A stretch of 64,000 nt of DNA from Sabellastarte sp. h YS-2021 (lineage: Eukaryota > Annelida > Polychaeta > Sabellida > Sabellidae), in NCBI GenBank assembly GCA_964017235.1, contig OZ024935.1, positions 89,309,052 to 89,373,051 of the forward strand, written 5' to 3'. Positions 1 through 64,000 of this stretch are shown one piece after another. The notes beneath the pieces are model-generated. The model saw only the letters and a list, made by a program, of their open reading frames with translations. It did not search any database and had not been told where the DNA came from. Each line of letters begins with the position of its first letter. The first letter of the stretch is position 1. The position numbers and the translations under genes were made by a program.

Positions 1-851
1 AGGTCTGGCTACCTTTTGTTCTCTTGCAATCAAAACCACTTTCCTCACATATTCATTGTTTTAACTCATATTTACCAAAATATTCAACTGCAAATGACAT
101 TTCACAGTATTTTATTATATTCTATCAATATTTGAGATATTTTGTCTTTAGAAGTCTTTGAAGCGCATCACGGTTGATATTTATATGCAAGTTATAGCTT
201 GTGTATACATTTAAAAACTTAGATCATGGTCTTTAATAATCAAACAGTCTGGTTTTTCGTCGAATTTCCACTTTTGGAAACCGGTTCTCAAATTTGCATT
301 CAGTCACAACACTATATGAAAGTGGCAGGGTAGGGATTGATTATGCAATTTCAATATGAAAATCAAACTCATAGACTTTCAATATTGATTGATATTGAAA
401 TATTGTCTCATACTGCAAAACACACCATTTGACTGCTGAGTGTGCTTCATTTACCAAAACTTTCGCTGCATATTCATAATTCTGTACATGTAGTGCAAGA
501 AATGTCAGTAACAGTATTTCTGTATATTCTATAAACACTATAAAATCATTTGCTTGACATACAACATCCAGACAGAAAAACTGCAGCAGTGGTCAAGTGG
601 GCTTTTCACTATTTAGTAATGTTTGGTTCAATTTCTGACCCTGGTCACTCAGACTGAAATTATTGTATTTAAAATAATTAGAGAGAGTACATTTTTTCAC
701 AGAAACTACATATGTCTGGTGTATGGCATATTTTACATTTCATTTTGTACTAACTTATATACAAAATATTTGACAATGTTCATGTTAAAAGGTAGTCTGG
801 AAAGTTAAATTAATGACCACTCTAAGACTTCCTGTTTGTTTACTCTTTCAG
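1..851. other. Upstream intron of EDEM3, no feature seen
   Basis: AT-rich sequence ending in the acceptor at 850-851. No upstream EDEM3 exon encoding the expected residues before FSLTLVDS could be found, and no repeat was recognised. The first codon of the exon at 852 needs two bases from an upstream exon. Confidence 0.5.
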
Positions 852-3800
852 TTTCTCACTTACACTGGTGGATTCATTTGATACACTTGTGGTGAGTACA
901 TTTTAACTTTATTTTGGAGATGATAATGTTCAGAGATCTTAATATTTAAATTTTCAACCATGTCATGTTCAATTGAAATCTAAATCAGATAGTCCGATGA
1001 CATTAGATGTTAAAATGGAAGGGGAGAATTGCAGCTTGGTTTTTAAATTAAAGATGACTTAAACATTGAAAAAGGTAATGCAGTAGATTGGTGCAGGTCG
1101 GTTGAATGTTGCCAAATGTAGAAGTAATCCCAACCATTTTAGTGTAAAATGTAAAGATATGTTGAATTTTGAGTAACGGAAGTAGAAGTAAATTGCTTAC
1201 TATTTGTAACTTGTACTTAGACCAAATCTACTGTACTGTGAACTAGAAAAGGTCTAATAAATCATTAAGTTCAATAACCCCATTCATTGTGTGTGTGCAG
1301 GTATTGGGTGACATTGAGGAGTTTGACCACACGGTGAAGCTGATTATCAGAGACGTACACTTTGACAGGGATATTGTGGTCTCTGTATTTGAGACAAACA
1401 TACGCATGCTCGGGTGAGATTGACATGTTGAATATTGTCTGCAAACTTACATAAACAGATCATTCAAGTGATGATTGTAAACAAAAGAAAAATCTAATGA
1501 GAGAAGCTGCAATAATCTCATAGTGTCACATGACTTCTATATTGTGCTCAATTCCTGCTGTATGACATAAGGTCTTTAGCTTAATATATAGTGTTGTAAT
1601 GGAAAAGACTTTTCAAAATGGGTCTAGAAAACAAGAATAATATCTATGTAAATAAAACACTAGTAGCGATAAAATAAATTGCATTTTATGCTGTGCATTT
1701 ATACAGCAAATTGAAACCAGGATGTGACATCAGTCTTCAGTTTTGTCTTTTAATATGCACCCTCTTTAATATATTACAACTTATCACATTCTTGATTCTT
1801 GTTCTGTTTGCAGGGGTCTGTTGAGCGGTCATGTTTTGGCGGACATGTTGTATCGTCGTGGAGACGGATTATCATGGTATCGAGGGGAGTTACTAGACAT
1901 GGCTAAGGACTTAGGTTACCGTCTACTGCCTGCATTTAACACCACTACAGGAATTCCTTACCCCAGGGTGAGATTAACCTGAAGTGTCTAAACATCAGAC
2001 TCTGTGTTATTACTGCTTGCCCAGCAATTATGGTCATGGCAAAAATTATGGACCTTCCAATTTTTCTTACGCCAATCCTTAAAGTTTCAAAATGTAGCTA
2101 CTGCAGTGGTAGATCAATTTACACAATAATAGAAATAAATTTTGACACAGACATTAAACTACAGAGTTTTAGATTTAGAGATAAACTTTAAAAAAACTTG
2201 TGGAGTAACCTTAACTGGTGTACTGACCATAACTGGTTGGCAAGCTGTAGAGTTCCAGTATCCACTGGATTTGGTACTTGGTAGTTGTAGTGGCTACCTT
2301 CTGATATCTGCAAAATGACTGCATTTCCTGGCCATGCGACTTCAAAACTGGCTTCACTTACTAACACTGGTTCCAGTTTTACAGGTTCTACTGTGTTACA
2401 CAAGGTCCCCAGTGGCCTAGTGGGTTAGCAGGTTTATCGTCTAATCATAGGTTGTCACCTCTGTGTATAGTCTGTTATAAGAAACTCAACCTCTTATAAT
2501 TACCATGTACAATTATGACTTTTTTCCCTCATAATTTTCATATATTCTTATATCTTTGAGAAAAAAAAACTGTATTTTCAATATTGTTATCTGATACACC
2601 AGCCTTAATTCTCAGATGGATGTGTTTGTTGTGACAGGTGAATCTTCGTCATGGTGTGAAGCAGGTGACGGCACGTACTGGTCATGAGAAGGACACGTGT
2701 ACTGCCTGTGCTGGCACCATGTTACTGGAGTTTGCTGCTTTATCCAGACTCACCGATGAACCCATATTCGAGGTGGGTCATTTATTCTATGTATCTAATT
2801 GCAGCAATAATATATTATTTAGTTTAAAAAAAGTCTTTTTTTTAAAAATTATTCTGGGATACTTCTGTCCCTCTATAGAATTTAGCTATATTTGCAGTCA
2901 ATTTTTTTATTATAAAAATAAGTAAGGATAAGTCAGTAGAGAAATAAGCAACTAAGTAGTGTGAATATTTGTATTTTTCTGTTTATTCAGGCTAAAGCTC
3001 ACAAGGCAATGGACAGTCTGTGGCAATACAGACACAGAACCAGCAACCTGGTGGGCACCGTCATCAACATACACAACGGGGAGTGGGTGCGCAGAGGTGA
3101 GTACTAAAACCAATGTAAATAGGTGTGTACTAAAACTCAGAAGAATATTGTCACTTTGCTGGGCCATTTCTCAAGATATACAGCAAGGCTTGGGTGTACA
3201 GAGGCAAATACTGAAAGCAGTGTAACCAGGTGAGTACTAAACCTCAACAGTACAGTCTTCAGTGTATACAGTGGTGAATATGTAAACTGAGCATAGTGGA
3301 TTACACAGGCAGGTACAGAAACATAACAGTATGTATGCAAAGGTAACAAACAAAACAATGGAGAGTCCCAACAAAACTCCACTGTGGTAACTAAACAGAC
3401 ATTAAAGTGAAAGGTACTGAAGCTTAAATGCAGTGGAAAGAGTACTAAACACCTACAGAATGTTGGCACATTAAAACATAATGATAAACACAAAAATAAT
3501 CTAACATTATTTCTAAGTTCTAACTATCCCTGTCCATTTCTCTTAACCTTCTCTTCTAATCTATTTCTCTGTTGTGGCAATGATACAGTTTCTGTTGCAC
3601 AATGTTCACTCTGTTGACCTTGTTTTGGACTTGCAGACAGTGGTATTGGTGCAGGGATTGATTCTTACTACGAGTATCTTCTCAAGGCTTACATCTTGCT
3701 TGGAGACGACACCTACTTAGACAGGTAACATTATATTCAGATTATGTCACACCTTTATGGTAAAGTAATGCTTAAATGTGTTAATGATTTGTGAGGAGAA

Positions 3801-6800
3801 AAAAAAACAAGAAAATTACATGTATCTAGTTAAATATATGCATGTCGGGCCATTGTCCGCCAATATCTTACTTAATAGTGACTTATAAGCACGTATAAGG
3901 CTGGGTATTCCTTAAAATGTACTTGTGTATTTTTCATGTGGTTTGTATAGCAATAATTTGTCCACCGACCTTTGTTATATACTTTACATGCAAAGTAATT
4001 AATTAGTCATGATTTTTTTCACTGAAAAAAAGCACTCAATAAAGACTACAGCTAATTGTTGAAAGTAGTAGCCTAAGGGAAAAATAATATTGCCCCGTCC
4101 TAATTTCTCTGTATTTAGGTCAGATACATTGAGGTGGATAGTAAGATGTGGAATAAGGTCAACCAATTATGTTGTACAGCTTTCCTCCATCCTTACAACT
4201 ACCCTTTGTGTTGCAAGTCATTTTATACTTAAATAACCTTTTATTTTCTTTTGCTACAGATTCAACAAACACTACGAATCCATCATGCGTTACATAAACC
4301 AGGGACCTCTAATGGTGGACGTACACATGCACCGGCCGACCTCTAACTCCAAAAATTTCATGGACTCGCTCTTTGCTTTCTGGCCAGGACTGCAGGTGTG
4401 TTTTCAGAGACCCCTGACATAAAAATCCCTTATATCTTCTGGCTTTTAAAGATTTATTTTAAAGAAATTTCCCTTCAGAGTTTGCAAAACAAACAGATCT
4501 TTAGATTTTTAAATCTCAAAATACACAGTTCTCTCTACTTTAAGATTTCATTTAATTATAGTGACATATAAACATGTATAATGTTTGGATAGCATATATA
4601 GGTAGTTTGTTTTGGCCATTTAAAATATTCAGTACTTTGCTGTTTTTCTTTCAGAAAAATACTTACAATTTTATGTATTTTATGAAGATAAGAAAGAAAT
4701 GTGATCTCCTTTGTTCAGAATGTAAATTCAAAATTGTAAAAGGTTGGAAATAGCTCCTTGTTATACTTTCACTGTACAGTGAAAAGTCACTTCAGCCCAC
4801 TCTAGAAAAGATATTCCTTCAGGTATTGTAGTTGAGGCATTATAAATATGTTTTATAAACCCATAATTGTGGGTTTTTGTCATACTTTCACTGGTTCTGC
4901 AGGCAGATCTGAAGCCTACTATTCACCGTATTAACTGATCTTCTATCTTCCAAATATTCAGTTTTTTGGACACATTTTTTTTGTTTTTTTTTTCAAAGTT
5001 ACACTTCACCACTGATGTTCCTCATCTCATTTCATAAAGGTTTGAATGAATGTATATTTTTCTGTTCACAGGTGCTGAAAGGAGACCTGAAGCCTGCTGT
5101 TGAGATTCATGAGATGCTGTACCAGGTGATGCAGAGACACAACTTCCTGCCCGAAGCTTTTACCACTGATTTCCGCGTACACTGGGCTCAACACCCGCTA
5201 CGTCCTGAGTTCATCGAGTCCACATACTTCCTGTACAGGGTAGGCCAGAATATTTGTAAATAAATAGTGGTAGTTAAACGGAAGGTGTTTCAGATACTAT
5301 GGTTTATATGTAATTTGTATAATACTTGTAAACTGAATGGATTGCATTTCATGTTTTGTTTACAGTTACATCAATACCCTACGGTTAAGTAAAGGACCTT
5401 GGAAAATGCAACTATGGTAACCCCAAAGTCTCAAAGATAGCTTTATTATAGCAACTTTAAGATTTCTGCTGTAATAGTGCACTAATAGTGAGGTGGATTT
5501 CATGGTAAGTTTATAGTCTGTATATGGGTGTACTTGGATAGAAGGAAGATGTCCACTTTATGGTAATGTTAAAGTCTTAAATCTAACGTAATTGTAATAT
5601 AGCAGTTTTGCTCAATAAAATCGTAATAAAAGTCTCCATATGCACAAAAATATTTGGTACAAGTTTGCAAATTCTTCAAATTTAGAAATGTGTTTCCAAT
5701 AATTTAAGTTTTATTCAATTATTTGTACTGACAATTGAAATGCCAGTTATAAAGTGTTTTCACGGTATTTCAGTAAAATGATCTGCCACAGATCAATCCT
5801 TATAAAACTGTGCCATTTTATAAAAGTAACATCCATAGTTCAGCAGAAATCCTTTGAACATAGCAAAATTTAGTTCTGCAAAATCTAAGAGTAAAAGAAG
5901 GTGACCCGAGTGAACTATGGCGGCTTTTTATCACGGGGTCACACATGTATAACTACTTTGCTTAGGCTTTATCGTAGACTTGACTAAATAACTGTGTATT
6001 TTTCAGGCTACAGGAGACCCACATTATTTAGAAGTCGGGAAAAAGGTGGTAGAAAACCTCAACAAACATGCTCGAGTCGACTGTGGATATGCAGCCATAA
6101 AAGATGTGACGACTGGTAAACACGAAAACCAGGTCAGAGGATCCATACTGTTTTATGCTGTAGTCAACCAAAAACTCAAAACAAAAACTTTATTTGCTCT
6201 TTTTTTATGAAAATTAATGTAGATTTTCATTTTGCAATCATTTATATGGTTATACATGCTGTTGATAAATAGCCTTTGCTGAAGAAACTTTCTGCAAGGC
6301 ATTTTTCAAATAAACTAATTTCTTCATAAAATATCGGCGACTCGAGTCGAAAAAGTGTCTATCAAATTTTATCTTGGAAAATGAACTCTATTTTTGTATC
6401 GCTGCAGAAAATTGGTTTAACACTGTAGTTATTGACTTTCTGTTTTGTTTTGACTCTCCTTACAGAGAATTACCAAACAAAGGACTCTGAAGTCAACCCT
6501 ACATTCAGTATACATCAACTTTTTGGCAAACAGTTCAAATGACTCTTTGTCGAGGAATATTAAGAATTCCATTTGAGTTCATAAAGCAAAGTAAACATGT
6601 TGAATTCTTCACTTGGGGCCACCCTTTTAAGTAAAACAGAATAATTAAATTTAGTGTTAATTTTGTATCAGGTGAGATAAGAGGGCTTAATGTGATCACA
6701 AAAATAACACATGTGTTAAAATATTCCCCAAAAGTCAGGAAAAATTTCAGCTTTCTTACAGTATTCTGCATTACTACAGGGAAGTGTGCATGTTATTGAA

Positions 6801-9800
6801 ATGTACTCGTGTTTTACCCTGTCAGATGGACTCCTTCTTCCTGTCTGAGACGTTCAAGTATCTCTACCTATTGTTTGCTGAAGACGAGGATTTGATTCTG
6901 GATATCGATGACTTTATCTTTACCACAGAGGCCCATCTACTGCCGCTCACACTCTCACTGCACCAGCAGTCCAACAAAAACATCTCAGTGGTGAGTGCAA
7001 CAAGAACAGCTTTATAAAAACACTGGTCCCTCCAACAAACATGTCTCAGCAGTAAGTACAACAAGAATAACTCTATAAACAAAGCACTGGTCACTCCAAC
7101 AAGCATGTCTCATTTGTGACTGCAATATAGGCTTAAGTAGTCCAGTCTTAAAAGGGTTCCAACCTTATTAAGTTTGTTACATACATAGCAACATACTAGT
7201 TGCAATCATTGAGAATGAACAAGCTTTGACTGATGTTTGTACAATTTTTATATATTCATAATACATAGTAATTTTGTGGAGTTTCAAATGAAATCTGTTT
7301 TATCTTCTCACAGAGTGACTCGGCAGTATTTTACACACGCTCCGTGTCAGACGGGGAATTTGGGGATGAAGAGGATTACAGCCACACCTGTCCAAATTCT
7401 GCACACCTGTACAGAATACCTGACATCAACACCAACTACGCACAGATGTTCAGAAACCCACTCAGAAACATGGTGGAGAGTGTCTGTCCTAAACCCACAG
7501 GAAAGTAAGTGTATAGAAAGTAACGTGTTCAGAAAGCCACAAAACCTAGAGGAAATACTGTATGCATTTTCTTGAAGAGGGGGAGTTTTTATAGCTACAA
7601 AAATCTCTGTCTGATGCTAGAGATAAACTTCTTTGTAATTGTTGAATTAGTTCTCTTTATGTAGTGTATTGGAAACCTAGCCTAAACGCTGGACTCATTT
7701 ATGAGTGTAAATATATTTCAATACAGTTACGTAGTTTTTTTGTTCAGTCATTTACAGTTTTTGGAACACGTGAAATAAACTTGCGTGAAATGTATGCCAT
7801 ATGGTTTGCCATTTTAATTTTCAAATGACAACGTGTGAAATCTGAAGATACTGGAAATCTGTAATCACTGTCCAATATGTATTTCTTAATTAACACCTCT
7901 TAAATAAAAATTTTGTAAACATTAAATGTTCCTTGAACAATGACAAAAGAGATGTTTCTTGTATTCAAGCAGGAAGCGTTCACGTCTGAAGGCGTCCCAG
8001 TTCATGGCAGGAAACAAAGAGCAGATACAACAGCTGCAGGCGATGGGCATCCGCATCATCACCATGAATGACGGCCGCGTGCAGCTACTGCACACAGCCT
8101 CAGAGGTAAGGATTTGTAGTGACTGATGACAGATTATAACACAAAGGACACACAATAATTTCTAGTTTCAAGGTGACTGATGTGGATTGAAATAAGAGGT
8201 GTGAGTTGAGGCTGAAGTAAAAGGACCATGAATCCGCAGATCAATGTCTGTTTTGAATCCGAGTTCTTGTCTTTTAGTACCACTAAAGCAAGGACAGTGA
8301 CTGATTGAAGTAAATAGCCATAATAAATGTCAGGTATTCGTCAAAGAGAGGAAAATCATCTGGAAATTGAAGGTAAGGTGGAGAAATTTAACTACTAAGT
8401 TATGACTCTCATAACCCAACCAGAAAGCCAAATGTGTAAGTTCTTGTGATTTTTTTATCCTTGAATACTGTTAGGTACTTAAAATACAGCAGTAGGGTGG
8501 CATATTGGGCTCAGGTGACTTATAATATGCCACTTTACCATGGAATCAGTATAAATCTTGAAAAACAAAATTTAAGTATAATAACACATTTAACAAGATG
8601 CACTCAGAGAGAGCAAAACGCTCAACTCCATATGACCAGTCTCTAAAGTGATGTAAAGTATTGTAAGGAAGACAATAAAATAAAACCAAACCTTTAAATT
8701 AATTTTCGAAGAAATATCAAGTAGAAAGCCTAATTCATTAAAAATACATTGAAATGGGACCTCTGAAAATTCTTGATTTTTTGTATCCAAAATAAGATCC
8801 AGACTTTTCTTTTAGTAACTTCTTCCTTTGGCCAGGTCCTACCCACAAAACCTTGTAATAAAGATCTGTTTATTAATTCTTGAGTAATCTAAACACCAAA
8901 AAACAGTCAGACAGACAGACAAATAGACAAACAATTTGTACCTAAAAACATAAACTGCTGGTGGGGGTAAAATATAGCTTAAAAGTCACTTCTTGGTGAA
9001 AATCACTCATGGTAAATTTTTGTGATGGACTGTCAAGGAATTGAAAGAAAGAAAAGAGAAAATAAAAACAGAAATAATAATTAATAAAAATACCACCCCC
9101 CTCTTTATTATCTTTGTGTCAATTTCAAGACATAAAATGAGAAGAAATATTTTTACTTAAAGGCAGCAAGTATCACAAGCTAGGTTTGTGACCTCACAAT
9201 GAGAATTGCATTGTGACATCATTAAGTATAATGACATCAGAAAGCAAAATATTGATTTTTTACATATGTGATGAAGAGAAGCAGTTTCACTGTGTATTCC
9301 CAATTAAAAATAAGAAAAACTCTCTCCTGACTTTAATTTTTAAACAAATTACACCAAATTTGGAAGAATCCGTCTGTACCCCATGATATACCTGCCCACC
9401 AAATTTGAGAGAGATTGATGTCATAGTTTTTGAGCTATAAGGGAAAAACGGTGCACAGACAGACAGAAAGACAGACAGAAACAAACTGATTACAATAACC
9501 CTCTCCTGTTGTCGAGCGTTAATAAAATATTTCTTGGGTAATGGGACTTGTCCCAACACTTATAAATAATGTTATATTATACAGTGGTGGTGTAAAGGGT
9601 GTAGATTTTAAACATTTTCTAAAAAAAAACTATTTTGCTAGATCTAAGAACTAATACTTTCTGTCTTGACATGTTTTTTGTTCAGGCGGCAAGCCCAGAG
9701 GATGCGGAGGACGGCATGCAGTTTATGCAGGAGATGATCGAACTCTCCAAGATCCAGTCAGACCAGGCACAGCAGGAGACACGTACTGTACAGATCCTCA

Positions 9801-12800
9801 GCCAGCCACACTTTGGCAACCTTCACTTCCCCGCGGGACCTGCTCAATTTGGGCTTGACCTTACTCAGTTGCCTGGAGTGACGGCTCAGGTTAGACAAAA
9901 GCCATAATTTGCTATTGTGATTACTGACGTATCTTAGATTAAGGTCTGTATACACAAAATTAGTCAGAATTACTCTTAACAATTCTGCAGCAAAAATATT
10001 GTTTCAGCTTTAACCAATTGGAAGTCCCAGTAAAACAAACATGGCAGTCCACATGGACAAACTTATTGAAAATAAGGTGCCAAATATCTGGAAATAGGGC
10101 AAGTTATTATATCCCCAGACGAAAGTCGGGGATATATTGGATTCAGGTCCGTCGCGCCGCCGCCGCCGCCGCCGCCGTAGAAATTTCCTTGTGGACGCGA
10201 TAACTCAAAAACAAATTAATATTTTTTTTTCAAACTTGGTACACATGTTAAGGGTGCCCAAAGGAAGATCCCTATTTTAAGGTGACCTTAAACTCCCAGT
10301 AAAAAAGAACTTATGGCCACCTTAAGGTCAGAAATTGGACTGTTGACCACTTAGAGCCCTGTAGGTCACAAACTATGATGCTCAGGTGGCTGAAATTTTA
10401 CCTGACAACACATTAATATGTTCTTAGTACATGTGCCGAAAATCACGACTTTAAGTTGAGGAGAAAATTGTGTTTGAGGCTCATAAATACCCCCACTTAG
10501 GGATTTTTTGCTATACTTTTCACATATTTTGCCCTATAATTTGGAAGTGGTAATTCTGATGAGTCTCAAACTGCGCTAGGTATAACTTTGATATGTAATC
10601 CTTGTCTGAAGAAAATTTTAGGGCTGTAGGTTTACCCAAAGGGGTCGACTTAAGGTCTCAAAAGTGCCCACAGAGACCCAATTTATGCACTTTTTGCCAC
10701 TTTCAAGCACTGTAGCTTTCAAACTATGTCTCTCATCTAAGTTAAGTATCATCTGGGAATATATCTGTGTTTTCTTATATGTGCCCCAACATTTAGGCCT
10801 TTAATAGACAGTTAACCTGTGTATCAGGACCATAAACACCCACCCGAGTGACCCTTATAAGACATTTTTCACATCTTTTTCCCTGTAACTTGGAAATGGT
10901 AAGTCTGAGAAGTTTCAAACTGTATTAGATATATATTCTGTGTGTAATCTTAGTATGTAACAGATTTTAAGTCTGAAGCTTTAATTTTGAAGTTCAAATT
11001 GAGGTCTCTAAAAGGCTCCCAAAGACCCAATATTTGGACTTTTTGCTACTTTTAAGCCCTGTGACTGTCAAACTATGTGACTGATAGAGCTCGAATCCTA
11101 TCTGGGAAGATATTAGTATGTTATTTATATATGTGCCAAAAATTAAGGCTTTAAGAAGACATTTAACCTGTGTATGAGGACCATAAATCCCCACCCGAGT
11201 GACCATTTTTAGACATTTTTCACATATTTTTCCCTGTAACTTGGAAATGGTAAGTCTAAGAAGTTTCAAACTGTATTAGATGCATATTCTATGTGTAATC
11301 TTAGTGTGTGACAAATTTTAAGTCTGAAGCTTTAATTTGAAGGCCACATTTAGGTCTCTAGAAGGCCCCATAAAGACCCAGTATTTGGACTTTTTGCCAA
11401 TTTTAAGGCCTGTGACTGTGACTGATAGAGCTGAAATCTCATCTGGGAATACATTATTATGTTCTTTTTACATGTGCCAAAAATCAAGGCTTCAAGTAGA
11501 CATTTAACCTGTGTATGAGGACCTTAAACACCCACCTGAGTGACCCTTTTAAGACATTTTTCACATATTTTGCTCTGTAACTTGGAAATGGTAAGTCTGA
11601 GAAGTTTCAAACTTTATTAGATACATATTCTATGTGTAATCTTTGTATGTAACAAATTTTAAGTCTGAAGCTCTAATTTGAAAGCCACATCGAGATCTCT
11701 AAAAGGCCCACAGAGACCCAATATTTGGACTTTTTACCACCTTTAAGCCCTGTGACGTTAAACTATGTGATTGATGGAGCTGAAATCCCATCTGGGAATG
11801 CATTATTATGTCCTTTTTACATATGCCGAAAATCAAGGTTTTTAGTAGACATTTAACCTGTGTATGAGGGCCATAGACACTCGCCCAAGTGCCTTTTTTG
11901 ACATTTTTTCCGTATTTTGCCCTGTTATTTGGAAATGCTTAGTGTGACAAGTCTTAAACTGTATTATGTATAATTTTTGTTTGTTATGTATGTCCCCCAA
12001 AAAGTTTCAGATGATCAGATCTGTAGTTTAATTGGTAAGGTCTCTTTAACAATTGTAAAATGCCCACAGAAACCCAATTTATGGACATTATGCCACTTTA
12101 AAGCCCAGTAACTGTCAAACTATGTGGGTTATAGAGCTGAAATCTTTGAATTTTTAAAAGGAAATGCCTGTCTATTTAAATTTTGAATATTAATAATGTT
12201 ATGGCTATCTTAGTCTTTTAAGAACTTATTTTTGTGTGTTATACCTCTGCTTGCTGAGTTTTTAACTTTTTAAAATGAAACTGGTTAAACATATTCAAGT
12301 AGACAAAATGGACACTTTAAGTGAGCTTTAAGTCCCAATATTAATGAAATTATATCCTTATGTAGTAAAACTAGGGGATTTTTAACCCTCAACTAGCCCA
12401 GTTTTATTCAACTTGCCTCAGTTAATTTTGACACAGCTCCTACAGTTATGAACTCATTTCAGTTGATAATCACATACTTAAAATTCTCAATTCTTTTTGT
12501 ATTTGAGTACCCCTTATATAGATTGTTTGTTTACCATTTATGCTGTAGCACTCCATCTCTTTGTAGTCCCAACCCACATCCCCCACCCGGATTCCCCCCA
12601 CCCACCTCTGGGACCTCCAGCTATATTGAGTGACACTAAATAAACAAAGGTATTTAATGATATCAGATGAGAAACAAAGAACTCAATGGGGTTGCAGATC
12701 TTGTGTAATAGTGAGAGAGGTGTGGAGAAGGGGTGGGGGTGGGAGGTGGTGGGCTTCATTACGTATAACACAAAGGGGAGTCAGAACTGAGATTGTGTCA

Positions 12801-15800
12801 CATATTTAGGTTGCATATATATGGACCACATATATAGGTATAGAGGAAATGAATAACTGAAAACAATTTGCAAATTCTAAAAATAATATAATAAAATAAT
12901 AATATAAATAATTTTTTTTTAAATAATATTTTATTTGTGAACAAATATAGAAACAGATATGCGCTTTTGGGATTATGAATTTTAGAATGGACATTGAATC
13001 ATCAATCATTTAAATACTTTGAAGGAAGATTGAAAAGTATGATGAGTTGAGTTAAAAATAATATTTTATTTGTCAACAAATATAGAAACAGATATGCTCT
13101 TTTGGGATTATTATTTTAGAATGGACATTCAATCATCAATCATTTAAATACTTTGAAAATAGGTTTAGAGTTATCATTGCAGGAAGATTGAAAATATAAT
13201 TTGAGTTATGTATTCGGCGTCTGGGGATACACCATCTTCCTTGGGAAGATATAAACAGAGTAGATTGATGTGCTGAAGTTCATATAATAATGGGTAATTA
13301 TGTTTTAAAAAATTCCCGATCAAAACCTGTGGCGTGAGTGATGACCTGTCTGGGGATATGTTGGCGCCGAGTTGGCCCAATCTAGTTCCAAAAACAAATA
13401 TTAGGCTGATAACTAATCAAGTTTCACCTATGTTACTTTTTGATAAAAATATTTTAATAGTTTTAGAAGTTCCTTGTTCAAAATCTTCTGGGGCCATATT
13501 CACCAAAAGTCTTGGCCTAATTTCAGGCTTGAGTTAGCTATGTTTGTATGCAAAACTTAACCTTGAGACTTGGCATAGAGCTTTAGTAAAGTCCACCCCT
13601 CTAGATGTGTCTTCTGTTGGCTGTTCCAGTTGGTGGTAGCAGACTTCCTGTATTACTATTCTCAGTGATTTACATATTTCTAATATTGGCTGTTCCAGGT
13701 GGTGGTAGCAGACCCCCTGTATTGTTGTTCTCAGTGATTTACATATTGCTAGTATTGGCTGTTCCAGGTGGTGGTAGCAGACCCAATACGTTGCTGTTCT
13801 TCCCTCAGTAACTCTGATGCCATATTTGGCAAGATTGTGGTGGTAGAGCGAGGAAGCTGCATGTTCATAGACAAGGCTAGGGTACTGGAGGCCTCAGGAG
13901 CACTGGCAGCTATTGTCATAGGTAAGAAACTGTAATTTTAATATCTTTACAGTTTGCCAAATCATTTCAGTCAGTACCAGGGTTGTGTTTTGGTATGAAG
14001 GTCTCAAAAACCACTCTGAACCATCAAAAACGGGGTAAAAGCCATGAAAAACTGTCAAAAAATCTCAATAAAAATGAAAAACAGCCCAAAAGCTAAGAAA
14101 GGTTAAAATTATAAAACAAATTTGCTTATTTGAGCATCCTATTTCCACTTTGTTCACATGACACATGAAGGGTGTAGTCAGTACATAATTGGATAAATGT
14201 ACCTACTCCAGTTACATTAAAATGAAATTTAAATAGTCGTGTTGTATTTTATCTTTGATATACATATTGATTGATATTTATATTTCAGCTAAATGACCTT
14301 GTAGTTTGTGTTACATGTATCAAAATGGCTTTCTTAATTTGTTGGGAGAACTTCAGTATATTTTTTTATGAAAAAAATTTATACAAGCTTTGAAACACTA
14401 TATTCTAACCTCAAGACTATAAGATAAGGAATTCAAAGTATTGAAACATATTAACAACAAGATTCTGAATATTCTGCTCACAGATGGCGCTGTTGGTAGC
14501 AGTGCTGCGACCTCTCCACTCTTTGCAATGTCTGGGGATGGTAAGAATGATGTTGAATTGCCGATGGTTTTCCTCTTTCACAAAGAAGGTTCCAGTCTGC
14601 TGACCGAGCTTGAGAAAAATCCAGACCTTGAAGTCTACATTGGAAAAACCCCTCAAGATCCTAGTGAGTTGATCTTATGCATAATATGTATCGCTCTACA
14701 TGCGATGGGATATTTCCAAATGACCTGATTCAAATAAAACTCAGATTGGGTCAATTCAGTGCATTCTAAATGTTCAAATTAACACCAGGTTGAGAATAAC
14801 ATTTGGTCAACTGCACTTCGTATTGCCTGACCTTCTGTCACCAAAACCCTTTGATTTTATGAACTTATTGATTTTTTTGCTGTTAAAAAAAAAAAAAAGT
14901 GTTGGCGGAACAGTTTCACTTTTGATATATAACTTGGCTTTTTGTATATATTGTGTCAGACTTTAAAATACACCATTTGTTAGCTACTACACGGGTGGTC
15001 ACTGAGATAAACGGTGATAGAGATAAACGGTCCTCAGAAATTCTCACATAAAAACGGTTAAAAGGTTTAAACAACAATATAACACAAACCAAATCTCATG
15101 GAAAGCATTATTTAAGTCCATTTTGTTATTTGGTTTGTGCGATTTCGCTATTTGCCTTTGATGCTCCCACTGTTTGGAATTCACTTCCTGAAGACACTCG
15201 TGCATCACCCACTATTGCCTCTTTTAGAAAGAAGCTCAAAACCTATCTCTACGCAAAGGCATATCCTCCTTAGCTCATTTTTTCTTATGGCTTCTCCGTG
15301 GTGCCGACCTATTTCTGTCCCAGGACTTTGAATTTGCATATTGCTATTGTCTTGTTTCGCCTTAGAGTCAACTACTCAGTGGAGATTAAGCGCTATAAAA
15401 GTTAAATTAGAATTATAATTATTTACACTATTTAAATTTGAAAACTCTGAAGACCGTTTATCTCTGTGACCATTTATCTTAGTGACCACCCGTGCAGTGT
15501 ATCATTTATCCCAAAAATACAGAATATATTTGAGAAAGGTCATAAATGTATGACAACACTGCTGTACATGCAATCAAATTCCTTGTTGATGATCCAAAAT
15601 GAAAAAAAAAAAGATGTAAAATACTACAATAAATGGAATTTCAAATTAGAATTGTATGAGGTGCAAGAAATAATATTGAAATTTATACTTTTGGTATAAA
15701 TGTTGAAATTGTGGAAGCTATGTCAATCAGTATATGACCCCTCTCTATCTATCCCTACACTTGTGAAAACAATGTTAGAATCCCAACATGGTTGGATGAT

Positions 15801-18800
15801 AAGCGGTTGTACTGTTGCTGACATCCAAGTTCCATGTTAGAACAAGGCTGAATGCTGTGTCGGTCTTTTAGTGCGAATGCAAAGCCATCGGAGACAAGAG
15901 TAGTGCACCAGAATTTACGAAAGTTTGGTGACACAAAGAAATTCCAACTCAACACATCCCTTAGCTGGTGTAGAACTCAGACGGTCACCCATCCAAGTAC
16001 TAACATAGCCCATTGCTGCTTAACTTCAGTGAGCAGACAAATACTCGTCACGCTGCACCACAATTCATGAAATTTGTGACAAAAAAAAAATGAAAAAAAA
16101 AAGTGATTCCTAGAAGCGCGAGCTCTGTTGAGGCTCATGTTTAAAAACAGACTAGTGTAATGTAAGGTTTCTTGTGGATTTTATTGTGAAGAATTCTATG
16201 CTTCTTGTTTTCACAGACACGGTGTTGAAGTCGTACATTGTAGAGAAGGCCAGGGAGTCGGTGGCGTCAGTTCAGGATGATGACACGATGTCCTTGAGAG
16301 ATAGGATGTCAGTGACTGTCAGAAGATTTGACGTTCTGGAAGACAAGGACGAGCCAGGTGTCAGGTAGATAAGAAATACTGTGTTCAATTTGTCTTCACG
16401 TCAGGCGAATACAATCTGATTTTGTTTGCAGACACTGCTTTCTGGTTTATTTTTGTTTCTTTGTTCATTAAGTTTTCACGACATGAAAAGGATTAAATTC
16501 AAGGGAGTTTTGATTCGGTGTGCCAGGATTTTTCAGAAAGTTGTGGTTATATATGATATTTGTTAGGGGGTGGGGTACTTTATATCTCATTAATGATTCT
16601 ACTAATAAAATGGTATACCTGGACCCACTGGCTTATAAATAAGCTACACCCCTTGAATTGTAGCAATCTCATTAAATGTAAAAATACTGAAATATCAAAC
16701 TTTTCACTGTTTCAGCAAAATAAATGTTATTGTTCACACAAACCACTGTTCCATTTAAGCATGCTTTATTTAGTCTGAGATCCCATGAAGTACTTGAACC
16801 CTAACAAGCTTTACAGGGAACCTTAGATACATGTACTATGTGGACACTTGTTCCTTCTATACTGTAGTTATTGTGTTTTTTTAGACTGACATTCCATGAT
16901 GTGGAGAATCGGGCCCTGTTCCGTATTGTCCAGAGACCAGACGACCACAAACTTGAGTTCCAGTTTGAAAAGAACGCACTTGATGTGAGTGAAAAAAATT
17001 GTCACAAACCAAACAGTTAGTCATGTTATTCTCCGTTTTGTTTTCTCTGTCATTCATGTCTTGGAAGATGATTTTGTGTTTTGAAGGACAGGTAAGTTGA
17101 AGTTGGATGCTTGGAATTCTAAGTCTGTTGCCTTTTACAAAAAAGGCTTCTTCATTGCCTTATCATTGTGGTGTAGTGATTGCGGCAAAATGAGTCCATA
17201 GCTTTTATAATGGACTGCAAATAGGTACAAGCCTCCTATAAGAAGGGCCAGTGTAGTAACAAGTATAAATATGGTATAAGTGGGACTACTTTTTATGTCC
17301 CGAGTATAAAAAAATACAGCGTGTTTGTAGGTGTAAGTAGAAGTCAGTAGTGCTGGGAAATTGCTCAGTGTTTTGAGTTCAATGTTCGATATATTCACAA
17401 GCTAGCAAACTTTGATCTAGTTCGATCATCAAAACAATGCGTTCCAAACCATTAAAAATAGAGAATTCTTCCGTAATGGGTGAAAATAGCATAATTTGTG
17501 ATGTTGGTGATTTCTAAACATTTAGCGGAGTCCAACTTGTAGATGTTGGAACTGAATCTAGTATTCCAGGCAAGTCAACAAGTGAACTATCGAATTTTGA
17601 CAAACATCTTCCCAGCACTAGAAGTTAGCTACAAATAGAACCAAGTTGTATTGATATAGAGTAGTCAGTAGTAGTCTACTGGTGTATAAATATATAGCAC
17701 TAATTATAATAATCTGATGCTTCAGCTGATCACTAAGAAGAAGATGTCTTCTCTCATAGAGAAGGTTGTGGGTTTGATCCAGGCCAACATCAACTTTGGG
17801 ACAATGGACCTCACACAGCAGAGTGACTACCTCTTCTCACTCGGTGAGCAACTTGTCTGGAAACATGGAATCTACCACTAAACAAATCACCCTCCTTGTT
17901 TTAATTTGAATTGTGGGAAATTCTTATGGTGATACCAGAAAGTTAATCATTTCCTTTTATCATTTCTCATTTTCCAAAGTTATGTTTGTCAGTGTTTTTT
18001 GTTTGAAGTCTATTAACAAGATTGATATAAAGAACATTATTCCAAACATGTAAGCCGATTTTGATGAAAAATCTCTCTCAAAAGTATGTTTACTTTAGTA
18101 GGAATTCCAGATAAATATAACAGGATAAGTTTCAATGAAAGAGACCTGCTGAGAACTTGAAATTTACTCCTACTACACAGTGAGATTTTCTAGTTAATGT
18201 TTGTTAAGTGCTGTATATTAGACATATGACAAACAGTACCAGAGATAGTTGTTGGGCTGGTTGTGAAAGTCAGAACTGTGGTTTCCGGGGTATTGAAACA
18301 CAACAATAGCCTGTATTTCATATGCTTACCACTGATATGAAGAAAATAAACAGCAAATATATATGAGCCATAATTTTAAACAGGAATTTGTATTCACGAG
18401 ATACTTTGAAGTTTAACTTCATAAAGTTCATTTACCAGGAATATAATTTTTATAAAAGTAAAAATATGTGATATTTCCTCAAATTTATATATGTTACAGT
18501 GAATATGTGTAATCAGGGAATACGCGTATTCCCTGAAATTTTCAGTGAATACGCGTATTCTCTAAAGTGGTCAGGGAATACGCGTATTCCCTGAAAATTT
18601 TAGGGAATACGCGTATTCACTGGTTTTGTCTAGTAATAGCTTCACATATTCACTGAACTGAAATCAGTGAATATGTGTAATGGGTCATCTGTTTTTAGTG
18701 CTTTTAAATATTGAACTTTTGTGTAGACATTATATGCAAATTGCTTTTTTAAATAATTAACCTTTGGGTAGAGATTATATGAATGTTGTGATTTAAATTT

Positions 18801-21800
18801 CATGTTTATATATCCTGCTCAAAAAGTCTTAACTTTAACTTTTAGTTTGACACAGTTGTCTATTTTAGAATATTTGAAATAGACGGTTGCTTTGAATTAA
18901 TAGAATTTTTAGTTATGGATCCCTGACAAATATTTTTGACACAAAACACATATTTAGTTGCAGGATGAATGGCTTCCCTTGAATTTATAATAACAAAGGG
19001 ATTATTTCTTTAACCTTACCCACCTGTTTGACCACTGTAGAATGGATGACTTCTCTGTAATTGAAAGTATTAAAGATCAAAGAGCAAAATAAAGACAAAT
19101 CACAGGACTGGGAAGCCAATTGGATTAACTGAGATTGTTTAATTAATACTTTAAGCCTTGAGAGAAAACTGCTATGACAAGTTGGTGTCTAATAAATTAT
19201 AAGCATTGATATTGTTTAATAAATAAATATGTAGTATTGTGAATAGTCAGCTCCTTGTATTATATTTTGTCAAAATATATTTAAATTTTAAATTCAGTAC
19301 CAAGCTACATTGCTTCCCCTGGCTCTCAACACAATCATCATTATTGGCTATTATTGACCTGTATACTGGACATTTATACAGTTAAATCAAAGGACTAGGA
19401 AACCAAACAGATTGAGATGTGTCATTTTCTAACCTATTAAAACATCATTTAATATTTACAAAATAGTACATTGTTCTTGAAAATCTTTCTTTAGCTTTTT
19501 TAAAAATCAGTTGCAGTTTGTCTTGTCTTCACAACTACATAAAAGTTAGTTGCAGAGCTCAAGGTTAACAGACATGAATACTGCCTTTTGGCAAAGTGAT
19601 ATTTTTTTTTTTTTGGTTGTTGTTGTTGTTGTTATGGTGAAGTAAAAGTTATGTAAAATCATGGTGGGAGATTTTAATGGTTACAGTACATAAACACACG
19701 AGTCCATAGCAAAAGTTATTTTTTATATATTATAAGAATACAAAGCTGCATTCTCAACAATTTCTAGTTAGGGAATACGCGTATTCCCTGGTCATCAAAA
19801 CCAGGGAATACACGTATTCCCTAAGATTTTTAGGGAATACGCGTATTCCCTGACCACTTCAGGGAATACGCGTATTCACTGAAATTTTCAGGGAATACGC
19901 GTATTCCCTGATTACACATATTCACTGTAACATACCGTATTTTTTGTAATAAACGCCCCGGGGCGATGCATTTTTCCAAAGGGGGGGCGACTATTACAGA
20001 TAAATAAAATCATATCTCGAGTCCAGTGGCAATGGGCGATAATGAACACTTGCTGCCTTGATCTCGCTTGCTGGCATGTATAATGGCGAGACAGCTTAAA
20101 ATATTTAAAACAAACCTTAAATCTGAAGAAATTATGTAGTTTTATCTCCTATTATTGCAGATTTCAATGCGTCTGTGACCAAAACTACCATGTTTTGTTT
20201 TTATTTTCTTTATTTCTCGTAAGCGACATTCGCTTGGGAAGTACTAAAATGCACCATTTTTCGGAATCCCGGAATCGCAAAAGTGTTGGCTGTTGAGAGG
20301 GATGTAAAACCCCGAAATATGAACTTTGCAAAGGTAGAGAAGGAGGGGGGGGGGCGATTAATAGGGAGGGGGCGTTTATTACAACAAATACGGTGTATAT
20401 ATATTTGTTGTTTTGACGAAGTACTAGCTGTTACAAAGCCTAAAATAATGATGTTTTCAATAATCAGTTCTTAGGTGTTCATTGCAAATTTCGTCATTTC
20501 TACCTAAAACTCCATTCACGCTACAGCCAGTATCACCTACGGTAACCCGCATTTGGGGAAATGTCCTTGGATCACCGTCTGACGTCCATATGTGACCTTG
20601 CGAGTCAGTGGCAAACCGTCCATTACCTTGTGCGTCCTACGGAAGTTTTAAAATGTTTGAAGTTTCCACCTCTGAATTTGGTACCATGAGCATGCGCAGA
20701 TGATTTTGCGCTTGCACGTATGACTTTCTGACTACGGTATCCAAAGGTTTAGTCCACGGTGTACGTAAGGTTATGATTCGATTGTCTTTCGGTGTAATAT
20801 GGCGACATGAGTTGAGTTAAGGTATTAGTCGTTTTGCCACGTGGTCGTCCAACGGCTGGCGTAAAATTTCTACATTAGTCTTGTTCACTCTGGCTTTCTA
20901 GGCAAGCTGATGGAGGCATCGGTGAATGAGAACTCAGAGTCTCGTCTAGAAGACAGAGTGCGCCATATTCTGCATGAAGATCTCAATCTGCAGTACGATG
21001 AAATCATGGCTGCAGTCACCCAACAGGTAATAATAGGTCTTAATATTCTTAAGCAAATTTATCCATGAGATGTTATACAAGCTGTTACTCTAAAGAAGCC
21101 GATTAGTTTTGAAATTTTTAACATCTGGACCCATATTGACTGAGATTCTTATTCTTAGAATAAGATTTTTCTTAAAATATAGGCATTATTTTAGACAAAA
21201 AAAAAAAAAAAAAAAATGCTTGGAATAAGGAGAATTTTTCAAAGTTTCCATAAAAAGTGTATTTGAGATATATTTTTTCTACTGTCAATTAATTCCTTCT
21301 TTCCTTCCTTCAGCTGAAATACAAATGCTACCAATTTCCTACACAACTGTTGCATCCAATTTGTGAATATTATTTTCAGAATTCTAAAAACCCCAATGAG
21401 TTGTTATGGTTTTATGATTTGCGTGACTGTGTGGTTTTACAGGATGTACAGAGCCAAGGTACAACCAACTTACTGCGTGAAAATATTAACCAGCTTTTGG
21501 ACACTTACATAGAGGAACAACTCAATCAGGTGATTCACAATAGAGTTTCCATTCTGCATAAAATTCAGTATGTAATGTTGGTTTCATGTGTGGTAACGAT
21601 CACATTTTTAATGTTCCTGTGCTTTTTATTTGACAGCTTTATTTTTCTGCATGAAGCACTTTAGAGTCTATCTTTTAATGGGGATTAAGTCTCTATAAAA
21701 GTATTGTCAGCGTCAGAATCATTATAGTACAATCATTTCAATGAAATTTGTACAGAAATTGTACACTAGTATGCTAGAGAGAGAGATATTTTGTATAAAT

Positions 21801-23453
21801 ATAGATTTATTTGTTCAGAAAATCTTGATTTCTTATCTAGTCTTTTTGTGTAACTGTAAAATCATACTACAGGTTTGAACAGATTCTACAGTATTGCTGA
21901 ACTGCAATATTCTGTACTTTTATTTAATAAGTTGTTTCCCATATCTACATTCTCAGGTGTACAATGAGGCAGAAGCATTTCTACACCAGCTCAGTCAGGG
22001 CTCTAGTGAATCTGAAGAATCCTCTAATACTGACACAACAGAGCCTTCATTTCTGGACCAAGAACTGGATGAACAACAATCCACTGCCAAGGGACCAGAA
22101 AACCAGAACCAACCTAAGAAGTATTCCACAAAGAAGATCCGGTTTGAAACGAGGGATGGAAAAGTGCGTCAAGCAAGCTGGTTGGACATGAGCCAGGTTA
22201 CACCATCTGGCAAAGAACAGGCGCACTACATCAAACAAGAAGAGCTTCAGGATGCCTACCACAAGATGTCTGATGCAAAGGCAGGGAAGTTCAAGCCAGG
22301 TGGAGGGAATCAACAACATCAGGGAACCAAGATACACCGTCCTCCTGAATGGATGATACTACAGGATGATGAGATATTTGTGGATGCAGAGGGCTTGATC
22401 TATGCAAACTTTGGTTGGGAAGAGAATGATCATGAGGTGAAGAAAGAAGCCACCACTGATGATTCAAAGCAGTCGGATGTAGAGGTCAGCAGTGAAGGTC
22501 AAGAGAAGATAAATGAAGGTGAAGGACACGATAAGAGAGTTCAGGGGGTGGTAGATGAAGAGGTGTTGAAACATTCAGTACATAGTCTGGAGAATGAGAT
22601 AAAATATGGAATTGTGGAAACAGCAGATGAATATGTGCCTAAGGTAAAAGACAAGGAGAAAGACCAGAGAGAAGTAGTGACAGGTGACAGAAAGAGTGAA
22701 GGAGAACAGCAAGATGGTAGGGAGAAAAATGCAGAAGTGAAAGAGGAGAAACAGAAAGGAGAACAGTGTAAGGATGGACATGACCAGGTTGTTGAAGAGA
22801 AGAAAGCAGCGGTGAAGAACTACAATGTAGAAATGCAGGAAAATATAGAAGTGATTGACAGGCGAAAGGAGACAGTGAATGAAAAGATGAAAAAGCAGAT
22901 GGACAGAGAAGATGATACGGAAGATTTTGACAGTGATGAAGAGGATGTTTGGGAAGTAGAAGAATTATTGGATGGGGATTTAAATACAGAAGAGAAGACA
23001 AATGTGCCGATAGATGACACAGAAAGTAGATCAAAGAATGGGGACATTGAGGAAGATTATGGAACACAGGAAGTGAACAGTCGGGTAAATGAAAATATTG
23101 AGGAGTTGGAATCATCAGAGGCAGTCCAAGATAAAGTGTCAAGTCATGTTGAAATGCCAGTTACTGAAGAGCTACCAGTACTAGACTGTGACACAAAGCA
23201 GGGTAAAAAAGTACCAAGTCCTGATGATTTTGAAGGTATATATTCAGAACCAAAGAGGAATAAAAACACCAAAAAGCTTTTTGACACTGCAGTGTTGGAC
23301 AGTTTGCTGCAGAGTTTAGAAGATGCAGTTGAGGAGAAATTAAATGATAAGATTAGTGATGAAAATGTGAATGGGGGTAATAAAGACAATATGGAGTCTC
23401 TCTTGGAGGTTTTAAGTGACTTACAAGATGAGAATAAAGATGATGAATTGTGA
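852..23453 (+). CDS. EDEM3: EDEM3-like ER degradation-enhancing alpha-mannosidase, 5'-partial, 21 exons
   Basis: GH47-family lectin/mannosidase that trims mannose from misfolded glycoproteins in the ER lumen and so feeds them into ER-associated degradation (family knowledge). Exons read from splice signals and protein homology: 852-891, 1301-1413, 1814-1967, 2638-2772, 2991-3096, 3637-3724, 4260-4395, 5072-5239, 6007-6132, 6826-6990, 7314-7504, 7973-8105, 9686-9889, 13768-13921, 14484-14663, 16217-16364, 16885-16984, 17726-17843, 20902-21026, 21443-21529, 21957-23453. All 20 introns are GT-AG and all phases agree, giving about 1,388 codons to the TGA. The first visible residues are [13 protein letters not shown], so the signal peptide and early GH47 lie upstream. 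Domain order GH47, PA, linker, acidic tail identifies EDEM3 rather than EDEM1 or EDEM2, which lack a PA domain. Human EDEM3 is about 930 residues; this protein is much longer because of its tail. Confidence 0.93.
2405..2475 (+). repeat. tRNA-derived SINE head, degenerate
   Basis: TGGCCTAGTGGGTTAGC at about 2412 resembles a tRNA A box, and GGTTGTCACCTC about 35 bases later is a weak B box. This layout is common in tRNA-derived SINEs of molluscs. No complete SINE body or tail was identified, so this is a weak call. Confidence 0.3.
3083..3285 (+). repeat. Duplicated splice-donor segment after the exon ending at 3096
   Basis: The exon end and donor (GTGGGTGCGCAGAGGTGAG, from 3083) and the following 40 bases recur in diverged form from 3190 (TTGGGTGTACAGAGGCAAA), offset 107 bases. 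A third, weaker trace begins near 3261 (GTATACAGTGGTGAATATG). The second copy has lost the GT at the position matching the true donor but has a GGTGAGTACT further on. Confidence 0.6.
6957..7130 (+). repeat. Tandem copies of an exon end and its donor (about 64-bp unit, three copies)
   Basis: Unit 1 contains the end of the exon (TCCAACAAAAACATCTCAGTG) and the real donor GTGAGT at 6991. Unit 2 (about 7021-7083) repeats it as CTCCAACAAACATGTCTCAG followed by CAGTAAGTACAACAAGAA, keeping a donor-like GTAAGT. Unit 3 (from about 7084) repeats CACTCCAACAAGCATGTCTC but its donor has decayed. Reading on from the real exon reaches an in-frame TAA at 7015-7017, so use of the second donor would truncate the protein. 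Confidence 0.75.
8900..9545. repeat. Dispersed repeat remnants with GACA microsatellites
   Basis: GACA-type runs occur near 8908-8930 and 9458-9480. The second follows a block with ACACCAAATTTGG, CCAAATTTGAGAGAGATTG and a 'cat agt ttt tga gct at' phrase of the kind found beside GACA runs in many dispersed invertebrate repeats. No coding potential or clear ends are seen. It lies in the intron between 8105 and 9686. Confidence 0.4.
10108..12160 (+). mobile_element. Hairpin-headed element with five tandem units of about 348 bp, in an EDEM3 intron
   Basis: The left end is a hairpin, TCCCC-AGAC-GAAA-GTC-GGGGA (about 10110-10133), followed by a GTCCG, a CCG-repeat run and GTAGAAATTTCC, then GACGCGATAACTC. 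The same head, diverged, occurs at 62795 and a relative at 59926. The body is five diverged tandem units anchored on TTGGAAATGG at 10542, 10891, 11242, 11583 and 11930, so period 341-351. Layout (structured head, CCG microsatellite, tandem core) resembles bivalve pearl/HINE non-autonomous Helitron-like elements; that assignment is inference. The right end was not defined. Confidence 0.55.
12921..13205 (+). repeat. Two-copy tandem duplication, offset 135 bp
   Basis: AAATAATATTTTATTTGTGA at 12921 recurs with one change at 13056, and both copies continue through ACAAATATAGAAACAGATATG, TTTTGGGATTAT and ATCATCAATCATTTAAATAC. Intronic, AT-rich and non-coding. Confidence 0.7.
13617..13808 (+). repeat. 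69-bp tandem triplication spanning an EDEM3 splice acceptor
   Basis: Three units start with TTGGCTGTTCCAG at 13617, 13686 and 13755, exactly 69 bases apart. The third contains the true acceptor (13767) and the first bases of the exon. Unit 2 carries an identical GTTCCAGGTGGTGGTAGCAG acceptor; unit 1 has CCAGTTGGTGG instead. In the exon's frame, unit 2 runs into TGA after 12 codons, so only the third acceptor gives the PA domain. Confidence 0.85.
14990..15494. mobile_element. Non-autonomous element with about 42-bp terminal inverted repeats
   Basis: The left end CACGGGTGGTCACTGAGATA (14990) continues with AACGGTGATAGAGATAAACG. The right end (about 15450-15494) is its reverse complement with a few changes: CCGTTTATCTCTG, then TTAGTGACCACCCGTG. 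No transposase frame is present. A LINE tail lies inside. No clear target-site duplication was found. Confidence 0.65.
15139..15425 (+). mobile_element. LINE 3' fragment: reverse-transcriptase C-terminus and tail
   Basis: Frame 15157-15273 reads [15 protein letters not shown]... [10 protein letters not shown]...stop, the typical C-terminal end of many non-LTR reverse transcriptases (AP-x-WNSLP and F-K-x-LK-T-x-L). The 3' tail ends in GATTAAGCGCTATAAAAG before AT-rich sequence. It is a 5'-truncated copy located inside the inverted-repeat element at 14990-15494. Confidence 0.65.
15755..16080 (-). mobile_element. 5S-rRNA-derived SINE-like fragment
   Basis: On the minus strand, about 16060-15970 reads GAAGTTAAGCAGC, then GGGCTATGTTAGTAC, then TTGGATGGGTGACCG. 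These match the internal promoter (A box, intermediate element, C box) of 5S rRNA in order and spacing. The 5' part is more diverged and the sequence downstream (about 15960-15755) is unrelated to 5S, as expected for a 5S-headed SINE rather than a 5S gene. A poly-T/poly-A run flanks it at about 16081-16101. The 3' end is uncertain. Confidence 0.55.
18492..19932. mobile_element. 1.44-kb foldback element with palindrome-array inverted repeats and TA duplication
   Basis: The ends TGTTACAGTGAATATGTG (18492) and its reverse complement (ending 19932) are flanked on both sides by TA. The inverted repeats extend well over 100 bases. Each arm contains repeats of the palindrome GGGAATACGCGTATTCCC: left at 18514, 18543, 18572, 18601; right at 19769, 19802, 19831, 19860, 19889. 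Spacing is 29 bases except one of 33. Some copies are GTGAATACGCGTATTCAC-like variants. The interior is AT-rich and has no coding frame. Confidence 0.8.
19934..20394. mobile_element. MITE with 26-bp terminal inverted repeats
   Basis: The left end begins ACCGTATTTTTTGTAATAAA then CGCCCC (19934-19959). The right end (20369-20394) is the reverse complement with a single mismatch. No transposase is encoded; the short open frame over the right half is incidental. Its left end directly adjoins the TA flank of the foldback element. Confidence 0.7.
21655..21735 (+). repeat. LINE/SINE-type 3' tail fragment
   Basis: The phrase GGGGATTAAGTCTCTATAAA followed by an AT-rich end resembles the GATTAAGCGCTATAAAAG tails at 15390 and 27372. 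Only the tail is recognisable, in the intron between 21529 and 21957. Confidence 0.4.
21957..23453 (+). other. EDEM3: EDEM3 last exon: long acidic low-complexity tail ending in DDEL
   Basis: A single 1,497-base exon encodes 498 residues and the stop. The first third has some sequence character ([33 protein letters not shown]). The rest is dominated by Glu, Lys, Asp and Gln with no Cys-rich or globular signature, so it is probably disordered. The last residues are ENKDDEL followed by TGA. DDEL is a K/H/DDEL-type ER-retrieval signal, which fits a soluble ER-lumen enzyme. The acceptor TCTCAG at 21951-21956 sets the exon start; the reading frame is open further upstream but that part is intron. 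Confidence 0.88.
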
Positions 23454-23650
23454 TCATAAAGAAGGCCAGAACGATTGGTGAATGGAAACTGTTTAGCTAG
23501 TTTAGGGGGTACTGGGGGTGAGGGTTGTTGGTAGATTTGTACTTTATAGGCTTTGTAATTCAAAAAATGATTTTAAAAAAAATGTAAAGGCACAGTTTTT
23601 AACTATTGTTCGTTTGCAGCAAATAAAATCTACAGTCACTCATGAAACTA
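23454..23650 (+). promoter_or_regulatory. EDEM3 3' UTR with candidate polyadenylation signal
   Basis: An AATAAA hexamer sits at 23622-23627, 170 bases after the stop codon. It is the first canonical signal downstream. More AT-rich sequence with further AATAAA hexamers follows, so a longer UTR cannot be excluded from sequence alone. Confidence 0.45.
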
Positions 23651-24665
23651 CCTTAGGTTTTTGGGTCAGTGCTAGGGTTTGACTTATAAGACTAATAAGA
23701 CTAATGACTTTTAATTTGGGTGACTTGTAAGGCTTTTTGGCCTATATTAGGCTTTTATTGGGGTATAGACTAGAAAGAATGATATACACAGTTGAAGTCT
23801 GTTCAGTTGAATCACAATTGACCAGAAAAATATTAACTGGGGCCAGTTTTCACTAACATGGATTAACATCAGATCAAGATTAGTTAGAATTTGAGAGAAC
23901 TGCTTCAGCTGAGCCACTGGAAGATAAAACTGTTCACAAAGCAAGGATCACCTGAGCTGAAAAGAAAAAATATCTTATCTACTTTTAAAAATTATTTCTC
24001 ACACTTGGGAATACACTTCTTCATCACTCAGAAAACTGGGATCCATGTTAATGAACACCCACTACCCCCCACCCCCCAAGAAAATCTATCTAAATATTGA
24101 CTAAATATTAGAAGATTTCAATATTCATTTCCACTTCGTAGGGGATTCTACTAGTTACAGAGATTTGACTTTTAATACAAAAATGGTGATTTTGAGAGGC
24201 TAAACAGTTTCTGTTGACCAGTCATGGCCAGTTGTCTATATGTGCAATGTTACTCCCTCTAGTGTAATGTATGTCTAACACATACTCTATCAAATAGGGT
24301 TCATTTTTCAGATCAGGACTTTGATCAGTCTTTATATGTGATACACTGTGTGATATATACTAAATATATACGCCAGAAAAAAATTGTCGTTAATTTCCAA
24401 AATATTGCCCTTTTTCACACAGACACATTTATTAGAAGTAAAGTAAAATATTCATCTAGCCATCATCTGTATTCAATATTTAATCGTCGGCAGATATAAA
24501 ATACTGAATAAAAACTGAAGTCTATGTGATGATAACTTTTGTTTTCCATCATCACAGGTGGTGACTTATCCATTGTTATGTATTATGTCATTGGTCAAAA
24601 ATCACACTTCGTGTTAATGCTGCAATAATTAGACTTACACAATTATTAGGCTTCTTGTCAAAAAT

Positions 24666-24698
<33 letters not shown>

Positions 24699-26603
24699 GA
24701 AATTTGAAGAGAAACATATTTAGTGGGATGTCATTGACTGTACTGAGAAGCCACTCTATTTGATTCATACAAAGTGTTCTGTATTTGGACAAAATGCCGG
24801 GTAATAATTAAGGCTACTGGTCTGTCATTTACACCAGGGCATTATTTTGGAAATATACGGTAATAATCATACTTCATGTCACTGTAAATAATACTACATT
24901 TATTCTGAGTTAGTGACAAAAAACTGTTATTCACAAGCTGCAAAAACTTACTTCAAATGAGTAAAAAAAAAAAAAAGAACTATTATTTCATTGTATCAAG
25001 AAAATTGCAGTCAAGGGATTATTGAAGTAGTTTTCTGATAAATGTGTGAATTTTAATGGACTTGTGATTGATATGGCAGCCTGCTAATCATTAGAATCTC
25101 TATTAACTGACCAGGTCGGGAGAGTGAGATTTGGACAGATCATTGAAGTGACATGAAATAGAAGAGGTTGTTTAGTATTAAACAATTTGTAAAATGAGTT
25201 CATAGAATTGAATATACTCCGATAACAAAAGGTCAGATAATAGGAGTTCTATTGTAATCAATATGGCTGCAAAACTTGACTCGCATGTTAAGTAGTTTTG
25301 ACCCAGTTTTCAGGAGAGAAAGTAATATGTCAAATTTGTATGAAATGCATTTGTGACTGTGCATTAATGGTGACGCCATTTATGAAATTAAAATTCAGTT
25401 TCTGGGGCTTTAAAACAAATGGAATGTGTATAACCGTGGTTATACATGACCCACAATTTAAAAACCAGAATTTAATTGTCTTTGTGAGGTATTTTAGAAA
25501 TATAATAATAAACTTCATGTTTTTTGCCCCAAATGAAGTAGAAGTGTGGGTTATTTCACTGATTTGATAAGTTTCTTTTTTATTGTTTTGATCAAGTATA
25601 ACCCATTAAAAAGCCAAAATTAAAATAGTTTTCAATAAATAGTCCTTAATTGTTGTTTGCAAATTTCTTCTGCCACGGTGAAATGAAAAATAGAATTCTG
25701 GTTTACCATACACGTCACTATCATGTACATTTATATCAGTGTCATGTTGTGGTCTGTTACTGTCTATGAGGAGGTTTTAAATGATTAAAATGTATGAATG
25801 TGCATTTATGAGTGTACGTTAGATATTTGTGTAGAAATAAGTGTGCAGAGTTATATTTTAATGCGTAGCTACATCGGTGTAATATTGGTGCATTTATGTA
25901 TATAACTGGTGCCAATACAAATTTACAGTAAGAAACAAATAATCTGCTACAGCCTGTGAAATTTGCCACTGGAGGTACCAAATAAATTATGCAAACGGAA
26001 GCACAATTTTGGAGAAATACTGCATAAGTGACCTAAAATTAGTATTGTCGGAGTCCATATTGGCTAACATTTAAAACTGGAGTGAGAAGTGAATTTTTTG
26101 TGCCTTTTTTTTTTTTTTTGCAGATTTATCCGTCAGCTAATTCTTTTGTCTCGAGTACTCTTAATCATTCATCACTCTGTTCTTTTTCTTCTAGCACTTG
26201 AATTAAAAATGTTCTATAATGTAAAAAGTAAAATAAGATGGATTCCCCCAGTGGTAACATTGCCATCCTGTAACAGAATTTCTTGTTTTATATCGTGTAC
26301 AGTATTAACTTTAAACAAAGTGCCTCGGCACCTTTGCTTCTAATATTAATTCAGTAAAATAAACCATAGTGTTTTCTGTACAATGTTTGCTTCTGTACAG
26401 TTGAACCTTGTTAAGTAAGAAGATTTTGCTTAACCAGTAGTTCCACATAGCCGGTTAATGTAAAAAAAAAAATATTTTACTTAAAAGGACATTAAACCTC
26501 ACAGAATTTGCCTTAAATGTGTTAAACTGTAATGCAAAACGATTACAATGAAATCAATGTTCAGTAGACTTTGTGTATGTTGAATTCCCTCCAGTATCTA
26601 CAG
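23651..26603. other. Intergenic, AT-rich, with one possible MITE
   Basis: No gene is recognised. A 20-base imperfect inverted pair (TTTCCAAAATATTGCCCT at about 24395 and AGGGCATTATTTTGGAAA at 24836) may mark a MITE of about 470 bp containing a long poly-T run (from about 24671). A run of A lies near 24963. Short open frames here show no codon pattern. Confidence 0.4.
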
Positions 26604-26611
26604 GATTTGAC

Positions 26612-27024
26612 CAGGGTTCCCACATCCTTGAAAATCCTTGAAAAAAGTTGCTTCATGTTCAAGGCCTTGAAAGTCCTTGAATTTGGCCAAAATTGATTAA
26701 AATCCTTGAAAAGTCCTTGAATTTGTTATTTCCGAACTTCTGCATCTGCATCACCTAGTTTTACGGCTATGGCTCAGCAAAGCAAGTATGATCTAGTCTA
26801 AAAGTTTATGTTAAAATATTATATGATGTGTTAACTAGCATTGTTGTAATGAATATTAAAATCATGTGACAATAAAGAATTTTGTGGGAGGGACAGACAG
26901 CTAGAAGGGGAGGTAAAGGAGGTCGTGCCTTAAAATATATCCTTGAGAATTGTTGTTGTTGTTGACCTTGAAAATCCTTGAAAAAGACCTTGAATCCAGT
27001 TATCAAAAGTTGGTGGGAACCATG
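26612..27024. mobile_element. hAT-like MITE rich in 'CCTTGAAAA' phrases
   Basis: The ends CAGGGTTCCCACATCC (26612) and GGTGGGAACCATG (ending 27024) are inverted. Flanking octamers GATTTGAC and AATTAGAC match at six of eight positions, consistent with an aged 8-bp hAT duplication. CCTTGAAAATCC or its variants recur near both ends. No transposase is present. Confidence 0.6.
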
Positions 27025-27875
27025 AATTAGACTTTTCTATGTCGGTTGACTTCCACTTTTTACCAGAAAAATTACAACTTTTTGTGAAATGTCTGATGTA
27101 GTGGGAGCTCTGAATGTTTTTCCTGTTTTAGGGGTTTGACTCCAGGAGAAAAAAAAACAGAGCTTGGCACTGATATTGATGTGATCGTCCCGAACCTGTG
27201 TACTCGTGTTTTAGTAGCAACCAACCAGAAAAACCATTAAATATGGCAGTTGATTGCAAAAAGATTCATCATAAATTAAAATAAATAAAATCTTGGAGGC
27301 AGTTTTTTAGTAAAACAAATTTTAATACTAATTAGGTCTCGCGTATGTTGTTTGTGAACCTGGGAAAAATTATGGAGATTAAGCGCTATAAAAGTCCACA
27401 TTAGATTAGAATATATTTTCCCATTTTCAAGGAACCCCAACACCCCGCCAGTTCCTTTGTACACCTTATTTTGAAGTAACCCAGTTCTACATGTGCAAAG
27501 TCTACTGTATATTTCGTAATGTATGGACGCTTCATTTCATCCATGAGAGGCTAGAGATCATGTAACTTTGTGTCATTTTTCATGTGTTCACTACATTATT
27601 GGCAATTCAGAGATGTACACACACATTGACATCATTCATCTGAAGCATTTACACTTTATGTTGTAAACTTTTTCTCATTCAAATAATTCTTACTTTTAAC
27701 AATTCCTTTTTTTCATGCAAAGAATATAGCATTACTACGGCAATTGGGTGAAAGATTAATTTATCATCGGAATGTAGCGGGTTTAATTGTGTGCCGCTTC
27801 CTCAATTTGTGACTCAGTTCATATACTTTTTACTCTCTCTGACTTAATCAGGTTCTTACTGTGTACCAAAACTTG
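27025..27875. other. Intergenic stretch with a LINE-type tail
   Basis: AT-rich. GGAGATTAAGCGCTATAAAA at about 27365-27390 is the same tail phrase as in the LINE fragment near 15390. Nothing else is recognised before the first DIRS element. Confidence 0.4.
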
Positions 27876-28074
27876 TTTTTATTGCGTAAAATAGCCTTAC
27901 CTTATCCTCACAAGTGCTTGGTTTGGTTTTGTGGAGCAAAACGTATCGACCGACAAGTATTTTTTAAAAGAATTTTCTTGTCGGCAGGTGACCCCTTGTC
28001 TGCGCATGTCCGCGCATGCGCCGTACTCATTGTCTACAGGCAATTGTCGAGAGATCTTCATTATATTTTTGGTC
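27876..28074 (+). repeat. DIRS copy 1 left inverted terminal repeat
   Basis: Matches the reverse complement of 33109-33290 almost exactly, from CTTACCTTATCCTCACAA through GATCTTCATT and a TTTTTGGTC end. It contains CGCGCATGCGCCG. Promoter activity is expected for DIRS left repeats by family knowledge but is not shown here. Confidence 0.85.
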
Positions 28075-28839
28075 GATATGGGAGCAACACGTATTTTCTT
28101 TTATTATCGTCCATTTACAGACGAAGATCTATGAAGTTTTGAAGCGTGCAAGCGTGCACCTACCTGTATTTATCCATTATTCGACTGGTACTACCACTAA
28201 TTCTGCCTCCCTTGTCCTGAAAAGGGTCAGAATAAGATGTGCAAGAAGATGTTGCTGTAAAGTCTTCAGTGGAAGACGTGTATATCTTCGGCTGTACTCG
28301 CCCATTATTCGACTGGAACTACCTCCTTGTCGAGGAAAGGTATGCAGAGAAGAGCTCCCGTAGTTTTCAGTGGAAAACTGCTTTATTGTCCCTTTATTGA
28401 TGGCAGAACATGAGTATTAGCGTATGCTCGAAAACAAAGAAGAAAGAATGCAGTTGTCTTTGCAACGGAGGTCGTAGATTCTTTACTGTGGGTGGAGCGC
28501 CACTCTGGTACAGTAACAGGTCTCCCTCCAAAAGAACGACTACAGACATGAAAATATAGACAGATTACCTTCCTTGCTGTAAATTTGGATGAAGATCCAA
28601 CAGACGTCTTTGGGGCAGTATGTGCACTGCTTGTCTGTTCAGCCCTGTTGAAGAATTGCAATAACTATTTACTACATAATAAAACCTTCCTATGGCCATG
28701 TCTCCATTGGAAAGAATTCTGTGACTTTTGAGTTAATTCTTCTGCAAACTCAACGAAGATCAAACTGGCTAGATGAGATTTTATGTTATATTATATGTTG
28801 AAGTCCTTGCTTCCAACTTTTACACTGTATTTTGCACAG

Positions 28840-30420
28840 TATATTCAGGACAGGAGCTATGTCCAGTAATTTTCCCCTACTAACCACAAAAGATCGTCGT
28901 ACCACTCTGCCTAGTTTACCAGGTCAGAAGGATACAGAAGAACGTGGCTACATTAATGCAAGTCACCATGGAGGCTCTTCTTGCAGAGTTACTGGCAGTG
29001 ATGGGAGATTTTCATTGCCATCCCAGAGTTGTGCGAATCTTGAGACGGAGTTGTCGAATTACTCCCCAATCGAATTCACCAATGCCTGTACTACCCACAA
29101 TGCAAAGCGATGACGGCAGACAGGAAAACATGGCTACAGTAAATATACCGCTGAAATATTGCTGGAAATCCTTCAAAAGAAAGCAATTCATCCACTCTAC
29201 AATTGCAGAACTCCAGGTTTCTATGGCAGTTTATTTCTTGTATAGAAACTCGGCTAATGACGACCTCTGATACATCTCAGTGTCCTGAATTGTTTTCTAT
29301 CTACAACTTCAACGGTCACTGCCCACGAGTGAAGTTCGTTTACTATGTCAATAAATACCTGCTTGTCGCATCACTTAAACTGGAGACAGCAGAAATTATT
29401 AAAAATTCGGTTACAAAAGATGCGTTCTTTTATGTACCGATTCACAGGTCTCTCAACATCTACTTCAGTTTAATGTACACGGTCAAACCTATCAGTTTAA
29501 AGCATTATGAAATTCGGGTTAGCGACCCCTCTACAGTATCATGCGCGTAATAAAGAGGCAAATCTCATTCTTCAGTCTCACGGAATAGGAGTTCACCATA
29601 TACCTGGACCACTGGTTGTTAGGTGTATGTAGAAGACACCAGTATTGGGTTCAAATTAAAGAACTCATCCAATTATTCAACAACTGGCTTCGTAATATCG
29701 ATTTCCTAGGTTACCACTGCATTTTGGTACCAGGAAATTTCTTCACCTTTTACCTAGTCTACTGGTTGTTTAGTGTACGTAAAAGACACCAGTATTGGGT
29801 TCAAACCAAAGAACTCATCCAATTATTCATCAACTGGGCTTCGTGATATCGATTTCCTAGGTTACCACTGCATTTTGGTACCAGGAAATTTCTTCCTACC
29901 TCGAATAAATTAAATACCCGAGAATCTATTCAACACATGGCGATCTCATCACTATCAACCCCAAGGTTGCTTATATCCCAGGTAGGGATACCAGCATTTT
30001 TGGAAAAGACTATACCAATGGGTCAGTTATGTATGTGTGCCTTTCAGTGGTATCTAGAAAAAACTGGCAATATCTCCAGTCACTAGTTGTGAGAATTCCT
30101 GTTTCAAATCCTTCTGAAAAAGCATATTCACTGGTGGAAAATGCCAAAAAATGGGAAATAGAATGCCTTTTCTAGACACAGGTGCACAATTCCATTATTT
30201 TCGTAGATGCATTAAACCAGGGTTGATGATCCCATCTATAAGCATCACAGTTAGTGGCTTTGGACAGTTAAAAATGTATATATTACATTTCAATGTCATA
30301 CAGCTGAAGGCAGTGTGTTCAGCCCTTAAAAGCCTTCAAGACAAATTCCACACAAAAGAATTCTGATAGCATCAGACAACACCACTGTGTTCGGTTATCT
30401 GAAAAAATGGGGGGGGGGGG
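28840..30420 (+). pseudogene. DIRS copy 1 RT and RNase H remnants
   Basis: Near 29010 the trace CHPRVVRILRRSCRI matches the conserved segment before RT in copies 2 and 4. Around 29340-29480, LKLETAEIIKNSVTK and FYVPIHRSLNIYF match the RT core. RNase H traces include ASDNTTVFGYLKK at about 30370-30405, just before a G-run. Between about 29611 and 29900 a segment is duplicated. No open frame survives. Confidence 0.7.
29611..29905 (+). repeat. 150-bp tandem duplication inside DIRS copy 1
   Basis: ACTGGTTGTTAGGTGTATGT at 29611 recurs as ACTGGTTGTTTAGTGTACGT at 29761. Both copies run through GACACCAGTATTGGGTTCAA and on to TTTGGTACCAGGAAATTTCT. Confidence 0.8.
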
Positions 30421-30899
30421 GAGCGTATACCTCCTAGTTTGGCACAGCTTGGCCTACTGCAATCCTTGAAAATATACTCATAACAGACATATTCTTGGTT
30501 GCTTAAAGGTCATACTCAACATATCTCCAGAAGGGATAAAGGTTTGACGCATCCTGGCCTACTACAATCCTTGAAATATACTCTTAAGAGACAGAAATAT
30601 TCTGGGATTACTTAAATATCATACTCAATGATCTCTACAGAAGGGACAAAAGTAATATGTACAGAATGGTTCTTACTCCCTTTATGGTTCTAGACAACGT
30701 GCAAGTTTGGCACAAATCAACAATAGGTGTTTTATGCAGGTATGCTGCATCTTGGCCTACTGCAATCCCTGAAATATTCTCATATGAGCCAGATATATTC
30801 AAGGTTGCCTAGATGTCATGACAGCCTCTCCACAAAGAACGAAATAATACAGACAGGAGAGTCTTCATCTTTAATATTTTATTTGATTTACATAATTTG

Positions 30900-31665
30900 T
30901 CAAATACCAATGGTAGAGATGTTTGCCACCAATATGAGTCACAAACTTCCTTTCTATGTTGCCAGTCCCGGATGCAAATGCTCTGAACATAGATGAATTA
31001 AACATCTTGTTGGAGGTTCTGGACTGCTAGGCCTTTGGTCCTATACCACTTATTCCAAAAAGTCATTGAACAAGTGAACACCAGGTGCAAAATGATTGTA
31101 GTGGCCCCTTGGTGCCCATGATGCATTGGCTTTGTTGTCTGGTGAGTCATTCAACCAAACCTCCATTACAGCTACTTCACTGGTCTCAAAAACAGCCATT
31201 CAGTCAGAAATTCCATCTAAATCTGTTGCATTGGCACCTTCATGCTTGGCACCTTAACACCACTCAGAATCTCTTATATCATTCTCTGGGCAAGGGATAG
31301 AGAGATTTAGGGCATCTCAAGGACCCTCATCTTGGAATGTATGAGTCATGATGGGCCATTTTGAGCTCTGGTACCCACAGAATAAGGTGGCCATCTCAGA
31401 GCCTACGGTCTCAAATATACCAGATTTTTTGATCCATTTACTTGCAAAAATCTGAAACCTGTCACTATTGTTGGCTTTGCAGCAGCCATAGCTGATCATT
31501 TACTTTTTTGTGCAGGAGTTGAGCCAAAGCCTGCATCTTTATAGGCCTATTGCAAGTGTTATAGAGAGAAGCCCACTGCTAACAGAGGTGCAGCATCAAG
31601 GGATTTGCCTTTGCTTCTGTTGGTTTTCACAAAAGGCTCCTTATTAACTTTTAAAAGGAGGTCAG

Positions 31666-31704
<39 letters not shown>

Positions 31705-32320
31705 GACTTGCAAGACTGTTGCAATGCCATTGGAAGTGTATTCTGGGACTTTGGCTCCTTCAGACACAAGCCTCATAGGAAGGAGGTTACAGTTTCTCCC
31801 TCCTACCTACCTTTTCAGCAAGGACCTATTAGCCTCAATTGGTCTAGATTGGCTCCAGTGGTCACTTCAGCTCTAGATCATTCCTGAACTCAAATTGCCT
31901 GGACACATGTTTCGTTGTCCTCCTACAGCACTTACATCCTTCATGGACAGGACTACTGCTTGGAGAAAAGGGAAAGTCTCCTTCTCCTGCCTTTTAGCAA
32001 GAATCAGTTGGCTTCTGATGCTCCAGATGGCTCAAACCAGTGGTCATTCCAGCTCACAAACCTTTCTTGAGCTGACGTTGGACTGATGTTGTGACACTCT
32101 GCCCTCTTACAGTACTTAGTTACTATCAAGACAGTACAAGTACTTCAAGGAAGTGAAGCATCTCTTGCTCATATCTTTTAAGGAAGGCTTGATGGAGATA
32201 TCTTGAGTTCTGGTATCTCTTCTTGGATCAATCTGGATGCATGATTAGATTGCCAGTCCTTTAATTCTGATTCTCAGAATCTATACATTGAGGCACATAT
32301 TACATACATGGCTGCCTCTT
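30900..32320 (+). pseudogene. DIRS copy 1 methyltransferase-like and tyrosine recombinase remnants
   Basis: EMFATNMSHKLPFYVASP (about 30917-30970) matches the VDLFATRFNHKLPRFVSP segment of copy 2, and a VVAPWCP trace follows near 31115. Recombinase N-terminal traces start near 31330, then decayed core sequence continues to about 32320, interrupted by the A run at 31671-31700. Not functional. Confidence 0.65.
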
Positions 32321-32969
32321 TAGTTTTCAAGAGTGGGGTCTTACCTGAGCAGATATGGAACTCTTGTTATTGGAAGACCCACAATTCTTTACTACATTCT
32401 ACTTGAAGAAGTAGCTTGGCAATCCCATGACCAGTCCATGAACAGATTGGGCCTTGTGGATTCACCTCGGCATGTAGTCAATTTTTGTGTATTTTTACAT
32501 GTTATTGATATGACTCACATATTTATGTTCTCTCCAGTTACACAAGTGTTGTGTCACTGACATATGTCTTTCCTGACTTACATATGGCCCCATATCTGCA
32601 GTTCATGCAGTTCAGTTTGCCTGCTTGGAGATATTCTCATTGTCAGATGATGACATCTTGTTTCGGGAGTCATGCAGACATCTCCGGCCAATACCGGGTG
32701 ATGGTTAATACTGCTATATGATTTGTTGTAAAATTGTCTACAACAGCAACAGCAGCAACAATGACGACCACATCATGGATCTCTTGTTGAGGTTAGCAAA
32801 TTACTTATCTGTGATGAAGAAGTAATATATACAACCTAAGATGTGGCGAATGGAAGCTTATCTTATCCTCTTATCAAGTGCTTTATTTGGTGACCCCTTG
32901 TCTGACAATCATCTAACAGTGTGGCCAAAACAAATACCCTCCACCTGTTATGGTTGTATTCAAGCACTT

Positions 32970-33290
32970 GTGAGGATAAGGTAAGGCTATTTTACGCAAT
33001 AAAATGTAACAAATTTTATTGTAATTTAACTTTTTACAAGTTAAATACTTACCTTATCCTCACAAGGATAAACCCACCCTACCTCCCCGCATAATTTGTT
33101 TTGCTGGGGACCAAAAATACAATGAAGATCTCTCGACAATTGCCTGTAGACAATGAGTACGGCGCATGCGCGGACATGCGCAGACAAGGGGTCACCTGCC
33201 GACAAGAAAATTCTTTTAAAAAATACTTGTCGGTCGATACGTTTTGCTCCACAAAACCAAACCAAGCACTTGTGAGGATAAGGTAAGTAT
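32970..33290 (-). repeat. DIRS copy 1 internal complementary region and right terminal repeat
   Basis: About 32970-33062 carries the reverse complement of the left tip (ending CGCAATAAAATG) fused to that of the right tip (AACAAATTTTATTGTAATTT). This is the circle-junction-like internal complementary region typical of DIRS elements. The right terminal repeat follows at 33109-33290. Confidence 0.85.
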
Positions 33291-33463
33291 TTAACTTGTA
33301 AAAAGTTAAATTACAATAAAATTTGTTACATTTGATGACAGGCAGGAGAAATATATATTGAATTTTAACTATTTGCACACATTTTAACACTCTGTTTTTT
33401 ATCATGTCATTCTGAAGTTTGAATTGTCTGATTCTATGGGTAGACTGACATATCTATTATAAT

Positions 33464-33832
33464 TAGGGCTGAGTCGGTAGTGGCGGTATACGGGTATCGA
33501 GACAATTTTACTGAAATACCGTGACCACTTTGAGAATTGAAATATTCAATGTCAGCTAATATAATTATTGGGAAACGTAAAATATTAAATACCAAACCTG
33601 AATCTGAAGAAATTATAAACTATGCTCTCATATTTCACTAGATTTTAATGCATTTATAGCAATTTCTTTGAGAACAACTGCTATGGATGGATTACGGAAA
33701 ATGACTTCCCGTTTCTAGGTCTATTCGATTTGGGGAAATGCTGAAACTCAAACTTCTGCAGTATCCCGGTATCGGGACGGTTTTGCATAGACGGAATCTC
33801 GAACTGGAAAATCTGGTACCGTCGCACCCCTG
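33464..33832. mobile_element. hAT-like MITE with perfect 8-bp target-site duplication
   Basis: ATTATAAT occurs on both sides (33456-33463 and 33833-33840). The ends are TAGGGCTGAGTCGGTA and the inverted CAGGGGTGCGACGGTA. The 369-bp interior encodes nothing. Eight-base duplications and CAGGG-type ends are hAT features. Confidence 0.75.
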
Positions 33833-34514
33833 ATTATAATGGGTGATAAATGACCGATAACACCTTTCAATTATACTGCTATGAAGGTTTTGTTTAAAAA
33901 AAACCTATTGAAAATATGCTTTGAGAGTAATTTTAATAAATCCTTATACTTATATATATTTTTCTCAGTCTTGTGTTTTCTTACAGAAAATCCCTATTTT
34001 ATTGGAAAATTTTGAGGATAAGAGCTAAGAATACCAGTGAATTATGGTACTGCTAATTATTTACATGGCTTAGGTCGAGGTTTTTTCCTTCTTGCCAGAA
34101 TAAAGTTTCTTCCCATATTGTTAGTATTATGGTTTGGTTAATATATAACTAGTATTTTTGTGTGTGAGTTGTAACTTAGTGCTTTGTGTATTTATGTCTG
34201 TACAGCTAGAACCAGCCTTTGATCACAATGACTTACACAAATCAGGGTTCTGTATCTTTGTTATTAGCACTTCTCTCTTTATAAATGCTGTTAATTATAA
34301 GTATTGTCTTAGTACTGGATTATTGCTTTGAATTTGTGTTGTATTTCTTTTAAATCAGTTTTGAATGATTACTTACATGCGAGCTAGTCATTAGTTGTGA
34401 TGGCTTGTGGTAATCATATTGACTGCTTCTTATTCAGATTACAAGAAATACATCGGCAAAATAAATAACCATAAATATACACCGATAGACACTTCACAGA
34501 CGCTAAGAAAACCT

Positions 34515-34716
34515 CATTTTTATTGCGTTAATATATCTTACCTAGTGGACCAGTGCATTTGTCCGGCGCGCAGCCGGTCCCGCCAAACGTTAGACAAAAA
34601 CGTCCTGAGCTGGGCTCTGACCGGGACCGGTAGTGTATTCCTCATTCGCCAGGTGTCGTGACTGCACCCAGCTCCCCTACTGCGCGTGCGCGCGCATGCG
34701 TACTTCCTCTTTTTGT
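34515..34716 (+). repeat. DIRS copy 2 left inverted terminal repeat
   Basis: About 190 bases match the reverse complement of 40624-40812. The outer tip also matches the internal complementary region at about 40474-40515. A perfectly alternating pyrimidine-purine tract lies at 34681-34703. Confidence 0.9.
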
Positions 34717-34829
34717 TTGGCGCCATAGTGTTTTAGCGGATAAATTTCAATAAAATAAACTTTAAATTATATTGTCTATTTGCAAACGAGTTGGAAGGAA
34801 AGCTTTGGATATTGCAAAATATATTTACC

Positions 34830-36908
34830 ATGGCATCACCAGGACAGAGGCGTGGTAGTTGTGGCCATGTTATGGCGGGGTTTGATCTTCATAAAAAGTG
34901 TGCCCGCTGTAGGGACAAAAAGGTGGGAGATGACCCTTGTGTCAAAGGTCAGGACTGTGATTTGTGTGGTGCGTTATCTGACTCCCAGAAAGGTATGCTT
35001 GCAACCCCACAGTATCAAATCCGAAAAGACAAAAAAGCAGGGATTTTGATTTCTCCCAGTAAAGTTACGGTTGTGGGTCCGGTGGAGGAACAGGACGAAC
35101 TTGAGATGCCTCCGGACACTGCGCATGCGCAGGGACAGATTGTTACCGGTGCCTTCCCGGTTTCTGATCAGACAGATACTGGAGACTTTGTCTCCCGTCA
35201 GGATTTTGAACTATTGAATAATCAGTTGGAGGAAAAATTCGCCCGTTTTGAGGCTCTCCTTACAAGGACCAACATTTTTTCTACTCCAAAGATGCCTGTT
35301 TCAAAGAGTCAAGCCCCTGTTTCTGACACGCCCTTTATCAATCCCTCTCCTGACCCCAGAGCCACCGGTCCGGTGAGGCCTCCGGGTCAGGCTGTAGAGG
35401 ATTCTGCTTCTTCTGTTAAAAAACAGAAAGGGAAGTCAAAACATAAGAAGTCTATCAAACCGGCCGCTGCTGCCGGTTCTGCAAGTCAGGTTGCTAGGGA
35501 CCCTATTCCTCCCAAGACAGTGGTACCCGGTCCGGGTTTACAAGTTCTTGGTGAACCGGAGGAAACTGTGCCTGCTATCACCAGTGTCTCTTCCTTAGGG
35601 TCCTCCTCTCAACCGGTCATTACCGGTCCGCAGTATACCAGTACTTCTGCTTCCTTTGCACCGGATAGTTTTACTCAGCCGGATCCGGCTCTGTCAGACG
35701 GGGAACCCCTTCCGGACCGGTCAGATAAGGAATCTGGTGAGGAGGGTGAACTTTCAGATACTGAAATCAATGAGAAAAATGAGGAAATGAACTACAGAGA
35801 AACGGTCCGGTCGGTCCGTTCCTTTCTTGGCTGGTCTCACATACCAGATTTTGAGGCTTCAGCAAGTGATGCAGACAACCGTTCTGACAACCCTTGGAAA
35901 GGGAAATATCCTCGTCGCTCAGGCAAAGTTTCAGTGGAGTTACCAGCTGACGACTGGCTTTGCTATAAGATGGAAAAACTGAACACTCGTGTTGCAGAAG
36001 GTTACCCTTCTCGTTCCCAAGAGGCTGCAGGTCTGAAACAAGACCAGTTTGTCAGAACCCCCAAAAGCCAGGCAAAGTGGTATACACAGTCACGACTCAA
36101 ACAGGATATAAATCAAAGACCTGGACGTACAATCTTTGGCTGGTCGGGTTCCGAAGCACGCCTGAACTCTCAATTTTCCCGTATTGCCAAGACTTCCTCA
36201 TATCCATCTTCAGGACCAGCATCTAGGCCTATCCCTCAGGAGATTCTTCGAAGGTGGGAGCAATGTGCTAAGGAAGGCTCTTTGATTACCAATCACGCAG
36301 CAGGATTCAACAGGTGCGTTAGTGAAATTCAGGACAAAATGAATCAACACATTTCATTTTTAAACGCTACCATTGTTCAGGGCAAGGCCCCTAAGGAGGT
36401 CACCGACGCCATCAGGGATTTGAAAGACTTGTCAGCTTTCCACAGTAGTGTTTCTGTTGCCTTAGGTACTGCCTTCCAGCACCTCGCAGACAGTTTATTT
36501 GTTCAGCTAGCCAACTTCATTTTGTTGAGGAGAGATTCTTATCTCGAGTACGTTAAACCAGGCCTGAAACCTGATACCTGGAATAAACTACGAAATGCTC
36601 CCCTGTTCACTTACGGGTTATTCCCGGATGATGTACTGGCAGTAGCGGAGCAGGATATTCAAAAATATGATTCAAACAAGAGTGCTACTGGTCCCGGCCC
36701 GGGCACATATCAGCACTCAAAGAAGCATCAATTCCGGTATCAACCATATGAAAAGAAAGAGAGTCGTCAATCCGGCTTCTCCTCTTCCCAAAATCAACAA
36801 CCTTGGAGGCAATTCTCAGGCAGAGGCAGGGGTAGAGGTCGTGGTAGAGGTGGATCTGGTTCTGCTTACTACTCCAAGCCTGCCCGTGGTGCAAAACCGT
36901 ATAAATGA
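34830..36908 (+). CDS. DIRS copy 2 ORF1, Gag-like protein (692 aa)
   Basis: The start is taken at the ATG at 34830 in TTACCATGG, a good initiation context; the frame is open a little upstream but has no ATG there. The N-terminus has a Cys/His cluster, CGHVMAGFDLHKKCARCRDK followed by C-x6-C-x2-C, a likely zinc-binding motif that is also kept in copy 4. The middle is Pro/Ser/Glu-rich; a helical region around the last third (ISFLNATIVQ, LKDLSAFHSSVSVALG) may assemble particles. The C-terminus is RG-rich (GRGRGRGRGRGG), a likely nucleic-acid-binding tail. Its last 242 bases overlap ORF2 in another frame. Gag function is inferred from position and composition. Confidence 0.85.
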   Translation: MASPGQRRGSCGHVMAGFDLHKKCARCRDKKVGDDPCVKGQDCDLCGALSDSQKGMLATPQYQIRKDKKAGILISPSKVTVVGPVEEQDELEMPPDTAHAQGQIVTGAFPVSDQTDTGDFVSRQDFELLNNQLEEKFARFEALLTRTNIFSTPKMPVSKSQAPVSDTPFINPSPDPRATGPVRPPGQAVEDSASSVKKQKGKSKHKKSIKPAAAAGSASQVARDPIPPKTVVPGPGLQVLGEPEETVPAITSVSSLGSSSQPVITGPQYTSTSASFAPDSFTQPDPALSDGEPLPDRSDKESGEEGELSDTEINEKNEEMNYRETVRSVRSFLGWSHIPDFEASASDADNRSDNPWKGKYPRRSGKVSVELPADDWLCYKMEKLNTRVAEGYPSRSQEAAGLKQDQFVRTPKSQAKWYTQSRLKQDINQRPGRTIFGWSGSEARLNSQFSRIAKTSSYPSSGPASRPIPQEILRRWEQCAKEGSLITNHAAGFNRCVSEIQDKMNQHISFLNATIVQGKAPKEVTDAIRDLKDLSAFHSSVSVALGTAFQHLADSLFVQLANFILLRRDSYLEYVKPGLKPDTWNKLRNAPLFTYGLFPDDVLAVAEQDIQKYDSNKSATGPGPGTYQHSKKHQFRYQPYEKKESRQSGFSSSQNQQPWRQFSGRGRGRGRGRGGSGSAYYSKPARGAKPYK

Positions 36909-39213
36909 CAATCAATATCTTCTGAGTCCCCCAGTTGTGTTAAGTTCAAGTTTAGGGGATCTCAATCTAGTGTCATCAGCAAACAAAGAGACTTTTCAAG
37001 AGACTGTAAATTTGCATGTTGTTCCTCCTGTACCTTTTGTAAAAGGGCTGTTACAAAAGAAAAGCGTAAGACCCTCTCATTCTCAAATAGGAATAAAATC
37101 TGTGAACAGTGCTTTGTCTGTAAATCAGTGTCTTTTTGCCCCAAATGTAACAAATGCCCCATGTGTTGCAAAAGATCCACCTGTGGGAGGCCGTCTGCAA
37201 CTGTTTTGGCAGGTTTGGCTCTCCCTGGGTTCAAATCCAAGGGTAGTCTCCATCCTCAGGGAAGGGTATCAACTACCCTTCAAGGAGAGACCACCTCTGG
37301 CAAGATTTCCTGTGATTATCAGTGGTTCATCAAATCCCTCTCGAAACAAAAGTCTGAACGAGGCATTGCATTCCCTAGGTCAAAAACAGACTATCGAAAA
37401 GGTGTCCGTTCAGTCATCTCTGGGTTTCTACAACCGGTTGTTCCTGGTGCCAAAACCCAACGGGAAATGGAGGCCCATTCTAGATCTAAGCCAACTGAAC
37501 CTTTACCTTGCCCCAGCAACGTTCAAGATGGAAACTCCGGAGACCATCAGACTCTCCCTGCAACAGGGGGAGTGGGTCTCGTCGCTGGATTTCAGCGATG
37601 CTTATTTTCACATTCCCATAAACCACAGGTCGCGAAAATATCTCCGGTTCCACTTAAAAGGTCAGACTTTTCAGTTCACAGCACTTCCCTTTGGCCTGTC
37701 GACGGCTCCGTTGGAGTTCACAAAGGTGGTCAAGGAGGTAAAACTCATGGCTCAATCGAGGGGTATTCGAATCCACCAATACCTAGACGATTGGTTACTG
37801 AGAGCCCCATGCCGGGAAATTTGCCTACGTCATACCCAGATCCTTTTGGACCTTTGCCGCTCGCTAGGGTGGGTAGTCAACATGGACAAGTCAGAGCTAG
37901 TTCCCCAACAAACCTTCGACTTCGTAGGTTATCATTTCGACCTATCTCAGGGGTTAGTCAAACCAACTCAGGACAGGTGGAGGAGTCTATCTCAGAAACT
38001 CAACCTTCTCCTGGGACTGGAATGTTGCACAGTCAGGCAGTTCATGTCTTTAATCGGCCTTCTGACAGCAACAGAAAAACAAGTAGTGTCGGGGCGGCTG
38101 CATATGAGGCCCATTCAGTGGCACCTAAAAAAGCATTGGCATGCCCCGGAATCGCTGGAAAAGGTCATCCCAATTCCTTCATCTCTCCATGTACATCTAA
38201 GGTGGTGGTTGGACCCGGCCAAGGTGCTATCCGGTCAACCCTTACACCCTCTTCGACACGCCCTTCAACTGTTTACAGACGCCTCAAACGAAGGTTGGGG
38301 CGCTCACTTAGGCGATTACATGGCAAAAGGAGTTTGGTTGGAGTCAGAAAGCGCCTTGCACATAAATTTGTTGGAACTCAAGGCGGTCCTGCTAGCCTTA
38401 AAACGGTTCGAGCAGTTATGTTGCAACCAGATAGTTCTTGTTTGTACAGACAACACCACTGTGGTCTCTTACATCAACAAGGAAGGGGGTATGAAATCAG
38501 GCTCACTCTGTGCCCTCCTTTGGAGACTGATGCTTTGGTGCAATCAAAGGCAGATTGTCTTGAGGGCCAGGCATATTCCGGGTCACCTGAACGTCATAGC
38601 CGACAAGCTGTCCCGACTCAATCAGGTGATCCAAACAGAATGGTCCCTCCTCCCGGAGGTGTTTGCTCAAATATGCCGGCGTTGGCACCGCCCGTCTGTG
38701 GACCTGTTTGCCACCCGGTTCAATCACAAACTTCCCCGGTTTGTATCCCCGGTGCCAGACCAATCAGCGTGGGGAGTGGACGCCTTAAGTCTCCCTTGGG
38801 AGGACCTGGACGCTTATGCCTTTCCACCAACGGCCCTTCTTCATCAGGTGGTAACGAAACTCTTGGACCACGGATTCCGTCGTCTCATTCTGATAGCACC
38901 AGGTTGGCCCAACATGCCTTGGTTTTGGGACCTGGTCAACATGTCAGCTCAAGTTCCTCTCCTGCTCCCTCAGGTGTCGAAATTGATCACTCAACCGTTC
39001 AATCAGTGTCCTCACCGGGACCTGCCCAATCTGAACCTTCATGCGTGGCTCCTAGAGCCTCTGCCATCCAGCAGGCCGGGTTCTCGGCAGAAGTGGCAAC
39101 AAGAATTGAGGCTCCTCAAAGACGCTCTACCAGAGCCATTTATGAATCAAAGTGGTCCGTTTTTGTCAGATGGTGTGAAAAGAATCAGGTGGACTTCAGG
39201 ACTCCCTCTATAG
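36667..39213 (+). CDS. DIRS copy 2 ORF2: reverse transcriptase, RNase H, methyltransferase-like domain
   Basis: 848 codons from the ATG at 36667. The true start may be later or reached by frameshift from gag. The RT core begins near 37410 (NRLFLVPKPNGKWRPILDLS), has SSLDFSDAYFHIPI and the catalytic YLDDW at 37780-37794. RNase H follows from about 38265 with LFTDAS, NLLELKAV, CTDNTTVVSYIN and HIPGHLNVIADKLSR, which supply the acidic residues. From about 38695, VDLFATRFNHKLPRFVSP, YAFPP and LILIAPGWPNMPWFWD match the DAM-like methyltransferase domain of DIRS elements; its activity is not established. Copies RNA to DNA for the element. Its 3' part overlaps ORF3 in another frame. Confidence 0.92.
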   Translation: MIQTRVLLVPARAHISTQRSINSGINHMKRKRVVNPASPLPKINNLGGNSQAEAGVEVVVEVDLVLLTTPSLPVVQNRINDNQYLLSPPVVLSSSLGDLNLVSSANKETFQETVNLHVVPPVPFVKGLLQKKSVRPSHSQIGIKSVNSALSVNQCLFAPNVTNAPCVAKDPPVGGRLQLFWQVWLSLGSNPRVVSILREGYQLPFKERPPLARFPVIISGSSNPSRNKSLNEALHSLGQKQTIEKVSVQSSLGFYNRLFLVPKPNGKWRPILDLSQLNLYLAPATFKMETPETIRLSLQQGEWVSSLDFSDAYFHIPINHRSRKYLRFHLKGQTFQFTALPFGLSTAPLEFTKVVKEVKLMAQSRGIRIHQYLDDWLLRAPCREICLRHTQILLDLCRSLGWVVNMDKSELVPQQTFDFVGYHFDLSQGLVKPTQDRWRSLSQKLNLLLGLECCTVRQFMSLIGLLTATEKQVVSGRLHMRPIQWHLKKHWHAPESLEKVIPIPSSLHVHLRWWLDPAKVLSGQPLHPLRHALQLFTDASNEGWGAHLGDYMAKGVWLESESALHINLLELKAVLLALKRFEQLCCNQIVLVCTDNTTVVSYINKEGGMKSGSLCALLWRLMLWCNQRQIVLRARHIPGHLNVIADKLSRLNQVIQTEWSLLPEVFAQICRRWHRPSVDLFATRFNHKLPRFVSPVPDQSAWGVDALSLPWEDLDAYAFPPTALLHQVVTKLLDHGFRRLILIAPGWPNMPWFWDLVNMSAQVPLLLPQVSKLITQPFNQCPHRDLPNLNLHAWLLEPLPSSRPGSRQKWQQELRLLKDALPEPFMNQSGPFLSDGVKRIRWTSGLPL

Positions 39214-40115
39214 AGCAAATTGCGGATTTTCTCCTTTCCCTTTTTCAGGAGAAACATCTTCAACCTAGTACCATAGAAGGCTATAGGACTGCCATAGCCG
39301 ACAAAGTGGGGAACTCCAGAATTAACATCAGCAAGGATGAAAACTTGTCCAGGTTGTTGGACAGTTTTCATAGGGACAAACCAAAAGGCAGGCGTGGGGT
39401 TCCTACGTGGAATTTGTCTTTGGTCCTTCACCAACTTACACAACCTCCTTTTGAACCTCTCAGGAAGGCTTCGCTGAAGTTCCTCACCTTTAAGACTGTC
39501 TTCCTTCTAGCCTTGGGCTCTGGGAAACGGAGGAGTGAAATTCATGCTTGGGTCCACAGGAACATTAGGCACCAAGAGGATTGGTCAAATGTTTCGTTAT
39601 CGCCTTCTCCTAGTTTCATCTCTAAGAACCACCTGGCTAAAGAGGGTCCCGCTTCCGTGGCCCCTGTTATCATTCCAGCCTTGGCTCCTTCATTGGACAA
39701 ATCCCTCAAGGAGGATAGGAGTCTGTGCCCGGTCCGGGCACTCCGTTATTACTTGGACAAAACCAAAGATCTCCGTTCAGGCAAGGAATTGGTTTTTGTT
39801 TCCTTTAGGAAGAGCTTCCAGAAGGATATTGTCCCTGCTACCGTTTCCTCCTGGATCAAACAAACCATAGTCCTTTGTTACCAGATGTCAGACCAACAGG
39901 CTCAACAGTTGCATCAGGTTCGGGCTCATGACGTTCGCGCGTTCGCGGCGTCCAAAGCCTTTCAGGGGGGTGTTCCCTTAGACCAGATTTTGGCAGCCTG
40001 TCACTGGAAATCTCATAACACCTTCACCCAATTTTACTTGAAGGACTTGGCATGGGCAGACTCGGATGTGTACCATTTGGGTCCGGTGGTAGCTGCCCAA
40101 CAAATTAGGGACTAA
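39102..40115 (+). CDS. DIRS copy 2 ORF3: tyrosine recombinase domain
   Basis: The open frame extends back to about 37128, but upstream of about 39000 it only shadows ORF2, so the recognisable recombinase is given. From 39102, an N-terminal helical SAM-like domain (STRAIYESKWSVFVRWCEKN, QPSTIEGYRTAI) precedes the catalytic domain: LGSGKRRSEIHAW (first Arg, about 39515), HDVR (39927-39938), CHWKSHNTF and QFYL (nucleophile Tyr, about 40033). The R-H-R-H/W-Y set is complete, so integration and excision activity is plausible. It uses recombination through a circular DNA intermediate in place of an integrase (family knowledge). The start and expression mechanism are not resolved; overlap with ORF2 is usual in DIRS elements. 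Confidence 0.92.
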   Translation, partial: RIEAPQRRSTRAIYESKWSVFVRWCEKNQVDFRTPSIEQIADFLLSLFQEKHLQPSTIEGYRTAIADKVGNSRINISKDENLSRLLDSFHRDKPKGRRGVPTWNLSLVLHQLTQPPFEPLRKASLKFLTFKTVFLLALGSGKRRSEIHAWVHRNIRHQEDWSNVSLSPSPSFISKNHLAKEGPASVAPVIIPALAPSLDKSLKEDRSLCPVRALRYYLDKTKDLRSGKELVFVSFRKSFQKDIVPATVSSWIKQTIVLCYQMSDQQAQQLHQVRAHDVRAFAASKAFQGGVPLDQILAACHWKSHNTFTQFYLKDLAWADSDVYHLGPVVAAQQIRD

Positions 40116-40171
40116 GCAGAGGCTCCCTTGTATATAGTGTATAGTGGTGTATATATGTATTCATACATGTA

Positions 40172-40213
<42 letters not shown>
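40172..40213 (+). repeat. 42-base poly-A run in DIRS copy 2
   Basis: Uninterrupted A42 just after the recombinase stop and before the internal complementary region. It lies inside the element, not at an integration end. Confidence 0.9.
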
Positions 40214-40214
<1 letters not shown>

Positions 40215-40469
40215 GTCCCTGCAGTCTGTCTTGCGTTGCAAGAAGATGGGGGACCATCTTAATCTTCAATTCCCCTTCTTCACTTCCTCGGGAACTCGTC
40301 AGCTACAAAACAAAGGGGGGGGGGGGGAGAGAGACTGTACCTATCCAGGGTAGTTAGAATCCCTTCCCGGGTGATTTCCTCTGGATTTACGGAGTATATA
40401 TGTAGATCTTAGAGTCTCAGTCTCCCCTTTGCCCATAGCTACCCTCCAACCACTGGGTAGTTATTCTGC

Positions 40470-40565
40470 ACTGGTCCACTAGGTAAGATATATTAACGCA
40501 ATAAAATGGAAAATTTAATGGTTAAATTAAATTTTTATTAGTTAATATCTTACCTAGTGGACCAA
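40470..40565 (-). repeat. DIRS copy 2 internal complementary region
   Basis: TGCACTGGTCCACTAGGTAA through CGCAATAAAATG is the reverse complement of the left tip; TGGAAAATTTAATGG through AGTTAATATCTTACCTAG is that of the right tip. The two join with a TG overlap, as in the circle junction used to complete DIRS ends. Confidence 0.9.
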
Positions 40566-40623
40566 GAGAGTCCCACCCTACCTGCCCCGCAATAGCTCAA
40601 AGGGGGACATTCTTAGGTAGGCC

Positions 40624-40845
40624 ACAAAAAGAGGAAGTACGCATGCGCGCGCACGCGCAGTAGGGGAGCTGGGTGCAGTCACGACACCTGGCGAATGAGG
40701 AATACACTACCGGTCCCGGTCAGAGCCCAGCTCAGGACGTTTTTGTCTAACGTTTGGCGGGACCGGCTGCGCGCCGGACAAATGCACTGGTCCACTAGGT
40801 AAGATATTAACTAATAAAAATTTAATTTAACCATTAAATTTTCCA
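40624..40845 (-). repeat. DIRS copy 2 right inverted terminal repeat and tip
   Basis: Inverted copy of 34527-34716 from ACAAAAAGAGGAAGTACGC to GGTAAGATATTAAC, followed by the right-specific tip that ends CCATTAAATTTTCCA. Confidence 0.9.
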
Positions 40846-40975
40846 ATTTCCAAATTACAGTGAAACTCTGTTAAGTGCTGATAATAAGTTACAAAATGAT
40901 ATCAGGTGGGTAAACTTCTTGGGGTAGGAGGGTGGGGGGAGGGGGGGACATGTCATTTCTGTTGAAAGAAATATG
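40846..40975. other. 130-bp spacer between DIRS copies 2 and 3
   Basis: Contains a G-rich tract (GGGGTAGGAGGGTGGGG at about 40921) with several G-runs. No gene is present. Confidence 0.6.
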
Positions 40976-41167
40976 ATTTTATTGCGTTAATACATCCTAT
41001 CCAATGGACAATTGCTAATCCGGTCGGCGCAGACCGGCCCGCCAAACGCCAGAAAAAGACGTCCTGTGTTGCCACCGGCTGGCCGGTCCGTAGTACTGTG
41101 CACTCCCCAGATGGCGCCTCGTACTTCCTTCCTGTCTAGACAACCTGACGTCATAGCATCTTTTTCG
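40976..41167 (+). repeat. DIRS copy 3 left inverted terminal repeat
   Basis: Reverse complement of 47068-47245, from CCAATGGACAATTGCTAATC to GACGTCATAGCATC and TTTTTCG. Similar in layout to copy 2 (GCCAAACG, GACGTCCTG) but diverged in sequence. Confidence 0.88.
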
Positions 41168-41624
41168 TTTGGCGCGTGTACTGTGCAGACGTAGTTTCTA
41201 CAATCTCCAGATTTTTAAAGGAAAAGTGTGCTTTATGACGGATTTTAAACCTTATATGTGGAGAGTTTCTTTGTAAAGTGTTACCAGCTGGTCAAGCACG
41301 GATATACATTTAGAAATCTGCTGGAAACGCTCCCTAGTTGGCTCAATTTATTATTGATGATAGGGCAGTAATCGACGAGATATATGAAGGCAGCCATTTT
41401 GCTAGTTTCCTCCCATTCAACCTTTATTGTTGTTGGGGCAGATCAACAATATTGAGGAATTATGGATATACTTCTAACAGGTATTTTTATCCGTGTCTTT
41501 TGTTTGAATGTTCTCATCTATAACCTTCCAGCTACAATCACCATAGAAACGTCTCTACACGAGATCTTCAGTCTACGTAGTTTTGAAATCTGTGAATGGA
41601 AGGAATTCCCCATCACAGATGCAT

Positions 41625-42480
41625 TCTTCAGAGCGCACTGGTACCGACTTCTCTGCTGTAAAGCATCAGTCACACCAGCCCAGCTCGAGTAATTGGTGTT
41701 TTTTAATCAGAAGCATGAGATGAATTCTTCAGATTTCTTCAGAGCGCACTGGTACCGACTTCTCTGCTGTAAAGCATCAGTCACACCAGCCTAGCTCGAG
41801 TATTTTTTCATCAGAACAAGAGGTGAATTCTTCAGATTTCTTCAACCGACCTTTCAAGTATTTTCTACATAGAAGGAACTTTTCACTCTCAGTCCCACCC
41901 TTATGGACCCGGCACTTGTGTCGGTAGTAAGGGCAGTGGATGGCCAGGAAACTGGTTTGAGTGTACAGCCGGCTGAGAAGAAGAACCGACTTCAGACCGG
42001 CCAGGAATTTCATCTACAGAGTGCACTGGTCCAGGCTTATCTGCTTTTAAAGCATCAGCCGACCGGCCAGCTAAAAGAACACGACCTCTGACGTCATACC
42101 CAGTCAGCCAATCGCGTGTCTTCACGAAGCTGGTCACGTGTTTTCACCGACCAGTCACGAAGTTTATCACGTGATTCACCGAACAAGAAGGTCGGAAGTA
42201 CATTCTTTGCACTCACGTCTACTGTGATTCCAGTTTTTTAGTTCCTGTAATCCACCTCCAGCGTACTGGTACAGACTTCTCTGCTACAGACATCAGTCGA
42301 CCAGTAAGCTTACGTTTACTGTGATATAAGGAAAGAACACCTCTAGTGAGGGCGTATCCCCGAAGTTGGTCACGTGATTTTCCGACCAGTTCACGAAGCT
42401 GATCGTCATCTCCAACCGGCCAATCACATTGTCCCTCCGACCAGCAAGCCGGTCACGTGACACACCGACCAACTTTTGTT
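41625..42480 (+). repeat. Duplicated segments in the leader/gag region of DIRS copy 3
   Basis: GAGCGCACTGGTACCGACTT at 41631 recurs exactly at 41742, and diverged relatives begin near 42017 (GAGTGCACTGGTCCAGGCTT) and 42255 (GCGTACTGGTACAGACTTC), each leading to a CATCAGTC/CATCAGCC phrase. Four CACGTG hexamers occur at 42135, 42168, 42371 and 42454. Confidence 0.7.
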
Positions 42481-42559
42481 TCTAAATATAGCTCACAAGG
42501 GCTTTCCCAGCAACTGTCAAAATCTACAAATAAGACGTGCGTTCAAAGATAGTTGTAAA

Positions 42560-43155
42560 AAAATTTTCAACAACTGGTTACAGAGTGTATCGACCGGTAC
42601 CGGCTATACAGCCTTGTACACTCGTTTCAACAACTGGTTACAGAGTGTACCGGCTATACAGCCTTGTACACTTGCTTCAACAACCGGTTACAGAGGAATT
42701 AATGGAGGAAACTGAATTCAACACAAGATAGTTGTAAACTTCATTCAGCAACTGGTTACAGGGTGTACCTACTGGCTACACAGCCTTGTACACTTACGTC
42801 AACAACTGGTTACAGAGTGTACCGACTGACTACCGGCTAAACAGCCTTGTACAGTTACTTCAATAACTGGTTACAGTATGTACCGACCGGCTTCACAGCC
42901 TTATACAGTAGCCTCAACTGGTTACAGTGTACCGGCTACACAGCCTTGTACACTGGCTTCAACAACTGGTTACAGAGTATACCGGCTGGTACTGGCTACA
43001 CAGCCTTGTACACTTCAGCAACTAACTACAGAGTGTACCGACTGGTACTGGCTACACAGCCTTGTACACTTGCTTCATTCTATGGGTTACAAGTCTACTA
43101 ACAGGGTGTTGGCTACACAGTCCTTACTGTAGTGCTTCAACCCAACTGGTTACAC
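42560..43155 (+). repeat. Tandem array of about ten 49-67-bp units in DIRS copy 3
   Basis: Units carry CAACTGGTTACAGAGTGTAC and GGCTACACAGCCTTGTACAC. CTGGTTA anchors lie near 42574, 42634, 42684 (CCGGTTA), 42751, 42805, 42865, 42917 and 42966, with weaker ones to 43145. The array ends at a poly-A run (43156-43177). Confidence 0.8.
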
Positions 43156-43499
43156 AAAAAAAAAAAAAAAAAAAAAGCTGGCTAAATATAGACCAGTAGC
43201 TGTCAAAATTCGTTGGTGACCCCAACCTGCCAGTTTTTGCCGGTTACAAGAATTACTGGTTACAGTAAAGTACCGGGTATGGAGTCCGGGTACCGGACAG
43301 AGTTGCCGAAGGTTAATTGGGTTACAGAGAATTCTTAAACTGGTCAGTGATCTTGATGATAGGACAGTTTCCCAAGCTACTGCCAGGCAACCTTCCCTTA
43401 TCACACCTCTCAACAACCTGTTATCGGTGCTGGACTTGACTGCAGAGATAATAATCAATTTTGTCATCAGGTCCGGCCAGGGGACTGACATCTCACATA

Positions 43500-45185
43500 T
43501 GACAATTGCTCTGTAAATGCTGCACCTTGCAGGCTGCTGGCCTGGGGCAAGAGTTTGTTAATGTGAAAATAAGACCAGAGAAAAACAGAGAGACTGTTAA
43601 CCTGGATCATTGTCACCAGACCGGACCTGTGTCCGGAGGGAAATATTGTCAGAATACCAAATGTCCCAAAGGTGGCACACAATCTGCCTATAAGGTCCAG
43701 ACTGAGCCCTTTTTTGGGAACTTAGGAAGCCTTGGGAACTGGACTTTAGGTAGTACAACTGTTGGAGGAGGGATACCTACGTCCATATACCTATACAAGA
43801 ACAATCCAGGAAATGCCTGAGATTTCACATCCAAGGTCGGGCATACCAACCCAAGGCCCTGACATTCGGGTTGTCCACAGCACCTTTTGAGTTCATCGTG
43901 ATACCAAAGCAGGTGAAATTGATGGCCATACACAAGGATTTAAAAAGCCACCAGGACCTAGACGGCTGGTTGGTGAGAGCCAGATCCTACCAGGCTTGTC
44001 TCCAAAATACACAGGAGCTAGTAAATAATGTGTCAACAACTGGGTTGGCGAATGAACTTAGAGAAATCAGAGCTGGAGCCCAATCAAGACTTTGATTTGT
44101 AGGCTACCAGTTTCGACTTCAGGTCTGATCGGTTCCGACCGACCCTGGACTGGGTACAGAACCTTCAAGAGACTGTTAAGACTGCTATCCCTACCGGCTT
44201 GCCCGGTCCGGGAATTCATGTCCTTGATAGGTTACTAACATCTACAGAAAAGCATGTTAATCTAGGCAGACTTCATATGAGACCCATACAGTGGCACCTC
44301 ATAAACAACTGGAGGGTATCCAGCATCACTGCAAAAGGTGATCCAGGTCCCTGCACCCCCATTTACAATGGCGGCTGAAGGAAGACAATGCACTTACAGG
44401 CCAACCATTACATCCAATAAAAAACATGCTCTGCAAATATTTACAGACGCATCAATAGAAGGGTGGGGCGCTCACTTAGATGAGCACTTGGCAAGAGCAA
44501 CCTGGTCCCCTCCGGGAAGCAAGTTGTATATATAAACTATCTAGAACTTTAAGCAGTTTTTCTGACTTTAAGAGTTCTAAGACCTTTGCTCAAACAAGAT
44601 AGTACTTGTAGCAACTGACAACACCACAGTAGTGTCATACATAAAGGAAGGAAGAATATGGTTGGCCCCACTTTGTGTCCGACTATGGAGAATCTTGACC
44701 TGGTGTACCAGGAAACAAGTGACTCTAAAGCACGACACATTCCAGGCCGGCCTAATGTGGTAGCAGACAGGCTGTCCAGGCTAGGCCAGACCATCCAAAC
44801 AGTGGTTCCTCCTTCCAGAGGTCTTCCACTCTATGCAGTAGGTGGCACCGGCCCAAAATAGACTTATTTGCCACGAGGTTCAACAACAAGTCACCTGTTT
44901 TGTGTCACCGGTACCGGATCCCCTGGCCACAGCAGTGGATGTGCTCAGTCGGCCATGGTAGGATCTAAAAGGATACACCTCCTCACCATCAGCCATATTG
45001 GGCAAAGTGGTGGAGAAGTTGCAAGACTCCCCATGTAAGAGAATCATTCTGATTGCTCCGGGGTGGCCCAACATGCCTTGGTTTTGGGATCTAGTGGCCA
45101 TGTCCAGCCACATCCCGCTGAGCCTGCCCAACCTGCCCAGCCTGTTCACAGCCATTCGATCAGATCCCTCACAGAAATCTGACAA
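43500..45185 (+). pseudogene. DIRS copy 3 RT, RNase H and methyltransferase-like remnants
   Basis: RT traces run from about 43690, including LSTAPFEFIVIPKQVKLMA (43870-43930) and a mutated catalytic box, HQDLDGWL, in place of YLDDW. RNase H traces include LQIFTDASIEGWGAHLDE (about 44430-44485), TDNTTVVSYI (about 44615) and ARHIPGRPNVVADRLSR. The methyltransferase-like block keeps LIAPGWPNMPWFWDL (about 45050-45100). Frameshifts and stops separate these pieces. Confidence 0.8.
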
Positions 45186-45199
45186 ATTTTAATCTCCAT

Positions 45200-46545
45200 G
45201 CAGGGCTCCTAGAGCCTCAGCAATCGAGGAGCAGGACTTGTCTGAGGCAGTGGCAGCAAGAATTGAGGCTCCTCAGAGGGGGGTCAATCAGATCAGTCTA
45301 TGAGGCAAATGGGTCATTTTTACCAAGTGATGTATCATTCATCAGGTGGACTTCGGGCACCACCTGTAAAGTCAGTCGCTGACTTCCTTAGGTACCTGCT
45401 TCAGGACAGGAAGTTGCAGCCCAGTACCATTGATGGTTACAGGTCAGCCATTGCTGATAGTCTGGAAAATTTGCCCATCAATGTTAGTAAGGATGAAAAT
45501 CCCACTTGTCTCCTGGATAGTTCCACTGAGACAGACCTAAAGGCCGTAGGGGAACCCCCTCCTGGAACCTCTCCCTGGTTTTTGCACCAGCTGACAAGGT
45601 TCATTTTGAACCAATTATAGGCCTGCTTGAAGCATTTGACCTTCAAGGCAGTTTTCCTCTTGGCCCTGGGGTCGGGCAAGCGTAGAAGTGAGATACATGC
45701 TTGGCAAACAGCCCAGCACCATTGATGGTTATAGGTCACCCATTGTTGATAAATTGGGAAATTCACCCTTCAACTTCAGTAGGGACGGAAATCTCGCTCG
45801 TCTCTTGGATAGATTCCTCAGAGACAGACTCAAAGGCAGGAGTGGCATACCCTCCTGGAACTTCTTACTGGCCGGGCACCAGCTAAGACTCCATTTGATC
45901 CAATTAAGGAGGCCCCCTTGAAGGTTTGACCTTCAAGATGGTATTCCTCTTGGCCCTTGGGTCGGGCAAGTGCAAAAGTGAGATTCATGCCTAGCAAAAC
46001 TGATATATTGGACACCAATCCGATTGGTCAAAGGTGTCCCTGTATCCATCACCCAGCTTCCTATCCTAGAATCAGCTGGCCATAGAGTGTCCAGTGTGGC
46101 CCCTGGGGTTATAGCAGCCCTGGCCCCGACTCTGGATAGATCCCTCAAGTCTGACAGGTCCCTCTGTCCGATCAGAGCATTGTGCTACTATTTGGACAGG
46201 ACCTCAGACATCAGGCAGAATAAGGAGGTGTTTTGCCTCCTTTAAGAAAGGTTTCAACAAAGACAGCTCACCTGCCACTATCTCCTCTTGGATCAAGCAG
46301 ACTGTGATCCTATGTAATGAGCTCTTTGACCAGGAGGCCCACTTTTAACATCAGGTTAAAGCCCATGATGTCAGGGCCTTTGCTGCTTCTAAGGTCTTCC
46401 GGTCGGGAGTCTCCTTAGATCCAATCTTGTCAGCCTGCTACTGAAGTCACAATACCTTCACACAGTTCTATATGAAGGGCGGGACTTGGGCTGATTCAGA
46501 GCTTTACCATTGGGCTAGGTAGTGGCTGCTCAGCAGATCCACAAG
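45200..46545 (+). pseudogene. DIRS copy 3 tyrosine recombinase remnant with internal duplication
   Basis: The N-terminal block QPSTIDGYRSAIAD (about 45418) appears again as PSTIDGYRSPIVD (45713), so about 290 bases including the GSGKRRSEIHAW motif are present twice. Downstream traces include SLCPIRALCYYLDRT (about 46160) and AHDVRAFAASK (about 46360). CHW has become CY-stop near 46435. Non-functional. Confidence 0.8.
45420..45998 (+). repeat. Two-copy tandem duplication in the DIRS copy 3 recombinase
   Basis: CCAGTACCATTGATGGTTAC at 45420 and CCAGCACCATTGATGGTTAT at 45713; GTCGGGCAAGCGTAGAAGTG at 45671 and GTCGGGCAAGTGCAAAAGTG at 45961. Offset is about 290-293 bases. Confidence 0.85.
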
Positions 46546-46904
46546 TGGCCCTTAGATTGAGGAGATTTGTATATGTGCATAACAGTTCTTCATGCACATA
46601 AGAATTAAGTGTGGCGTGCTTCTTTCGGGAGGTCTATTTGCATTCTGGGACTGAACTCATCCCTCTCTTCCCCTACCTCAGAGCAGGTCTGCAAAAAAGG
46701 GGGGGGGGGCGACGGCGGTATAGCCCCGGGTAACCGGCTGCTGGCAACCGACCATGGCCTTGCAGGGTTTCCTGACCTTAAAGTCAACCCAGGCCTGGAC
46801 CTATAGGTCTCCTGACAAAGTCAGCCTAGACCGTAGGTTAAAATTTGCTATTACTTGTGAGTTCACATAAGTCCCTAGTAACTTACCCGCCGACCAAGCG
46901 GTAG

Positions 46905-47245
46905 TTATTCAGCAATTGTCCATTGGATAGGATGTATTAACGCAATAAAATTGCAAATTTAATAAGTAAATTAAATTTTTATAAGTTAATACCCTATCCA
47001 ATGGACACACAAGACCCTCCCACCGACCCCGCTATCAGCTTACTAGGGGTCTAAGAGGTTTAGACAACGAAAAAGATGCTATGACGTCAGGTTGTCTAGA
47101 CAGGAAGGAAGTACGAGGCGCCATCTGGGGAGTGCACAGTACTACGGACCGGCCAGCCGGTGGCAACACAGGACGTCTTTTTCTGGCGTTTGGCGGGCCG
47201 GTCTGCGCCGACCGGATTAGCAATTGTCCATTGGATAGGGTATTA
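46905..47245 (-). repeat. DIRS copy 3 internal complementary region and right terminal repeat
   Basis: At 46905-47008, ATTGTCCATTGGATAGGATG through CGCAATAAAATT is complementary to the left tip, and TTGCAAATTTAATAAG onward to the right tip. The right terminal repeat is at 47068-47245, with the right-specific tip ending at 47285. Confidence 0.88.
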
Positions 47246-47285
47246 ACTTATAAAAATTTAATTTACTTATTAAATTTGCAATTTT

Positions 47286-50200
47286 GTTGCAGTGTTAGGT
47301 CTTTGCTCATTTGCTTGTTGGTGATAAACATGCATAATATAACGTTGTTGTTTTTTTTAAATAGTGTACACGTTAACTTTCAGAATCTGTAAAATAGTTG
47401 TTTTTCAAGTCATTCAAATGGGTATCATAATGAATATGTTTCAGAATGTACTTTATAAGTACTTAAGTAGTTGTACACTACAGCAGCCCTGTTCTGACAA
47501 GTCCTAAAGGACTGATGAGTTCATTTTACTAAAGCTTGAATCCTAGATAACGGGGGAAAGTTCAACAGAAAAGGATGGCTGAGTACTTCGATATTCATTT
47601 CTACCTAAACAAGGAATTTTCTCCGACGGTCTTTACTTAAAAAACTGTAAATCTCAGAGAATGCTGGAAGACATGTGTTTGTAATACTGATGCTTAACTT
47701 ATAAGTTAGATGCTTGAGTGTATGCATTTTGAGTGCTTAATCAGTACTTTAATGTAGCTACTCCATGTATAATGCAATTGGTAATAAACAGTGTTAGTAA
47801 ACTGTATGCAGTACAAGACAAACAAGCTCCTCCACAGTACGTGGATTTTGGTGTTGAGGAAAGCATCCTTATTTTATTATGAATTCTGGGGATGTTCTGG
47901 TCAACTTTCTGATTTCTGTGACACTCTCAGGCTGTTTAATCTATTGCAGGTTTTCTGTGTATTTTGGTTCTCTTTTAATGATAAGAGGTTGCTTTTGGCT
48001 GTCATGGTGAATGATACATTTTTCACACTCCCATAAGTGACCATCACTGCCAGAATTTTGATATACCAGGTCAGGTCACAATGCGAGTAGTACAGAGGGG
48101 AAATGTTTGGAAACTATTCACTTGTTATTTCTGTAAATACCAGCCAGCTTCCAATGAATGCCCAATACAGAATACTTCAGTGACAACTTGTGATACTTGA
48201 CACTCACTTTCAACTGGGCTTAATTTTTGGGGAAAAAATACACATACACTAAGTCCACTTGTGAATTTAGCATGTCAAAAAAGAGGATATATTTGTATGG
48301 CAGAATCTTAGCAGATTCTTAAAATGAAGACAGAACATGTGGAATGTAGCATCTGTACAGTGATATGTAATTTAAAGTCTAGTTTGACTGGAATCTGTGT
48401 AGGGAATTATAAAAAAATATATTTTAAATGTATAATGTCGTCTTTAAATGTTTACTTGTATATACACATGTGTAATTTGTCAGTAGGGGGACCTGCTTCT
48501 ATTCTGTATGTGTTTGTGATGGGACTACATTAGGCATTGGAATTCCTCTGACAGGAAAATGGCACAAATTTACATTTTCTTGTCTTAGTTTTTTCAAGTG
48601 TATCCCCCACCATACGTGGTGAGGTTCACTGAATGCCGTGAATTTCAAATTTCTTGCTCTTATCATTTTACTTTGTTGCCAAAGATTAGGGGTTGTGCAG
48701 ATATTTTGGTGCCTTCCAGTGAATTAGTTTGATTGTTGTGATGCTCAAATTGCCAAATTGCTTGTTTTTATTTTTTACCAAATTACTTATAAAACCAGTG
48801 ATCAGTACAATTGGTTTTAGAATAAGCTGATCTGGTATGTTTGTTTGTACAGAATAGTTTTAAAATTTAATGTGATAAAAAGGCACCAGATAGAAGATCA
48901 AAAAGATAAGATAATTGTGAAAGGCAGTCGGCATTTGAAGTAATGTTTGTAGAATTTTGAAATGCAACCGTGTATTTATATACAGTGTACTCTGCGTAAA
49001 TTGAACCAAGGTTAGTTGAATTAATCACCAAATGGAACCAATTGTGAGGTCCAAAAATGTGCATTAAAAATAGCATAGCGGGCATATGGATTTTGAGAGG
49101 AAAAAAATTCATTTGTAAAAAGCAAAAACAGATTGCAGATATTAGGAGTACATAGAAATAGGTTTTGTCTGATTTGTTGTTTAAATAATATAATATTTTT
49201 GTGTATGCAAGCTCTGTTCACACCTGGACTTCTGGGTATTGTCCTTTAGCTAAGCTAGTTAAAGAGTCAGACTCTTTCTGACTCAGATATCGAAGCCACT
49301 GGGAGTGACGGATTACAAGCCTCACAACTCACAGTTAACAGTTGAACTCGGTGAAATGTAAACAGACCAGCTCAGTACTTCCATTTAACCAGGACTTCCA
49401 GATATCAGTGTAAATCTTTATGGAAAGGGCCGGTATATTTACTTTAATTCTACCTCCCAGAGCTCCAGTTAATTGGGTTCCACTGTTGTTTACTCAAGAA
49501 TTTCTTAAAGTTAAAAACAGGGACATACGTGTATTTTATACGAGGTGTAAATTTATAAATGAGTCGTACACCAAGTTGTTATGTGTCCAGTATTGTTAAT
49601 TATAAGTGTTGTGTAAATAACATTAAGTTTCAGACTCTCAAATTATAATCTTTTACATTTACTTGAGACTATTTTCATTGGGTAATGAGTTTTCTTTCAC
49701 TTTTAATTGTTCCCTGGTTGCTTTGTGTAAAGACCTTGTTTTAAGGCAGTAGTGAGGATAAAATTCATGTGTTCAAGTGTTCTTGTACGACTACTTACTC
49801 TGTGTATCATAAAAAAAAGCCAAAAGTCACAAGCTGGTCTTGTAAATGTTACAGATCATCATTGATTTCAGGTCATTTTTACAAATGAATATGTGCAAAA
49901 CTTTTTTTTTCATTTTTTTTTCTTCTTTCAGTACTTTTTTGTGTATTTTCAGCACAGTGCATGGTGTATGATGTTTACTAAAAGGACTTTCTAGGTCCAA
50001 TGGAAAAATAATACAGGTCCATAGTCCAAATTTCAGTGTTGGTTAAATCGATATTGAGTTTCAAAACTGACCAAGTGGCAAATGCTGAAGAATATATGGT
50101 GTAGTGTTCTTTTATAAATTAAAAAAGAATGTCTGTTGTGTGGGCCCTAGTCCCGAAATACTTTCAGCAATTGGGACAACCAGACCTGTAAATCTAGAAA

Positions 50201-50993
50201 GATACAGGTCCATGAGAATAGTTACTAGTCCAGTTGAAGGGAATAGATGTTAATTTTGTGCACTGACCATATCTGTTCTAAAGGTTGTAAAGTATCCCAA
50301 CTTTGACCTTTAATGACATTTGTGGTATGGTTTGTTGTAGAGATGTTCTGAGTAGATGTCCAAGTCTGTAGATTATTTCTTTGTGGTATTTTTTTCAGTG
50401 TCAGTGCAAATGTACAGTAACTTAAGAGATAGTTATAGCATATATAAAATATATTTAAATTATATACATATATTATAGGCAAGTGGTTTCTTCCAAGTTG
50501 TTATTATATTTTTTATTAGCGGTGATGAATGGTGTCAATTTTATTAGAAAAAATAAAATATAGTAACATGGTAGTTGTTTTTGCTTTACCGATATCGCTT
50601 GTTGTATTGAGTTTTTAGCCTTGAGCAAGGTACTTTAAATACATGACTCTTCAAAATGGAATACAAAAGAAATACAAAATAAATACAAAAGTTTGAAAAT
50701 AAACCTGCAAAAGACTGGCATCCTGTTTAGGAAAGTAGAAATACCCTGAGTCACTTCATGCCAATGAACCTAAACTAAATACCAGCCATATAGGCCAATA
50801 GGCTCAAAGTATGACTTGCCTAACTTTAACGTATTGGGCCAATTGATTTGATTGCTCTGCCTTTGAATGTTGTATACAGAACTTAGTTCATGTGAACAAC
50901 TTAAGACACTGGCTGCCCAAGAAAGGATCGTGTAATAGCAAATAATAGATCCATGTGACTCAGTGAGAAGGTTTTATTGAATTACTGAATTGT
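47286..50993. other. Spacer between DIRS copies 3 and 4, no gene recognised
   Basis: 3.7 kb of AT-rich sequence. Open frames are short and lack recognisable domains. Poly-T runs occur near 49902-49922. I see no exon with a known protein signature and no clear mobile element ends. Confidence 0.5.
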
Positions 50994-51180
50994 CTTTTTA
51001 TTGCGTAAAATACCCTTACCTTATCCTCACTATCACTGTATGTTGGCGAGAGCAAACAACAACCAACCGAAATATTTCAAACGAGATATTTTTATCGGGA
51101 ACCAGTCTTTACTACACAGCTATGTACTGTGCATGCTCGCGCGTCCTTAGTTCCCCGATATTCTTCATTTTTATTTTGGC
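50994..51180 (+). repeat. DIRS copy 4 left terminal repeat (unpaired)
   Basis: Begins TTTTATTGCGTAAAATACCC, with CTTACCTTATCCTCACTATC shared with copy 1. No inverted partner is found before the right tip at 56427; only its outer tip is matched in the internal complementary region. Confidence 0.75.
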
Positions 51181-51232
51181 CGTTGAAGAGCAAACATCTT
51201 GAATACAGTTTTACATTTTGAACCTTTTCAAA

Positions 51233-52524
51233 ATGGCAGAAATTCCAGTGAGGAAAGGACAGAAACAAGCTTCAGATTGCCGCCATTTTATGGTGGATTG
51301 GGAGCCACATCATTATTGTCCTTCCTGCAGAGATAAAGGTAAAGGCGATGGTGTTTGTGTAACTGAAAAGCAGGAAAATTGTTACCTATGCTTGCAATTC
51401 ACTCCTGAACAAGTAAAGAAATTGAATGCTAAGAAGGTACAACGAAAGATTAAAGGGGGAGGGGGGGGGGGTCTATCTCCAAAGAACTAGAAGATTCTTT
51501 GTTGGGGGTTGATACTTCTACTACTTCTTCTACCACAGGTGCTGCAGTAAATCCTTTTCTGTCACTTCATCTCCATCTCTGATGCATTACAGCTTATCCT
51601 AGCAAAGTTGAAGAGTATGCAAGGTAGACTGTCTTCATTAGATAAATCTTCTGTCCCTATCACTAGTTATGCTACCTCAAAAGAGGCAGTTGCAGGAGAA
51701 ATTTCTAGTGATCAAGAAGGGGACCGGAGTCGGCTCCGGGAACGCCACAGGACCCGTCGTTTGTCTGTGGAAGAAGACGATCAGGCTTCAATTCATGAGG
51801 GTTCCACAGATACCAGATCTAAGAGGCATAGGTCACACCTCCGTCTTTGGCCGAACGTAAGGAAGAAGACTAGGATGAAGATGTTAGATCTCCCAACTAC
51901 TGACGAATCTTTAGAAGCACCTTCTAAGATCTTTGCATCTAGGGACAGAAGCAGAAAGAAACAGCCAGTCCTTCCGATGTCGCTACGTCCAGTGGAGGAA
52001 ATAAATGCAAGATGGAAGGCTCTGGAGAATAAAGCAGAAGGCAATCCACACTCCGAAGATGCAGAGAAGCTGTCTTCTACACCTTACAATTCTGATACTT
52101 TTTTACCTTATAGCCATCCTCTGATGAATTTTACAGAACTACAATTTCAGAGTTTTCAACTGTGGCCCCCAAATGCCAAGATTCCTTCAAGGGTATTTGC
52201 AACAGATCCTCTACTACACCATCTTCTGTTTCCATTCCTGCTAAACAGTATATGACTATGCAAGCACATGTTCAGATGTTGGGGTTTGTCAGTCTCTTCC
52301 TCAAGACATTGGAGAAATGTGTTGCTAGTATTGAGGATATTGTTCATTCTTCTCAGTTGGGAGACAAAAAATCAAAAGATTTGGAAGAAATCTTAAGTTT
52401 TATTCAAATTCAATATTCCTGTTTGGGTTCAGTAGATAAAGCTTTGGAGATGGTAACAGATGCATCCATGACAATGGCTTGCAATCTTCAGCTAGCGAGG
52501 AGAGACACGGCCTTGAAGCAGTGA
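51233..52524 (+). pseudogene. DIRS copy 4 gag remnant
   Basis: Starts at ATG 51233. DCRHFMVDWEPHHYCPSCRD followed by C-x6-C-x2-C repeats the Cys/His motif of the copy 2 Gag. The frame breaks at a G-rich run at about 51455-51471 and resumes in other frames at about 51608-52255 and 52162-52524. The last piece (LGFVSLFLKTLEKCVASIED...) is helical. Short RKQR-like basic patches occur, but no RG-rich tail is kept. Confidence 0.7.
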
Positions 52525-52859
52525 GCACCTGAATTACATTAACACGACAGTGGGCTTAGGAGGTCGGGGTTTATGTCTGCGGATCTGTTCTCACCTGCCA
52601 TTTTAAATTCAGTTGAAAAGAAATTGGAGAAGGAAAGGTCACCCAAAAGACAGAAATTGGATGTAAAAAATATTTTCCAGTCAAAGAAACCTCAACATAG
52701 CTCCAACTCGCATTCTTATGGCTCACAACACAGGAAAGTCTTCTTTTTGTTACTTTAGGGGTCAACAACAACAAAAGTCTGCACAGATCTCCAGAGTAGG
52801 TTGTGGGGGCAGACAAAAATGACTGTCAAAGCTGTATAGCACCTGGAGGCCGCTTGCTG

Positions 52860-54560
52860 TCATTTTATCAGGTATGGCTAAAGAACGGTTGTCATCCCAG
52901 AGTTGTGCACATTCTTCAGTGGGGTTACAAGATCATTTTACAACAACCAGTAATATTGTAGACAGTTCCCATAATTCAAAGTGGTTATGCGAATTGAGAC
53001 AAACAAAAATTTCTTAAGGATTGTGTAGTTCAGATGTTGAAGACAAAGGTGGTTTTTACCGGTGAGAATGTGCAAAACTCGGGGATTTTCAGCAAGTTAT
53101 TTTTAGTTTCGAAACCGATGAAAAAATGGAGACCAGTTATAGAATTAAGTGCGTTGAACAGACATCTTTCCGTTCCGACTTTCAAAATAGAAACTGCAGA
53201 AGTTCTCAGAAATACCATTTGCAAAGGGGAATGGGTCGTGTCTATAAATTTGACAGCTGCGTACTTCCACATCCCTATACATGAAAAATCTCAACATCTA
53301 TTGAGGTTTCATGTCACAGGTTAAACTTATCAGTCCTGGGCCCTGCCATTCGCTAATGCTACAGCTCCACTTGAGTTCAGCCATGCTCATGCTGCAGAAC
53401 AGGGGAATTCGTATTCACCAATACCTAGATGATTGGTTGCTTCATGCCGCATCAGTAGAAATTTGCTTAAAACAGTCAAAACAACTGGTCACGTTCATTC
53501 AAGAGCTTGGTAATAAACTTCAAGAAATCAGAGCTAAAGCCTACTCAAAAATTCGACTTCCTGGGGTACGGGTTCGACTTAAGCAAGGGCGAGGTCTCAC
53601 CCACAGAAAAGAAATGGCAGATCTTGACAAAAGCCATAGAACAGTTACAAATCAGCTTGACTACTACACCCAGAAATATAATGTCTTTCACAGGGATTCT
53701 GGCATGAGGCCATTTCAGTGGTATCTAAAACCCATTGGAAATACCCCCAATCTTTAGACATTCAAATACCATGCTCAGAGATTTTGAAAAGGCATCTGAC
53801 TTGGTGGAAGGACCCAAACAATGTGCTGGTAGGATGTCCTCTCCATGCAGAGGAACACAATTTACTACTGTTCACTGATGCGTTCGACAAGGGTTGGGGA
53901 GCACATTTGGGAAACCTGACAGTCAGTGGCATTTGGTCAGACACAGAGACAAGTCTGCATGTAAACATTTTGGAATTGAAGGCAGTATTTCTGGCCATAA
54001 ATTCCTTTCAAACACATCTCTTGAACATGAGGGTTCTGGTTGTTTCAGACAATGCCACAGTAGTGTCCTATCTCAACAAACAAGGGGGGACCCATTCCTT
54101 AGAAATGTGTCTAATGATTTGGTGTCTGATGGCATTTTGCAATCCCAGAGCAATTTTTCTTAGGGCCCGTCACATTCAGGGCTGTGTAAATGTAATAGCA
54201 GACAGCCTGTCACGCAGTTACAAAATGATACAGACAGAATGGTCGATTCATCCCAAAGTTTTTCAGATGATTTGCCAAATTTAGCACAGACCGATGGTAG
54301 ACATGTTTGCAACAAAAATGAACAACAAACTACCTCTTAATGTATCTCCCGTCCCAGATCCAAATGCAATTGCAGTAGATGCATTGAATATCTCATGGGA
54401 CTCACTCTGGAACTAGACAGTTATGCCTACTGTCCAATAGCTCTCATTCCAAACCTGATTAAAAATGAGAACTTATGCTTGCCAAATGATTGTAGTAGCC
54501 CCAGGGTTGCCAGGGATGAGTTGGTTTGGGACCTGATAGATCTATCCACAAAACCACCAC
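52860..54560 (+). pseudogene. DIRS copy 4 RT, RNase H and methyltransferase-like remnants
   Basis: RT traces start near 52885 (LSSQSCAHSSVGLQDH in a shifted frame, matching the copy 2 CHPRVV-type region). SKLFLVSKPMKKWRPVIELS (about 53088) and INLTAAYFHIPIHEKS lead to a stop at about 53322, and YLDDW is intact at 53422-53436. A clean RNase H frame (53718-54284) keeps LLLFTDAFDKGWGAHLGN, NILELKAVFLAI, SDNATVVSYLN and RARHIQGCVNVIADSLSR. The methyltransferase-like block begins near 54298 (DMFATKMNNKLPLNVSP). Confidence 0.82.
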
Positions 54561-54689
54561 TACGTCTACCACATTGGGAAACTCTTCTCAAACAACCATT
54601 CAGTCAAAGGTTTTACCAAAATCTACAATATCTCAATCTTCATGTTTGGCATCTGGACTCGAGACCAAATTATCTCAAAAATTCTCAAG

Positions 54690-55620
54690 AGTCAGTGGCA
54701 GAGAAAATTAAGGCACCTCAAAGAGTTTCATCCAGAAGGGTATATGAATCAAGGTGGACCATTTTTGAATCATGGTTCAAGGAGAATCAGGTGGATTTCC
54801 ATGAGCCTTCTCTTTCCGCAATAGCAGATTTTTTGACATATTTGTTCACTGACCAAAATCTGAAACCTACTACAATTGCTGGCTACAGACGGCTATTGCT
54901 GATCATTTGGGCTCATCAGATTTTGATATCAGTAAAAATCTGGAGCTTAACAGATTATTGGCTAGCTTCCATAGAGATAGACCTGTGAAAGATAAGGCTA
55001 TTACAAACTGGGATCTTTCCTTAGTCCTGCTAGCTTTGAATAAACCTCCTTTTGAACTCTTAAGGAATGTTGAAGATTTTGACTTTCAAAACAGTGTTTC
55101 TCATGACCTTGGCTTCTGGTAGGAGAAGGGGTGAAGTTCATTCATGAACATTCAGATCTCTAAAACATAAGACTGGGTGGAAGGAGGTGACAGTCTCTCC
55201 ATCCCCGGCTTGTTTAGCCAAAAATCAACTGGCTTCTGATGGACTAGAGGTTGTTTAACCAGTTGTTATTCCAGCACTTAAACCTACTTTACATCAGTCT
55301 TTGAGTGAGTATATGATATTATGTCCAATCAGGGCTCTTAGATATTATTTGGACAAAACCAAGGATCTAAGAGAAAACAAACATCTTTTGTTTATTTCTT
55401 TCAAAGATGGGTTTTTTAAGGATATACAGAGATCCACAATTTCTTCATGGCTTAAACAGCTGTTATTTTGGCATATGAAAGTTTTGACACAGACTTTATC
55501 AAATGTTAAGGCTCATGATGTTAGGTCGATGGCTGCATCTTTGGCTTTCAAGGGAGGTGTATCCCTCAATCAAATTCTCTTTGGGACCAGTGGTTTCGGC
55601 ACAGCATATTGTACAATGTT
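54690..55620 (+). pseudogene. DIRS copy 4 tyrosine recombinase remnant
   Basis: N-terminal part: APQRVSSRRVYESRWTIFES and FLTYLFTDQNLKPTTIAGYR (54715-54885), then a frameshift. LASFHRDRP (about 54960) and a weakened GSRRRGEVHS near 55115 follow. SILCPIRALRYYLDKTKDL-like sequence lies at 55320-55370 and KAHDVRSMAAS at about 55508. The final CHW and Tyr region is absent after 55590 (GTSGFGTAY), so the active-site Tyr is lost. Confidence 0.8.
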
Positions 55621-56319
55621 AATAAAGGTACCATATGTCTTGTTAATTGAATTTAATATTCTTTGTCACATATCTATCATTAAGCTGTTGATTGTGTTAG
55701 GATATGTAATCAGTCAACCAAGTCCAATGCTTTTTCTTAATCTATCAACAGGTGCTTCAGATGCTGATCTATCAGTTGTTGGTTTACAAATTCATAATTG
55801 TTATGTGTATTCTTTTGTTGTAGGCATACCAGGACAGCATTTGTAGATAGATGTAGTGTTCAAGGTGTTGATGTAACCTTTTTTGAAACCAAGCAAGCGA
55901 GAATGACCATAACTAATGTTTGGCAAACTAAAACTACAAAGATTATGGATGGAGGAGATTTTATTTTTGAGGTTAGTTTATGAATTATATCCAATTATTT
56001 GGTTGTTAAGTTTTAAACTAATATTGTCTTATTGTCTAATGTTTGACATGGATTTTGGTAACTTTAATCATCATGTTTATGATCTCAGTTATTTCTTTCA
56101 CAATTTGGATTGTTATTTCATAGTTCTGCACAGTCAGACTGTTATGTTTATGATCACATAGTTGTCACTTTATCTTAATTGTAACATGTTCTTCTTTTGT
56201 TAAAATGTCAGTACTTTATCCTCACAATGCTTGGTGTTAATACTTTGACTTTTGTATTTCAACCTACTCTGGTGTCAAAAATTTTAAAACCCACCACCTG
56301 TATGGTTGGAATCAAGCTA

Positions 56320-56427
56320 TAGTGAGGATAAGGTAAGGGTATTGCACGCAATAAAATGTAAAAATTTTATTGTAATTTAACTTTTTTGTAATTTTACAAA
56401 AAGTTAAATTACAATAAAATTTTTACA
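56320..56427. repeat. DIRS copy 4 internal complementary region fused to right tip: 30-bp perfect hairpin
   Basis: 56357-56386 and 56398-56427 are perfect 30-base inverted repeats separated by 11 bases. The first arm is the internal complement of the right tip and the second is the right tip itself. In copies 1-3 the same two blocks are separated by the right terminal repeat. Confidence 0.9.
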
Positions 56428-57700
56428 ATCTGTGTTACTTATCTTGTTAATCTTGAGAATATTTCAATTTTACTACCTCATTTAAAATTGATATAACGTC
56501 ACAAGAAACTGATTGAAAAATAAGCAATGTCTATTTTTCTCTACTAGTAGGTGAATTTCATCCTACAATCTACTGCTAAAGTATAACCTCTTTTATCCAG
56601 CCTTCTGTTTTGTGAATATTAAATTTAATGAACTTATTTTCACTCTCACAGTAACATATTTTAAATGTACAAAAAGCAGATTACAGATATTTGGAGTTGA
56701 ATCATTAACTGAATATTTAATATACTCTCTCAATCATCCACAATCTTAAAGCCCTTGCATAGTTGGATAATATGTTGCAACTGTAAATACAAAGAAATTT
56801 GCTTTTGGGATTTGGGCAACACTTCATAATGACTCTTAGCATGACAACAATTTTTTCATGGATCTTTGCCAACTTTTCTACTAAGTATAAACGTTGGGAA
56901 ATTTCCCAAATGTCTGACACTCTCCCAATTATACCTGTGGGCATGGGTTCCTGTCTGTCCAGGATGGCTAGATTTCACATTGTTCAGTGCGAAACAAAAT
57001 CAACCAACAAGACTATGTTAAAGAAGATTTATTTTGCAGGAAATATCTGCTTCAAAGTGCATCTGCCAAGTGGACTGTTTGCAGCTGATTATTGTCAATG
57101 ATCTCAAGTTCAGTCAGCTAACATCAGTAGTGCTAAAGTGTTAAAAATAGTGATGAGCAAAAATGTGTTTTCTTTGTCCAGGTACGAATGGTTGGGATGG
57201 CTATTCTTTTTCCACTACAAACAGCATTAATAATAAAATCAGACAATACAAAGCTTTTCATTGTGCTACGCAAACAAAACGACCATTTGTCCCTCTGATG
57301 CATAGAGAATTACTAATGGGGGATTTATCGATAATGGCTTCTGCCAAACTAATATTTGTTGCACTTAATTTTTTTAGTTCACTCTTTAGTATAAAGATAA
57401 ATAAGTGGATAAAGAAAAATTTATTTTGATGATGATAATAAGGTCAACAAGTTTTATTCATTTTTTCATTGTTTTTAAAAGACTGCTTTCACTTCTGTTT
57501 TGTACTAGTTTAATTGCAGGATGTTTTATAGTTACTTTTAAGTTAAAACAAGGTCTAAATGAATTTGGCACTTTTCTAATAGTGCCAAGTTTGGTCCATT
57601 TTTCAATCACTATAATAATTTTTGCCATAAATTGGCCATATTGTGCATTTTATAGTCTGTATACACTTAGATAGCAAGCTTGAGCAATATTTTATCATTT
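56428..57700. other. AT-rich spacer, no gene recognised
   Basis: Open frames of up to 100 codons show no domain or codon signature. No mobile element ends were seen. Confidence 0.45.
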
Positions 57701-57709
57701 AAATCTTTA

Positions 57710-59770
57710 TCCACAACTGATTGAATTCAACCTTATTTCAGTACAATGTTCAACCATGGCTTTCAGTAACATTAGTAATACTTTATTCAATGAGAATTGG
57801 ACTAAGCCTGTACAAATTAAAAAAGAATTGTGAAAAATACTCTGATATAACATAATGATTGAATTCAACCATGTCTGTCAGGAACATTTGTAATCCTTTA
57901 TGCAGTGAGAACTGAACTAGCCAGCAAAACTTGTATGACAGAATTATGAAAAAGAGTCAGATATAACAGGAATACGTCATGATTGAATTCAACCATGTTT
58001 GTCAGTAATATTTTGTGATCCTATATGCAGTGAGAACGAAACTAGCCCGGGCAGCTTGCAGTACAGAATTATGAAAAATACTCCGATATAACAGGAATAA
58101 GGGATGATTGAATTCAACCATATCTTTTAAGAATCTTTGTGATACTTTATTCATTGAGAATTGGACTAGCCTGTTCAATTTGTAGCTCCAAATGGTGAAA
58201 AGATATTGCCATATAACAGGAATAAGCGATGATTGAATTCAACCATATTTTTCAGTAATATTTGTGATTTTTATGCAGTGAGATCTGCACAAGCCTGCAC
58301 AACTTGTAGCACAGAACTGTGAAAATACTCTGATATAACAGTAAGACATGATTGAATTCAACCATGTCTGTCAGTAATATTTGTGATTCTTTATTCAGTG
58401 AAAATTGGACTAGCCTGCACAGCTTACAGCAGAGAATTGTAAAACATACTTGGATATAACAGTAATAAGTGATGATTGAATTCAACCATCTCTTTCAGGA
58501 ATGTTTATGATCCTTTATGCAGTGAGAAGTGGATTAACCTGTGCAAATTGTAGCACAGAATTGTGAAAAATGCTCAGATATAACAGGTATAAGAGATGAT
58601 TGAATTCAACCATATTTTAACATTTGTGATCCTTTATGCAGTGAGAACTACACAAGCCTGCCCAACTTAGTGCACGGAATGATGAAAAATACTCAGATAT
58701 AACTGGAAAAGAGATGATTGAATTCAACCAAACTTTCGATTGGACTAAGTCTGCACAACTTGTAGCACAGAATTATGAAAAAATATTTTGATATAACAGG
58801 AATAAGAGATGATTGAATTCAACCATGTCTGTCACTAATATTTGCCATCCTTTATGCAGTGAAAACTGCTGTAACTTACACAACTTGTAGCACAGAATGA
58901 TGAAAAATACGTGTAAGTTATGATTGAATTCAACCATGTCTTTCAGAAACATTTGTGATGCTTTATTCAGTGAGAATTGGACTAGCCTGTGCAACTTATA
59001 GCACAGAATTATCAAAAATACTCAGATATAACAGGAATATGACATGATTGAATTCAACCATATCTTTCAGTAACATTTGTGATACTTTAGTCAGTGAAAA
59101 CTGGACTAACTTTCACAGCTTGTAGCACAGAATTATGAAAACAATATTCTTATGTAACAGTAATAAGAGTTGGTTGAATTCAATCATGGTTTTCATTAAC
59201 ATTTGTGACCCTTTATGTAGTGAGAACTGAGAAGCGAGCTAGTCTGCACAACTTGTAGCACAGAACTGTGAAAAATACTCTGATACATCAGAAACAAGAG
59301 ATGATTGAATTCAACCATGTCTGTCAGTAATATTTGTGATGTTTTATTCAGAGAGAACTGCTCAAGCCTGCACAATTTGTAGCACAGAACTATGAAAAAT
59401 ACTCCAATATAACTGGAAAAGAGGTGATTGAATTCAACCATGTCTGTCAATAATATTTGTGATCTTTTATGCAGTGAGATCTGCACAAGCCTGCAAAACT
59501 TGTAGCACAGAACTGTGAAAATACTTACATATAACAGTAAGACATGATTGAATTCAACCATGTTTGTCAGTAATATATGTGATCCTATATGCAGTGAGAA
59601 CTGAAGTAACACGGGCAACTAGCAGTAAAGAATTATGAAAAATACTCCCATATAACAGGAATAAGGGATGATTGAATTCAACCATGTCTTTCAAGAACAT
59701 TTGTGATACTTTATTCATTGAAAATTGCACTAGGCTGTGCAATTTGTAGCACAGAATTGTGAAAAGATGG
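57710..59770 (+). repeat. Tandem array, about 17 units of roughly 124 bp
   Basis: GATTGAATTCAACCATG-type anchors occur at 57856, 57981, 58106, 58231, 58350, 58474, 58598, 58716, 58811, 58922, 59046, 59172 (altered), 59303, 59426, 59546 and 59670, with another near 57719. Intervals are mostly 118-126 (range 95-139). Each unit also has TTGTGATCCTTTATGCAGTG, CTTGTAGCACAGAATT and GATATAACAGGAATAAG. Minus-strand open frames across it are a by-product of the repeat. Confidence 0.9.
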
Positions 59771-59922
59771 AAGGCACATGCGTGCCCCCAACTCTAATAA
59801 AGCAAGTTTTCTCCTAATTGGATTTTGCCATTGTCTTTCAGTGACTTAATCTCTCTTAATGTATCTATGGTTATGGTTTGGCTCCCTCCATTAGAAAGAT
59901 TTGACATTATTTAATTCTAATT

Positions 59923-62752
59923 GTATCCACCGGAAGCATCCGGTGGATACTTTGGTTTAGCGTCCGCTACGCCGCCGCCGCCGCGCGTAGAGAGATTTTC
60001 GGCGTTAACGCTCTAAGAGGAAAACAACAGCAGCTAGGTTCACCAAATTTGCAGGATATCTTCATTGGGGGGTAAGCTTCTCTGGGAAGGAAAGTAGCCT
60101 CATTCTGAAAAACAAGATGGCCGCCACGGGCATTTCTTTAAAAATAATCTACATTTTTCTACTGGCTCTTCCTCATAGGTAGAAGGTTGAATCTCTTCAT
60201 AGGTGATATGTATGACACATATACATGTCCTGTACAACCTTGCACACATTTGACCTTGAAGCTCCTAATTCAAGGTCATCCACGGAGTGCCGAAGTAACC
60301 CACATAGCGGACTTTAAAAGTGCCTATATCTCCCTTATTATTGGTCCTAGAGGTTTGCAATGTGAAGCCAACCTATAGGAAATCATGTGCTGCGAATCTT
60401 CTAATGTGGTCAGATGTGACCTTGGAGCCCTCCTTCAAGGTCAAACGAGGATAGCCAAACTTATAAGTGCTTATAACTCGCTTATTATCAATCCTAGAGG
60501 TTTGGGATGGTAAACCAATATATAGAAAATCATGGGCTGGAAATCTTCTGGAGTGGTCGGATTTGACCTTGGGCCCCTCCTTCAAGGTCAAACGATGACA
60601 GCCAAACTTAAAAGTGCTTATAACTCGCTTATTATTGGTCCTAGAGGTTTGGGATGGTAAACCAACATATAGGAAATCATGGGCTGGAAATCTTGTGGTG
60701 AGGTCGGATTTGACCTTGGGCCCCTCATTCAAGGTCAAATGAGGGCAGCCAAACTTAAAAGTGCTTATAACTCGCTTATTATTGGTCCTAGAGGTTTGGG
60801 ATGGTAAACCAGCATATAGAAAATCATGGGCTGGGAATCTTCTGGTGTGGTCGGATTTGACCGTGGGCGACTCCTTCAAGGTCAAACGAGGACAGCCAAA
60901 CTTAAAAGTGCTTATAACTCGCTTATTATTGGTCCTAGAGGTTTGGGATGGTAAACCAGCATATAGAAAATCATGGGCTGGGAATCTTCTGGTGTGGTCG
61001 GATTTGACCTTGGGCCCCTCCTTCAAGGTCAAACGAGAATAGCCAAAGGTAAAAGTGCCTATAACTCGCTTATTATTGGTCATAGAGGTTTGGGATGGTA
61101 AACCAACATATAGGAAATCATGGGCTGGGAATCTTCTGGTGTGGTCGGATTTGACCTTGGGCCCCTCCTTCAAGGTCAAATGAGGACAGCCAAACTTAAA
61201 AGTCCTTATAACTCACTTATTATTGGTCCTACATGTTTGGGATGGTAAACCAACATATAGGAAATCATGCACTAGGAATCTTCTGGTGTGGTCAGATTTG
61301 ACCTTGGGCCCCTCCTTCAAGGTCAAATGAGGACAGCCAAACCTAAAAGTGCTTATAACTCGCTTATTATTGTTCCTAGAGGTTTGGGATGGTAAACCAA
61401 CCTATAGGAAATCATGTGCTGCGAATCTTCTAATGTGGTCAGATTTGACCTTGGACCCCTCCTTCAAGGTCAAACGAGGATAGCCAAACTTAAAAGTGCT
61501 TATAACTCGCTTATTATTGGTCCTAGAGGTTTGGGATGGTAAACCAGCATATAGAAAATCATGGGCTGGGAATCTTCTGGTGTGGTCGGATTTGACCGTG
61601 GGCGACTCCTTCAAGGTCAAACGAGGACAGCCAAACTTAAAAGTGCTTATAACTCGCTTATTATTGGTCCTAGAGGTTTGGGATGGTAAACCAGCATATA
61701 GAAAATCATGGGCTGGGAATCTTCTGGTGTGGTCGGATTTGACCTTGGGCCCCTCCTTCAAGGTCAAACGAGAATAGCCAAAGGTAAAAGTGCCTATAAC
61801 TCGCTTATTATTGGTCATAGAGGTTTGGGATGGTAAACCAACATATAGGAAATCATGGGCTGGGAATCTTCTGGTGTGGTCGGATTTGACCTTGGGCCCC
61901 TCCTTCAAGGTCAAATGAGGACAGCCAAACTTAAAAGTCCTTATAACTCACTTATTATTGGTCCTACATGTTTGGGATGGTAAACCAACATATAGGAAAT
62001 CATGCATTAGGAATCTTCTGGTGTGGTCGGATTTGACCTTGGGCCCCTCCTTCAAGGTCAAATGAGGACAGCCAAACCTAAAAGTGCTTATAACTCGCTT
62101 ATTATTGTTCCTAGAGGTTTGGGATGGTAAACCAACCTATAGGAAATCATGGGCTGGGAATCTTCTGGCATGATTGGATTTGACCTTGGGCCCCTCCTTC
62201 AAGGTCAAATGAGGGCAGCCAAACTTAAAAGTGCTTATAACTCGCTTATTATTGGTCCTAGAGGTTTGTCATGGTAAACCAGCATATAGAAAATCATGTG
62301 CTGGGAATCTTCTGGTGTGGTCGGATTTGACCTTGGGCCCCTCCTTCAAGGTCAAATGAGGATAGCCAAACTTAAAAGTGCTTATAGCTCGCTTATTATT
62401 GGTCCTAGAGGTTTGTCATGGTAAACCAGCATATAGAAAATCATGTGCTGGGAATCTTCTGGTGTGGTCGGATTTGACCTTGGGCCCCTCCTTCAAGGTC
62501 AAATGAGGGCAGCCAAACTTAAAAGTGCTTATAACTCGCTTATTATTGGTCCTAGAGGTTTGTCATGGTAAACCAGCATATAGAAAATCATGTGCTGGGA
62601 ATCTTCTGGTGTGGTCGGATTTGACCTTGGGCCCCTCCTTCAAGGTCAAATGAGGATAGCCAAACTTAAAAGTGCTTATAACTCGCTTATTATTGGTCCT
62701 AGAGGTTTTGGTGCATTGTCTTTACGGTGGATACAATTTGCATCGGTTCTCC
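59923..62752 (+). mobile_element. Hairpin-ended element with a 147-bp tandem core
   Basis: The left end ATTGTATCCACCG (about 59922) is inverted at the right as CGGTGGATACAAT (about 62723). The left tip forms a hairpin, TCCACCGGA-AGCA-TCCGGTGGA. It is followed by a CCG-repeat run and GTAGAGAGATTTTC, the same modules as at 10110 and 62795. The right end has a second hairpin, GCATCGG-TTCT-CCGATGC, then GCTAG, which resembles a Helitron 3' end (hairpin then CTRR). The core is the 147-bp array. The Helitron/HINE/pearl assignment is inference. Confidence 0.6.
60240..62707. repeat. 147-bp satellite array, 17 in-phase anchors, no indels
   Basis: TTATAACTCG-type anchors occur at 60324, 60471, 60618, 60765, 60912, 61059, 61206, 61353, 61500, 61647, 61794, 61941, 62088, 62235, 62382, 62529 and 62676: every interval is exactly 147. 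Each unit has TGACCTT and, 15-16 bases on, AAGGTCA. As 147 is a multiple of three, long minus-strand frames (60373-61179 and 61402-61914) appear; they are repeat by-products, with no start context or domain. Confidence 0.95.
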
Positions 62753-62785
62753 GATGCGCTAGGTCTAGTTATACATGTAAATTTT

Positions 62786-64000
62786 ATTGTGTCCCCGGAC
62801 GAAAGTCGGGGATACTTAGTATTCAGTACGGTTATGCCACCGTAGAGATTTTCTTTCGGACGCGATAACTTAAAAATATTTTAGTAAGACCTTTCAAATT
62901 TGGTATGTGGGTATATATGAGCAATGCCACGAACGCTATTGCTGGTGACCTTGACCTTCAATTTCAAGGTCACTGGTGGCTTCTTAAAGCTCAGATTTTG
63001 GCCAATTTTTCACATTTTGGCCCATTTCTCATATACAGAAAGTTAAATCATCCTATGGATGGTATATACAATACATATATATGTCCTCTGTAAGCATGCA
63101 GAAAATTGACCTTGAAGCTCTTCAATGAAGGTTATCCACAGACCGCCAAAGTACTTCACTGAGGCCATTTTTTGGCTTTTTGGAGATATTTTTATACTTA
63201 ATGCTATACTGCATGGAAACTAATGAAAAAGGCTTTGGAGGTTGAGCACATGATGGAGTACCAGCATCCAGTTTGTTGACCTTGAAGTTCCTTTCAAAAT
63301 TGGTGTAATTCCGTTTGTCCGTTTTTTTCTGTTTGTCTGTGGGTCAACATTTTGTTTCTGGACTCTTAACTCAAAAAGTCTTTGTCCAATCGAATTCAAA
63401 CTTGACAGGGAGATAGATCACCATCATAGCTAAGTTGCTATCGAAATTGGTGTAATTTCGTCTGTTCATTTGTCCGTTTGTCTATCAACAATGGGAAAAA
63501 GTATCTCAGAAACCGTAAGGTTTAGGAAGTTGATACTTGGTAGGAACATTGGTTAGGATGTGTAGGTGTGCAACATCATGGTCTGACCTTGATTTGACCA
63601 TTCACCTTGCCGTAGTGACCTTGAGTTTGAAAATCTTGTCCGGGCTATATCTCAGAAACCGTAAGGTGTAGGAAGTTGATACTTGGTAGGGACATTGGTT
63701 AGGGGTTGTAGGTGTGCAACGTCATGGTGTGACCTTGATTTGACCTTTGACCTTGTCGTAGTGACCTTGACCTATAAAATCTTGTCCGGGCTATATCACG
63801 GAAACAGTAAGGTGTAGGAAGTTGATACTTGGTAGGGACATTGGTTAGGGGGTGTAGGTGTGCAATGTCATGGTCTGACCTTGATTTGACCTTTGACCTT
63901 GCTGGAGTGACCGTGACCTATAAAATCTTGTCCGGGCTATATCTCAAAAACCATAAGATGTAGAAAGTTGATACTTGGTAGGGACATTGGATTAGGATGT
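62786..64000 (+). mobile_element. Second hairpin-headed element, truncated by the window end
   Basis: Begins with the hairpin TCCCCGGAC-GAAA-GTCGGGGA (about 62793-62814), then GTAGAGATTTTC and GGACGCGATAACTTAAAA, the same modules in the same order as the intronic element at 10108. Its leader has TGACCTTGACCTTC and TTTCAAGGTCAC. It starts within about 40 bases of the previous element's right hairpin and continues past the window. Confidence 0.6.
63480..64000. repeat. 146-bp tandem array, at least 3.5 units, open at the right
   Basis: GGAAGTTGATACTTGGTAGG occurs at 63525, 63671 and 63817, with a variant at 63963: interval 146 each time. Each unit contains several TGACCTT motifs, and the copies at 63741 and 63887 have TGACCTTTGACCT. 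Confidence 0.9.

Follow-up and report, generated by a model that had tools for sequence, protein, structure and literature searches.

The tandem array of 147-bp units studied here forms the middle part of a non-coding, dispersed element that occupies about 59923–62768 of the window, i.e., of the whole 64,000-nucleotide stretch of Sabellastarte sp. h YS-2021 DNA that we analysed. We regard it as very probable that the element is a non-autonomous Helentron (HINE), with the array as its central tandem repeat, and that the 147-bp period is inherited and need not be maintained. The features of this kind that we found are subterminal repeats at both ends, a 5′ palindrome, a 3′ hairpin, insertion at TT, a microsatellite followed by an array, and the lack of coding sequence. 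An earlier note on this DNA had described a satellite locked in length and had overlooked that this array forms the core of a transposable element. The parts of the element are listed in Table 1.

Table 1. Features of the 147-bp element and of its neighbour (positions in the window)
Feature	Position	Strand	Basis
Palindrome at the 5′ terminus (stem of 12 bp, loop of 4 bases); contains the 5′ subterminal inverted repeat GTATCCACCG next to an inverted copy of it	59923–59950	+	folding; genome matches
5′ internal flank of the element	59951–60313	+	alignment of 20 rows (19 distinct places)
GCC microsatellite in the left flank, differing in length among copies	59971–59982	+	copy alignment
Tandem array in the centre of the element: 147-bp units, 16.3 in number, free of indels	60314–62708	+	TRF; wraparound alignment
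First of two copies of a four-unit block, duplicated within the array at an offset of 5 units (735 bp)	60828–61415	+	unit-by-unit difference matrix
Second copy of that four-unit block	61563–62150	+	difference matrix; autocorrelation peak at 735
Subterminal inverted repeat on the 3′ side, CGGTGGATAC, the inverse of its 5′ counterpart	62725–62734	+	30 three-prime ends
3′ hairpin (stem of 7 bp, loop of 4 bases), stopping 11 bases short of the end	62740–62757	+	fold −8.4 kcal/mol, z −3.5
3′ end GCTAGGTCTAG (CTAG end), then TT	62758–62768	+	genome matches of hairpin plus end
Second, related non-autonomous element; its 5′ palindrome lies at 62792 and its 146-bp units start at 63502; truncated where the window ends	62789–64000 (start approximate)	+	

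For the array at 60314–62708, TRF returned a period of 147, 16.3 copies, a 92% match and 0% indels, and in a wraparound alignment with affine gaps all 15 full intervals were of 147 bp. The earlier note had counted 17 units at 60240–62707; its period and the absence of indels stand, but the array comprises 16.3 units, because bases 60240–60313 differ from the unit at 49 of 74 positions and belong to the flank. The self-identity profile peaked at multiples of 147 and was strongest at 735, the length of five units (0.906 at a lag of 147 and 0.916 at 735, with the next lags at ~0.35). Four units of the array are repeated 735 bp later with 0, 0, 0 and 2 differences. The many substitutions reported between units are therefore present as differences, but some of them are inherited unit variants.

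The contrast drawn with the other, variable arrays of the window held only for the more diverged of them. TRF rows matching at less than 90% had 2–14% indels, with the exception of one 61-bp row (87% match, 0% indels), but all rows with a period above 40 bp and a match of at least 90% (69, 50, 147 and 146 bp) had 0% indels. Arrays of variable length also show the greater divergence, so the contrast with the 147-bp array tracks divergence.

Subterminal inverted repeats were found at both ends of the element, GTATCCACCG at 59923 and CGGTGGATAC at 62725. The first 28 bases (59923–59950) form a perfect palindrome that folds as a 12-bp hairpin of −14.2 kcal/mol (z −9.0), and the GCC run at 59971 precedes the central array in the left flank, which is the order of parts in a HINE. 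When 30 three-prime ends were compared, CGGTGGATAC was exact in 21 of them and TGGTGGATAC was found in 8; the orientation of the array relative to the 3′ end was the same in 30 of 30 loci. A second subfamily (L009, L012, L013, L014, L023, L030, L031 and L035) shares the 3′ hairpin and has similar 147-bp units, but the 3′ stretch before its hairpin differs and reads TGGTGGATAC. In L012, L014, L023 and L030, one unit carries a common 66-bp deletion.

We searched the genome (1.786 Gb, 647 contigs) for the element ends, allowing up to two mismatches. The 3′ end (hairpin plus end) gave 4,019 matches and the 5′ end 3,490, against 0 for the reversed control in either case; judged from these sequence matches, the family would number roughly 4,000 copies. 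TTG was read at the 5′ junction in 58 out of 59 distinct copies, and TT at 39 out of 40 3′ junctions.

Natural empty sites were found. At three loci (L061, L062 and L064), each identical to the window at 204 of 205 upstream bases, the same host segment occurs without the element and reads TCTAATTATAC, whereas the filled site in the window reads TCTAATT-G[element]CTAG-TTATAC; the array and the ends are missing together from the empty sites. The element is present at this host segment in the window and in L059/L065 (C3:9.26 Mb). Comparison of empty and filled sites points to TT as the target; apart from T's of uncertain assignment nothing is duplicated, and the position of the breakpoint is ambiguous within the T's at the insertion site. 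The segment formed by 57855–59765 and 62769 onward, which includes a diverged 124-bp array and the second element, occurs at five places (on C3, C4, C5 and C18, and in the window on C11), two of which have the 147-bp element.

Across the repeat family, the length of 147 bp is not locked. In 50 loci (the window and L002–L050), 378 of 432 unit intervals were of 147 bp and 54 departed from it, ranging from 81 to 158 bp. Length variation in other copies, which the earlier note had itself named as evidence against a locked length, is thus found, and its statement that every interval is 147 bp without indel describes the array of the window but not the repeat in general. The proportion of 147-bp intervals was 347 of 380 among the 41 main-type loci and 31 of 52 in the nine loci of another or diverged type; the distinct kinds of departing event numbered 28 and 9, respectively. 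Some of these events are common to several copies and hence are not independent. L002–L008 had been picked by similarity to the array of the window and so favour unbroken copies, the remaining loci being the first listed on C1. A second sample, based on 5′ ends, gave 284 of 310 intervals at 147 bp, with only 147 in 35 of 54 loci. It consisted of 54 of 59 copies, after L077, L074, L045 and L089 (divergent) and L065 (sister of the window copy) had been dropped, and 17 of the 54 were also among the first 50 loci.

Changes in the size of the array were largely by whole units. For each type of end we took the first 100 listed (exact matches, all on C1) and paired 5′ with 3′ ends. Among these listed ends, 43 elements of 787–6,669 bp could be paired, and 57 of the 100 3′ ends were without a listed partner. 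The lengths of the 43 elements showed a periodicity of 147 bp (R = 0.69, p about 2e-9), 25 of them lying at most 8 bp from a whole number of units, where 5 were expected. In these 25 quantised elements the array ranged from 2.3 to about 42 units. The 18 others were off whole units, which counts against our reading; in this class indels, partial units, insertions and mispairing are lumped together.

L065, a sister copy that represents the same insertion, measures 1,669 bp, as compared to 2,845 bp in the window, a difference of 8.00 units. The two are 99.37% identical over 3,990 bp, and a second block of 2,511 bp is 96.3% identical, both without gaps; the first six full units of L065 differ from the first six of the window at 2, 0, 0, 0, 1 and 0 positions. 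Taken with the internal duplication offset by five units, this eight-unit difference implies that the unit number changes in whole units. Recent amplification through a fixed-length mechanism, one of the explanations in the earlier note, came close to this, with the amendment that whole units are gained or lost within a mobile element.

Such changes would arise by unequal exchange or replication slippage. Similar units would pair in register, so that whole 147-bp units are gained or lost and the period is left unchanged; small indels do arise in other copies, but the array of the window has none. With changes of this type, 147 bp would be a length inherited from the unit that founded the family, with no need for active maintenance. 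The constant spacing appears to reflect the copying of whole units in an array of fairly young age, with no special constraint on length.

Comparison of indels with substitutions, the check that had been proposed for the array, gave a result that differed with the yardstick. Counted per base, distinct indels did not differ between the array (24 in 44,982 bp) and the flank (15 in about 18,700 bp; p 0.22); this count leaves out L076 (15 of 39 array events, with an alignment running past the array end), one artefact at the first flank column of the window and, in the flank, the microsatellite. At these rates, the chance of finding zero indels in the 2,394-bp array is 0.28 (array rate) or 0.15 (flank rate). 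Counted per substitution, by contrast, indels were fewer in the array. The ratio of indels to substitutions was 53:983 in the array and 18:111 in the flank in the first sample, and 80:963 and 43:218 in the second sample with L076 included (odds ratio 0.42, p 4e-5). The deficit persisted when this odd locus was removed (55:905 and 37:202, odds ratio 0.33, p 4e-6), a comparison that is not like for like, as it counts deletion-type events in the array and leaves array insertions uncounted. Divergence to the nearest relative was 2.1% for array units and 1.1% for the flank, and part of the deficit per substitution may come from standing unit variation that inflates the substitutions of the array. 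The array may nonetheless have a two- to three-fold shortage of indels, which goes against a reading of simple inheritance.

This shortage is one of the observations that agree with nucleosome phasing, in which each 147-bp unit would hold one core particle and selection would remove other lengths. So does the unit length, which equals that of core DNA, and so does a rhythm in base composition: the top A/T-dinucleotide harmonic of the unit lies at 9.8 bp and was reached by 13 of 500 shuffles, and for two consensus units of the same array it was reached by 25 and 6 of 1,000. All three tests were on one array, and the scripted shuffles were first-order Markov resamples rather than exact dinucleotide shuffles. 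However, 147 bp is the core DNA without linker, and tandem nucleosomes require a linker. The 10-bp signal was not seen in the neighbour's 146-bp units (reached by 565 and 551 of 1,000 shuffles) or in the 160/169-bp array of L060 (361 and 340 of 1,000); for two 124-bp arrays the harmonic was reached by 152 and 50 of 1,000. Furthermore, unit length is not constant across copies (54 of 432 intervals depart from 147), distinct indels per base are as frequent as in the flank (p 0.22), and the oyster families described in PMC7492417 have units of 138–181 bp. Altogether, phasing appears to us a very unlikely explanation.

A constraint resembling a reading frame, which the earlier note had also put forward, did not survive scrutiny. 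The unit would then be 49 codons of a repetitive protein, and the minus strand of the array does contain stop-free stretches of 279 aa (60373–61212) and 181 aa (61402–61947). But 69 of 287 units carry a stop in the best frame, codon phase made no difference to variability (p 0.47, position permutations), and an open circular frame was present in 757 of 2,000 shuffled units. In addition, 33 of the 54 departing intervals are off 147 by non-multiples of three (146, 148, 149, 151, 158, 100, 115, 116), and a look for coding capacity in the element yielded only broken stop-to-stop stretches. On stops, codon phase and shuffles we rejected the coding frame, which has next to no probability. A classical satellite, independent of any mobile element and merely lying beside repeat ends, would accord with the internal five-unit higher-order duplication. 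Against it, paired-element lengths equal the ends plus whole units (25 of 43), each end is present thousands of times, and the empty sites lack array and ends together; a free-standing satellite, rejected on the ends, the length quantisation and the empty sites, is thus most improbable. The high copy number, the non-coding sequence and the terminal palindrome would also suit a DNA-transposon MITE that carries central repeats and is not derived from a Helentron, and some central-repeat elements were first named MITEs. Yet the inverted repeats of our element are subterminal and asymmetric, its 3′ end consists of a hairpin and CTAG, and insertion, as seen from the empty sites, was at TT with no target duplication beyond unassignable T's, so that we consider a MITE highly improbable.

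As a HINE, the element would have been moved by rolling-circle replication, with a Rep/helicase (and endonuclease) supplied by an autonomous Helentron elsewhere and recognising the 5′ palindrome and the 3′ hairpin. A genome search gave 24 Helitron_like_N matches; the end motifs of our element were absent from L051–L058, which represent 7 of these 24 matches with limited flanks.

The closest known parallel is Cg_HINE of Crassostrea gigas, which inserts at TT without target duplication and is described in PMC7492417. Both have a 5′ subterminal inverted repeat with an inverted copy, a microsatellite, central repeats in fixed orientation and a 3′ subterminal repeat followed by a palindrome, and TT insertion without target duplication is likewise common to them; the likeness is one of described structure. 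In the oyster, consensus units are of 138–181 bp and monomers vary mostly by substitution; the consensus of cluster CL6 is 147 bp (in Table 1 of that paper; the average in its text is 146). Arrays of our element can be longer, with 2.3 to ~42 units in the 25 quantised elements, against averages of no more than 5 units, and 29 at the most, in the oyster. The same source describes pearl, MgE and DTC84 of bivalves, which resemble our element in having short central arrays of repeats (repeats of ~160 bp in pearl) within dispersed elements; pearl, set beside ours by description, differs in having up to six repeats. Similarity extends to the DINE-1/HINE elements of Drosophila and a mite, as presented in PMC4067079: 5′ subTIRs (palindromic in some families), a 3′ stem-loop, central repeats, a preference for TT and a variable assignment of terminal T's. 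The distance from the 3′ subTIR to the 3′ end is 34 bp here and about 38–60 bp in the mite families. Oyster satellites that resemble Helitrons have been reported to correspond to Helitron central repeats (PMC11136912). In a limited literature search on bivalve 147 bp tandem-repeat satellite DNA, we found no report.

The second element starts ~20 bases past the end of the first, and its 5′ palindrome has 2,461 genome matches. The flanks of the two are 72.7% identical over 150 bp (E 7e-22), but a sequence comparison between the 147-bp and the 146-bp units gave no match. A related flank with an unrelated unit is the situation of oyster group 2, in which, according to PMC7492417, some families have common flanks but unrelated units. 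At L060:2490–3023, the exact 5′ palindrome of the neighbour is accompanied by 160/169-bp units rather than 146-bp ones, a combination that, from sequence comparison, suggests a swapping of central repeats.

Each type of 147-bp unit contains a 10-bp inverted pair, TTTGACCTTG / CAAGGTCAAA, which is among the 3 most conserved of the 147 rotations and above the unit average. We take TCAAGGTCA to be the extended half-site that orphan nuclear receptors, for example FTZ-F1/ERR, recognise, and TGACCTTG resembles a nuclear-receptor half-site. Outside the array we counted 16 occurrences of the latter where 3.1 were expected, 11 of them in the neighbouring element (62946–63894). The inverted pair, the ~10-bp A/T rhythm and the indel shortage could mean that the units are not passive and that the transposons spread putative receptor-binding, nucleosome-organising arrays, an idea that we hold to be very unlikely. 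A limited literature search for Helitron central repeats with nuclear-receptor half-sites retrieved no report.

The 147-bp element is a new family of an already known kind, with normal homogeneity, and what had been suspected to be a length-locked satellite is no longer an oddity. It becomes instead a well-documented HINE family: its copies run into the thousands, natural empty sites exist, and one insertion has been duplicated. The arrays of the window and L065, differing by exactly eight units, offer a clean pair for the study of array growth or shrinkage in rolling-circle transposons.
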